The position numbers and the translations under genes are program-made. The notes beneath the pieces were generated by a model. That model did not search any database. It was given only the letters and a program-made list of their open reading frames with translations, and was not told where the DNA came from. Of a DNA stretch of 64,000 bases, positions 1-64,000 are shown piece after piece; within the stretch, counting starts at the first letter, position 1, and each line of letters starts with the position of its first letter. The stretch is from Tubulanus polymorphus (lineage: Eukaryota; Nemertea; Palaeonemertea; Tubulaniformes; Tubulanidae): contig NC_134031.1 of assembly GCF_964204645.1 (NCBI RefSeq), positions 19,217,307 to 19,281,306 on the forward strand, read 5' to 3'.

Positions 1-2545
1 CCCAAAAATACATGCATTACCAGTGAAATTCCCCGACACAAGTGATAGCTCATCCCTACACCAAAAATTACTACTCTCCTTTTGCAGCACTTAAAAGGTT
101 TTGAAGACCCTCCTAAATCTTCCACTGGAAACACAGCACATCACATGCCTAATTTAACTTAGGCAAGGGCTATAAGAAGGTCTAGCCACTGTGAAAGGAG
201 AGTAGAGTAACGTATCTGAAGTCTACGATCTACTACTAGTGATAACATATCCCCAGTAAATGTAGCTATCATTAACACACACAAATCACTTACAAATGAT
301 ATTTATATGAGACTTCTCTAGGACAACTGAAAATTCACAATTCCGATAAATAATTCCATTGCAAATCTGCTTAAAATCCCAGCTAGTTAACGACTACTAA
401 AAGAGAGGATTCTCTGCTAAAATACTACAAGAATTTGACCCCAGAATTCGGCGTGCATTAGTTAGTAGAAGACTAGAATGTTACTCCATAAAAGTGAGTC
501 AACAGAGAATAAAACTTCTGATGACAACCGAGGTCTTTTGCAACGTCAAAATATACATCATTTTTTTGTTGTTGCAAAACAGTAAAAATCTTTGTTTGAC
601 TGTTAAACTGAAATTCATCTCAAGCGAAACCCACTCATTTTCATTTCTCTGATGATGAAGTAAGTCAAAACTTCGAAACTGTCAGAATCAACTGTTAAAT
701 CATCAACTGTGGGTTTTGCTTATTAAAACATCTTTGTCATTGAAGTTTTCGGCGAAATTTCACAATCGGTCCGATCACTTTTGTCACTACTTCAAAAGAC
801 CACGGTTTTTTCATCAGTTCGAACGAAGAAAAAATATGTTAAAACGAAGAGATAGAAACAACAACTAACAACAGGAGGCAACTTCACGAAAAAGTTTAAA
901 ACTCAACTTAAGTCGCAATTGGATACACTTCAATTCAAACACAAGCTTTTTTAAGTTAAAACTTTTTCATGAAACTCAGGATACGATGAAGATCATCACT
1001 ACCTACCGATAATGACTATACAAAATAGTTGGATACGGGCTGTAAAAATCATGAGTGAAATATTATTGAAATGGATTCAATTTAGTCGAAAACATAAAAG
1101 CTGCGTTTATACTGAGGCTAGTTCATCCATTCTAACTCAGTCCATTTGAAAACCTTTTTCCGTCGACGAGGAACTGTCAATGCTACTGTGACAAGCGAGG
1201 ATTCTACTTATGGCAAGCTAAGATCCGACAGTTTCGCTAGTTAATAGCGTTACTCGATTTTCTGCATTCAATTTCTTCTACATTTTAGTTAAAGTTAAAT
1301 GGACGTTTCTCTTGCATAATTCAATCATTAATGAAAACTTAAGCAATCACCGAGTAGAAAATGGATTTAATGCGTATTTAGTGGGTCATTATTGATTTAG
1401 GAGCCTAAAAATACAGTTCTATTCTTAGTTGTTTGAAAATGAACTAATTTTGAAAACGTAAGACCGAGTGCTCATCACGCCATCTGGTGCCGGACAACTG
1501 GTGTTGCATTGTTACATTAAAACTGCACTGTTAAAGGGTTAACAAACCCATACACGCCTAACACGCTCGGTAGCACAGTTCTCAGTATCATTTGTTCATT
1601 TGTTTAAATATATATATATATCTATATAATGAAATGGTACAAGGGTCTCTCTGTTTCTATATACATAACACTGATTCTGCATTGTCACAGCAATTTCAGT
1701 ATTCATTTCCCAGTGAAAGCATGCATAATTAAACCAGGTTATAGTAGACTCCATCCTCGTACTGACAGCGTTCACATCCAGACCAATCCTCAATACAGTA
1801 GAGATTTGCCTTCAATAAATACCCATAAACTCAACCAACGGGATGAAGTCTACAGTAAAATGGCTGAATATATTGTCAAGTTACCGCAAAATGTACTGAA
1901 ATAAATGTGTTACCATTAATGATATTATAAAACCCTCACTTGAATATAAAATGAAGCGTTTAGGACTTGTTTTATTAGTGGTGAAATAGAGCGAAGTGAC
2001 AAATATCCTTTATTTCACCTCTCGGAGTCGGCAACATTTTTATCCAGTTTCGAGGCATCCGATTTCACTATATTATCCGTAGATGTCCTATAAAAATGGT
2101 AGTTGTCAAATATGAATAATTTCAACTACAGATTAAACTGACAAATATTCACCGATAGACTTAGCGCGCAGTTACCTAGTCAAGGCTTAGATTGAAGATT
2201 GGTTTAAGCTGATTTTCACTCAATAGCCAATCCTAATCAAGGGTCAAACGGTTTACTGAGTCATGACTGCCACGCTACTGGACCTTGTCTTAAACTTTAA
2301 GACTGGTCTTCAGTTGTTAACTGGCTCTAGAACCAAACCTGAGCTAGGGACCAACTGAAGTCAGTTAAGATCTTAGTTTTATAACCAGTCTAACAGCTAA
2401 GGCCAGTCTAAAGATTTAAGACCATATTTGGACTTATCTTATTCGGGCACATCTGGATGTATCTATGAGGAAAGCCCCTCATCTAAGGAAAATATGACAG
2501 TTGTCAAGGACTGGGGTCCTGATAAACGCGGGGAACTGTACTTAC
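1..2545. other. Probable CTR1 intron or left flank, no gene recognised
   Basis: No coding exon could be supported. It holds a hammerhead-like repeat near 530-745, a short AT run near 1606-1626, and at about 2165-2450 a diverged inverted-repeat region with recurrent AGTCTTAAG-type words related to the element at 63549-63677. The missing TM2/TM3 exons of CTR1 were looked for here on the minus strand and not found. Confidence 0.5.
530..745 (+). repeat. Dispersed repeat with hammerhead-ribozyme-like core
   Basis: CTGATGA at 649-655, one extra T, a 5-bp stem GAAGT/ACTTC (657-661 with 670-674) and GAAAC at 675-679. The downstream text (GGGTTTT-CTTATTAAA, ATCTTTG) recurs near 49090-49135 after another CTGATGATGA, so this is a dispersed family. 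Confidence 0.4.
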
Positions 2546-4040
2546 TTAATGCTGCCGTTCTGTTGAGTTTCCATGACCATGGCCTCTCGTGACGAGCCCG
2601 ACGTACTAGCCGGCATATCATACGCCGAGTATCGTATAGCTACGACGTGTTTCCTCAATAAATATTCGCGTAGCACTTTCAAACCTTCGTATAAACACGC
2701 CAGTATGAATATAGCGATACACGAACCGACCATAGCTGCAAAAAAAAACAAACATACTATCTTACAATCGGCAGATTCTCTTTAAAAAAAATTTGATCCA
2801 AAAAGTGTTTCCAAAATGTTTAGAAAATTCATCTATTCGACGCAAAGGATTCGATACTACACACAATCGACGACGACGTAAATTTTAAAATTGGTTTTAT
2901 GAAATCGTAAACGAGCGTTTAAAATGCTCGACTCACCTCCAACACTTTGGATATACCACTGTTCGAATAAAACATGCTCTTTGATCCCGACGTGGAAGAA
3001 CATCTGAAATAAACCACAGCTAGAATAAAACAGGGTAAATATTCACCAGCGTGGCCACTGATTATTCTATGTTACACGGGCGTCTCAGAAAATGTGTTAC
3101 CAAAGCTATAAGATTAATTATTCATTCACTATAATCGAAATTAATTTTCTTTTGGGGGTAAGTTTGGTTGATCTCAGGGGCAGATCCAGGGGCATGTTGT
3201 GACCATGTAGACCAATAGAAAGGGCATATATTCTTAATTAAGGGAGGAAAGGCATATCAGCAAAACTTTTGAAATTTTACTATCATTTTAGAGCTTTCTG
3301 AGCATCTCTGAGAGGCATTTAGTCAAGAAACATAGGTTATATATTTAGGAAAAATATCTATTGTGTATCTCGGGTGGTTACAACAGCAAATTTTGATACA
3401 GAGAAAAAATAAAAATGAACTTTATAATTCCGCCCCTAGATCTGGATGTTCACTCGAGGATGAATAATGAAAAACAATAAGCCATGCACGGCTGAGCACT
3501 ACCGTGTTTTTGAATGGCTATAAAAATGGCCTGAACCATAACAAGACATGTATAAGGATTGTTGTATTATGTATAACCACCTGCCAGTCGAGACATTGAT
3601 TCAAAATCCTCGGATCACACATTTTCTGAGACACCCTGTAATAGGAAATTCCCTGAATGAATCTGCGGCAGGTGAATGGAGAGATTGCTTGGTTTAAAAT
3701 GTTACAATTTGTTCATTCTCCACGTATTAATCAAGAAAAGCATGGTCAAAAGCACGCGCAGATATCCTGAAGTTTTTTTTGCAAAATTTGGCGAATTCCC
3801 TGATTTTTTTTCAAGAATTTCTGATTTCCCAAGTTTCCCAGGTTGGGGGTTCCCGGTCAAAAAATATCCAACTCGAGGTGAGTTAGTATTGTCCGTAGGT
3901 CTTCTTACCTTCATACCACCCATATGAGGCATCCCTGTCGGCATGCCGGTCATACCATGACCGCTGTGCGGGTCCGGGGTCATGTGATCACCGGAGTGAG
4001 TAGTCGTATCCATCGTGTGACCCGAATGAGACATATTCAT
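2546..4040 (-). CDS. SLC31A1: CTR1-type high-affinity copper transporter, partial (3' exons beyond left edge)
   Basis: Three coding exons read on the minus strand: 4040-3909 (44 codons, phase 0), 3003-2937 and 2735-2546. The first encodes a Met/His-rich extracellular N-terminus beginning MNMSHSGHTMD, with repeated M-x-M and HSGH motifs typical of CTR1 copper-binding ectodomains. The second gives MFFHVGIKEHVLFEQW, the conserved segment before TM1. The third gives TM1 (AMVGSCIAIFILACLYEG) followed by LKVLREYLL, close to the family's YEGLK signature, and a cytosolic loop. An acceptor (TTTTGTAG) lies 2 bases before the start codon, so a 5'UTR exon is expected upstream. The third exon ends at a strong donor (GTAAGTA). 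If read through, a stop follows at once, giving a protein without TM2 (MxxxM) and TM3 (GxxxG). I found neither segment in 1-2545, so the remaining exons probably lie left of the window. CTR1 trimers import Cu(I) at the plasma membrane. Confident on family, less on completeness. Confidence 0.9.
3175..3449. repeat. MITE-like element, GGATC-type ends (copy 1)
   Basis: It begins AGGGGCAGATCCAGGGGCAT and ends CGCCCCTAGATCTGG, imperfect inverted termini. Related copies are at 41453-41662 and 44576-44885; the word TAGAAAGGGCATATA is shared with the reverse complement of the third. It lies between CTR1 exons 3909-4040 and 2937-3003, so it is intronic. No coding capacity. Confidence 0.6.
3645..3863. 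repeat. Dispersed repeat, copy 1 (partner at 7649-7872)
   Basis: About 220 bp runs in parallel with 7649-7872: both open with AATTCCCTGA(A/G)TGAATC and go through GGTTTAAAAT(A/G)TTACAA and a CACGTATT-A block. Both end in AATTCCCTGATT..., TTTC(C/T)...GTT and TTCCCGGTCA. This copy is in a CTR1 intron just downstream of a donor. Confidence 0.7.
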
Positions 4041-4483
4041 TCCTACAAAATATGAGCCGACAGTGAAATAGAATGTTTCAATAAACACAGCGTGTGCAGT
4101 CATTGAAACTTGTGTTCATTTCATTGATGAAATATCATTATTAATTCGAAGATTATGTTTGACATCGGAAACTCCTGCCCGCAAAAAATTGATCAGCTTT
4201 GTTTGTCTTCGCGAATACTGTTTCAACTAATCAACGAGAAATGCATTTTTAACACAATTCGGCTGCACGATCAATAAACGGCTAGTTACCTGAGGGAGTA
4301 GATTAGTTTACCCTATGCAGAAACAACCTTGAAAACACTTGAAATTAGGTCTTTATAACGACACGACTGACATTTATAACTAAAACCGGTTCGTCGTTAC
4401 GAGAAATTGGACCCATAAACTAAGATATCACATATATAATATGATTTACAAACCGAAATTCTTTTCCATTGAAAATGAAAGCA

Positions 4484-4551
4484 ATTCAGACCTCTGCCTG
4501 ATTTTAAACATTTTTGCATTCAGACCTCTGCCTGATTTTAAACATTTTTGC
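4484..4551. repeat. 34-bp direct duplication
   Basis: Two adjacent identical copies of a 34-bp unit starting ATTCAGACCTCTGCC, at 4484-4517 and 4518-4551. A recent local duplication with no coding meaning seen. Confidence 0.9.
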
Positions 4552-5666
4552 AGTCGTCTAGTGGAATCAGTTTACCAATGTTTGTGAGATGACATTTTAC
4601 TCATGAGTTTCAAACCGGGCTCTAAACTAAAGCTCAGTGGCTTCATCTAATCTCCTGCGCATTATATTAGAATTTTCTATATCTCTTTACGGCATGTTGT
4701 AATTTATCATGTATATAAATCATTACTATTATCAAACTTACTTGTGTCATCATTGGGTAAATCGTATTATAATTATAATTAATTAATTAATTTATTTATA
4801 TTTCCAATTCAATATACTAAGTGAAGGTCATCATCATTTGGATAAGTCGTCACATATCGGAAGTTGTCTCTATGTTTGACTTATCTCTCTATCTTTGACA
4901 ATTTGTATTTCCTACTTTACTTTACAAAGGGTAAGTCCTCATTTGGATTTAAGTCGCCGATATAACGATAATGAACGAGTCCCTAACTACCCCGGTACAA
5001 CGACTTAAAGCGAATTTGACTTCAATTTCAATCCATCTTAGCGGACACGCAGAAAATTTCGACCCGAGGATATTAGAAATATGGCCTATAGAGAAATAAC
5101 AAGAACCAACTCACCCAAACCACGACAATAACAACGCAAGAAAATTTGAAATCAGATTCCTGTGAGCGAAGAAATGCCGATACCAATTAATGAGTAACAA
5201 CCCACGCTTCCTGACGGGGCAGAGGTGGCGCTCTACGAGATATAACAATTCATTAAAACATCCAATAGATATAATATATATATCGCAGTCTCATCAGTCA
5301 TTCAAAAACTAAATGACAGAATATACGCAGTTCTGTTCATACATACACGTTGTATATACTAACAATCTAAAATGATTAGTTATTGAGCGAGATACGACGA
5401 CATTCTATAATTGAAACATCTGTTTTATTATCAACGTCTCCTTTCATTTGTTTAAATCATGATTTTGTCGTCGTTGTCGTCGTAATTAGAAAATGCAATC
5501 AACATACATCAAAAAATTGATTAATCTCAGAAAAAAACAAATCTAAATATAAAAGAAATTAGTCGCGCTGTCTTCGTAACTAATCGTGATTTTACTGAAT
5601 CGTTGAAATCATTGTTATCCAAAGTCTTGTTTATGAAACCGTTTTAACTCGCATGGCTTATACACA

Positions 5667-6064
5667 GTCCCTACGGATCAGTTATTCTGGGATATAAGGA
5701 ATTTTAATGGAGCAAATTTCAAATTTTGAGGAAGCGTCTGCATCACTTTCATAATCCAATCTCACTGTAGACTCCTCCTAAATAGGTACTGTCTATCTCA
5801 GTAAACTATCAATTCAGTGGTTTTGTAAGCAAATTCTTATCCTTTACAATAACTAAACTGAGTTTCTAATTTGGTAACCGATTATTTGGGTAAAAAGATT
5901 CTGGTCCTAACTGTACCAGTTTAGGCATAGTTTACTGTACAACTGCATTAAACATTTCTCAAAATTGAAGGAGCTATTTTGATCAAATAAAAGTAAGTTT
6001 CAAGCAGCTTCAAAACATTTTCTGATTAGAAGGAGTCTTTGAAGAATCGAGGAGTCGTAGGGAC
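5667..6064. repeat. TIR element, GTCCCTAC ends (copy A)
   Basis: It starts GTCCCTACGGATC and ends GAGTCGTAGGGAC, near-perfect inverted termini of about 13 bp. The interior parallels copy B at 8317-8751: ATATAAG, AAATTTCAAATTTT, GGAAGCGTCTGCATCA, GTTTCTAATT-GGTAAC, TTGGGTAAA, TTTAGGCA and TCAAATAAAAGT occur in the same order. No ORF; probably a non-autonomous DNA transposon. Confidence 0.75.
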
Positions 6065-7648
6065 CCTCTGTTATAGTTGAATTCTTTTGAAAACTCTCAC
6101 AGAAAGCTTATTACTTCCAAAACTAGGTTAGAAAGAATGCAGACCTGTTCAAAGACTTTATTTACTTCTATCCTAACATTGAAATATACAGCAAAGCCAG
6201 GCAACTTTCACTTCTAAAACACCTATGCTTACTAATATAAATGTATACATAAATTTCAGTAGTTGCAATTAATTTTTAATTCTTTTGTTAAAATTCATAA
6301 TTCGCTTCAAAATCAATCAATACACTATGAATCGATACACTACTATTTGACCAGCGAGATTGTCAACAATTCTCTTTTTTCATTCATTAACATTAGCTAC
6401 AGCGCGGTCGATGAAGCTGATTCAACAACAGCGAAGTTACGTTTTATTAATTTTCGTTAATTTTTGACGAGATATCTTGCAACAATCAGCTTTAGTCAAC
6501 AAATAGATTCATCATATTTGAGTAAACATTGTGCAGTTTGAAAAAGACAATTTATGTCATTAATTAAGTCTACAAAAGGGTTTGTAGCAGTTTGACTTAG
6601 GCAAAAGTCAATATTTTTTATAATAAAAAATGTCAGTACTCTTCGAAGTCTTTAGTCATTCACTTTTCCCGAATCAAATCTGAAATTTGCATCGAAAACG
6701 CCCGCGATAAAATTTGCCCATAGAGATTTCCTGTGATGACTTTGAGTCCAAGAAGTAAGTTCTTTTCCGTACTTTCAGGATTTTACCCCGAAAGTAAGCA
6801 CTAGTCCAGGCCTATTCAAAACTGTTCCAAAAGTAAGCTTATCCAAAACTGTGCTGCTAGGATAGTTAGGCCTACCCTTGCTCGGTCAAGAGGATATTAC
6901 ACCAGTGTAGGCTTCCCTTCCCTAGCTCCCTGTTCAACAGCGAATCAAATTTTAAAATTCTCAACAACCTAGCTCCTTGTTCCTTTCAGGATTTGATATA
7001 GTTCCGTATGTACAAGCACGTCCACTACGATCCAGTGCTAGTAGCAGCAATAAACTACAGACTGTAATCCTAAATACAACACACTAAAACATTTAGAGGC
7101 CTACATCTAATAACATTACACAATTTGGAGTTTTAAAGAAGACATTTGTAGAGTTTAGTTCATAAAGTATAAATCACTGAAATCAACGCATCCTTACCTC
7201 AAACCTATGAAGATTTAGAATGCTAACTCATTGAATCAAAATTATATTTTCAAACTTACGCCTACATAATTTAAAAAAGTTGATAAGTCGAAGTCTGACT
7301 GTCCTACTTTTGGTTGTATTTCAATCAATAAATATTGATTAGATCTAGGTCTAATATTGATCAGTGAGTCGATAATAATGAAATCAGGCTCTAGGCCTAA
7401 TAGAAATTAAGACCAGAGTTTCGTGTGTGGATAAGAACAAATGTGTTATTGATAACCTGATACATAGTGGAACTGTAGTAGGAATACCAGGTCATCTTAA
7501 AAGGGTTCCCATTGTTTCGGGAACAAGGTTGGGAGTCAAACTGAAACTTGGGTCTATAATTCACTGACTACACTTTGCCAATTGTGGACCTTTTAACAGG
7601 GTGGCGCCGCTTTTCTCCCATTTACAAATCCCTGATTTTTCCATGTGA

Positions 7649-7872
7649 TTAAACCAAATTCCCTGAGTGAATCAGAGAAATTTCTCGGTTTAAAATATTA
7701 CAAATCATTCATTTTGCGTTGAATCACGTATTGATAAAGAAACATTTACACACGGTTAAAAACATTATCAGGATTTCCAGAGTTTTCTAGGTTTTTGTTA
7801 AAATATAACAAATTCCCTGATTCTTTTCTAGATGTTTCTGATTCCTTAAGTTTTCCAGGTTTTCCCGGTCAG
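7649..7872. repeat. Dispersed repeat, copy 2 (partner at 3645-3863)
   Basis: Diverged copy of the sequence described at 3645-3863, in the same orientation and about as long. Confidence 0.7.
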
Positions 7873-8316
7873 CGCTATCCTGTGAATCCAGGTAAATCAA
7901 CAATCTGGTGAGATCGACTAAAAGTTCAGTCTGTTAAGCATTTCGCGCATATGTTTAAAAATCACTGTTTCGATAGTAAGCTGCAACTGGGGTTAGACAT
8001 ACTTTGAATATATTTCGTTGACATTTCGATATTAATCATAAATCATGGATTGAATAGAGATGCAATCAATTAATTTCTAACTATGCAGTAAATCAGATTG
8101 GATTTAGATATCGGTGAGATCAATTAATAGTTTGATAGAAAACAGTCTCCAGCTTTTGTGTTCTGATATTCTGGGGTGATTTATAGTCTACTGATCATCA
8201 CCAAACTATTGTCTTTCCTTTAACACATGGTTTCACACTTATTCATCTTTCATTGTGGTTTGATTGATGACCATTTTGGACTGCTTTTTTCGTCCTGCCG
8301 GGTCAAGTTATATAAT

Positions 8317-8751
8317 AGCCCCTACAGATGTGTCAATCCTAGATATAAGTTTTCAAGGAGAAAATTTCAAATTTTTAAGGTCAGGAAGCGTCTGCATCAG
8401 TTTTAGGCCTATATTCCTGTCGCTGTTTAACTGGCACTGTTTATTATGTCGTTACATACACATTCGTATCCTTAGCACTGGTCAACTTAAACTCCGTTTC
8501 TAATTAGGTAACTGCCTAATTGGGTAAAGAAGAAATCCTAGTCTCAACTGTATTGATTTAGGCACAGCCTAGTCTAGGCCTACTATTACAACTAGCCTTA
8601 GGTAGGGCCTACAAACATTTCTAATTATTCACTACCTAGGCCTATCTAGAGATTAAAGGAGTTTTATACATTTTCAAATAAAAGTTGCAAATATCTTTAA
8701 AAGCGTCATTTTCTATTTAGAAGTAGGGAATCATGGAGTCATATAGGGACC
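8317..8751. repeat. TIR element, GTCCCTAC ends (copy B)
   Basis: It starts AGCCCCTACAGAT and ends GGAGTCATATAGGGACC. The internal word order matches copy A at 5667-6064, with an added stretch of CCTAGGCCTA words in the middle. Confidence 0.7.
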
Positions 8752-8917
8752 CTGGTAAGTCCTTAATTTTGATAATGAAGTTGCTAAGTTGCATCGGCCC
8801 ACCAACAAAATAAACCAATCAAATCAATTAAGTTCATTTATTAAAACGTAATAAGATTACATGTCTTGTGAATATAATCCTGGTGTACGTGTTCCCTGGT
8901 CACGTACATCGGCGTCA

Positions 8918-8952
8918 TTAGCAGCAGCAGCAGCAGCAGTCAGCAGCAGCAG
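8918..8952. repeat. (CAG)n microsatellite
   Basis: AGC repeated with one interruption. An overlapping open frame would read polyalanine, but no gene context is seen. Confidence 0.85.
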
Positions 8953-9588
8953 CCACCAGCTGGACGGTTTTCTAGCATTTTTACGATTATCACCTGAGAT
9001 AAAACCTACCTTTCATTTAATTACGACGCGTAAATTTCAGATTAACAACGATATACAGTGAATAGTAGTAGTGGTAGTTTTCTTCAGAGAAATCACAGTC
9101 CCATTATTATCCGGAGATGATTCACATCAAAAAATATGAAGAATCCGATTCCGATCAACAACACTTTCAGGAAGTCATGTGCGCCACACCGTCATGTAGC
9201 GCCACCTGTCAATACTTTGAAAAAAATTGAACCCTTACAATAAGATAATTAATTCACCTTACCGTGCTATTTATCTTACATATATCCTACACTTATTTAG
9301 AATTCCAAGCCGATTAAAAATTGTTATTGGTACTAAACCCGTTGTGGTCGGTGTGTAACGTACTAGAATTTTTAGTTTTGGTTCATAGTCAGATCTGAGT
9401 AAGGATTAGTTCCCATCTAGCACAGATCGAAAATAAAGCAAGGCGGGATTCGAAAGGATTCGAAACTGAATCAATCATATATCAATGCTAAAGCTTTGAA
9501 TGGAGAATCCGCTTTCTAAGAGATGTCATGTTTTTGAGTCGCTTTTAATAGAAATGTCATGCGCAGTAGGCTTAATTGGATTTGTTAG

Positions 9589-9740
9589 TTGTCAGATCAC
9601 ATGCTGATCGGGGCCCATCCTCGCTTGCCAGGGGTCCGGTATCACTCCCGAACTCGCTTCCACCAGCGAACAGGTTTAGCGTAGTGGGTTCGAATCCCTT
9701 GACGGGTGAAGATGATCGGGGCCGTGTTCAAAAAGTTCCA
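9589..9740 (+). mobile_element. tRNA-like retroposon (SINE) fragment
   Basis: It contains GTGGGTTCGAATCCC, a canonical tRNA B-box, followed by a GGGTGAAGATGATCGGGGCC segment, without a foldable full tRNA. A second B-box-bearing piece (TCAGGTTCGAATCCC) lies near 12215. Such isolated pol III boxes mark tRNA-derived SINEs. The ends are uncertain. Confidence 0.45.
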
Positions 9741-10390
9741 ATTTCCCCCAAAATGTGTTACGCGGAACGCATACGTATTGGAAAATAACGATTATTATTT
9801 GCACAAATTTCACTCGATCTATAAACCTGTTTTTTAGTAGTAGAAGCATTTTAGTGTAAATGAATATAAAAAGAATACATTTTTTAAAATCATGACCAAG
9901 AACCATAACAGATTCGGCCAGGAATGAACTGATTACAAATTTTATTGCAGTTTACAAAAGTGATCCGGCCGATTAGGAGAAACAAGGCTTTTTAGGCTTA
10001 TTTCCGAATAAAAATCATAATTGAGGGTGGTTGCCACACTCGGAGGTGTTGTTATTATCTAAGGGCTACTCAGCGGTGTGAAGGCGATCGGGAGATGATT
10101 TAACAAGAGTAATTTCCACATAATGTGTCTTCCAATAATAATCACTCTAAGTATCTACTGCTGATACGGACTGACATTGATTGGCTTCATTTTTTCTCCA
10201 TCTCGATCTTGTCTCGAATCTCAGAGGAGATATAAGTGCCATCGGAATTCTGCGCGCTCACCAGGACTTGCGCGCGAGGCGGTGTTTTTATCACGCCTTG
10301 TCTGGTTAGGTTCTCATGTCCATCGGCAACCACTGTTCTCACTTTCCACGATTATTCTAAAATAACGAAGCAAAATCTTCGATATCTTTA

Positions 10391-11452
10391 ATGGATGATT
10401 ATGCCGCCACAATACTTCTTTCAAATCGAACAAATACAGGAACGTTAACTCCGTCTTACATCGGTATTATCATCAACCCGACGTCACTCTTACCGTTAAC
10501 TTACCGATGGTTCGTCTACGTTATAACGGGCTTATCGCTCTTCCTCGGCTATATCGGTAATATTCTTATCGTACGTGTTATGCTTACCCGTAAATTGAGT
10601 CGTTTATCGTACAGTCGTTATTTTCTATCACTAGCTCTATCGGACGCGACGTTTCTATCGGTTGTAATGTGTAAGTATATTAATTTAGCATGTGTCTATT
10701 TTTTCGGATTTATTCTGATTCGCGTTGATTCGACCGCGTTGTGCAGAGCAGCCGAATTCGTCGTGAATCTATCGATAACGTTCAGCGCCTGGTTACTGGT
10801 ACTCATAGCCGTTGAAAGACTCGCCGTCATAAGTTCCCCTTTTAAAGCTCGGCGGTTCTGGACCCCGCGAACAACTTCGCTGTTAAGTTCCTTCCTTTTT
10901 ACGTCATGTTGCATTCTATATCTGTTCAATTTATGGGATATTTTCTACGTTCCGAAAATTGGTTGCTTTTATACGGAATTCGGTTATGAAATTCGCGCCA
11001 TTTTAACGTCAGTTTTCTGTTCATATTTACCCACTGTTCTGTTGACTATTTTCTCGTCTGTGATGGTCGTCTGTTTACGTAAGAACAACCGAAGATTACA
11101 GCGAAGTAAATTTTCCGGCAACTCATTTCATAAATCGTCACAGGCGTCTGCTTGGAAACAAAGCTCTCGCAATTTCTCATCGTCGGGTAGCAACCAAGTT
11201 ACCCGGATATTTTTTGCCGTTTGTGTATTCTTCTTGGTTACTACGACTCCCGTTTACGTCATCGTCGCATTGTTGCAGAATCCAGCGTTAACCGACGCGT
11301 TATTTCTTCCGTTCTCCGTAAGCGTTGACGTTCTGACGCTGAATTATTCGGCTAATTTTTATCTGTACGTGGTGACGGGAAAAGAAATTCGTAACGCCGT
11401 CAAACAATTGTTTTGTCCACCTAGAAAATTCTCGTCATATAAAAGAAAATAA
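10391..11452 (+). CDS. Class A (rhodopsin-family) peptide-type GPCR, intronless
   Basis: A 353-residue single-exon seven-helix receptor. The N-terminus has an N-glycosylation sequon (NRT, residues 12-14). TM1 carries GN at 56-57 (N1.50), TM2 LALSD with D85 (D2.50). C118 at the top of TM3 should pair with C192 in loop 2. The DRY position reads ERL (142-144) with VISSP after it. TM6 has a proline (TTTPVY) but no CWxP. TM7 ends NYSANFYLY (318-326) in place of NPxxY, a form seen in FMRFamide-receptor-like and related invertebrate peptide receptors. A basic tail ends SYKRK. The ATG chosen leaves a normal-length ectodomain; the next Met is inside TM1. An AATAAA lies at 11649-11654. The ligand cannot be told from sequence; a plasma-membrane neuropeptide receptor is inferred. 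Confidence 0.9.
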   Translation: MDDYAATILLSNRTNTGTLTPSYIGIIINPTSLLPLTYRWFVYVITGLSLFLGYIGNILIVRVMLTRKLSRLSYSRYFLSLALSDATFLSVVMCKYINLACVYFFGFILIRVDSTALCRAAEFVVNLSITFSAWLLVLIAVERLAVISSPFKARRFWTPRTTSLLSSFLFTSCCILYLFNLWDIFYVPKIGCFYTEFGYEIRAILTSVFCSYLPTVLLTIFSSVMVVCLRKNNRRLQRSKFSGNSFHKSSQASAWKQSSRNFSSSGSNQVTRIFFAVCVFFLVTTTPVYVIVALLQNPALTDALFLPFSVSVDVLTLNYSANFYLYVVTGKEIRNAVKQLFCPPRKFSSYKRK

Positions 11453-12136
11453 TCAACACAAGAATTAACCATTTTTATACGGTTGGTTTTTATTCTATGG
11501 GAATCCATTGGGCTTAAGATTATGAACCCAGCTCCGCAGCTTTCGCTTCAGATTTGACAAATTGCTGACACGTTCTTGAACTCTCGGGGAGGGAAATCCT
11601 GGCTGAAAACTCATTGCACATCTACAAATTTGATGATTGGTTGGTAAAAATAAAAGAGAGAGAGAGAGATCCATTATGTACTGTAGGCCTAATCACACTA
11701 TAATCGTATTGATTTAGAAATCAGGTAACATTTACAACTCAAACTACATAACATTCAGCTTGAAGATACATGAAAATGATTCCAACATTTCCTATGGATT
11801 TAACCATTTTTTTGTCGATGGATTTTTGCAGAAACTGTGATCATTATTATTCGGAAAAACGTAGGGAACAAATTAACAACGAATTCACGTATATCATAAT
11901 TACGATAAATAGCATATCATCCCGGCTATCAAGGAATCCTTACGCGCTAAATCAGTTTTTTGTTGCTCCATGATTAACAAATCTATAAGGTGCTAAAATG
12001 CCGATTGCCATCGAACGATGGTCGAATTAATTCTAGGAAAAAATTCATAATTCGTTTCTGCCCTAGGAATCTATTGACGCTACGTTTTCGTGGTTCTCAA
12101 ATTAGAATCGACGTTTCGCCTGTTTAGATTCTAACT

Positions 12137-12190
12137 TAGACTGGTTACCGGTCTCTATCTTCATATTGAATGGGACAGGCAACCAGTCTA
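12137..12190. repeat. Short foldback element, AGACTGGTT ends (copy 1)
   Basis: It runs from TAGACTGGTTACCGG to GGCAACCAGTCTA, inverted ends of about 12 bp around a 30-bp centre. It shares GGTCTCTATCTTCA and ATTGAATGGGACAGGC with the copy at 14645-14729. A half-copy (GACTGGTTGCCTGTC) follows at about 14759. Confidence 0.8.
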
Positions 12191-12410
12191 TACCGTTGCA
12201 ATCTCGATGCCATCAGGTTCGAATCCCTCCCTGGGGGAGGATGGGCAAAAATCCTCTACCTTTCAACATCAAGTGAAGAGCTCGTGGTGATCCAACAAAC
12301 GATACATCAATGAAGCACAACATCTTATATTTTGTTCATAACCAGATTCATCAAATGAACGTATTCTGAGCTTAGGAGAGCAAAATTTGCAGGTCAGGGG
12401 CGACTGGCAG

Positions 12411-12812
12411 GGTCGGGCTATGGGTGATTTACTGGTAGGGTCGGGCTATGGGTGATTAACTGGAAGGTCGGGATCATGGGTGATTTACTGCTGAATAGAG
12501 GATGTACAGGGGTGTCACGGGTTTGAAACCTAGTAATTACTGACACTGATAAAGAGTGGTCCTGATGCTGAATAGAGGATGTACAGGGTTGTCCCGGGTT
12601 CGAACCCAGTAATTACTGATACTGATTCAGAGTGGTCCAGATGCTGAATAGAGGATGTACAGGGGTGTCCCGGGTTTGAAACCCAGTAATTACTGACACT
12701 GATTCAGAGTGGTCCAGATGCTGAATAAAGGATGTACGGGGGTGTCCCGGGCTTGAACCCAGTAAGTACTGATAATGATTCAGAGTGGTCCAGATGGTGA
12801 ATAAAGGATGTA
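12411..12812. repeat. Two adjacent tandem arrays, 28-bp and 77-bp units
   Basis: At 12411-12490, about three units of 28 bp (GTCGGGCTATGGGTGATT). From about 12491 to 12800, four units of 76-77 bp starting CTGAATAGAGGATGTACAG, then a partial fifth. Each long unit carries GGGTT(C/T)GAAACCCAGTAA or GGGTTCGAACCCAGTAA, which resembles a pol III B-box. Confidence 0.85.
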
Positions 12813-13123
12813 CCGTGGATTAGCGGATTTTTCATACACTAATGTGAATTGTCTCTGGCAACCAAGAGTCTACTGCCAGAGTCAGTTCGTGTTAGTTTAT
12901 GCAAATCCAAGCATAGTGAATCTTAAAAATCGGCAGAACATAGCATCACAACCACTGACTGGTGAACTAATTAAGTTCAGAGTAGCTAATTAACTAAACA
13001 AACAAAGAGTTTCTAACAATTATATTTACTCTCATACAACAATTATACAAAATGCCAGGTGTGCTCGAGAAATTATAACTTAAGTTCCTCAAACACGTGG
13101 ACTGTATTTCAAAAACAGTCCAA

Positions 13124-13166
13124 CCATGGACGTATAAACTATAAACTAGAGTTTATACGTCCATGG
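13124..13166. repeat. Perfect 17-bp hairpin
   Basis: CCATGGACGTATAAACT at 13124-13140 is the exact reverse complement of 13150-13166, with a 9-base loop. A smaller inverted repeat (TGGACTGT/ACAGTCCA) lies immediately left of it. Confidence 0.9.
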
Positions 13167-14644
13167 TCCAAGCATAGACTCTAAAAGAGAAACGTCTATA
13201 GCACACAACCATGGACTCTAAACTGTGAGAGTGCATGGCTCCCCGCACTAAAACCAGAGATAAACCTGGCCGAATACCCTGGAAAGCGTAAGATTTAATG
13301 AATCGTTTAATTTGCAGTTTAAATTTAGCGCCATTCTCGCGAGATTATCAACAACCCGGAAGTAAAATCCAAGCCAGTTAACAAGCCCCTGTGGGTCATC
13401 GCGCATAGTGAATTATATGGAAGACCTGGGAGGGACATGCCAGTTGCTAGTTGCCAAATACGGCATTTGATAGTTGTTCTCCGCCCGCTAGCGCCACCTC
13501 GGTATATACCTTTTGTTATTCATTGCCGCGAAATTGCATGATCAAAAGTATGATCATGAACCCTATAAAACCAAAGTTGGCATAATACATCGATAAAATG
13601 CAAAAATATCTCATTCAATCAGAATCATATTTTTAATGATTATTTTTGGATGACACCTGGACCGGACCAGGCCAAGAGCACTGTTGATCGACCAGACTGA
13701 GGCGCGTCGTATCCATGACGACTCGGAGCTGTCGCCCGCCCAGCGGCAGTGCTCGTTTCAATTTCATTGATTTCTTAAACTGAAGAAAATGTTGAAATTT
13801 GGCCGATACGGTCTCACACGTTCACTGAAGTCAGACTCGAGCTGCGCAGTTTTCGTATAACTAGTGCGCATGCCGCGTTTCGGCGACCGCCCGGTCCATA
13901 TTTGACTTAAATCATATTCGTTCCTGTTTTGAGAAAAGGGGTCAGTCAATTAATACGTTGAATGACTCAAACGTAATTTGCGACTGCGCCCGAGTGACGC
14001 GTGTGTGCCCGAGTAAAACTCCATGACTATTTAATCAATGATTATGGGTACTACCATCCAACGGTGTTAGATGTCTAAAATCATAGTCTTAACCATGCCC
14101 CACTTTCATCTCTGAGTCAAGGGTCCGCCTATAAAGAATTTCATGCATTCTCAGTCCGCAGATCGAGACACGACCCGAGAGAGCTGCGCTATGCCAGAAT
14201 CCCACCTTGTAGTACCGGACCATGTGACGATGTGTCACACCAGGGCTAGGTGGGGAGTTTTACAGAACCTAGTGGATGACTTCAATAAAATCACGACCAC
14301 CGTTGATACAATGCTGGACTGCCACAATTTGTCACAATTAATTTTGATGGAGGATGGATGATAGGCCAATATCCCTATATAAACAAGAATCTTTTTTATA
14401 TAGGGATACTGGTATCATCCACTTACACCTATTGTCAGTCATGCTCCGTGTCACATGGAAGCGAATGCGTTCACGGCTTTAAACTGATTAAAATCTTTAT
14501 TTGCCGAAAAAATGTCTAGCGTGTGGGAATTACAAGTGGAAGGAAAAGGCTACTTCATGTATTTCTAGTCAATGGAGCAAAGCCATTAGGTTAGTATTGA
14601 CAAGAAGCTCCAATCCGGAGCGCTTCCCTGTTCCCTACATTATG

Positions 14645-14729
14645 TAGACTGCTGGTTACCGGTCTCTATCTTCAATTAGATTCAATATTCTTCGATATTC
14701 CATATTGAATGGGACAGGCAACCAGTCTA
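14645..14729. repeat. Short foldback element, AGACTG ends (copy 2)
   Basis: TAGACTGCTGGTTACCGG to GGCAACCAGTCTA, with the same core as 12137-12190 plus about 30 extra bases in the middle. Confidence 0.8.
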
Positions 14730-15283
14730 GATTAGATGAACGATGGTTGTCTGTCAAATTTTGACTGGTTGCCTGTCTTATTCTACGAAACAATTTCTCG
14801 GATTTTGACTTATTCGAAGGTTCACATTTCTTTACACAGAAAAAAAATCTTATGACTTCCCCTCAGCAGGGATTTTTGTTTATGGAGACCTCGTCAAAAC
14901 TCAATGGATATATGATTAAAGCTCTAAATTGATGTAGATGTTGGTCGAATTCCGGGGCTGCCTAACACGAACGGCCCCGGGCTAGCTAAGTTCGGCACCA
15001 ACGAACTTTCCATTATTTTCTATCGTAATTTTGTGATATTACAATAGTTGCCGGTACTGCGTAATTCTACGAACAGATCTGCTCATTACACGAATTCAAT
15101 GAAAATGACATTCGCGACAATTTCTTTAAAACAACATATTTTCATCGGTCCTGGTGGCGTTATAAAGGACTTTTTTAATGTTAGATTTAATTTATCCATT
15201 CCATCAACTCCGGGCATCAACTTCGGCGAACGGCAACCAAAAGCCTAGCAGCGAATCAAAAAAAGTGTAGCTATTTAGCTAGG

Positions 15284-19513
<4,230 letters not shown>

Positions 19514-20756
19514 TGATAGTTCGGTCGTTAGTTGTGGATGAAAGATAGTAATAGTTACACGTATAATGAATAGTTGGTGTATGAATGTAGTATCAAACTT
19601 CGTATATTTTCGTATATTACGGTGACGTCATCAGCGATCTACCGTATTTGGCTAAAGAATATCGACATATTGAACTGAATATTGACAAAATAAAACATTA
19701 GATCCATTACTTTTATATCTTTATCTAAGTTCTGTAGACTCCTCTTTCTCATCGACACTGATCGATAAATAAAATCCACCGTTTTTTCGATGCAAACATG
19801 AAATCCTCTAATAACTCAGTGTTCAAGACGACTCAGCTCAACTATTTGATTTTAGGCTAACCATTAATGAAACAGGCTTTCGATGTTGTAACGATGATAC
19901 AAATCCCTTACATTAAAAACTCCCTTGCTTGGTTAGTCTCTTTCTTCTCGATTATCTCATATTTTAATTCAATCATTCATTGTATAAAACGCTCTAATTC
20001 GTATCAACTGAAGATAAATGACAAAGTCCCACATTGGAATCTTATGCGAAATTCATCAAAATGAAACCACAGCGTGTCGGCTTTTGACGGGTGTTCGTCG
20101 ACAGGGAAACCTCGCTTCGTTCTGAACTTGTTCATTTCGTGCAGGTATTCCTGAAGATGACTTTAGAATATAGTCGAAACGTTAATCAAACTTCCAGCTC
20201 GCAGAATCATTTCGTACTAAGTATTTCTCTTAGTGTACAGGTTTCATTGTTTGGCATCAACTATAATCTGTGGTTAACTCAATTCATTTTCAATTGAGTT
20301 AAACCCCGGGCCTAAGTTGATACCATTGTATAAAACCGGGCCCACGATTTTATATCATAGATTTACCTAGAATCTTACGTATAGTTAGAAGCTCGGCAGA
20401 ACAATTCTAAGAAATATTCCTGCAGAAGCTACCGATTAGAGGAGTAAAAAAACCAGTAAAACCTGAAACGATTGTGATTAGAAAATGCATTGAATCGAAA
20501 CATTTGATTTTAACGCAAAAATAGACAGTTTTAATTACGAATATTTAACATGATACTGAATTGTCTCGAATCGACAAAATCGACGAATTTCGGTCGTAAT
20601 AATTTCTAAACAACAACAACCCGACATCGAGAAGAACATGAGTAGAACAAGTTGAACTGCGTGTTTTTGAGAACTTTCTACGCGCTTTGATGTGTTAGAA
20701 AACATGGTGACTGACAGCTGAACCGACGAGGACAATAAATCTGCTGCTGTCCTCGC
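19514..20756. other. ASS1 3' region and spacer, no gene recognised
   Basis: Contains the ASS1 polyadenylation signal, a hammerhead-like repeat (20085-20200) and, at about 20260-20330, an inverted repeat (TTAACTCAATTCATTTTCAATTGAGTTAA) that resembles the centre of the foldback family at 28106. The right end should be the 3'UTR of the minus-strand cysteine-rich gene. Confidence 0.5.
20085..20200 (+). repeat. Dispersed repeat with hammerhead-ribozyme-like core
   Basis: CTGAAGA at 20151-20157 (fits CUGANGA), then one extra T, a 4-bp stem GACT/AGTC (20159-20162 with 20172-20175) and GAAAC at 20176-20180. The order is that of a hammerhead core, but the unpaired T at the base of stem II and no clear stem III make activity doubtful. 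A similar core is at 649-679. Confidence 0.4.
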
Positions 20757-21014
20757 TCACATACACAGGTATTCAATACGACTCGTAAAGAACGCGTGTT
20801 CACACACACAGGTATTCAATACGACTCGTAAAGAACGCGTGTTCACATACACAGGTATTCAATACGACTCGTAAAGAACGCGTGTTCACATACACAGGTA
20901 TTCAATACGACTCGTAAAGAACGCGTGTTCACATACACAGGTATTCAATACGACTTGTAAAGAACGTGTGTTCACATACACAGGTATTCAATACGACTCG
21001 TAAAGAACGTGTGT
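20757..21014. repeat. 43-bp tandem array, six copies
   Basis: Six units with exact 43-bp spacing (GGTATTCAATACGACTCGT starts at 20768, 20811, 20854, 20897, 20940 and 20983), differing by a few substitutions (CGCG/CGTG, CTC/CTT). The unit nearest the minus-strand gene contains its last coding codons and stop (20972-20974). The other five would be in its 3'UTR. Confidence 0.95.
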
Positions 21015-22561
21015 TCTGCCCGCGTCGATAAACGACAAACCGTTGAATCTGGACACGAACACCTGAAACAAAAATTCATTAAAACGTTGATTTCTTTTTA
21101 TTCATAATTTACCATTTTTAGCTTCCATTGAAATTGTAGAATCTATCGCTTTAATATTAGTTATATATATTCTTTCCCTCTTTGAACGATGCATTTCATC
21201 ATTCTTTTAGCCAGGGACATATTTTTGTGATTCTATAGTCAATTCAACAACTAAAGCCCAGTTTTGTGATTTTAAGACCATTCATGGACTACTGTCACAA
21301 CTGCGCAACTGGGCCCAGAAAATATTTCCAAGAAATTTATATATTTTCTTTTAGTGATTTGATTTTGACATTAATGATTTTTATTTCCGATTTCTTTTTC
21401 GAAAACACACATACATGTACATGTATATTCCCAAGAGATTTCGACGCATTTTATGCGAATAGGTGAAGGTCTACTTACGCCGAATTCACTACCATATCGC
21501 AGTCATCGAAGATTTCTCTTTCGTAATATAGAGGGCGCACCGTCCAGGGACAGACGGCCCACTGGCAAGGCATATTTTTACTGCAGACGAATTTCTCATT
21601 ATCAGTATATTGTTTCTTGTGTTTAATCTAAAAACAAGTATATATATGCACTTCAGAACTACATGTACACAGTGTGGGAAATTCGGCCGTAACGCATTTC
21701 ACATTGTCGGCCATCTTGGAACTAGGCCCGAACTACAGCGACCGTGCTCTCAATCCCGTGGTCGAATATTTCCGGGAAAGAGTTCCGACAAACTGACATT
21801 CGGTTTCACTTTAGTTCTCAAATAGTCGACTATCTCCGATGACCGAAACAGTCGAGATAGTCGACTGTTCGCGAACTAAATAAAACCGAATGTCAGTCGG
21901 AACAATGGTCCCGATATAGTCGGGATTGAACACGGTCGCTGTGTAGTTCGAACCTAGTTTCAAGATGGCCGAAACTGTGTTAAATGCGTGAAGCTCCGAC
22001 CACTATTCAACTAACTCCGATAACAGAAGTTCGCCCGTGATAGATGGTTTCATCATCCTTACATTGCATCATCCCCGTATGATTCACATACTCTTTAAAT
22101 GATAGGAAAATTCTAATTCAAAGAAATCCACAAAAACCTTTAAACGAATAAATTATGTCGGCGTATCTTTGGAACAAGCCAGTTGAAAGTACGAAAAAAT
22201 CACCACCCAAAAAATGTCTAAAATCTATTTTCAAAATGAAGGTAACCCATGATTAGACTTCATGGCATAATTTCGGTGACGTACTACAAAATTAACTCCT
22301 ACTCATAGATATTTCAGATTCTTAGCCACAGCAACCACTTGATATTTCTTACATAATTACGAAAAAAATCCCGAACATCTTTGAAAAAAATAGATTCTGA
22401 GAAAATAGTGACCACAAACATACCTGCGACAAACGTAGAGTGCTAAAACTTTCCACCATCGTACAGCAAAGTACAACAGTGAACAATACTAGAACCAATC
22501 CGCGTCTGGAGTTTCCCAGTAACTTTGGGACAGCGAAACACGACTCAAAATGCGAATACAT
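20972..22561 (-). CDS. Small secreted 8-cysteine protein, three exons, family unrecognised
   Basis: Exons on the minus strand: 22561-22424 (46 codons), 21627-21479 (acceptor TTGTTTTTAG, donor GTAAGT) and 21062-20972 (acceptor TTTTTGTTTCAG). Phases agree and total 125 residues. A signal-peptide-like hydrophobic stretch (LVLVLFTVVLCC) lies at about residues 22-33. The mature part has eight Cys at 61, 67, 72, 89, 97, 99, 105 and 124: C-x5-C-x4-C-x16-C-x7-C-x-C-x5-C-x18-C. The first three spacings and the C-x-C-x5-C recall colipase/prokineticin/Dickkopf-C-type folds, but two of those families' ten Cys are missing, so this is only a resemblance. CQWAVCPW is a distinctive core. A TATA-like box is at 22691-22698. 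The last exon ends in a 43-bp tandem array. Alternative: a GTATGT just before the stop could act as a donor, but no partner exon was seen. Confidence 0.72.
21689..21990. repeat. Long foldback element in intron 1 of the 8-Cys gene
   Basis: The left arm (from AACGCATTTCACATTGTCGG, through GGCCATCTTGGAACTAGG and ACTGACATTCGGTTT) is answered in reverse complement by the right arm (AACCGAATGTCAGT, CTAGTTTCAAGATGGCC, TTAAATGCGT). Arms are about 120 bp around a centre holding repeated ATAGTCGACTAT words. No coding capacity; MITE-like. Confidence 0.85.
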
Positions 22562-22690
22562 GCTGGTATAATGATGACGGTAGGTTTCCTACAGGTTTGT
22601 GATATGTTTCTCGCTTGTTAAGTCGTTGTAGTTGTTATTGCCCGCACGGTTTCGGCTACTGATGTGACCGTCGTATCGTTTTGATCATCG

Positions 22691-22698
22691 CTTTTATA
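22691..22698 (-). promoter_or_regulatory. TATA-like box for the 8-Cys gene
   Basis: TATAAAAG on the minus strand, 130 bp upstream of the start codon at 22561, a reasonable distance for a TATA promoter with a 100-nt leader. Confidence 0.4.
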
Positions 22699-25600
22699 CG
22701 CGCTAGCAAAACGCGTAGGTGTCTGACTCGGTCGAAAAGCGCGAATGGTAATCGCTAATTGCTACCGGTGGGTGTGTACTTCGCTCTCTCATGCTCCTGT
22801 GGTCACCAGAGCCCGTGTTAGGCAACATTCAACGCGGGATTCGTGACATTTTCGATGGCTGACAAGATTAAAAGATACCAAATTTAACTTTTGAATTTAA
22901 CGAGGGGGGTACGATCATTCCCGAGTGAAACGATACTTAAATATAGGGCAATTAGAGCAAATTGAAAGCCAAATGAAAAGGAAATCAGCCATTTATCTAG
23001 CTGAAATAAACGGTTTTTCTAAGTCTCATTTCTAAGTCTAATCGTATAACATCACGGATTATTTACGCGCAAATATAGATGATAAAACGACGAATGCGAA
23101 ATTATTTGATTCGTCTTTCGTCTTAAAAGGCGAATGGGTTTCTCCAGAATAAACCAACAACCGGTTTACAATCATTCGCTAAGTTTTCCTAAGCTGTTGA
23201 AAAATGTTCATCCACGCAGTAGAAAAGACAAAGTGCATCATTTATCAATTCGCTTGCAATTTTAACTCTTTACAAACATGACTCGGTTTTGCAGTTTTGA
23301 GTAAAATATGAATAAGTTTATTTCAGTATTATGATCGATATGAAGGACCGGAGCTAACGCATTGAGGCCACATTCTTTACTATAGAGGATTGTTGCGGTT
23401 AGTTTCATGGTCAACGGATATTCCCATAAACCACAATAAAAGCGACTTAATCAGGTCTCAGCGATTAGTTACTAACCATGTTCAAACAACTATACATTTC
23501 ATTAGCTACATTTCTCCAAATATGGTAACTTTTCGCATTAACGTCCCATCACACTGCTGACCTAATTCCCCATAAAAGGTCACAGAGCGTTCAGGCGTTC
23601 GGTGGAAAAACGGAGAATTCTTCGATACCACGAAACTGCAGACCGCACTCGAGATGTACGCGGTTGAAGTGTATGGGCTTCAGCGTCTAAACAGTTGTTG
23701 TTGTGAATTATTAATTTGTGGGCGGAAGTAATGAACAGAGCCGGAAAAGGGCCCACCTGCTAAATTCCGTCGGCTGCTAATAGACTCTCCTTAAAAATAT
23801 ACGTGATAATTCATATTCTTGTAATGGGATTGCTAGCGATGTTTTCTAGGGGTTGTTGCATTGGCCCACGTATATGTACATATACGTCTTCATGCAATAT
23901 CAGAAAATATTGCGAATTATATCAAGGAAACTGAACCGTTCGTTGATTTCTTACCGGTAATGAGCCATTGGTATTCGTGGGCCGTTGTTTTCATAATTGT
24001 AAATTGAAAATTCATTTTTGTATCGTTCTCATTGATAACATCGTTCAGACTGGTTGGAAGAGTGTTTTGAGTGAACCGGAACTGAATTTCCCAATTATGT
24101 ACTTTGATTTAAACAAAACATTCTGTCAACTCGACTGCTGATCACACAACTACATGACGTATATCTGTACTTCGATTTCCGATTTAAAAATCAAATCCCC
24201 TCTTTCGTTCACGGCAGGCGTGGTGGGTTTGTTGGGGACACCAAATCAAAAAATCAAATGAAATCTCACCAATCAAATAGATAACAGGGTCAATCCCTAT
24301 TTTAAGATAACAAAAATAACTCAGGGTCGAAATTTGTTCATGTACGCGACCGTAATAGAATGTTTCTGTCATATATTCGACCCTGGGATTCTTAACAAGT
24401 GCTCTATGACGTCAACCATCTCAATTAAGTTACAGAAATACGAAACGCCGATTCGAAACAACAAATAGCTAAAACTTCCTGCTGAACTATTGCGTTAAGA
24501 TGATATTGTATGTTATTCACTATGAAAATATTAACGAGCGCCAAAATAATACTCGATATTGATAAAAAACGAATGCAAAATCGATTGTTATACAAGTATT
24601 TAGTTATTTTGATGAATAAATATTATCGTTATTATATATTACTCTATCATTGATATTACACGGACGTTAGTATTTCATCAGCGGTTTATCAACGGACGCT
24701 ATGTTTCCCTATATGTGAAGTGTAAAAGTCGATTAATCGGTCGATGTTTATTTTCAAGACGATAAGATGTACTGATCGAAAAGAACAGACCGAACATCTC
24801 GAACTAAACGATTTACAACATCGTAAATTCAACTGATAGAAATAACGACGGTTATATTGAATGTTTCGATTGATATCGATGTATTTTTCTACATTCTATT
24901 GTCATCGCCTGATAGAAATCTATAAAGCAATAGCGTTAATATTTCTAAACAAATGTTATCATTTCCTTATCGTTTAAGTATCCAATTTACTGCTGGAAAA
25001 CGAGGACAATTTTATGATCGGATATATTTGTGCGAATTGTTATAATCCCATTAAATTGTAGCGTAACAGATGTATTTTTTCTCCCATCGCCAACATCCCG
25101 TAGTTCGCAGTAATTTGTTCACGTTTTCTATTGAAATTTCGTTTTTCGAATAGTTAATGATGCATCAACGTTGTTTGTCGATGGATGAAATTGATTTCAT
25201 CTGCACGAAGATATAAAGCTCCTCCCGACGAAATTGAAACATCACTGGTTGAAATCGTTCCGCGAGAGGATCGAATAAACCAATTCCGAAAAGTAAGTAG
25301 ATTTCCGTTTCTTTTTCTTTTTATGTAAATAATAACGTGCAAAATGGCAGAAATGATGGTTGAGAATCGTTCGGTCCGTGATGTGATAAGACAAATTTTA
25401 ATTCTAATTCTATTTCAATCGTTATTAATTCGTTCCAAGAGCTGAAACTATTGACCAAATCAATCTTGTAATCAGCCGCATATTTTGATAATGTGTAGGT
25501 TATTAGGTTTCATTTTCACGACGCCTCAGAATCAGACTTGTCACTCTGCACTGTGTTTGGAAGTTGAATCGTGTTACTTTTTAGGGCGTGCCGCCTTGAT

Positions 25601-25995
25601 TACGAGAGTTATATATATATATATATATATGTAATACCCTGTGGCTTCAGGTCACATGAGGGCAATAGATGCCGGAAATAGCGAAATCACAGATGGCAGA
25701 TCCCGCACTTTTAGACGTTTAAGAAATTGAAGGTTTATTTATTATCATTCTTAGTCTTCAAGTATATATGGGGTTAATCTTAATCGTATTTTTCGCGGGT
25801 TAGAGCGTGTTTGATGAATCTTTCATTACAGATTAAAAATACGTACAATATACGTACGAAGTAAATAGATGGAAAAGAGATTTATTTTCATGGAAATGTT
25901 ACATCATTGGACGTTATTACAAATATGATTTTTTCAAGATTGTCGATTTTTTTTAAAATAGATTTATACGCGTTCGTGGTACGTAAACCGTGGCA
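22699..25995. other. AT-rich intergenic region
   Basis: No gene supported on either strand. It holds a perfect 20-bp palindrome at 23868-23887 (ACGTATATGTACATATACGT) and a TA microsatellite at about 25610-25631. The right end should carry the promoter of the 25996 peptide gene. Confidence 0.6.
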
Positions 25996-26281
25996 ATGAA
26001 AGCGTTTATCGTTCTGTTACTGACCGCGACGTTGGTCATCTGTCACAAAAACGTCGGCGGTACAGCAGTAGGTGGGTATCATTTTAAAATCGTAGCCTTG
26101 TAAAGGAATACAAAAAAATCCAATAGCCATTTAGAATTTGCTCTGATATGAAATTTGGTTTTAAATAGATCTGACGGCTGACGCTGAACACGAAGAGTTT
26201 GTTCGAGACACGGCAACACCGCCACCACCTCCTCCAAATACGGATGTCAACTCACCTGCGCCACCACCTGATGGTAGATAG
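25996..26281 (+). CDS. Short proline-rich secreted peptide, two exons
   Basis: Exon 1 25996-26071 encodes a clear signal peptide (MKAFIVLLLTATLVICHKN) and ends G|GTGGGT in phase 1. Exon 2 26169-26281 follows an AAATAG acceptor and completes a 62-residue product. The mature part is short and acidic (DLTADAEHEEFVRD) with two proline runs (PPPPPP, PPP). It ends PPPDGR before TAG. A terminal Gly-Arg can be an amidation signal after Arg removal, but no internal dibasic sites exist, so a hormone role is not shown. AATAAA lies at 26375-26380, 94 bases past the stop, which supports a compact real gene. No family recognised; a secreted epithelial or matrix peptide is equally possible. Confidence 0.72.
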
Positions 26282-27144
26282 AAAAGCGGCACCAAGAGGC
26301 GACTAGTGAAATACATTACTGAGTGTTATATCTGTCACAGTGTAGGCCTGCTACTGAATACGAGTATATATGTCAATAAACATCTGATTATCTTTTCGGT
26401 CAATCTTCTTCTTCCGCTTAAATTCCCTTCGTTTTGAAGATTCTCGGAAACTGTCAGTCTGTTGAAAGAGTTTCTTTCTGAGATCAGTGAATCGGGGAAC
26501 ACGAGGTCATGTCCTGACCGAATAGGCTGGTTTCACTGGGTTCCGACCTGCCATCTCATTGCCACAAACATCCTATCCAAACAAGCCAAGGACTCACCCA
26601 AACCTATCCAACAAGCCACGAACACAGAACTCACAAACACTGTTTTCATCAGTGTAATTCATTAGTGAGTCGGGAACCATTGACATGCCCTGCTGGCTGA
26701 ATATAACATTGTTTCACTGGCTGGATTCGGAACTATCAGTTTTGGGTCAAAGCACAGGTAAAAAAACAAATCTATTTTATGCTTTAACAAGTTTTCTTTT
26801 TCCGAGCGAAAACGACACGACGAAGTTAGAAAAGCGAACGTTTTTATTACGCAAATCTTAATTGAAATAACACGAGTTTTACAAACATTAATATATATAT
26901 AAACACATGAAAGTGGCCAACGAACCGGGGATAATGTTTCCTCAATTAACTCGGGCAAGAAACAGAATCTATCACTTCCAATCATTATAGAGGTTAAGGT
27001 TAAATTGTAGTATACGGAGACCGGTTCCGGTTCTGTAGCCAATGCCTCGATAAATCTCATTATTACATCATTTTAGCACGTCGGAAATCGTGGTATGATA
27101 TCGTTCATCAGACCCGTCTATTATACTCATTCTGTAAAACCAAT
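26282..27144. other. Spacer between convergent genes
   Basis: Holds the 3'UTR and polyadenylation signal of the 25996 gene and, from the right, the 3'UTR of the DUF885 gene. A 132-codon ATG frame on the minus strand (26662-27060) has no domain I recognise and lies in what should be untranslated sequence, so it is not called. Confidence 0.5.
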
Positions 27145-30100
27145 CTAAAACAACGAATGATGCGTAGCGTTCATGAATAACGTCGTAAGTAGTAAGACGA
27201 ATGTCGATTGACGCATCCTGTGTGCAGACGATGTGGTTTTTTCGATCCAACTGTTCACAGATGCGTGTAATATATCCAGCGACAACGAACCACCTTTCAA
27301 CACTATATTGTGAAAGTCTTTCACATTGAATTTATCTCCTGCAATATGAAATGAAATCATGATGATGGGCACCGTTAATCGAAAATGCAATCTCTATATC
27401 ATGGAAATCCAAATTTTTGTAATGAAGATATTTCAGAATTTCGACATGTTTCCAACTTTTTCCGTCGGGCCAGTAATCTCTTATAAAGAAATTCGTGAAA
27501 TTTGGATTACATTTATATCAGGCTGCCATGTGGGATTTTTCCCAAGTCTTGGCAACATGTTGTCCAATATTGCACAAAGCCATTTAATGCGAAATTGGGG
27601 TATTGAAATGAAAAAATATTGATTTTCAACTATTTACCTAGGGCTTGTTCTGCCCGTCTGCGCATTTTGAGTATTTGTAATTCGCCGACTTTGTACGCGC
27701 ATGCCTGACCAGGCCACGTGATGTATCGATCGATTTCGACCTCGATCTGGTGTAGGGGGTCTGTAAGTCTATCCGATAGGTAATTGATAGCCTCCTGTCT
27801 CGTCCAACTGTAACAGATTCAAAGATCAACAATCAATTCAAATAAAAATAATCCACGAAGCAGAGATCTGAAAATGTTTAGCATATTTGAATATTCAAAT
27901 ATGAAAACATAAGATATTCAAATTTGAATAATTTATGTTTTCATATTGATGGGATCAAATTTCAAATTTTAATGAGATTCAATGTATAAATAAAATACAT
28001 TTAACTCCATAGAGATGAATTAAGCAATAAACATGAAATAAGAGAAACTGATAATTCATTTTTTTTCGAGACAATCATGAATTATATACCATCATTTAAC
28101 CTTTAGGACACAGTTCCACAGTTGTGAGTTAGAGTTAACTCTGAGTTAAAGTTTGTTCATTTTCAATGAGTTAACTCAGAGTTAAAACTCGGAACTTTTG
28201 GACTGGGTCCAGGAGAAAATGTGTTAATTGAGTGAATTAAGTTCAATTATCAAGTTTTTCATATGAGTTCAAAATTCTGTTTGTGCACCAGATAACATGG
28301 ATAATGTTCGCGATTAATTGAAAGGTCCAATAAATGTTTTGTACAGAAGAGTAAATTAGAACGTACTTCTTGTAGTGCAAACCGGTGTCAACGACTAAGC
28401 GACAAGCTCTAAACATTTCAGACACATAGCGACCAAACCTGAAAAAAAAACAGAACGCAAAATACATGTTCTGTACTTGTGAACGGAAAAATATGAGAGA
28501 AATCACAATTCAGCCAAAGGCCGTTAGGCTAAAGATAGCCATTAGCAGGCAGTACGCGAAATGATAGTCTTTATCCGAAACGTTGCTCAAAATATACCGT
28601 CTTTCATTCAGGACCTTTATTATCTTTGGCTGAATTATTGTGGGATTTCTCTCGTATAGTCATCTAATACTGATATTGCGTAATCTCTTCTAATAAGACT
28701 TATCAGTGATGAGATATACTCACAATTCGTACGGATATTCGTAAAGACCTAACTCTTTACCTAGATATTCGGCGTAAAGCCCCCATCCCTGCGGAAACAA
28801 CGTTCAAAGATGATATAAAAAACTTTGATATGAAATCCTACACTAAGAATGAAAACATCCAATGAGTCCAAAATGTTTTCTTGAGCTAGCAGTTTATTCA
28901 ACGTTTCCATTCAAATGATTACTTAAAGATTGTACGTAATTAAACCTGGCTACAATATTGTGGGAATTGTGTAGCGATTTTGTCCACTTACCTCGGTATA
29001 GGATGTGCCAAACGGGAATTGAAATGGGACGGCGTAATAGTTTCTGTAGTCGACGAATTTTCTGAATTTCGGTAAATCGGCCAGCAACATGACACTGATC
29101 TATAATCAATTTGAAGGATGTGAAATGGTAATCAGTTTCATATGCATGTTATTTTCAAATTCGTAGTAAATGAATACCTGCATGTGATGTCCGGGATCAG
29201 CCTCGTGAAGACAGAGCGCCAACATGTCAAAAGTCGGCCTAGAAAATGTTTTAAAAAACGATCAATTATCAGCTCAGAATATTGCTTGCGATATGATTAC
29301 ACGAGGTTAATCATAATAACGTTTACAGAGGAATTCGATACAAGAAAACGTGCATGAAACAATCGAAGATTTGAGAGAAAGTTTTTGAGTATGATTACAC
29401 AGGATCTAGTAATACATGAAGTGGGTTTAGAACAAACATTTAGAAACTGAAAAAAACCAAAATGCACTAAATGCGTAACAACTACAGAAAAACAGTCGTA
29501 TAATTTATTTTAATATGCTGGTATCATCTGCTGCCTGTAACCATGATCCCCTCATAAAAATCATCATTTGATGGGCAAACCCTAGGTCATGACAATCTGA
29601 CTTTCCATGTATGTTGATTGATCGCTATGTCAATGAGTCAGCAATTCATTTTCATATGAAATGTAAAAGATCAGTTTTTGTAGATGGCTGTAGTCAGTCG
29701 ATTATGTGAGAGAGTCTGGGTACAATGCAACAGATTGATATCTGCAGCAATTATCGATTCGATATTTCTAGAGTTAAATCATTCGAGAGAAGATCCGGAT
29801 GAAATTCGGGCAGTTTTATCTTTTCCGAACAACACGGTTTAGTAGTATACCTTTTATCGGGTTGAAATACGTTCGCTACGAATACGCCTGGTACCTTCCC
29901 ATCTGCGGATACGTCATAATACATTCCACCGGGTTCATCTGGTGATTCGGATGCTTTGACACTGTTGCCCGATATTCATCAATATATACAATAGATATAC
30001 ACAGTAAACAAACGATTAGTATTTCAGATGAATCAGTCTCAATCCGTTACAGGGATCGAGAGTAGAAGATAACTTTAGCAGCAATCATCCGCAGAACGAA

Positions 30101-33100
30101 GGGGAGGAAGACACGAAAAGTTTTTATTAGAATGTGTTCATGTTTGGTAGACAAATTCCAACTAGTTTTGAGCCAGAAGATTTTGTAAGTAAACTTTTTA
30201 GGTCTTGGCCCCACATCGAGAAAAGATATTCAAAAATTGGCTAGGAAGATACTAATCATAAGCAATAACCTTGCGTAATGGTGGAATATGTATTTCCGGT
30301 TATTGTGCGCGCAACCCCCCCTGGCCAACGCCTTGTTAGTGGTCAAACAATCGAACGATAAGCGATACGGCGTTCGCTTAGAGTTCTGTGGTCAAACGCA
30401 TCATCTTATGGCAAGCGTCCAATACTGACGGGTAAACAAACGAACTATTTTATAGGGGGATAGTTAGGAAAACCTAAGGAAAGAAAATAACGTGCGGTTA
30501 AAAAGACTCAAACAATGATGTTACAGATGATACAACATAAACGGATACAAGAAACTATTAACATACGTAATATAGCATCAACACATCACATGCATTGCTT
30601 ACTACATGTAATACCTTTTATGGGGGTCATGAGTATTGATCAATAAATGGGACCGAATTTTGCCATCTGCCGAACCGCGCATGTACATGGCTAACGGGGC
30701 ATTCTTGTCACCTGATGTTATACTGTATAAAAGTATTTATGCATTTATATATTCAACGTTTTTCTGTCGACAAAAACTGGTAATCTCCTGGGTCCAGTTC
30801 CACAGTACCGAGTTTAGATGTAATAACTCTGAGTTAACTCATTGATAATGAACTAACTTTAACTCGGAGTTAACTCTTACTCACAACTGTGGAACTGGGT
30901 CCTGGGATTTAGTTTCAAAATCGAAGTCAAAGCGGAATTTAAAACACGTGACGCTTAAGTTTGGCCAGGCGTCAATATCATTTATGCTCAAATCATCTTA
31001 TTCATATTACTTACATCAATGGTAAATTCGGAATATCTTCTTTATGGAAAACCTTCGGCAATGTTTGTTTTGTTCGGTTGAAAATGATGTTTCTGTATTC
31101 GTTCAAAAGATCTTCCTAAAATGATAGTGGCTATAAACACACCGTGGATTCTGACAATGTATCACATATTTTCTTACTCCAATTCATCGTGATAACGACC
31201 TAACCCTGCTCCGAGACTGCCCCGGAATTTGTGACCTTTGAAGAGAATTTGTTGGTCTCGGGAATTCAAGGCAAGCAGTCTACCGCATACAATTCTAGTT
31301 AAAAGCTCAATCTTCATTGGTGAATTATTTTACCTTCGTTTTCAGAAAGAATCGAGGCTGTTCCTTTAAATGGTTGATGAATTCTTTGATAGTTCCCTTG
31401 AACTGAACGCCTTCCATGATCTTGAAAATAAAAGCAGAAAGCACAAAGTTCCCCAATGGTTGGGATATGTCAAAAGGGACCCCGATTTTTTTGAATCTTC
31501 CTATGCAAATGGTTATTTCTTTGTTTGTATGTTTTTGCTTCGCCTCGTTTGGACCTCAATTCTCGAAGTCTAACTCTAAAGGATTGTGTATATTCAACCT
31601 AAGGCTCTACGGCCTTTGAAGTGTTGCCCGCACCAGGACTCGAACCCACTTGTCACTCAGCATTGATAAAGATTGATAGCATCACACCCTATCACACTCA
31701 TTGAGCTACCGGGGTCGCTTTTTTATACATCTGAAATTGTCCCTTTTCCCTGGGATACGTTGACTAGAGGTGTTCAACCAGATTCAGAATAATCCCCTTG
31801 GATTTCACTCGCGTATCGACGACAACGATAAAAATGAACTGTGATGGCGGAAGCGCACACTTCAACATTAGTCCCATATCACTAATGCCTTCGAAAAGAG
31901 AAGAGAACCATTAGGACTGATTTTCTGTGATCTTCTTAACGAATTCACGCCGGCGTTTCTTTTTCTGAGAAATATCTATCAACGTAAATGCTTCGGCAGA
32001 ATCGCGCCGTCAGATTAATTCCGACGGCACCTGTGTCCATGCGTTGTGCCATACTACCCGGCACGCTCGTCTCCATACAACATACGAACTAAACTTAATC
32101 CCGCGCGGATAAAACGGCCAAATGAAACAGCCATTTCAGCCGCGACAGGAGATTTTGTATCGTGTTTGACAAGCGCAAGCACGTGATTGAATTCGACCAA
32201 TAGGAGCGAGCAGCGGTGAGAGGAGCGCAGAATCATAGAGGTTTTACAGCCATGTTTTTCGATTTGACTACGTCATATTGGTTGGATAAAGTGATTCACA
32301 TCACAGACTCTCTGTTCGTATATATCTAGGATCCAGTTCCAAAATTGGGTTCACATTCGACTCTAAAGTTAAAAACATTGAAAATGAACAAATCCTAACC
32401 CAAAGTTAACGACTGTGACACTAGATCCTGATTATCTTGTTATGAACGGCAAGTGTCCAGCACAGGTTGGTAAACGAACGATGACGTCACACGCTAGCAG
32501 ACGACATGGAGGATCGAATGATTGCATTGAACTAGAAAATGGCGACGAAACTTCAATCGATAAACATGATCTAATCAAATAATTAAATTAGCGCAGTTAT
32601 AGATCACGCTGTTGCATATGTACCTTGTGCATCTCTGCTGCAATACGGGCGACCTCAGAATGTCCCAGTTCGTGTACTTTATCGGGAGTCATATCCGTAG
32701 AGAGGTGCCATTTCAATGCGGCCTCGTAATATTCAGCGCCCCCTGGTAGGCTCGACACGCCGTATCCGTTCCGTGTGTTTGACAAATATTTCTAGAAAAA
32801 TGGAGTACAATTGAGTCGTTACTGTACTGAGTTTCTTAGTTTTTCTTGATAATTGTGGGTTTCTTCTTCAATTTAATCATAGACAATCACTTTTCATAGA
32901 CCAAGATCATGTCTATGGGAACCAGTATTTTGCAGATAGCTATTAATGATAGGATGTTAAAAGCTCGATGAACTAAACGGTTACATACACACCTGACTGA
33001 TGTATTCTGAAAGGTTTCTAAAAGCTCCGTAGATTTCATTTCGAATTATTCCCTTAGCCTTCATTCGTAACTGTTCCCTAATGCAAAAAGAAGGTTTTGT

Positions 33101-35942
33101 ACTTTTGCGTTATGTCTGTTGTAAAACCTTTTTCATAAAAAGATATGATCATTTCGGAATCAAGATTAACCCTGTAGTGAGGACATACTTGTATGTACTG
33201 TTAACCATCGTTAACGCATCCAGCGTTTTATTAAACGGGGTGTAGAGATAGAAACTGGTCGGCTGAATGGCCAAAATCTTCTGGATTTGTCCCGGAACCA
33301 GTTTCTGAAAAAAGAACCGTATGCAATAATTGCGTTCAGAAAATCAGATTACAATTCGTCAAAAACCTACTGTGATTATTTCTAAAAAATAACAAACTTT
33401 TATCACTAGTTTTCCGGTTAAGGATTGATATTTAACCCTCAAAAAGATATTTGAAACCACTGATACAATGTTGATTGATTCACAGTCGAAATTGCACGGC
33501 GAGGAACTAGGTCATCCAATGCATCAACGTCAAATAAATCTATCAATTACTCACAATTGAAACAGCGTGCATTGTCTTTTTAACTTTAACGGCTTCTTCG
33601 AGCAAGTCTTGCGTTTCTTTTATCTAGAATATGTACGTTAAAAGTTATTTTTATGAATTTGGATTCGAACCGCAACGTGGCGGTTTAGTCGGATCCGGAA
33701 GCGTTGCATTGCGCCATCTTGTAACACGCCTGTTTACCTGTTGCGCGATCGCGGACATTCTTTTCAAAAACGTGAGAAAATCGTTCACCGTGTTAAAAGG
33801 TGTAAGAGACAATAGTGAATTGTGCCCCTTTTGTGGTCCCTCTAAAAAGTTGATGGCGTTGTAGGTGAACCTGCAAAATATACACAAAGAGATAGGTATA
33901 GATTTAAGATTTCCTCGGTGTGGGAAAATGATAATTCCTAACGCTGACTTACTCTTTATATTTGTGACCCTGCGTGTACGTTAACAGTGTGTTCTGAAGC
34001 ACTTCGTAGTTCATTTTATCTTTAGGCGCCAATAAATTGGGATCAATTGATTTAATATCCCGTAAAAATGCATCAATTTCCAACTGTATCAAAACAAAAA
34101 GATCTGAAAAACTATTTTGATAAAATCAAGTCCCCAATTCGCGTATTTCCATGAAGATCTTAGGCAATTTTTATATTTTTCAAGAACTGTAGACTAGACA
34201 AGTTGACATTTAGGATAATATTACGTATACGAGCTTAAAAGATTTATTTTTTGTTTGATGATGTAAAGTAAAGGGCTACCTTCCTTCGATCGAATGTTGC
34301 CAAAGTCAATGACTCAACTCGATCATTGAATTCATGCTCGCCAATACCAGTAGCGAATAACGGGTACTCTTTTATTCTCCATTGCCAGAACCGTTCAATC
34401 AATTCGTCCACTGCTTGTTTAGCGCTATCTGAAATATCACCATCATGTTCTATTTCAAGATAAAAATTCTGGGAGACAATTTTAGATAAAATCACCCACG
34501 TTGCTGGCGGCGTTCGAGAGCGCTGATGGAAAAAGCGAATCGAAGCCTGTTGAACAAACAATAATTTAAAAAGTGTTCGTAAAACGTTGTTTCAAGTCGG
34601 AGCCTCCCCCGACAAGAACTTCCGAGAATCTGTCTCCTGGTAATGTAGAGATCGGAGACTCATCGGTAATCGAATAGAATCGCCTCTAATGGAACGGATT
34701 CAGGATGAGTGATATTTTGTAATTTTTTCCCCTGGTGAATGTTTTGCCTTATCGGATTAAAAGTATGAAGTATGGGCCTAAAAGCCGGCGCTTTGATCAT
34801 CGACGGTGCATCCGTTATTCGCTTCTGTAACGTCGGATTGACAAGACGCGGAAGTGAAAGTAACGACCGAAGCGCACGCGCGTTGACATGGCCACCATGT
34901 CGTGACGTGACCGACCGGATGCGTGTACGACAGCTTTCAGAATAAAACAATTACGAACGGAGTTGTATTGACACTTGGTGCTGTTTATCCGTGGCGCGCG
35001 ATTGAAAGGATGTTCATCTATTTTCGATGCGATGCGAAATAAATCTTCGGAGATTCGATTACAACACGCGAGAGTGGATAAATCAACTACACTTTCCTCG
35101 TGCATACAACCGACCGACTAAATTATGAATAATATTTCCCCCGAAGCTTTATTGTCACACGTCGCCGCCTGCTGAAATTTATAACCGACAAACGCTTCAA
35201 AGTAACGAAATGATAAGCCACGAAATTGCCGAAATGCGGCACGGAATGAACTAACCTATATGAGGTCGTGGAAACGGTTCAAATAACCATGTTACATTAC
35301 TAAATATCGTTGATTTAAACTCTCGAAAACAAGAATTCAGAGTACAGTTTTACGAGAAATTTAACCTCAAAATTTTGGTTCAATTGTTACTGGTTACTTC
35401 ATGTTTTCATTAAGGACAGCCATTCAAACTTAACCATTTAGGCTAAGACCTTTTCATGAAACTGGACCCTGAGCAGATATTCTTCATTACAAATCTATTC
35501 CATTTTTGTTTATGGTTTCTGGACGGTATTGAATGCTGGCGTACCTCGGGGAAAACGTTAAAAAGGCGACGATACGTTGAACGAATGAAATGAAGAAAGA
35601 AATTTGTTTTAAAAATTAATCGTTACAAATTAAGAAGTGCCTTATTTAAGTATAGACAATAGACTGACAAGCATCTTATATCTAAGGAATTAGTTTCACA
35701 AAAAGGATTTACTCTTTACAATGGATTTGATATCGATTGAATAAATGAAGAAATTGAGTCAAAACATTGAATCAACTAAACTTTTTTCATCGAAATTCGC
35801 GTGATCCCGATAGTGTAAAGCGCTAGCGATTCCCCGCGGAGTCACTGAGAAATAAACTTCAATATTTACCTGCTGCGGTTGAGATGGTAACTGCTGTACA
35901 CATCACACACAAAATAAACACGGCCATTTTTTTCGGAAACAT
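27145..35942 (-). CDS. Secreted DUF885-family protein (putative metallopeptidase-like), about 17 exons
   Basis: Minus-strand exons: 35942-35870, 34428-34280, 34083-33953, 33870-33738, 33623-33555, 33304-33189, 33077-32993, 32791-32624, 31420-31334, 31115-31015, then 30722-30615 (A) and/or 29961-29851 (B), 29238-29178, 29099-28992, 28788-28724, 28438-28367, 27807-27638, 27338-27145. Phases match at every join. With one of A or B the product is 629 or 630 residues, typical for DUF885 (PF05960); with both it is 666. A signal peptide (MAVFILCVMCTAVTIS) is alone in exon 1. Family landmarks: HELGHSEVARIAAEM, HEADPGHHMQ (419-428 in isoform B, the HExxPGHH motif), GWGLYAEYLGKELG, EIDRYITWPGQACAYKVGEL, and FNVKDFHNIVLKGGSLSL. 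A hydrophobic C-terminus (TFVLLLTTLFM) might be a weak GPI signal. The family is mainly bacterial and its reaction is not established; a secreted Zn hydrolase is inferred from the His motif. Confidence 0.92.
28106..28210. repeat. Foldback MITE, CAGTTCCACAG / CTGGGTCC ends (copy 1)
   Basis: GGACACAGTTCCACAG to GGACTGGGTCC, with inner arms AGTTAACTCTGAGTTAAA and TTAACTCAGAGTTAAAACTC around TTCATTTTCAATGAG. It is in a DUF885 intron. Confidence 0.8.
29851..29961 (-). other. DUF885 gene, alternative exon B
   Basis: 111 bp, acceptor GGGCAACAG, donor AG|GTATAC. It encodes VKASESPDEPGGMYYDVSAD followed by GKVPGVFVANVFQPDK, closer than exon A to the usual DUF885 pattern (YY..SADG..PG.F.N) preceding the HExxPGHH exon. 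Confidence 0.75.
30615..30722 (-). other. DUF885 gene, alternative exon A
   Basis: 108 bp, acceptor TTTTATACAG, donor AG|GTATTA. It starts with one base and ends with AG, exactly like exon B. It encodes ITSGDKNAPLAMYMRGSADG followed by KIRSHLLINTHDPHK. The shared frame (M-Y..SADGK....N..P.KR) shows it is a duplicate of exon B. Either exon joins in frame to the upstream AT and downstream G-CCG ends. Confidence 0.7.
30788..30906. repeat. Foldback MITE (copy 2)
   Basis: GGGTCCAGTTCCACAG to CTGTGGAACTGGGTCC, the cleanest termini of the family, 16 bp nearly perfect. It lies in the intron just upstream of DUF885 exon A. Confidence 0.85.
31617..31722 (-). mobile_element. tRNA-derived SINE in a DUF885 intron
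   Basis: On the minus strand: GCGACCCCGGTAGCTCAATGAGT (A-box TAGCTCAATGAG), then, 60 bases on, GTGGGTTCGAGTCCTGG (B-box), ending GCGGGCAACAC. The anticodon region does not make a normal cloverleaf and the spacing is long, so this is a SINE head and not a tRNA gene. The 3' limit is unclear. Confidence 0.6.
32329..32430. repeat. Foldback MITE (copy 3, diverged)
   Basis: AGGATCCAGTTCCAAAATTG to CTGTGACACTAGATCCT, with TTGAAAATGAACAAAT at the centre as in the other copies. It is in a DUF885 intron. Confidence 0.65.
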
Positions 35943-38900
35943 CTTTGACTGACAAAATAAAACAATATATAACTGTAGAAAGAAGAGAAGGCGTTCGGTG
36001 AAATATTGTACAACATGTTCATAGTGTTTACATAGTTAGAACTTGACTGAAGTTTGACAAGACGTGGCTTCGTTTGGAGTCGTGGAACAGAAAACAATAA
36101 ATAGTTGAGAAGTTACTCATAACAGCGGCGGGTATATTGAAATATGTACTAAGCAGTTATTTTTGAATGATAAGGGTGAGGATAACAAGACCCCTTTATT
36201 TGAACGGTTATCAAACATAAAACGTATCATATTATCCTATCCTCTTACACATGAAAATAACTGAAGCTAGGTTTATAGACTAAGTATTGGCATAGGTTGC
36301 GTATAGGGGTCCTGTTCATTACATATCAATACCTGCGACATCCCAGTATATGAGATGATAGTTTCAAAAATCAAAAATATATAATATCCACGGATAAGAG
36401 CCTATACTACCTAACCTTACACGTTAGTGGAGTAGACGTTGATTCAAATTGGAGAACGTTACGATGGTTGCATTCATATTTAAGTCAATCGTTGTTGTTT
36501 TTGTACTTACCCTTCCCGGGACGCGTATATTGTACGAATCACAGGTCAATTTACAATCTAAACCTATCCGTAGACATTGGCGTCGCTATCTTACGGTGAA
36601 ACCCGATACTTAGATTTATATGAACAGCTCTTTGTCTCTCGATGTCACGATGTAGATAACTTTACAGACACATATATATGTACATACAGGTACAAGTCGC
36701 TCGTGACGATAACATTAAGTATTTACATTGGCTTCGAAATGTCGTATCGATAACCAGGGATATTTTGATGTTAAACTGTGGGTTATTCAGTGGTTAAAAA
36801 AACACGGGTTCTCCGGGGTTAAAGATAGCACACATAGGTACGTTAACTATATATGGCGATATACATTTCACTACGTTATGAATTATCGTTAGTATAATTA
36901 CATTTTTGACCTCGGTCGTTTCTGGGTTACTCGAACATCATCTGAATTTATATATATACGCAAATTTGTCCAGATATACATGTATATACATATATACTAA
37001 ACACTAACATGCATCATCCATTCATGAAACACTCCGAGTCCGCGTCGAAGGATAATACGAAAATCCAAGACTAAGTGTGAAAAAAGGGAGTCGTCATCTT
37101 CAGAAATGCTGCGGTAGAAGGATCTATTCGAAATGCGAATAGAAATTTGCTCGAGGAAACATTTCGAACTGGTTTTTTTTAGTATATTCTTAGTATAGGA
37201 TTTCATATAACCAAACTACAGGTTTTCAGACTGATTTTTTTTCCATACAAACACGTGTCATTAATCCACGTCAAATAGATCTTTTGTTCGTAGACGTTTC
37301 GTTTTCTAAAATGACGTAATCTATAGTGATACATAACGCATATCTAGGACACATGTAGATGCAGTGTTTTGACGGCGGTGTCATTAAAACGTTCACACAG
37401 TCACCGATAGGGGTCTCTGTTTATTTTCCTTTCTCGCAATAGAACGGTTGAAATATTACATCAGCCCACTTTCAATTATTAACACCCCATCAATCATTCC
37501 TAATCATTTTTTTCCAGTATCAATTCCAATAACGAACATTAAATATTTAACAATAATCAAGACCTCCGCGCAGAAATCGGTTCAATAAGAAGATGTTTGA
37601 CGAATAGGAAATACGCGCTTTCTTAACGTGCGCGTTGTTGCGCCCTGCCGTGCACAGCAACTTGTGATAAGTCAAATCGCTCCTTATTAATTAACACGGA
37701 ATGAGCTAATATTCAATACCCTACTAATACTATACAGATATCGGGTGAGATGATATGGTTTCTAGGTCTGGAAATATTTCATCTGTCACGGGAGTTGGCC
37801 AGATACGTGATCAGGCTGTTAAACGTGGCTATACCCCTCTGGCTAACTACTCACGTATGCGAAGAGGTTGTCAGGATTACACACCACTATATCGTCTTAA
37901 GCTAATTGGAAAATTGGTTGCCATTTCTTGCCGATAAACGAATAGTCGCAACATCCCAGGCTATACTGCAATAGATACCGTTTTCGCGTGACTGACGCCG
38001 TTTTAACGGCCAACCCCGAAGGGGTTTGAATGACCGATTCAAGAAATATACAAATGACTAGAGTATTTTTTGTTGTTATTCACGCTGCATGAGTCCAACA
38101 CTGGCGGTAAAACAAACTATAACATCACGTATGTAATCTCTAGTGGTTCCACTTTCACGCGGTCGTTGAGAGTAAAATTCCACTAAATTTGTAAATGAAC
38201 AACATTTGAAACAGATTTCGGTGTGATACTGGTCCCAGTGGGTCACTAAGGGCTAGGATATAGTTCCACAGTTTCGGGTTGACTGTGGAGTTGGATTTAT
38301 CAATTTTCGACTATAACAACCAAAAACTGCGTGGAACTCATAGACCCTATTTAAACGATGATTGAGTTACCACTTAAAGTTGTTAAGTCTTAAACTGTTT
38401 TTATGCTGCATCTTTAGTTTGTATCCTTTTACTTGCCTTCCTAAAGATGGCAGGATAAAATCGAATCGTCGAATCAAGCGTTAGCTCAAGGAAACATTTT
38501 CCCACTCATTTTAGTCTAAGCGTGAGATTGTATATTATCGTTAGTATAACACGGCCAGAGTGTTTCATCATTGGTTATTACCACCGTCACACTTCGACTC
38601 ATTTGAATTATTTTAGCATTTTTGATTATTGCGCAACGAAATTGCTACGAATCCGAAATTTGAGCAATTTGTTCTGTTTCTGCCACGGGTTTCACACGGC
38701 ATTCGCGATGGAGGTTCGGATGACTCTGTCACATCTGAGAAATTCTTTCCTTCGACGAAAATTGCAGCAACGGAATAATGATCGTGTCCCTAATTTCAGA
38801 GCCTAGAAATCGACTTAACAAGCAGCGTTACAAAGAACCTGTCGAACAAGACAGATTGGTCTAAAATACCAAGTAGTAAGGACTAATTTATACAGAGAAA

Positions 38901-39451
38901 TTGTTACTCGGTAGAATGTTCCCTAATGAGGACAAAAAGAGGAGAATCGATGTAAGATGTTTAGAAAAATTTAGTTTGAATCCATTCAGTCTTTGAAATA
39001 GAAAAACGCAGTAAACCTCACCTACCTAGGACAGACTGGCACTGGCAAAATCGGTGCGAGTTAAGCGAACGTCTGCCGAAATGAAGTCAGAAACGATTTA
39101 GTCAAAGGTATCACATTTTCAGATTTACATACGTCACGTTACCATTCGTAAGTTATTCTATACCATACTCTCACACCATCTCTGACTGTTATATGCTTGA
39201 AAATAGCGAGCGGGAAAGATGTTTGCATTCAATGCAATGAAGCTAGGCAGAAATAACGTCTCATAAGATTCCCGTCGTTACATTCTATCAGCGCTCGTTT
39301 TGAATGTGATTTATTTTCTAACGTAATGCTTCCAGCGATCATAGCGCGTCATTAAAAATTCATAGAAAACACTTTCGTCGTCTTTTGAGAATTGTCAGCG
39401 GAAAATTTTGTTATTTTTCTTTAAAACGCTCGCATATCATAAGGCCATAGA
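35943..39451. other. Intergenic region, no gene recognised
   Basis: Begins with the DUF885 5' flank. It holds a diverged foldback MITE (38254-38350) and AT-rich microsatellite-like DNA near 36950-37000. Frames of 60-94 codons at 36997-37206 (-), 37755-37937 (+) and 38522-38806 (+) have no domain or splice context I can support. Confidence 0.55.
38254..38350. repeat. Foldback MITE (copy 4, diverged)
   Basis: TAGGATATAGTTCCACAG to GTGGAACTCATAGACCCTA, the same family as 30788-30906 with degraded arms. Confidence 0.55.
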
Positions 39452-39652
39452 TCACGCCTCGCCTGCAGGTTCCATCACAGTAGAGGCTGGCGTCTGAAAA
39501 TCATGGGTTTATTGTTATTACATCGGTTCAATTTGCGCCAAATGAATTATATCTATTTCGGAGAGTTGATACGACTCACATTGCGAGCTAAATTTAGTAG
39601 AATTTCAATATTTGATCTCTCCGCAATCGGATCGTAATCCACAACCACAGAA
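39452..39652 (-). CDS. Possible C-terminal exon pair of an unidentified gene
   Basis: Exon 39652-39580 reads SVVVDYDPIAERSNIEILLN then LARN and ends at GTGAGT in phase 0. Exon 39493-39452 follows a good acceptor (GATTTTCAG) and reads TPASTVMEPAGEA then stop. The join is in frame. The acceptor of the first exon is weak (GGAGACAG, with the pyrimidine tract some 25 bases away) and no upstream exon could be linked, so the gene is unidentified. A minus-strand segment at about 40492-40640, bounded by CTGCAG and a strong GAG|GTAAGA, is stop-rich and could be a 5'UTR exon of the same gene. Confidence 0.3.
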
Positions 39653-41976
39653 CTGTCTCCATCATGTCAGATGATTAGAGAAATTAGATATTGTAATCGT
39701 AACGAATACCGGGGACCAACAATAATTAGAAAGACTGTTCTTCCTTGTCGTGGAGGCGAACCAGGTAAAAGTAGTGTGATTTTCCCCACTTGACGCTCAC
39801 GCGTAATGAAGCAACCTTATACTTATCCCTGACGGAAATTCACGAGCTAGAAATAAAAAAACCCAAGTCAGCAGGTTTTTGATACTATTGCGGAATATTC
39901 AGTTTCATACTCTAAATTTGGAAAAAAATCGATGTTACTACGCAAATATTGTAAGTGACTCGCAACAAATAAATAACTTATTCCTATAAAGTACTATTCG
40001 TCTCTGTATTTCCTGTAACCTCTTGTAAACCCAAACCAACTTGCATTAAATGTAAATTATTCATGGCATTCATAGTCTTATGAGCACGTCTTATAAGATA
40101 ATCAGATGGTCATCGTTCAGACAGACAGCTATTTAGACTGGTCAAGAAATTAGCATTTCGATTTTCTAGACAACCAATATATTTTTCAAGGTCTATCTAT
40201 TCTCCACAACAAACAACTTTCTAATATCTCAATGAATTCATGAATTTTCGTATGCGAGAATATACATGTACCCAATTCTTTTCGTTGTGATTCGCTGACC
40301 CTGAATATTGAAATATCAAAAATATGAAAATAACATGTAAAATTCTCTTGTAAAATGGTGAGCTGATTCCATGTAATTTTCTGAATTGTGGTCATCTTTT
40401 CGATCAAGATACAACGCACACTTTTTTAGGCGACCAAGAATTACGAAACCGATATTAAACCGTTGAATATTGGAAAAAAATCTTACCTCGATTCTGTGGT
40501 TATATTTCTACGCGTAAAAAATCGTCGGTTTCCGTAACAAAACGTTTTCCATCAGTCTTCAGACTTCAGCTCCGGAGAAAATCAGTCGATACGTTTCCCC
40601 ATCCTGTCCGGCACTGCCGCGCTTACCTATTCTACCTATCCAGCGGGGCCACCTGCAGATTTCCAATGATCGCCCGTTCCGATTATTTTAACCGTATCGT
40701 AAAACTATAAATCGAAGCAGCCGATAACGGGCTACATAATCCCGAAAGATCGCTATTGAAGCGTGCACGCGTGTTTATAAACTCGAAATAGAAAAATACG
40801 CACACACGCACCACGAACCCGTAACTGCTTACCTTTTTGTTTAGGGCTGTTCGGATTTCAACGTAACTCGATGCAAAGTTAAAAAGCAAATACAGATGGT
40901 AGTTAAACGATCTCTGAATTAATCATGAAATGGAATTAAATAGAGGTATTCTTAACACCTAGAAAACGATCTTAAATCTCCGCACTGAATGATAATCTCT
41001 TCAATCAGAATTAGTGCTTTGGTTCATAAACCAGTCAAATCAACCAATACTCACACATATAATTACGTGATTATTGTCGAGGATATTCAGTATTTTCACT
41101 ATAAAGTTCAATGCGGCATTTTTGGCTTGAAACGTTCTATCTACAAGGGACAAGTTTGACAGTCATTGCATTTATGACCAGTTATCAAACCCTCTTAGCT
41201 TTGCAGCCGATCTTTCAACTTAAGACTAGTCTTGAGTATGGAGACGACCTTTAGACCTTTAGAAGTCACGACGTCCGTACAATTTACTGGACCCGGCCCG
41301 TTATATCTTTTGTTAGAAACGACCGTAAATCTAGCGTTTTATTTGCGAAATCTGTTATTTTCACGTCAGATGGCGCATGGTTGAAGACTGTAATATTCAG
41401 TACGTAAAATTCCCACATTTTCCCGCCATTTTATTCAACCACATACTTGGCAGGGGTGGATCTAGCGTTTTCGATAAAAGGGTTGCGCGGTACTAGCTGC
41501 TTGGGTCTTTCATATTAGGGGTCTGGAGATGCTCCCCCAGAAAAATTCTATAAAAATTAGATTCATCATTTTCTTAACAAATGTCTTGGGGAGAAAATAA
41601 GGTCACTCGGTCGAAAAAGGGGGGTGCACGTGCCCCCACGCACCCCTTGGACCCGCCACTGATTGGTCAGACACCATAGGTAAAGTTATCAATGATGCTT
41701 TTTTATTGAAAGACGTAAATGAAATGATCAAAAGATCACAGACTTAAAGAGGCGGTGAAAATGTATCGAAGATTAATCCGTCAGCAAAAACTGTTGAAAA
41801 AAATACCAAGAACTCGGTTTCAAATTTATTTGAATGTATTTTCGAATCTGTTTGAACATTGAACTCGACTCCTTCCGTGTGTGTATCTGATATTCTTATC
41901 CGCCATTGGGCCTGGGTGGGTGTCGGCGTCACTTTCCAGACAGCTCAATGTCGAAAAACCGTCTGTACCGCTAAGG
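39653..41976. other. Region without a supported gene
   Basis: Holds a possible noncoding exon (about 40492-40640, -), a possible exon ending at the donor AAAAAG|GTAAGC near 40832 (-), a diverged TTAAG-type inverted repeat (about 41165-41300) and the MITE at 41453-41662. Confidence 0.45.
41453..41662. repeat. MITE-like element, CAG..GGATC ends (copy 2)
   Basis: CAGGGGTGGATCT to GGACCCGCCACTG, imperfect 13-bp inverted termini of hAT-like type. It contains GGGGTGCACGTGCCCCCACG near the right end; the copy at 44576 has GGGGCACGTGCTCCCGTCAC. Confidence 0.65.
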
Positions 41977-42657
41977 TCAAGGACGCTCTGATGATGTCAG
42001 AGATGACATTATGTCGCTGAAAAGTATAAACTTTAAGATAGCCCAAAGAGCTGCCTTCATAGAAATATGAGCTTCTTGTCCATTATTGGGACTCGTGCCC
42101 TGGTAAAAAGCTAGGACACTTAAAGTTCGTTTCAATTGCAAAATCGGAGTTTGCTCACTTGGAATAAAATTTGCATAAGTAACGAGATTCGAAGGGATAG
42201 GATAGGTAACCATATGAAAAGGGTACAAATTATTGTGAAATATAGTAGCAATTTTCCAAGCCAGAATGTAATAGAACAGTCTACTTATAGATTTAAGGAT
42301 CAGGCTTCGCATTGGCTTAGCAGAGCGGACAAACAACAAGTGATATGAAAAAAATTCAAACCCAGTTGATTTTGTTGGAGCTTGATGATTTGAACATTTA
42401 GATACAGTTTGAATGCATTTATCTGCATTCCATAAAAATGCATCATTGGATAGAGTGATCTTCTCATTGCGACCTCGCGTAGGCGTACGTGCAATGCGGA
42501 AAATCCGCGATTGTTTATTAACCAAAACGTCTGAAAAACACTTCATGGCAATGACCAGTAAACCAACTTTCCAATCAAGATATACACCTGGAAATGTCGA
42601 TGATTTCTGAGAATCTAGGGCATCGGTAACTGAGCGTTTTCTCCTAGGTTCTGTCAT
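41977..42657 (-). CDS. 226-codon intronless ORF, unrecognised
   Basis: Uninterrupted ATG-to-stop frame, MTEPRRKRSVTDALDSQ... to ...SSLTSSERP. A frame this long is not expected by chance in DNA of this AT content, yet the protein shows no domain, signal peptide or repeat that I know. It has a basic N-terminus and scattered hydrophobic segments (LLVIAMKCF, LFYYILAWKI, AALWAILKFILF). Partly overlapping open frames occur on the opposite strand (42136-42348 and 42413-42610), so the coding strand is not certain. No TATA box, splice site or polyadenylation signal decides it. It could be a lineage-specific gene or a decayed transposon ORF. Confidence 0.3.
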   Translation of the reverse strand: MTEPRRKRSVTDALDSQKSSTFPGVYLDWKVGLLVIAMKCFSDVLVNKQSRIFRIARTPTRGRNEKITLSNDAFLWNADKCIQTVSKCSNHQAPTKSTGFEFFSYHLLFVRSAKPMRSLILKSISRLFYYILAWKIATIFHNNLYPFHMVTYPIPSNLVTYANFIPSEQTPILQLKRTLSVLAFYQGTSPNNGQEAHISMKAALWAILKFILFSDIMSSLTSSERP

Positions 42658-43415
42658 ACTAAGAAAGTACTTTATTTCATATTTGTGTTAAACGTTTCTT
42701 TGTCTCGAGTTTCTTTTTGATGTATTTTTAAAACTAACAATTCTTCGATTGATAATCTATCGGTGCCGCTATCGCCACACTTATAACAGTCTATTGATAA
42801 AACACTTGATCTTTAGAGGAAATAATGTTGGAATTAATAAATCGACCTGTATTGTCTTTTTACTTCCGGATTCACATGTTCAAAATAACATCGGAAATCG
42901 CCGATGCACGTTGAGTAGAGGGGGTGACTTTGTAGAGGTTTTTTAATTCGAGATTAATAAGTTTCATTTAAATCAATCTTTAAAAGAATTAAAAGAATTA
43001 AAGATCTGCTTGTTTCTAGTGGACGAATCAGAGGAGAATTCAACCAGAAGAATTAAGTGTATTGACAATTGATATAATGATGATAATGATAACGATGATG
43101 ATGATGAAGATGATGATGACCACTCTCCACAGTGTTTCAGAGATGGTCACGTAACACATCATATCCCGTAGCGGGAAGATGTTGTTTAAAGTTTTCACAC
43201 CGGACATGAAAATTGAAAGGCAGGCTGTTTCATGAAATTGGAGCAGCTGAGACAAAAGATGTTTTACCATAGAATACTGTATCAACAGACAGAATAACTT
43301 GATTTGAAGATCTGAGACATCGACTAGATTTATTGATAGAAAGACAACAGTTCTTTAAAGGCCAGAAAACTGAGGGAAAAAGGCCATTTTATCGTTCGAC
43401 TTTTTGTTATCAAAT

Positions 43416-43526
43416 CTATGGCAAATTTTCCGTTTCGTCACGGATCGATTCAGTATCCTCGACGCGTAACAGTTGCTCATCAGAGCCGTCGTCGTTTTTT
43501 AGAAGTTGTTGAATATCATCGGTTGT
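43416..43526 (-). CDS. Possible terminal exon of an unidentified gene
   Basis: Acceptor ACACTTACAG then 36 codons and a stop: TTDDIQQLLKNDDGSDEQ, LLRVEDTESIRDETENLP. The acidic, polar composition looks like a cytoplasmic tail. No upstream exon could be linked; the nearest candidates are in the 44-57 kb region. Downstream, at about 43078-43105, is a GAT/ATG microsatellite. Confidence 0.35.
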   Translation of the reverse strand, partial: TTDDIQQLLKNDDGSDEQLLRVEDTESIRDETENLP

Positions 43527-44575
43527 CTGTAAGTGTGGAACATGTTTATGGATATGGTGGTGTGATCTATCTGTGTTTAATTGACAGTCGTCGATGATAG
43601 CTGATATTTACTGAGTCAATATTTATATACCAGGGTGACTTCCATTCATAAACACTGACATATCGAGTATATCTCAATTTTACTTCCTTTAGAGACGATA
43701 CCGGAGTAAAATGTCATCCGTCTACGAGATATGAACATGAGCCTTGAAATCGAAGCTCATTTTGATTCTTTAGCCAATCTAACAGCTTAGGATCAGCCTC
43801 AGTTAATTCTGTCGCCAATCTTACAACCTTAGACTATAAGCATTCGTCCTCTTATGGTTCCATAGCCCATTAAGACTAAAATACTAGTCTGGAGGCCTCG
43901 AGCTATATTTGGCTATAACCGGTCTATGAGTTAACAAAGATCGGTTATACAAGTAAGATTAGCTATAAGACGGTCGTGTTTTTTAAAACTCTTGCGGAGG
44001 ATGATTCTCAAATCTTAAGCTTCAAATCAATGATTAGGGATCTTGAGTTCTCAGACCAAAATGGATAACGTGTTTGTGTAAACCTGTATTTATTGAATTA
44101 AGTTTTTAAAAACAACGTTGATGAGAAATGCTGAACTTCGTCGTCACACAACATGCTGGCGGGCGACAATACTGCCGTAATAATAGAAACGATAACAAAG
44201 AACAAATACACGCTATATCTATACTTAATAATATACTGCAATTGTATGGAAATCAAATATCTTTTACTGTTACGTTTTGTGGGTTACCTAAATCGAATAA
44301 TCTGGGCCAGCTACCTGACACTAGGTAGGCCTACATACAGAAGTCGGCGCACCTTTATTGGGTGATGTTGATCTCGCGTTTCGTCCTTGATATACTGACA
44401 CACAATCTTCCGCCGTCGAACTGCACTTTTTATGCTATGTTTATTTGTTGTTCTTTTCATTGTTGTTTTTTCCAATGCTAAGGTTTACTTGAAGGCGTCG
44501 GTAGTCTCAGGATCGAGGTCTTGTTAATGGCAACTAAATCCTAACGATCCAAATGTCATAAAAGCGTTGAGTTCC

Positions 44576-44885
44576 GGAGGCGGATCAAGACGGAAGCACA
44601 AGGGGCACGTGCTCCCGTCACAATTTTCCCGTGCCCTTTGGAAAATACAATGGTAATTTATTCATTATATATTTCCACCCACAATTAATAAGACAGCGGC
44701 GCATGATTTAGCTTATATTCTCTTTAATGTCCCTCAAGTCCCTAGAAATTGGGTGAAATGCACTGTCTGAAATATGACTGATATATCAATCCTCTGTATC
44801 ACCTATCGTGGCCGCATGCTGGATACTTATCTCCCCTTTTATGAGTATATATGCCCTTTCTACTTGCTCCTAGATCCGCCAATGC
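44576..44885. repeat. MITE-like element, GGCGGATC ends (copy 3)
   Basis: GGAGGCGGATCAAG to TAGATCCGCCAATG. In reverse complement its left half matches the element at 3175-3449 (AGAAAGGGCATATA). Confidence 0.6.
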
Positions 44886-47246
44886 GTTCATTCGAAAAAC
44901 AATGGAGCCAAAATGTCGAAATTCTTAGTCATAATACTCCAGTCATAATACTTCAGTACAAATATTTGGCCCTTTACTTCGGAATGGTATCAGTGACAAT
45001 CTAAAAGATTAGTGTCAATTCAAAATTATTTTTGAGGAATTATAGAAAACAACTTTTACTTATCGAATCGTTATATCATAATATGTATCCTCTTATCAAA
45101 CTTTAATACAAAATTTTGAAACACTATACGTATTACGTTAAAAGTGTGCATTTTGTGTGTTTGGCCCCACCCGGTATAATCTACTGTGTTTCATATTCTA
45201 CATTTTGTACACTAAAATAAAGCATTCGCTCATTAACGAGCAATGAATATATTTTTTTTTCATTATCACCGATTTGCCAGATTGTGAAACTTTTTATCGA
45301 GTTTATTACCTGTCCCACCGTATTATGTGGACTGATTCCGATTTAGGACAAACCTATTACGTAGACATTTAGTTCGAAAGTGTAAACATATCTAGATCAG
45401 ATAAAAAAAAGTTTGATTAAAATCCACCGAAGAGATCTTATTTTCATACGCGGCGATATTTCTTGCCAATTAATCTGGATTAAAGACCGAATCCCAGAAT
45501 CCACCGAGATAAACAAATCGCACCCACTTCCGATCCGTTATCTGTTTCGTTTCTATTCTAATTGTAGCGTGAGATTGGAAGGATTCCAAAACTGTCGTTT
45601 TCAACGTTGAAATGCTCAACATATCTGAGAGTATCGGTCGCGATAGATCACAAATAGTCGTAGATTTCGGGTCGCAATCAGTTCATCTGAGCAGTAAACA
45701 GTTAAAATGGCCAATTATCTGTTTTAGTCTTTCTGATGTTGACGACGTAAACAACACAATTATATCTTAATCGTAATCACTGTCAGGGTTCAGAAGTGTC
45801 ATTTTCCTGATTTATCGTGTCCCTTTGACTTTTCATCCTTGAAAATGTTTTGATTCCATTGTGTAAAGACGAACAATTGATAGATCGTGCTCCCAGTGTC
45901 TGTAAAATTCGAATCGAGTCGTTGGTTTTCGTCTTTGCTAATGACTGCTCTGATGGGGTTCGAACCAACAGGACATGCATATATTCGCCGCCTCGAAATG
46001 ACCTTGACCTATTGGCAACCATGATAGAACTAGAATACACTCGAAGAAAATTCGAAAATTTATAAATTAACAGCATTTATTCGTACGAATGAAGGAATAC
46101 ATTCCATAACACTTTTCGTTCTACAAACATCACCTCGCAAATAAACACAGCCGCTATGGCAGCATTTACTGCGTGTGCCGGATTGTGTGCACACGATTAC
46201 CACTTATCGCACACGTACGTTATCAGATATATCACTATTTCCAACTGGTCTCAATCAAGAAAACTAATTTGTGCGTTACAAAATACTACTTAAAAACTGC
46301 ATGATGATACATTCATAAATGGCGCCTTTCTTTCTATACATTTTTTCATAGATTTACACGTTTTCTACTACAAATCATACGCGCTCATATTCTACTCGCT
46401 GATATACACAAAATTCGACGATGTTCCGCACGTTATTACCATTGAAATGAGCACACAAAAAGATGCGCCACATCATTCATTTCTTTTTACATTCAGATGA
46501 CGCAATAGTTACATATATAGGTGTTAAAAATTCTAAACTAACGCTACCAACATTAAAATGGTATGTTTTGTGTTACAGTAGTATATACGAAACCTAACCC
46601 TTAATTCAGATGAATACAATTCGTACAAACAGAATTTTAACAATCGTAAGTACAAACAATACAAATATTCCTTCATTCGATCACTCACATACTCGTGTAA
46701 GTTTTTTGAGTGTTTTTCCGCCGCTCAAAGAAAATGGTCGACAACGTCGCCAAATTTCAACGTAAGTCATGTTTGTCTAGTCGTTGTTACAGGTATTTTT
46801 GGCGACTTTCCTTCCAGCGGTACACAAGGCTAGCTTTGTTCGAATGACAACAAAACAACGACGTAACCTCATTCCTTGTTAAGCTAGTTATCAGAAATGC
46901 CCTTCTTTGTTTTAACGCCGAGAAAGTAAAATTCTTGGTATTTTGTTGGATAATGCCCAAAGTTGATAGCAGAATTTCGAGTCTTGTCACGACGGGCTGA
47001 GTTCGACTTGGAGACAGATATTGGGGCGAATTTCAGCCGACTGATCCTATCCTTTCGCGACAACCACGGTATATGGAATAGGCATATATGATAGTCGCAG
47101 GGGCTGCGGGTGTCGTATAGAGACGATCTTAAGCCCGTCACTGAAAGACTAAATATTCTGCTCATACCAAACTCACATACGCACACACGCATTCATACAC
47201 CAGACGAGAAGGGGGAGGGGGCAATCACAGACAAAATAAGTTATAG

Positions 47247-47272
47247 GTCAGAGAGAGAGAGAGAGAGAGAGA
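47247..47272. repeat. (AG)n microsatellite
   Basis: About 11 GA units in a row. Confidence 0.95.
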
Positions 47273-47791
47273 CAGATCTTAAAACAAGTGATAAAACAAT
47301 GAATTCCCATCATAAATAACAACATATATCTCCGCACAACAATAGTTATATAATAATGCCCAGCGCATAGCACGTCAAGAAAACCTGATATTTTAGACAA
47401 ATTTACGATTTTTTTTTACAACACGCGGACTGGCAGCAATGTATGACATAACTGCAAGTTCGTTGAGTATTAAATGACGGGAGCAGAGTTAACCACAAGT
47501 TACAAAGACAAATATCCAGATCTTGGCAGTTTCATTTTCAACTTTAATCGAAGGTTCTTTCACGAGTAGTGGTCGGCGTTTATTTATTTATTTCTTTTTT
47601 TGAAACCCGAATTGCAGAGACGCCGGAAACCCGTTGTCGAGTTCCAGGCATCATAATAAATGCTTTCTGTGATAATTTGGGTTTCGAAACCAAACGACGA
47701 GCGCACGACGACTACTCGCGCAAAACATTTGAGAAAAAGTTTTCCGATTTTTTTTCTTTCAGTATTTTCGTTTTTTTTTTGTTGAAAATAT

Positions 47792-50310
47792 CTAGACGCG
47801 GGAGATAGTCGGTCTGTATTTGCTGCCAGGGCGTCGTCTGGGCTTGTTGACTCCGTTCCTGCAGTAACGTGGATACAGTTCGCATAATCGCCTATAACTG
47901 ACTGTGATGTACGGTGACCTTTTCGTCCGGATCGGTGCCGCCTCCGGTGTTAGTTCGGGCGATCGTTTGGCTCGGGCGTGAGTGAGTTCCGGCATGAACT
48001 CGGGGAATAATTCGGGCATATCTCTAGCTTCTAGGTCGTTGCTGTTCGCGCTGCGTTCCGGTTGCATGATACTTCGTAATACTCTGAGAAATAGTTCTGG
48101 TTCTGCGTCTACAAGAAGGATAACGAGGCGTTTTATGTACGTGTTAAGTTAGATTCTCGATAAAGCGCCTTTTATCCTCCATTGTACTCCGCCATGTCAC
48201 TTTCTCACTACTTTGTTTCTAAAACACACTTATACAAAACACTCGCCAAAAAACTATGCATGAATACATAATGCTATATTTACAAATCGCAACAGTTCCA
48301 ACCAAAAGCGTCAACACACGTATGATATGTGTATCACGTGACACGCATTGCGCCGATCAGAGCGACCGTCTGAAGTCTAAATGTCACGTGACCGGCCGCT
48401 AGCCGCTCAACTGCGCCTGCGTCGAAAGCGATGCATGCGACGGCTCCAGCGCCTGCCGCAGCGGTACGGGTAACGCCGGCAAATACGTAAACGACGGAAA
48501 CTATGACTGATGAAGAAACGTTTTACTCGTGGTGCACGATTCAAGTATGGGAGCCGTATTTCGGCCGCGTTTCCGAAATCTAAAATGTTAAAATTTTTTC
48601 CGATTGAGAAAATTTCAAATGTCGAATATACGCGATGAATTAGTTTCTAAAAACGAAAGTAATTTTTGTTAAGTACGAGTTAAGTATTTTTTTTTAGAAG
48701 GAGAGCTGAATGATAATAGAAGTGAAAGTCGGAAAGTTGAATGCTGATAATGAGACATAAATATGAAGAAAAGCAAAAAGCGAATTCACCACGATGGGTT
48801 TCATTCAAAAAGCGTCACCAGAGCGTTCAAGCATTTGCCATACCGGGTTACGTTGCGCGGCCACCTAAAATCGCGTTAATTATAGCGAAGGACTTTCCCA
48901 AAACCTCCGGCGCAGTTAAGTACACAGACATAGTGGTTAACAAGTATAAAAACACACATATGATATAAACAGTTTATTTTCTGACAGTTTCGGGTTTTAT
49001 CTAAACCCCTTAAATGAAACTTAAATGTAGTTTCTCTGATGATGAGGTTTAGAGTTTAGATGAACCGTCAGAAAATGAACTTTTCGTATCAACGACGGGT
49101 TTTTACTTATTAAATCTAGATCTTTGAACAATATGAGTTTATCAGTCCAAGCAGTCGAGCAGCTGTAGTTGTTAATATATCTATAAACATATACATAGAA
49201 AGTGCTAAATAGTTTTTTTGACATGGCGGTTATTTATGATCGTTAAATAGTACGATCGATGGAGGAAGAAGCGCGTTTACTGGTTAACCCTTTAACCACC
49301 TGAAACTCAACGTTAACAGATACATATTCACAGACGTCACTTGTATCATTCATATGCGTCATATTGACCGTCAACCGTGACGTTTTACTCCAGTAAGCCG
49401 TTTGGCGGACATTATGACGACCCGTGAAGTCACGTGAATATGAACTGTAGAAACAATAATGTAATAGTAAGTTACAGATGATACGCTTCCGGAAAAGATG
49501 GGCCGATTCTGTGAATATTTCTCTATATACATGACGAATTCAAATTACCATTAGCTAGATAGAATCACAGATGTTTTGTTGAAAATGGGTTGAGAATTGG
49601 TTATTTCAGGGAGGCTGGGAAAGGCAGCCATGTTTACCGGAAGTGACTATTATTAAAAGCATATACATAAGTAACAATTCATAAATCATTTATAGAATAA
49701 AATGTTAGTGTTGACAGCTTAACATTGTGAGCTCCAGGGGTAGTCGCGCAGTCATGGCTTAGACTTAAGACTAGTCTAAGTAAGACCTTCTTAGCAGTCT
49801 ACGATTTAAAAAACTTATCTTGGAGTCATGACTGTGACTGGGCGCATATGTGGTTTGAATCCCCTCTTACCGAGAATAAACAGCGAGCAGTTAGCGGCCA
49901 GACTAATCGCATTTCGAGGTTGGAGTTGACGATCGAAATGCGATATAATAACGGGCGTTAAATTGTTAACCTGGGTAAGTCATAGTTCAGCTCGTTAATT
50001 GATAACATCGACGATAGTAAGGTGTTGTTGACCCATCTCATCACGGTCAACAACAAAACCAAATCAGCACACGTCACATGTACCCACCACCACCACCACC
50101 ACCACCACCACCACCACCACCACCACCATCACAAACTCGCGGTTATTCATATTTACCGAGATTGTTGTTTTCGCCGGCTTGAAAATCAACTTCGGATCCG
50201 CCTTCGAGTTCAGGCATTCTGCGCTTGCGTGTCGGTTTGGCTACCGAGAGAGCGACCTCTAGTGTCAAGATTGAAATGCAGATGAGCGCGAATATTTTTG
50301 TTGCAGTCAT
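47792..50310 (-). CDS. Neuropeptide-like precursor with a Cys-x6-Cys loop, two coding exons
   Basis: Exon 1 50310-50157 encodes MTATKIFALICISILTLEVA, a signal peptide, followed by a TRKRR basic site, and ends G|GTAAAT in phase 1. Exon 2 48108-47792 (acceptor TTATCCTTCTTGTAG) completes a 156-residue protein. Dibasic KR sites at 99-100 and 114-115 would release SPELTPEAAPIRT and a C-terminal peptide starting SPYITVSYRR. That peptide carries C127-ELYPRY-C134, a short disulphide-loop motif, followed by RNG and a basic RRRPG segment. MPEL/SPEL recurs four times (32, 82, 90, 101). C-x6-C loops occur in allatostatin-C and somewhat longer ones in elevenin, but the sequence fits neither. An acceptor-like TTTTTTTAG sits 7 bases before the ATG, suggesting a 5'UTR exon upstream. 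Secretory-pathway peptide hormone inferred. Confidence 0.75.
48330..48396. promoter_or_regulatory. Pair of TCACGTGAC E-box sites
   Basis: TATCACGTGACAC near 48336 and TGTCACGTGACCGG near 48383, two CACGTG cores flanked by T and A, in a CpG-richer patch inside intron 1 of the neuropeptide-like gene. A third (GTCACGTGAAT) lies near 49430. Possible bHLH-Zip sites; no function shown. Confidence 0.3.
48979..49135. repeat. Inverted-repeat element related to 530-745
   Basis: TTTTCTGACAGTTTCGGG...TCTAAACC near 48980 is answered by GGTTTAGA...GAACCGTCAGAAAA near 49045-49065, giving a long hairpin with CTGATGATGAGG on its right arm. The following GGGTTTTTACTTATTAAA and ATCTTTGAA match 705-745. It lies in intron 1 of the 47792-50310 gene. 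Confidence 0.55.
49736..49851. repeat. MITE-like inverted repeat, AGTCATG ends
   Basis: AGTCATGGCTTAGACTTAAG is answered by CTTATCTTGGAGTCATGACT. It shares AGACTTAAGACTAGTCTAAG-type words with 63549-63677, 41165-41300 and 2165-2450. Confidence 0.6.
50081..50130. repeat. (CAC)n microsatellite
   Basis: About 16 CAC units, in intron 1 of the 47792-50310 gene just past its donor. One frame would read polyhistidine, but it is intronic. Confidence 0.95.
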
Positions 50311-53300
50311 TTTCGATCTAAAAAAAATATGAAAAGTTCCAAAATTCGGTTATCAAAATTCTCAATTCTAGTAGAAGGCACCGTTTCATGGATAATCTAA
50401 ACTTTTATTTAGTCATGATAATGCAATACTGCTTTTGTAAAGTCGTTCAGTGGAAAAGATCCCTGTTTTTCTTTTGGATTGATCCCCTGCGATAAAAAAA
50501 AAAACTATAACCAAGACCGGGGTTTTCTATTTCTTTTCTAATCAACGCTGGGAGCTGAGCATTTGTTTAATAATCATCTTCATAATGGTTCTAATTAGCA
50601 AAACCGGCCACACACGACCACCGAGGGGGGCTGCCGAACATCAAACAAAACTTGGCATCGATTTTCGCGGTCGATACGGTGCGCAGACGATACAGACACC
50701 GGATCGGTAAAAAATAAACCGGTTAGTTTAATAATCAACAGGTGTGAAAACGTTCTAATGGATCAATCCTACATTTTACTGTTACACTGATTGATCTGTT
50801 ACGAGGGCAAAAACCACCGCACCGTCGAGAAAAAAAGACGCGCCGACTTCGATAGTCTGGTCGTAATACGTCCAAGGTACGTCTGCAAACTTTACGTCTC
50901 GCCGGTAGGATAAATGTGTTTACTTAAAATGACGCAAATGAGGTGTAGATTTCAGCAAGGTAAAAATGTTAACATTCAGAAAAAACGTAAAAATGGTCAT
51001 TCGGTGCATCGTAAAGAATTTAAACTTCACCCCCGCAACTTATATAAACGAACAATTTACAAGTCAGCTAATTTCTTTTGCGGCCGGGATATGAAGCAAG
51101 GTGAAAAATGAAAATCTATGTTTTTCTGCTGTTTAAAATAATAAGCTATTTATCTTTAGTCGGGGAAAAAAGATCATCGTAAAAATCCTATGGATATAGA
51201 TATTTTGCATATGATCGGAAAATATAGTAAACGAAGCTCTAAAAGGAAAAGAAAAACTTACTTGTAAAAAACTGCCTCGCGTCCAATAATCACAATGAAT
51301 AAATACAGTTTATAAATATACCTATATGCACCGTAATAAGTTATAAATTAAATGCTTTGTCTCTAAGACTGGACGAGGTTAGTTACAACACCTCGCTTAA
51401 CATATAGCAACTCAATACGAATTACTAAACACATTTATATACACAAGGCTGGCTAATTCGGAGGATCCAAAAAATCCAAAATTTTCGGAAATTTTCGTGA
51501 ATTTTTGTTTCGAGTCGTAAGAACTGCCCACAGCGACAACGCGTGCCTTCAACACGAATCCACACTCCACACAAAGGCAACCCTGTTTTATATTCGAAAA
51601 TGGGAATAGGATCAAAGTCAGATCTGAGATAATAAGCTGTAAACAAGCTTCGCCGAAACTTGATTGGCAGACGAAAGTCGTCCCTGGAACTCTCCCCGAT
51701 TTCTCGAGGCCACGGTGTTCGATATAGTCCCGCTCGCGAGCTGCCTGTAATGGTCGAGTAGGGGGTCCGACGGGGATGCGCTACTGACCCACTGCACTAA
51801 AAATCCCCTCCCCTTAAAACAAAGAACATCGGTGAACTCAATGATAATCGAAGATAGAATAACAGAACCCTATAACAGGAGTTCGGGGAATGAAGCCAAT
51901 TTCAGAAACAAGCCATTAAACAATTAGTTCATTCTGAATTTCGTAAGATATCAATCTACATTTAGAATCTAAACGAGGGTCAATTGGTGCAGACGGGTCT
52001 TGTTGCAAAAAGCACATATTTTCTCACCGATCACAATTTCATCGTTTTAGTTTAAAAGATTTGGAAATATTGAAGAAAGAATAGATTTTTCAAAACTCCA
52101 GAATCAAACGAACACCTCGAATGTGGAACCACGCGGTGCGTACAGTTTATCTAAGTTCTGATGACCTAATAAGCCACAATAGAGATGCTTCTTTCATTCG
52201 GAGATGAAAAAAATCTATTTTACTTTTAAAAGATGATGTTGCCAGCAATTTCACGCTCCATCAAACCAGTCGATACTATTTCAAGTTCGCCGACGCGATG
52301 GCTGCTCAGTGATAAATCGATTAGCACCGGGGTAATGGAAGGTAATTCGATCGGCCTGGGTGGTAAGCACCCGGTTTAGACTCGCAGGTATTCTCGGGTA
52401 TAACGTTACGCAATATTGTTTTACATAACTCATCGGTATTTTAGCCTAGTTCTAATTAACAACCACCCGTAGTAAACACCGACGCTAGTTAAACCAACAC
52501 CGGAACGTGTTTTGGTTTGTTCTTTTTTTTTATTTAGAAGTCTAGAAGTCTACATCGTGCAGTCTACCGCAGCCGAGTGAGACTAGGTTTATCGCTGTAT
52601 AATCGCTCCTCTAATTGCGAGTTATAACCCATTTGTGGCACTAGAGTTTATTGACTGCACTTTTTAAATTTGAACTCTCATGTTTTGTCTTCGGGTGCGA
52701 ATTTATTGCTGTTATAAAAATAATAATCAAGTAACGATAACTTTATTTTTGTCTTGAGTCATAAGATAATTGTACAAACAAAAGTCTAAAGCAACTACAC
52801 GTATGATATTCATGTTGCAATTTCATCGAAAAAAAAATGTCCACAAAACCACTTTTCTTGTAAATAAAACCATCTAGATCTCCAGTAAATATTAGCCGTT
52901 ACGATATTCTTAGATTTGAAAATATTTCAAGAAAAAGAGGCACAACAAGACAAAAGACAAAGTTCCTAAGGTCTGGGTTAAAACTTGACTCAAAGATCAA
53001 ATCATCGATAATATGACTTTGATTTGATCCGAATTTGATCTGATTGGCTGCACGATAGCATTTTTTTTCATTTTTCAATTACCGCAGACAAATTTCAACA
53101 AGAAAATCACTGACTGAATGGACTGTGGCTTCCTTAGACTGCTCTATATATTCAAATACTTGTCATTAATCTTAGTAAACTGAATGAGGACTGATAAACC
53201 AACCGCATTATGTTAGATATGCGGCGGTGCGGAGACCCTGGGATCAGCTGATCAGGCCGCTACCGCCTGTGCGCTGTACGTGCCTGGTCCCGTATTTCAA

Positions 53301-56300
53301 CGACGAATGAATGAATGAATAAAATTATGAATGAAACGGTCGATGCGTCTGCTACTCCTCGTTTTTAATGATTGATTAAGACCGTTTCCGATACTCTGTA
53401 TAAAACACAAACGGCGCCAAAACATTTCGACGAAAAGTTCATAGACGCTGACAATGGCAGACGATTAGGTTGTACCCGATGATTCCGAGGATCATTCAGT
53501 TCTCTTTTTTCGGAGATTGTCTCTCAGCCCACTCCCGAACTTTGCGGTTTTACCAACGTTTATTGTAACCGATTTTTCACAAAGGTTGTGTCATCGTTTG
53601 TTTGCCTTGCCAAAATATGAAAGAAGTGAAGTCCTTAAAAAACCACACTAGTATTATATATTCGAAACAAAGATATGTATTCATTTCTATAGATAATAGA
53701 TTGACCGGCAGGGGGTTGGGTACCGGTGCAGTAAAGTTACACAAAATATATATATTTCCAGGGGCGTAGGTATCGCTTTAGGCCGGTACTACACTTTCTT
53801 TGCCAAGTTATCATTTACAAAACGAATGACATTTATCCATAGAATTTCTGGAGTTTAAGAGTTTGATTTTCTATTGATTATTCAATAGATAAGGAATATT
53901 TCAAATACGAGTAAAAATCAAATGCGTAATAGTGAAATTAATCGACTGATAATTATCAGACCGTAAAAATTGAACTGAATATTCGTTTTATTCGTGAAGA
54001 ATCAATTGACGATTTATTCTTTCAGTTTCTTTGAAGAAAAAAAGAAGTCTGCACGCGCGTCTTAACAAAGTACTTCATATACACAGAACGTGTAATGTTA
54101 CGCGTAAAAAATCATTCGTTCAATTAATTTTCCTTCTATTTTGCTGAAACTCTGCCAAAAATGTGTATGTACGTATTACAATCGTTGATAATGATAAATG
54201 TATAATGAATGAAAAGGTTTAAACATATATATAGGTTTTTTGTTCAAGTCTCGTGGCCCATTCTTTTGAACGGGAGTGTCTTCTCCCGATTGTCGTCAAT
54301 GACAAACGGTTTTGATTTTCTATTCTGGAACCTGTCTTCGGTCTGCTAGCAAATTATTTGATCTGCAAATAATAGGTTTGCCTTGTCGTATTGTAGTATT
54401 TAGTATTGTCTGGCTAGTCGGACGAACCTGGGCAACTTTTTATGTACAAATATACACATATACCCGAGCGATTATTGAAGAAAACGAGCTTGAAAGGCGA
54501 TCTAGGTGTATTCTAGTTTGATTTGATATTGTTTAGTCGGTTGTTTTTTTGGCACAAGACCCAGTACTCACAGCGGGATGTCGGCGGCGTGCGCGGTTCG
54601 TCTGCTTTGAAATCGTGTCAATTGACGAAACTTCTCCTCGTTACAACAAAGGTACAAAGCGCACACAAAAACGAATGCAATACGTGCCCACCATTTCCGG
54701 GTAGGTTGAATAAGAATTGCCAAATTTCGTCATCGAAAACGCGAATGTGAACAAGTTTTTTTTTAATGAAGTCCGCGGAATACAAGGCCAAACCTCCTGC
54801 TCCCTCCAACACCATTCATTGTGCACCGGACGGTTTTCCTCGTATCCGGATCCACACGGACACGCATTCTTGATCGCTGAATGTTAAGGTCATGTAATTG
54901 GACGATCGGTCTAGTTAAAGCGGGATTTAGAGTGCTGATAATTTGGGTCGAGATATCAACGATGTAAGAAGGCCTTTGATTCCAATTGTTTCACGCGACA
55001 CGGTCGTTTTCAAACAGAAAGCGTGCCGCCGATATTATGTGGAAATTCACGATAACCCGACACTTAAACCTTTCTCAGACATAAGAATCGAATTACTTCC
55101 GTTCTCGAAAACATTAAATAACAATTACTGCCGGGGTATCTAAGTATTTCGAGTTATCTAATGTTTTTTCTACGAATTGGAGACTGTGATTTAGAAAAAC
55201 ATTAGAACAAAATGTCATCGTCATAAAAATGACTGGTGAACGTTATGCAATAGACAAGGTTAAAGTTGAAGTTGTGATGTGAAGCCTTTTTAACATTTTT
55301 CATTTTGAATTTGATCACGTGTATCAAGAAGAATGGACAAAACCTTGGACGAACGAATTTGTTTCCTTTTCTAGAATGCTAACAACTATAGGCATCTTCT
55401 TTGATTCAACAGCCGCATTTGAACATCTTATTGACTGGTGAAGAGCTAATGGTCCTAACTAGACGACTGGCTTTGAGCAACGCGTTCAGTTATTTGTATA
55501 ATACAACGAGGAACATCGTTTCCAAAAGAGATCATGAATCAAACACGATTCTCAGTGGTCAATTCATAGCCGGGTTTCACTGACGACAAAAGATCATATT
55601 CTCCAATACGTCGTGTGTGTTCGATACAATATTACTACGACGTTTTTAAGACATTATGAATGAAGGCCAATGCGCGCCCCTTAAAATACGGCTCTCAAAA
55701 TGCATGAATGGCAACAGAAATGATGTCAAGAGACAACAAAACGTCCAAAAACCTATTCACTATCGGGTACCCGATCGTCGTTTTCGTCTAGTCGATTCTT
55801 GAAAAAAATGAATTATGAAAAAAAACGCGGTAGTGTTAGAATTACGAGTGCATATTGAAAAAGCTTGTCGAACAAATTTGCAAACATCGTTATATCGCTT
55901 ACGACCGCACATCACTGGTTTTTTCGAAGTTGTTTTAAGGGACTGTTCTTAGCGCGCGAAGGCTCGGGTGAAATTAGGTTAAGGAGTCTGAGCTGTGAGA
56001 ACTACTTGTTATTGTCCACTCTTGAATAATGATCATCCGCACTTCGCGAAAGCACTGAACACACCTCGTTTCGATAATATGAATTTTCAAAAAAAGATAA
56101 GTACCGTTCGTACTTGTATCATGACGTCAAACATTTCGAGTATTCGAGTTTCAAGTTTTGAATAATTAGTCATTTTTGCGTCATAACCACTTCGAAGCGA
56201 TTATAGACGTTATATCTACACGTTCGTACACAGAAACAATGAATTTGCACTCCACACGTTGCCGAATGTTAAATCTGACCAAAGGTTGACCACGATAATA

Positions 56301-57081
56301 TCAAACGAATGATAAATTTACTGGAAATGTCTGAACAATTATATTGGCCACGAGTTTAGAAGATAAGACCATCGACTTTCTGTGTTAGCTATAGTGTAAA
56401 TGCATTGAAAAGCTACACAAGAAAAACTTGAAACGATAAAATCTAAAACCTTTCTTCACTTAGAGATAGGTTTAACAAATCTAAATCTTAGTCTCGCGTC
56501 TTTCAGACAAATTACTTAGATTGTTTAGTATTATGCTGTGTGCCCCGTATCGAGAATTTGTCAGGCCTAAACAATTTTCTTTGCAAAAATAGACACAAAT
56601 TCGCTTGTATCTTAAGTACTCTCAACTCTCGGCAAAATCATGCGAGAGATTTTCGCAATTATTTCTGTTAACGTATAAATGAATGAACAGCAAAAACTTG
56701 GCACCAGCCGCGGAGGTAGGTTTGCAGCGAACTAGACGATCTCGAAAACCGCTACAGATACGCGAAACCGTGTTTACACCCAGTGGAACAGACTTGTTAA
56801 AATAAATACACCCTGATTCAGGAATCAGTATCAATCACAAATAGAAATCGGAAAATGAACAACTTCTTTTTTGCATTTGAGTGAAAAAATTAGCACCGGA
56901 ATGAAAATACAATTTGTGTGTACATTATGATAAAAATGTAATTGAGAAATTATCTGATATATCATATTTGACCCGAAAATTACAAGCGATAACCTTTCGT
57001 TCGACATTTAGAACAGCTAGCTAACCGTGCAGAGAAATTCAGAAAATTAGAAGAGAAATAGCTTTAAAAAAATCTTCCTAC
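50311..57081. other. Long region without a supported gene
   Basis: Presumed upstream DNA of the neuropeptide-like gene. It holds a degraded retroposon tail (53206-53331). A 50-codon ATG frame on the plus strand at about 52228-52380 and CpG-rich open frames near 54540-54850 lack splice or domain support. Confidence 0.5.
53206..53331 (+). mobile_element. Degraded retroposon 3' end with GAAT tail
   Basis: A GC-rich stretch (GTGCGGAGACCCTGGGATCA..., GCGCTGTACGTGCCTGGTCC) followed by AACGACGAATGAATGAATGAATAAA. A unique head ending in a short tandem AATG tail is the usual look of a non-LTR or SINE 3' end. Confidence 0.45.
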
Positions 57082-57181
57082 CTTTTTGCTGCTTGGTAAG
57101 TCCACTTGGTTTATAGTTGGGGAGCTGTGTAGGTTGGTAGCTCTTTGCAGCGTGAGGTGTCAGCCCTGAAGGGACGTCCAT
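57082..57181 (-). CDS. Possible first coding exon of an unidentified gene
   Basis: ATG at 57181 opens MDVPSGLTPHAAKSYQPTQL then PNYKPSGLTKQQK and ends at AAAAAG|GTAGGAAG in phase 1. A TATA-like box on the minus strand at 57195-57202 is only 14 bases upstream of this ATG, so if that box is used, transcription would start downstream of the ATG and this would be a 5'UTR exon. It might then be the leader of the 47792-50310 gene. The two readings exclude each other and I cannot decide. Confidence 0.3.
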
Positions 57182-60089
57182 ACTATCCGAGCTGCTTTTA
57201 TACGTATACGATAGCCCACCTGATAGCGCATATCCTAGAAATGGGCCGACCTGAACTCTGATTGGCGTCTTTCGTTTGCGTTCGAGAGTCGGAGTGAATG
57301 AGTTACGTGTGTGTATACACCCGACTTCACGAACGTGTTTTGAACTTTAGCCGTTTTTGCAAAACGTGAATGACAGTGTGTGAACGTCGCCTGTATGTAG
57401 CGAGGTTATTGGTTGCGCCGGTGGGTGTGTTCGACTTATGGTCACCTACATCGACGATATTCAACGATAGCCGTTCATTTAAGAATTCAAAATTCAGTAG
57501 AAAACGGTCAGTAAATCAAGCCGATTATTTTCTCGAATTGAAACTATGTTCCGCGTTACCACCAGGGATGTATTTAAGCATCAAAATCAGTCGGGGATGT
57601 TCTCGGACGCAGAGTTGGCAGCCAGTGCGCTTTCAAGCCGTTCTCAGCGGAAATGTGCAATGAAAACTGCTCACTTTTTAAAACATCCCCCACCAAAAAG
57701 CTATGTTTCAGATGTTCCTTTCGGCATATCTTTCTTGTAAAATAGTTCTTTCATCTTTAGTCAATAGCTTCGTATTTCACCTCTTCATACGTATAAGTAT
57801 TTCTGTAAGTTTTGGTTTTTTTTGTATCCGAGCCATAATTTGACAAGTCCTACGTCAAACACCCCTAAACCCTGGTCTCATTTATATATGACTTACACTG
57901 TATGACGTAGTTGTTAGTCAGATATGACTTTGGAACCATGAGAATCAATTGAAAATGAGATAATACCGATTCCACAAAGTAAAATATAAATCAAAACCGT
58001 AGAATTAATTACGTATATGCTCTGGAACTGTGGGTCCTACCCGCGGGCGGCGTCGTACAAATACTTTAGTCTCGCAAATAACTGCGAAAATACGACCGAG
58101 AAATCTATGAATAATCATAGTGTAAACAATCGAATCTCATTGATATATATTGAAGCTAGTCAGTTCACGTTTATCACAAATCCCATTCATGAATTCGACC
58201 CGTTCATGAATCGAAGTGTTGAATTACGAAATCAGGAGAGGTTTTGCGCGCAGTTACAAATCACATATATCATATACATGTACAAATACGTATCATTCAC
58301 GACGCGGCGACCTTGATCTGGATATCCAAATTTGTTTAAGGGATACCGGTAATATTATCTCACTAGGCTTATATGTATATCATGCATATACAATGGGTTT
58401 CTTGCTAATGCGTCGATGAAAATGTGTCACACAAAAGTGCGACCTTTAATTTCAGCTCTCGGACCGAACTTCCCAAGTGCTTCATTCATATTCCTCGAAA
58501 TCTCCGAAGAGATCCTGTACTCAAAAACAGCATAATGAAGCAGCCGAATTCCGGCTAGGGTGGCCTATATTCGACAATGGCCCAGTTTTTTGGTGCCCCG
58601 ATTGATGAAGATGCGTTATATCCATACACGACAATGTCAAAAGAGCATTTTTGTTTGGAACAAATTGTGTCGGCGAAGAGCGGTTTGATGACATGTCAAG
58701 AGTCGCTCTCAATGACATTCTGAACACGATACACCGTACCAGCAGAGTATCACACGAGGACGTTTTGAAATATCATTACAAGTTCTAATAAGTTTCCATA
58801 TTACCCTAATCTATTGCTAATTTAATTCATATCCGGCTCTTTGCACAGCAGTTTCAGCGGGCAATGCGACGAGAGTGGGAATAGAGTGCAGAGGGAAGGT
58901 AGTGAAGAGGGGAAGAGGTAAATAGGAGGGCGTTGTCAGGGCTTTTTAGGCCTAATTTGCTAAACCGTTACAACTTCATTTTTGTAAAGAAGCACCTGTG
59001 GGTGAGCGGTCCACGCAACCCTTGTATAAAATCGCTACATCACTACATTGTTTCATAGAAAAATATTGGATTTATAACGTTTCATTTGATTTATAAATGT
59101 GTCCGAAGAATTTTGTTTTTGCACCTTTTGTTTTCGCATTTTTCAAGCGCCGACGAAAATTTTCGCAAACCTATTTCAAAGTCGGACAAGACGGTCGTAA
59201 ATCGTCTGGCAAATACCGAACTGACGCGTGCAGAAATAAACAACCATGAAATCATCATCAACGTATTTTAAAATCACACCTTTATTGAGTAATAAAACCG
59301 TGAACCGATCATGTCTGTACCGTAGACACTTCCGCGGTGGTCCACGCCCCAGCAGCCGAGCAATTGCCATCGTCTCAGTTTGTCCGCGATCGAACGAATG
59401 GATTTTAAAAATTCGTTTAGAAAAAATTCTTGACATTTGAATATGAATGCCAACCTACAGGATGGTAGAGCGGGTAAAACGTTTAATTCTACGAAAGTCA
59501 CTTTGAAAAGAGTAACGACTTAACAAGTTTAGATATCGCTTTGAAAATGAAGTTTGCACTTATGGTAAAAAGCAAACAGTAAACTCTTAAAAGAATGTAC
59601 GTGAATTTTATTTTGATCAAAATATAATCATTTTGATCATTTTTCTTTAACCAGGCCATAAGCATTATCATGTCTGGAAGTAAGGACTAACCCATTAAAG
59701 CGCAGTTCGTTTCAATTCTGGCCTAACGTTTCGACAACACAACAAAAAGGCACAATACCGACACAATCAACTCTGAAAATTGGCCGAAATAAAAAAAAAG
59801 GAATCGTATGTCATACGAAATTGCATTGAAAACTTTACAGACACGAATCGTTACTGTTAACACAAAGCCGGGCGCGTGTGCCTTCGCTTCAAAGATGATT
59901 AATTGTCTCGGTGCCTTTTGTATCGGTTCACAGTCATTCAAGTCTAACAGAAAAAATCGGTCTTTATAACATTTTCAGTCTACATACGTAAGTATCAATT
60001 TGATACTTTTTTTTTATATTTTCATTGTTATATTTTCGTTCTTTTCAATTGGTTTTGAGGTGAACCGTTAGTGCAAAATGAATACATGA

Positions 60090-60092
<3 letters not shown>

Positions 60093-60174
<82 letters not shown>
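60093..60174. repeat. (AT)41 microsatellite
   Basis: 82 bp of uninterrupted AT dinucleotides, the longest simple repeat in the window. Confidence 0.98.
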
Positions 60175-60176
<2 letters not shown>

Positions 60177-63100
60177 AACAGGGGCTGCGTATTCACATTT
60201 TCTCAATTCCCATTTCGAACTATTTTTTCAACTCGATCCTGTTTACGAAGTATTATACACCTACGCGCAGTGATCGGATTGTCTGTGATGAGAAAATAAT
60301 TCTCGGTGCCAAAAAATGTATTTACGAAATTTATATTGGGTTATATGAAAATTCAAATATAAGTTCATATTCTTGTATAAGCTAACTGTTTCTTTAAAGC
60401 AGTCCTTCATTTAATATAATTCCATTTTAATGCATTTGCTTTTTCATTAAATCTGTAAAAATTTTGCTTGAAAATAAACTGTATTATATCATATCATAAT
60501 ATATCAAGTAACGTTTTGATTCTCGAGTCGATTTCATTCCTCGTTGGGTAAATCGAAGTTTGAACTCGGGGTCTAATTGTTCACCGGAGCTTTCTTTTAC
60601 TAACTCCAATTTCACTAATTCGGTTCATTTCTTGGGTTTTTGTGAAACTGGTCCTGGTCACGCGGAATAGAAGCGTATATACACGCGTTCTTGTCGAGAG
60701 TGTAAGCAAGTACGAAAATGCTGTAGATCTTTCTTCACCCCGAAGTTCACCGAGGACATTTAGACAATTCATTCTCCCAGTCTTAGAATCCTAAATCACT
60801 ATCAGGTTTGACGGAAAAAATATTTCAATTTGAAAGGCAAGTCAAGTTGAACGAGTACGGCGAGGATATGTACTAAAAATTCCGACCCTTGCCTGTTATA
60901 GCCCTGAATTTATTGGCTATGGATATTTCATCGTCTGCCGGCCCTCCCATTTTTTGTCAGTAATTCGAGGCACCCCCCCCCCCTATAATCACTCCTAGTT
61001 CTTGTTGACCTGATTCCATCCACCGACAACTTCCATGAATTCTTCTATGGAAACGTTTTTAAAGAAGGCCTCCTTACGTAACTAGTATTTTTTGATATAA
61101 AATTTGAGCACCATTTCGAAGAAACTATGAAAAATCTAAACACTTCAAATTCTCATGTGTATATTAAGTCTTGGCTTGGCTTATATGTACATTTTTTACT
61201 GCGCAGTTCTTTTTCGAACGGAGGTACCGTAATTGGTATTTTTAAATTTTCCAGTAACAAAGACCTTACTCAGCGTGCTCCACAGACAACTAGGGCTAGG
61301 TCTAGTTTTTTTTTTGGCGTCAATGGAACTGACTCGATACTTGACCGAGACGCGTGGTAGGAACCGTTGCGCACGGTCGGGTCAACAACTAACACGGTTT
61401 CGGTAAGGACCCGATAGTTTTCTGATTCAAGGACTTCAAGTTTCCCGGTTAAATTATGTATAAGAATGTTTTTTTTCTATCTACGCAATTTGAGTCGTGA
61501 GTTTCGAACGACCGGCCAATTTTCAATCGATTTTCGCGAAAGTTTGCTGACGTAATTTCATATTGCGCTTGCCCGGCGGGGATTTCGTGCCAGATTTGAA
61601 TAGTTTTGCGTCACTAACGGTCGACGTATCATTATTCATCGCAGACGATCTTTGGTTATTACACGATCATATCAACTAAAATGCGTCAAGACAAAAAAGG
61701 TTAAATACACTTAGAAACAATAGACACATCTTATGTATGCGCAGTTTAAACTGAACACGACGGCCTTTCCACCTGACCTTCGTGTCCAGTGACGTAGCAG
61801 GTCTACAGCTAAAACGCGTCGGTTTTCATCGAGCAAAACTCAACACCAAAACTCTTGAGCTAATCCATCGAAATCAACGCTTATATCTTTTTACATTTTT
61901 CCTTTATACTCACACTCTTCAACAAACAACATATCAGTTGCTACAAGGTTATTGCAGTTTTTTATTGTTGTTTTGTCGAATTGGTAAAGCTGAAATTTCA
62001 TTCATTTCTAGGCCGTTAGATAAAACAAGCTTTCAGCAGTTGTCCTCAACAACAACTTTTTTCTATTGGGAGAAAGATCCTTTCCATTTTTCTTTAACTA
62101 GTTCTCGTAATGTCTCAGTTCAGAACGTCCTATCTTACCGCTACAAATACAATTATTATACGGATGTTGTCAGTCTCTCCGAGGCATAAATACGAACAAG
62201 ATATCCGTCGTTATTAACTGCTGGTAAAAGGAAATTGTCAAATCATCTCGATTACAGTCATAATCTAGAGTAATTCGTGCCGTCTGCAGCCGAGACTGCG
62301 GTTCAGACGTTCAGAATATTATAAAAGTCCATGGTTTTCAAATCAGATGGCGACTGGTAGATATCAAAGCCCGGTACCATTTTGTGAGCTTGATTCGATA
62401 GGGGAAATCCAGCTCGATACTGTATAGAACTCGGTGCAGAATCGCAAACCAAGAAACTGTGGCACTGGATTCAGAGTCAAATGAGACCCACACAATTGTG
62501 GAATCAGGTCCATCCAGGCATAGACGAATTAAATTCATAACTGTGGAACAGAGTTCAATCCAAAACAACAACGGGTCCACAAATTCAAGATAAGACCACA
62601 AGTAAAAGTAGTCACAGGGCAGTAACCTGGCTTAGGTATATACACGAGGTTAGACCGTGTCGGAGTTTACTCAATGTATTAAACCATGAAGGATGTAAAC
62701 AATATAATTGCGGGATTGATAAATATTGGATCATTAAGAGCTAAGATCAAACCGGTAATGACCTACGATTAACACGGAAACTATTTTACTCTCTGTGCAC
62801 ATAGGAATCTCAGCATTAAATATTGACTATATTCTGGACGTTATTAATCTCTTCCCCAAGGGCAGCGTACTTCAGACATTTCCTGTAGCGAAGGACAGCT
62901 CAGCTAAATGCCGTTGCTCCTTCCCAGGCAGATCCGTCTCAAAAATATGTTCTCTAACAAAAAGTTATCTATTCACTAACAAAACCCATCATCCTTTCAT
63001 AACAAGAGATTCTTTTTTAACGGGGTCCGTCTGCCTAGTTTACGAAGCCCATCGTGGACTCCATTGTGAGGTTGTCTCAATAAGCCAGTTGCACGCGAGT

Positions 63101-63548
63101 TTAACCCCCTAATATGTCCATTCCAACAGGAAATGAAGGATCCTACGCGAGTTTCAAGCAAACGCCATTCCCTTACTAGATTCCATGTCAGAGCGCGGCC
63201 TTGATTGGGTTTCTAAGTGACATTTTCGGGACACGGGAACAATTCTCTACGACTTGTCCTCGACTTATAGGTCAACGAAAACCAACACTACTCGCATACG
63301 CAAACGTGACAAGACTGAACTGAAAACGAAAACTACAATAACAAACCATCTTTTTCAATGATATAATCGTATTTTATAATTTATTCTTTTATTTACGCGT
63401 TTGCATCATCGAACATAATACGTAACATATATTCATGAATCAAGCGACGCAATTGCGACATTGGTTTAGTATTTTAATGTATTTACATGACTAGTTATAG
63501 TGTGTTAATGCAGATTACAGCATGAATCCAGACTTCACATTGTGTTCA

Positions 63549-63677
63549 GGGGCTGGTTCCACAGTCGAGACTTAAGTCCATGAGTTGGCTTAAGTCTTAA
63601 GATTGGTCTTATGGTGTAAGATTGGCTATAGAACTAACATGGTCTAAGACTAAGCCAAGACTATGGAACCGGCCCCA
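63549..63677. repeat. MITE with GGGGC(T/C)GGTTCCA ends
   Basis: GGGGCTGGTTCCACAGTC to GACTATGGAACCGGCCCC, 18-bp inverted termini with few mismatches. Inside are alternating CTTAAG, GTCTTA and ATTGGC words. No ORF. Confidence 0.85.
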
Positions 63678-64000
63678 GGAGACATTTAATTGTAAATGAA
63701 CTACAAACACCGGACATAAGACATTCAATCACAACAAATTGCGAATGTCTGAGAGGTGGTTCCAAGATGCGGATTATGAAATCCCCTGCAAAAAGTGACG
63801 TTTTCAGAGCTTGTGATTAGAATTAGTAGCAATGAAATTAGAAATAGATGATTCGTTCACAGCACGACTGATACATAGTCATATATAACGCGTATACTGA
63901 ATCACAGGGATATATAAAAATATAGCATTCTTAGAATTTCAATAACAAATGTTTTTATGAATATGGATCCTATTTATACAAACCACTAGAGGCTCGGTAA

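Follow-up and report, generated by a model that had tools for sequence, protein, structure and literature searches.

In a DUF885 gene of Tubulanus polymorphus, the piece of the protein directly before the metal motif is encoded twice, by two adjacent homologous exons (A and B) that are probably used alternatively, in a predominantly mutually exclusive manner. A and B are internal exons lying side by side, of lengths that differ by far less than 20 amino acids (108 and 111 nt), with compatible GT-AG sites, equal phase at both ends and no in-frame stop. As this covers all of the sequence criteria for mutually exclusive exons, it counts for exclusive use.

The DUF885 gene and its paired exons

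The exons are found in a window of 64,000 nt (the whole stretch of DNA that was analysed), which is part of a contig of 21.6 Mb (C7) in an assembly of 268 Mb from an animal with intron-rich genes. The plus strand of the window also contains a long open reading frame (10361-11449) with a match to 7tm_1, the rhodopsin-type GPCR family (E 9.8e-17), and exons of an argininosuccinate synthase gene (15191-16464).

The product of the DUF885 gene begins with a signal-peptide-like stretch, spans a full DUF885 domain and ends in a hydrophobic C-terminal tail. When compared at full length with the Pfam DUF885 profile (PF05960; gathering cut-off, 32.4 bits), the predicted protein containing B (isoB) scored 470.4 bits and that containing A (isoA) scored 459.1 bits, with positions 1-531 of the 532 in the profile being covered. 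The DUF885 signature, namely HEADPGHH (the HExxPGHH metal motif) and, downstream, TEGWGLYAE (the TEGW motif), is present and was aligned to PDB 3o0y; the gene is predicted to encode an M32/ACE-like zinc peptidase fold. A search of the genome revealed two DUF885 genes, with the paralogue being located at about 437-444 kb of the same contig. In both proteins, a signal-like start is accompanied by a short hydrophobic end (window 27200-27145, minus strand; paralogue L007:2940-2868), a combination that suggests GPI anchoring or membrane attachment of the two. The gene and the exons considered here are the following.

27145..35942, minus strand: entire DUF885 gene, with A and B among its 18 exons (27145 is approximate)
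35870..35942, minus strand: exon 1, with the start codon and the signal-peptide-like N-terminus MFPKKMAVFILCVMCTAVTISTAA; also recovered by protein search
31015..31115, minus strand: upstream partner exon E10, ending in phase 2, ..CCATTGAT/GTAAGT
30615..30722, minus strand: exon A, 108 nt, phase 2 in and out, ITSGDKNAPLAMYMRGSADGKIRSHLLINTHDPHK(R)
29962..30614, minus strand: A-B intron, 653 nt
29851..29961, minus strand: exon B, 111 nt, phase 2 in and out, VKASESPDEPGGMYYDVSADGKVPGVFVANVFQPDK(R); the family-like, ancestral-type copy
29178..29238, minus strand: downstream partner exon, which encodes the metal motif HEADPGHH

Exons A and B thus lie between E10 and the HEADPGHH exon, with GT-AG sites at both, and comprise 35 and 36 complete codons, respectively. 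Because each opens with a single T that completes a codon and closes with AAAAG/GTAT, either can join the next exon in frame. Proteins of 629 (A alone), 630 (B alone), 666 (A and B) or 593 (neither) residues would be generated. The coordinates, phases and splice dinucleotides of A and B assigned in a preliminary description, as well as the in-frame joining of each to E10 and the HEADPGHH exon to yield 629, 630 or 666 residues, were all reproduced exactly. Likewise, the product containing one of the two exons is, as had been proposed, of normal family length, while that containing both splits the Pfam match in two.

Homology, age and origin of exon A

The homology of A and B, also claimed earlier, was borne out by a local BLOSUM62 alignment score of 54, reached by none of 20,000 shuffles (highest score, 44). 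Across all six frames of the 64 kb, the remaining stretches of 20 or more residues uninterrupted by a stop scored 38 at most against A or B. An exon search was also re-implemented on WebScipio criteria, namely AG..GT borders, equal phase, length within 20 amino acids, absence of stops and a BLOSUM62 score of at least 15% of the self-score (PMC3228551). Applied to the 29 internal exons of the gene and its paralogue, this search returned a single match, that of B to A (0.225 of the self-score), and recovered exon A with exactly the boundaries previously given; the best value for the other exons was -0.007. In the slot that either exon fills in the Pfam DUF885 profile, local scores of 182.2 bits with B, 170.9 bits with A, 144.7-152.4 bits with six shuffled versions of A and 142.8 bits with no exon were obtained, with A exceeding its shuffled versions by about 20 bits. 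Given these slot scores, the shuffles and the sequence search, the similarity of A and B is beyond chance and exon A is a true copy of this piece of the DUF885 domain. The preliminary description was hence correct in that each exon fits the slot, but the two are not equally typical of the family, since isoB outscores isoA. Neither the window nor the paralogue nor the rest of the genome yielded a further copy of A or B, and the DNA of exon A with its flanks occurs once in the genome.

In the paralogue, the slot corresponds to one exon of 111 nt (exon C), with phases as in A and B, and the WebScipio-type search detected no hidden copy of a slot exon in the introns flanking C. Exon C aligns to B with a score of 81 and to A with a score of 38, and SADGK, common to A and B, is absent from both the paralogue and the bacterial consensus. 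In light of these scores (including the 54 of A and B), the shared SADGK and the single exon of the paralogue, it is most likely that A was copied from B within this gene after the two genes had split and subsequently evolved faster, with A probably being the derived copy; loss of a duplicate A-type exon from the paralogue offers a possible alternative. As synonymous sites are almost saturated (pS 0.74; pN 0.47), the A-B pair is judged to be an old tandem exon duplication. The introns flanking A and B no longer align with each other.

Repeats were noted in the introns of both genes. In the paralogue, most of the intron before the slot exon, i.e., the place corresponding to exon A, consists of a G+C-rich minisatellite of 26 copies of a 26-bp unit (L007:5565-6243). 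The DUF885 gene of the window contains, some 60-180 nt before exon A, an inverted-repeat element (30905-30785) built from a short repeat that ends in GGACCCAGTTCCACAGTTGTGAGT...ACTGTGGAACTGGACCC; this repeat is found again in another intron of the gene (28210-28110). Units related to this repeat appear in 44-bp and 20-bp tandem arrays in introns of the paralogue (L007:3173-3462 and L007:4023-4453).

The slot and the active site

A scan for bacterial relatives with the animal alignment gave no match, and a second scan, seeded with 3o0y, provided 80 relatives. Eight slot residues (G, Y, D, G, P, G, Y/F and N) are conserved in 74-80 of these 80 proteins, none of which contains a tandem duplication of the slot. 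Exon B includes all eight of these near-invariant residues; exon A includes four, keeping Tyr, Asp, Gly and Asn and losing Gly, Pro, Gly and the aromatic residue.

The position of the slot was determined using the AlphaFold model of a Colwellia relative (90% identical to PDB 3o0y; mean pLDDT, 90.2), in which it corresponds to strands 425-428 and 438-442, followed by a helix (452-462) at the end of which HEANPGHH begins. The placement of the swapped piece directly before the metal motif, as described earlier, is in line with the two strands that precede the active-site helix in this model. Outside DUF885, the fold neighbours of the model are M32 carboxypeptidases (Z 14.5), MATCAP (Z 14.4), M3 oligopeptidases and ACE (about 11). 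In enzymes of this kind, a strand ahead of the metal helix binds the substrate backbone. Given the position of the slot beside the active-site helix, swapping A and B could alter substrate use or weaken the enzyme while leaving the rest unchanged, and it is plausible, as judged from the model, that the two isoforms differ in substrate choice. Since A has lost four of the eight near-invariant residues, an altered or weakened enzyme is, for the A form, as possible as a change in specificity.

Use of the two exons and comparison with known systems

Two further features are of relevance to splicing.

30589..30594, minus strand: Rbfox-type hexamer UGCAUG, 21 nt beyond the final base of exon A
30017..30023, minus strand: UACUAAU, the best branch-point-like site for exon B, 54 nt from its acceptor, with no AG between

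Among the 32 acceptors of the two DUF885 genes, that of A comes 29th (score, 3.3) and that of B, which has almost no pyrimidine tract, 32nd (score, -6.2); the donors of A and B score 6.2 and 6.6, respectively. Weak acceptors are expected for regulated exons. The transcribed strand of the gene (27000-36000) has no UGCAUG besides that downstream of A, and the chance of finding one within 100 nt is about 2%, a motif density at which UGCAUG alone is weak evidence for regulation. Rbfox proteins bound just downstream of an exon usually promote its inclusion. When considered together, the weak acceptors of A and B and the UGCAUG that follows A suggest regulated splicing.

With the lengths of both exons being divisible by three and the intervening intron spanning 653 nt, neither frame nor crowding would enforce exclusivity. 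Enforcement by frame was rejected, as inclusion of both exons or of neither also preserves the frame, as was steric enforcement, given the length of the intron and the distance of about 590 nt between the candidate branch point and the A donor. Reliance on the minor spliceosome or on mixed U2/U12 sites was similarly rejected, as all sites are GT-AG of the U2 type. In a crude test of competing RNA pairing among the three introns, the best duplexes were no better than those of dinucleotide shuffles, and complementary runs between introns were limited to short ones of 10 nt.

In the scheme that we infer from the DNA, and this holds for expression of A, exclusivity, the regulator and the catalytic effect alike, two secreted or surface isoforms would be produced, differing only in the pair of strands next to the active-site helix. 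The standard form, used by default, would be B, while A would be a variant whose use in some cells depends on a splicing activator, perhaps of the Rbfox type and acting through the UGCAUG just after A, with B being easily skipped because of its weak acceptor. More tentatively, and as a proposal that we hold to be doubtful, this could amount to a tissue-controlled switch of a substrate-facing two-strand element in a secreted metallopeptidase, pairing a normal B form with a retuned or decoy-like A form that would keep the fold but lack the Pro-Gly and an aromatic residue next to the active site.

Alternatively, B could be part of nearly every transcript, with A being an optional cassette that is sometimes added, yielding 666 residues with a duplicated two-strand segment, or that appears in a minor A-only form. 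Joining of A and B is in frame and faces no physical barrier and, although on the fly X chromosome look-alike exons spliced otherwise occur in only 6 of 1705 genes (PMC3228551), human surveys have revealed many adjacent similar exons that are not mutually exclusive (PMC5740500). Still, inclusion of both exons splits the DUF885 match, which then scores 462.6 rather than the 470.4 bits obtained with B at full length, and 175.6 rather than 182.2 bits locally; moreover, no relative in the set of 80 bacterial proteins has a doubled slot, and the 36 extra residues would sit in the folded core beside the metal motif. We thus deem optional inclusion of A unlikely. The in-frame junction and long intron would equally permit constitutive splicing of A and B together, such that all transcripts encode 666 residues, yet the same objections (the split match, the lower bit scores and the 36 residues in the core) apply, and the slot is single in the paralogue as well as in the bacterial relatives, making this a very improbable state of affairs.

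It is also conceivable, if quite unlikely, that A is a dying or silent copy that goes unspliced or gives rise to an inactive product. The loss of the Gly, Pro-Gly and aromatic residues kept in 74-80 of the 80 relatives would be in keeping with decay, as would the near-equal differences between A and C at the three codon positions (19, 20 and 22 of 35) and a codon model in which neutral change on the A branch was not rejected (lnL difference, 0.34), a test with no power at saturation. By contrast, A contains no stop or frameshift, differs from B by one clean codon indel, and retains intact splice sites, its donor being as strong as that of B (6.2 vs. 6.6) and its acceptor stronger (3.3 vs. -6.2). 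Of the six readings of A, that in its own frame has the highest coding score. In neutral simulations assuming 0.6 substitutions per site (for A, the codon model gave a neutral estimate of 0.64), frame and splice sites were kept in 3.8% of copies when indels were ignored and in about 0.005% when indels were included at an assumed 8% of substitutions. Intact survival of A at such divergence would, therefore, be unlikely without selection. Alternative and largely exclusive use of A and B remains the reading that we prefer.

No papers on exon swapping in the DUF885 family were found among open-access papers. The closest protein comparison is with the Colwellia psychrerythraea DUF885 lipoprotein (PDB 3o0y), matched over residues 158-599 (E 1.1e-72) with the metal motif included, and, through the Colwellia model, with M32 carboxypeptidase and MATCAP at Z of about 14 and ACE at about 11. 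Unlike the animal gene, the bacterial copy is intronless and has one version of the slot. Should both forms be made, two enzymes differing by one exon next to the active site would reveal the role of the strand pair, offering a natural experiment in a poorly characterised peptidase family.

In terms of splicing, the pair resembles OGDH exons 4a/4b in that the second exon has a branch-point-like site that is set back (by 54 nt here), with no AG between (PMC7969005). In OGDH, however, a distance of 25-41 nt separates the branch points from the upstream donor, which they block sterically, a mechanism not applicable here, given the distance of about 590 nt from the A donor. The pair also shares UGCAUG in a flanking intron with Caenorhabditis elegans homologous exon pairs under RBFOX control, although there the motif either follows the second exon or precedes the repressed one, whereas here the putative site follows the first exon (PMC3585155). 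The two-exon clusters described with WebScipio (PMC3228551; PMC5740500) likewise consist of neighbouring internal exons that are nearly equal in length, share a phase and have compatible sites, and that encode homologous peptides inside a folded domain; the present candidate pair differs in that lengths divisible by three leave exclusivity unenforced by frame. If the preferred reading is true, the catalogue of mutually exclusive exons would gain an enzyme active site.
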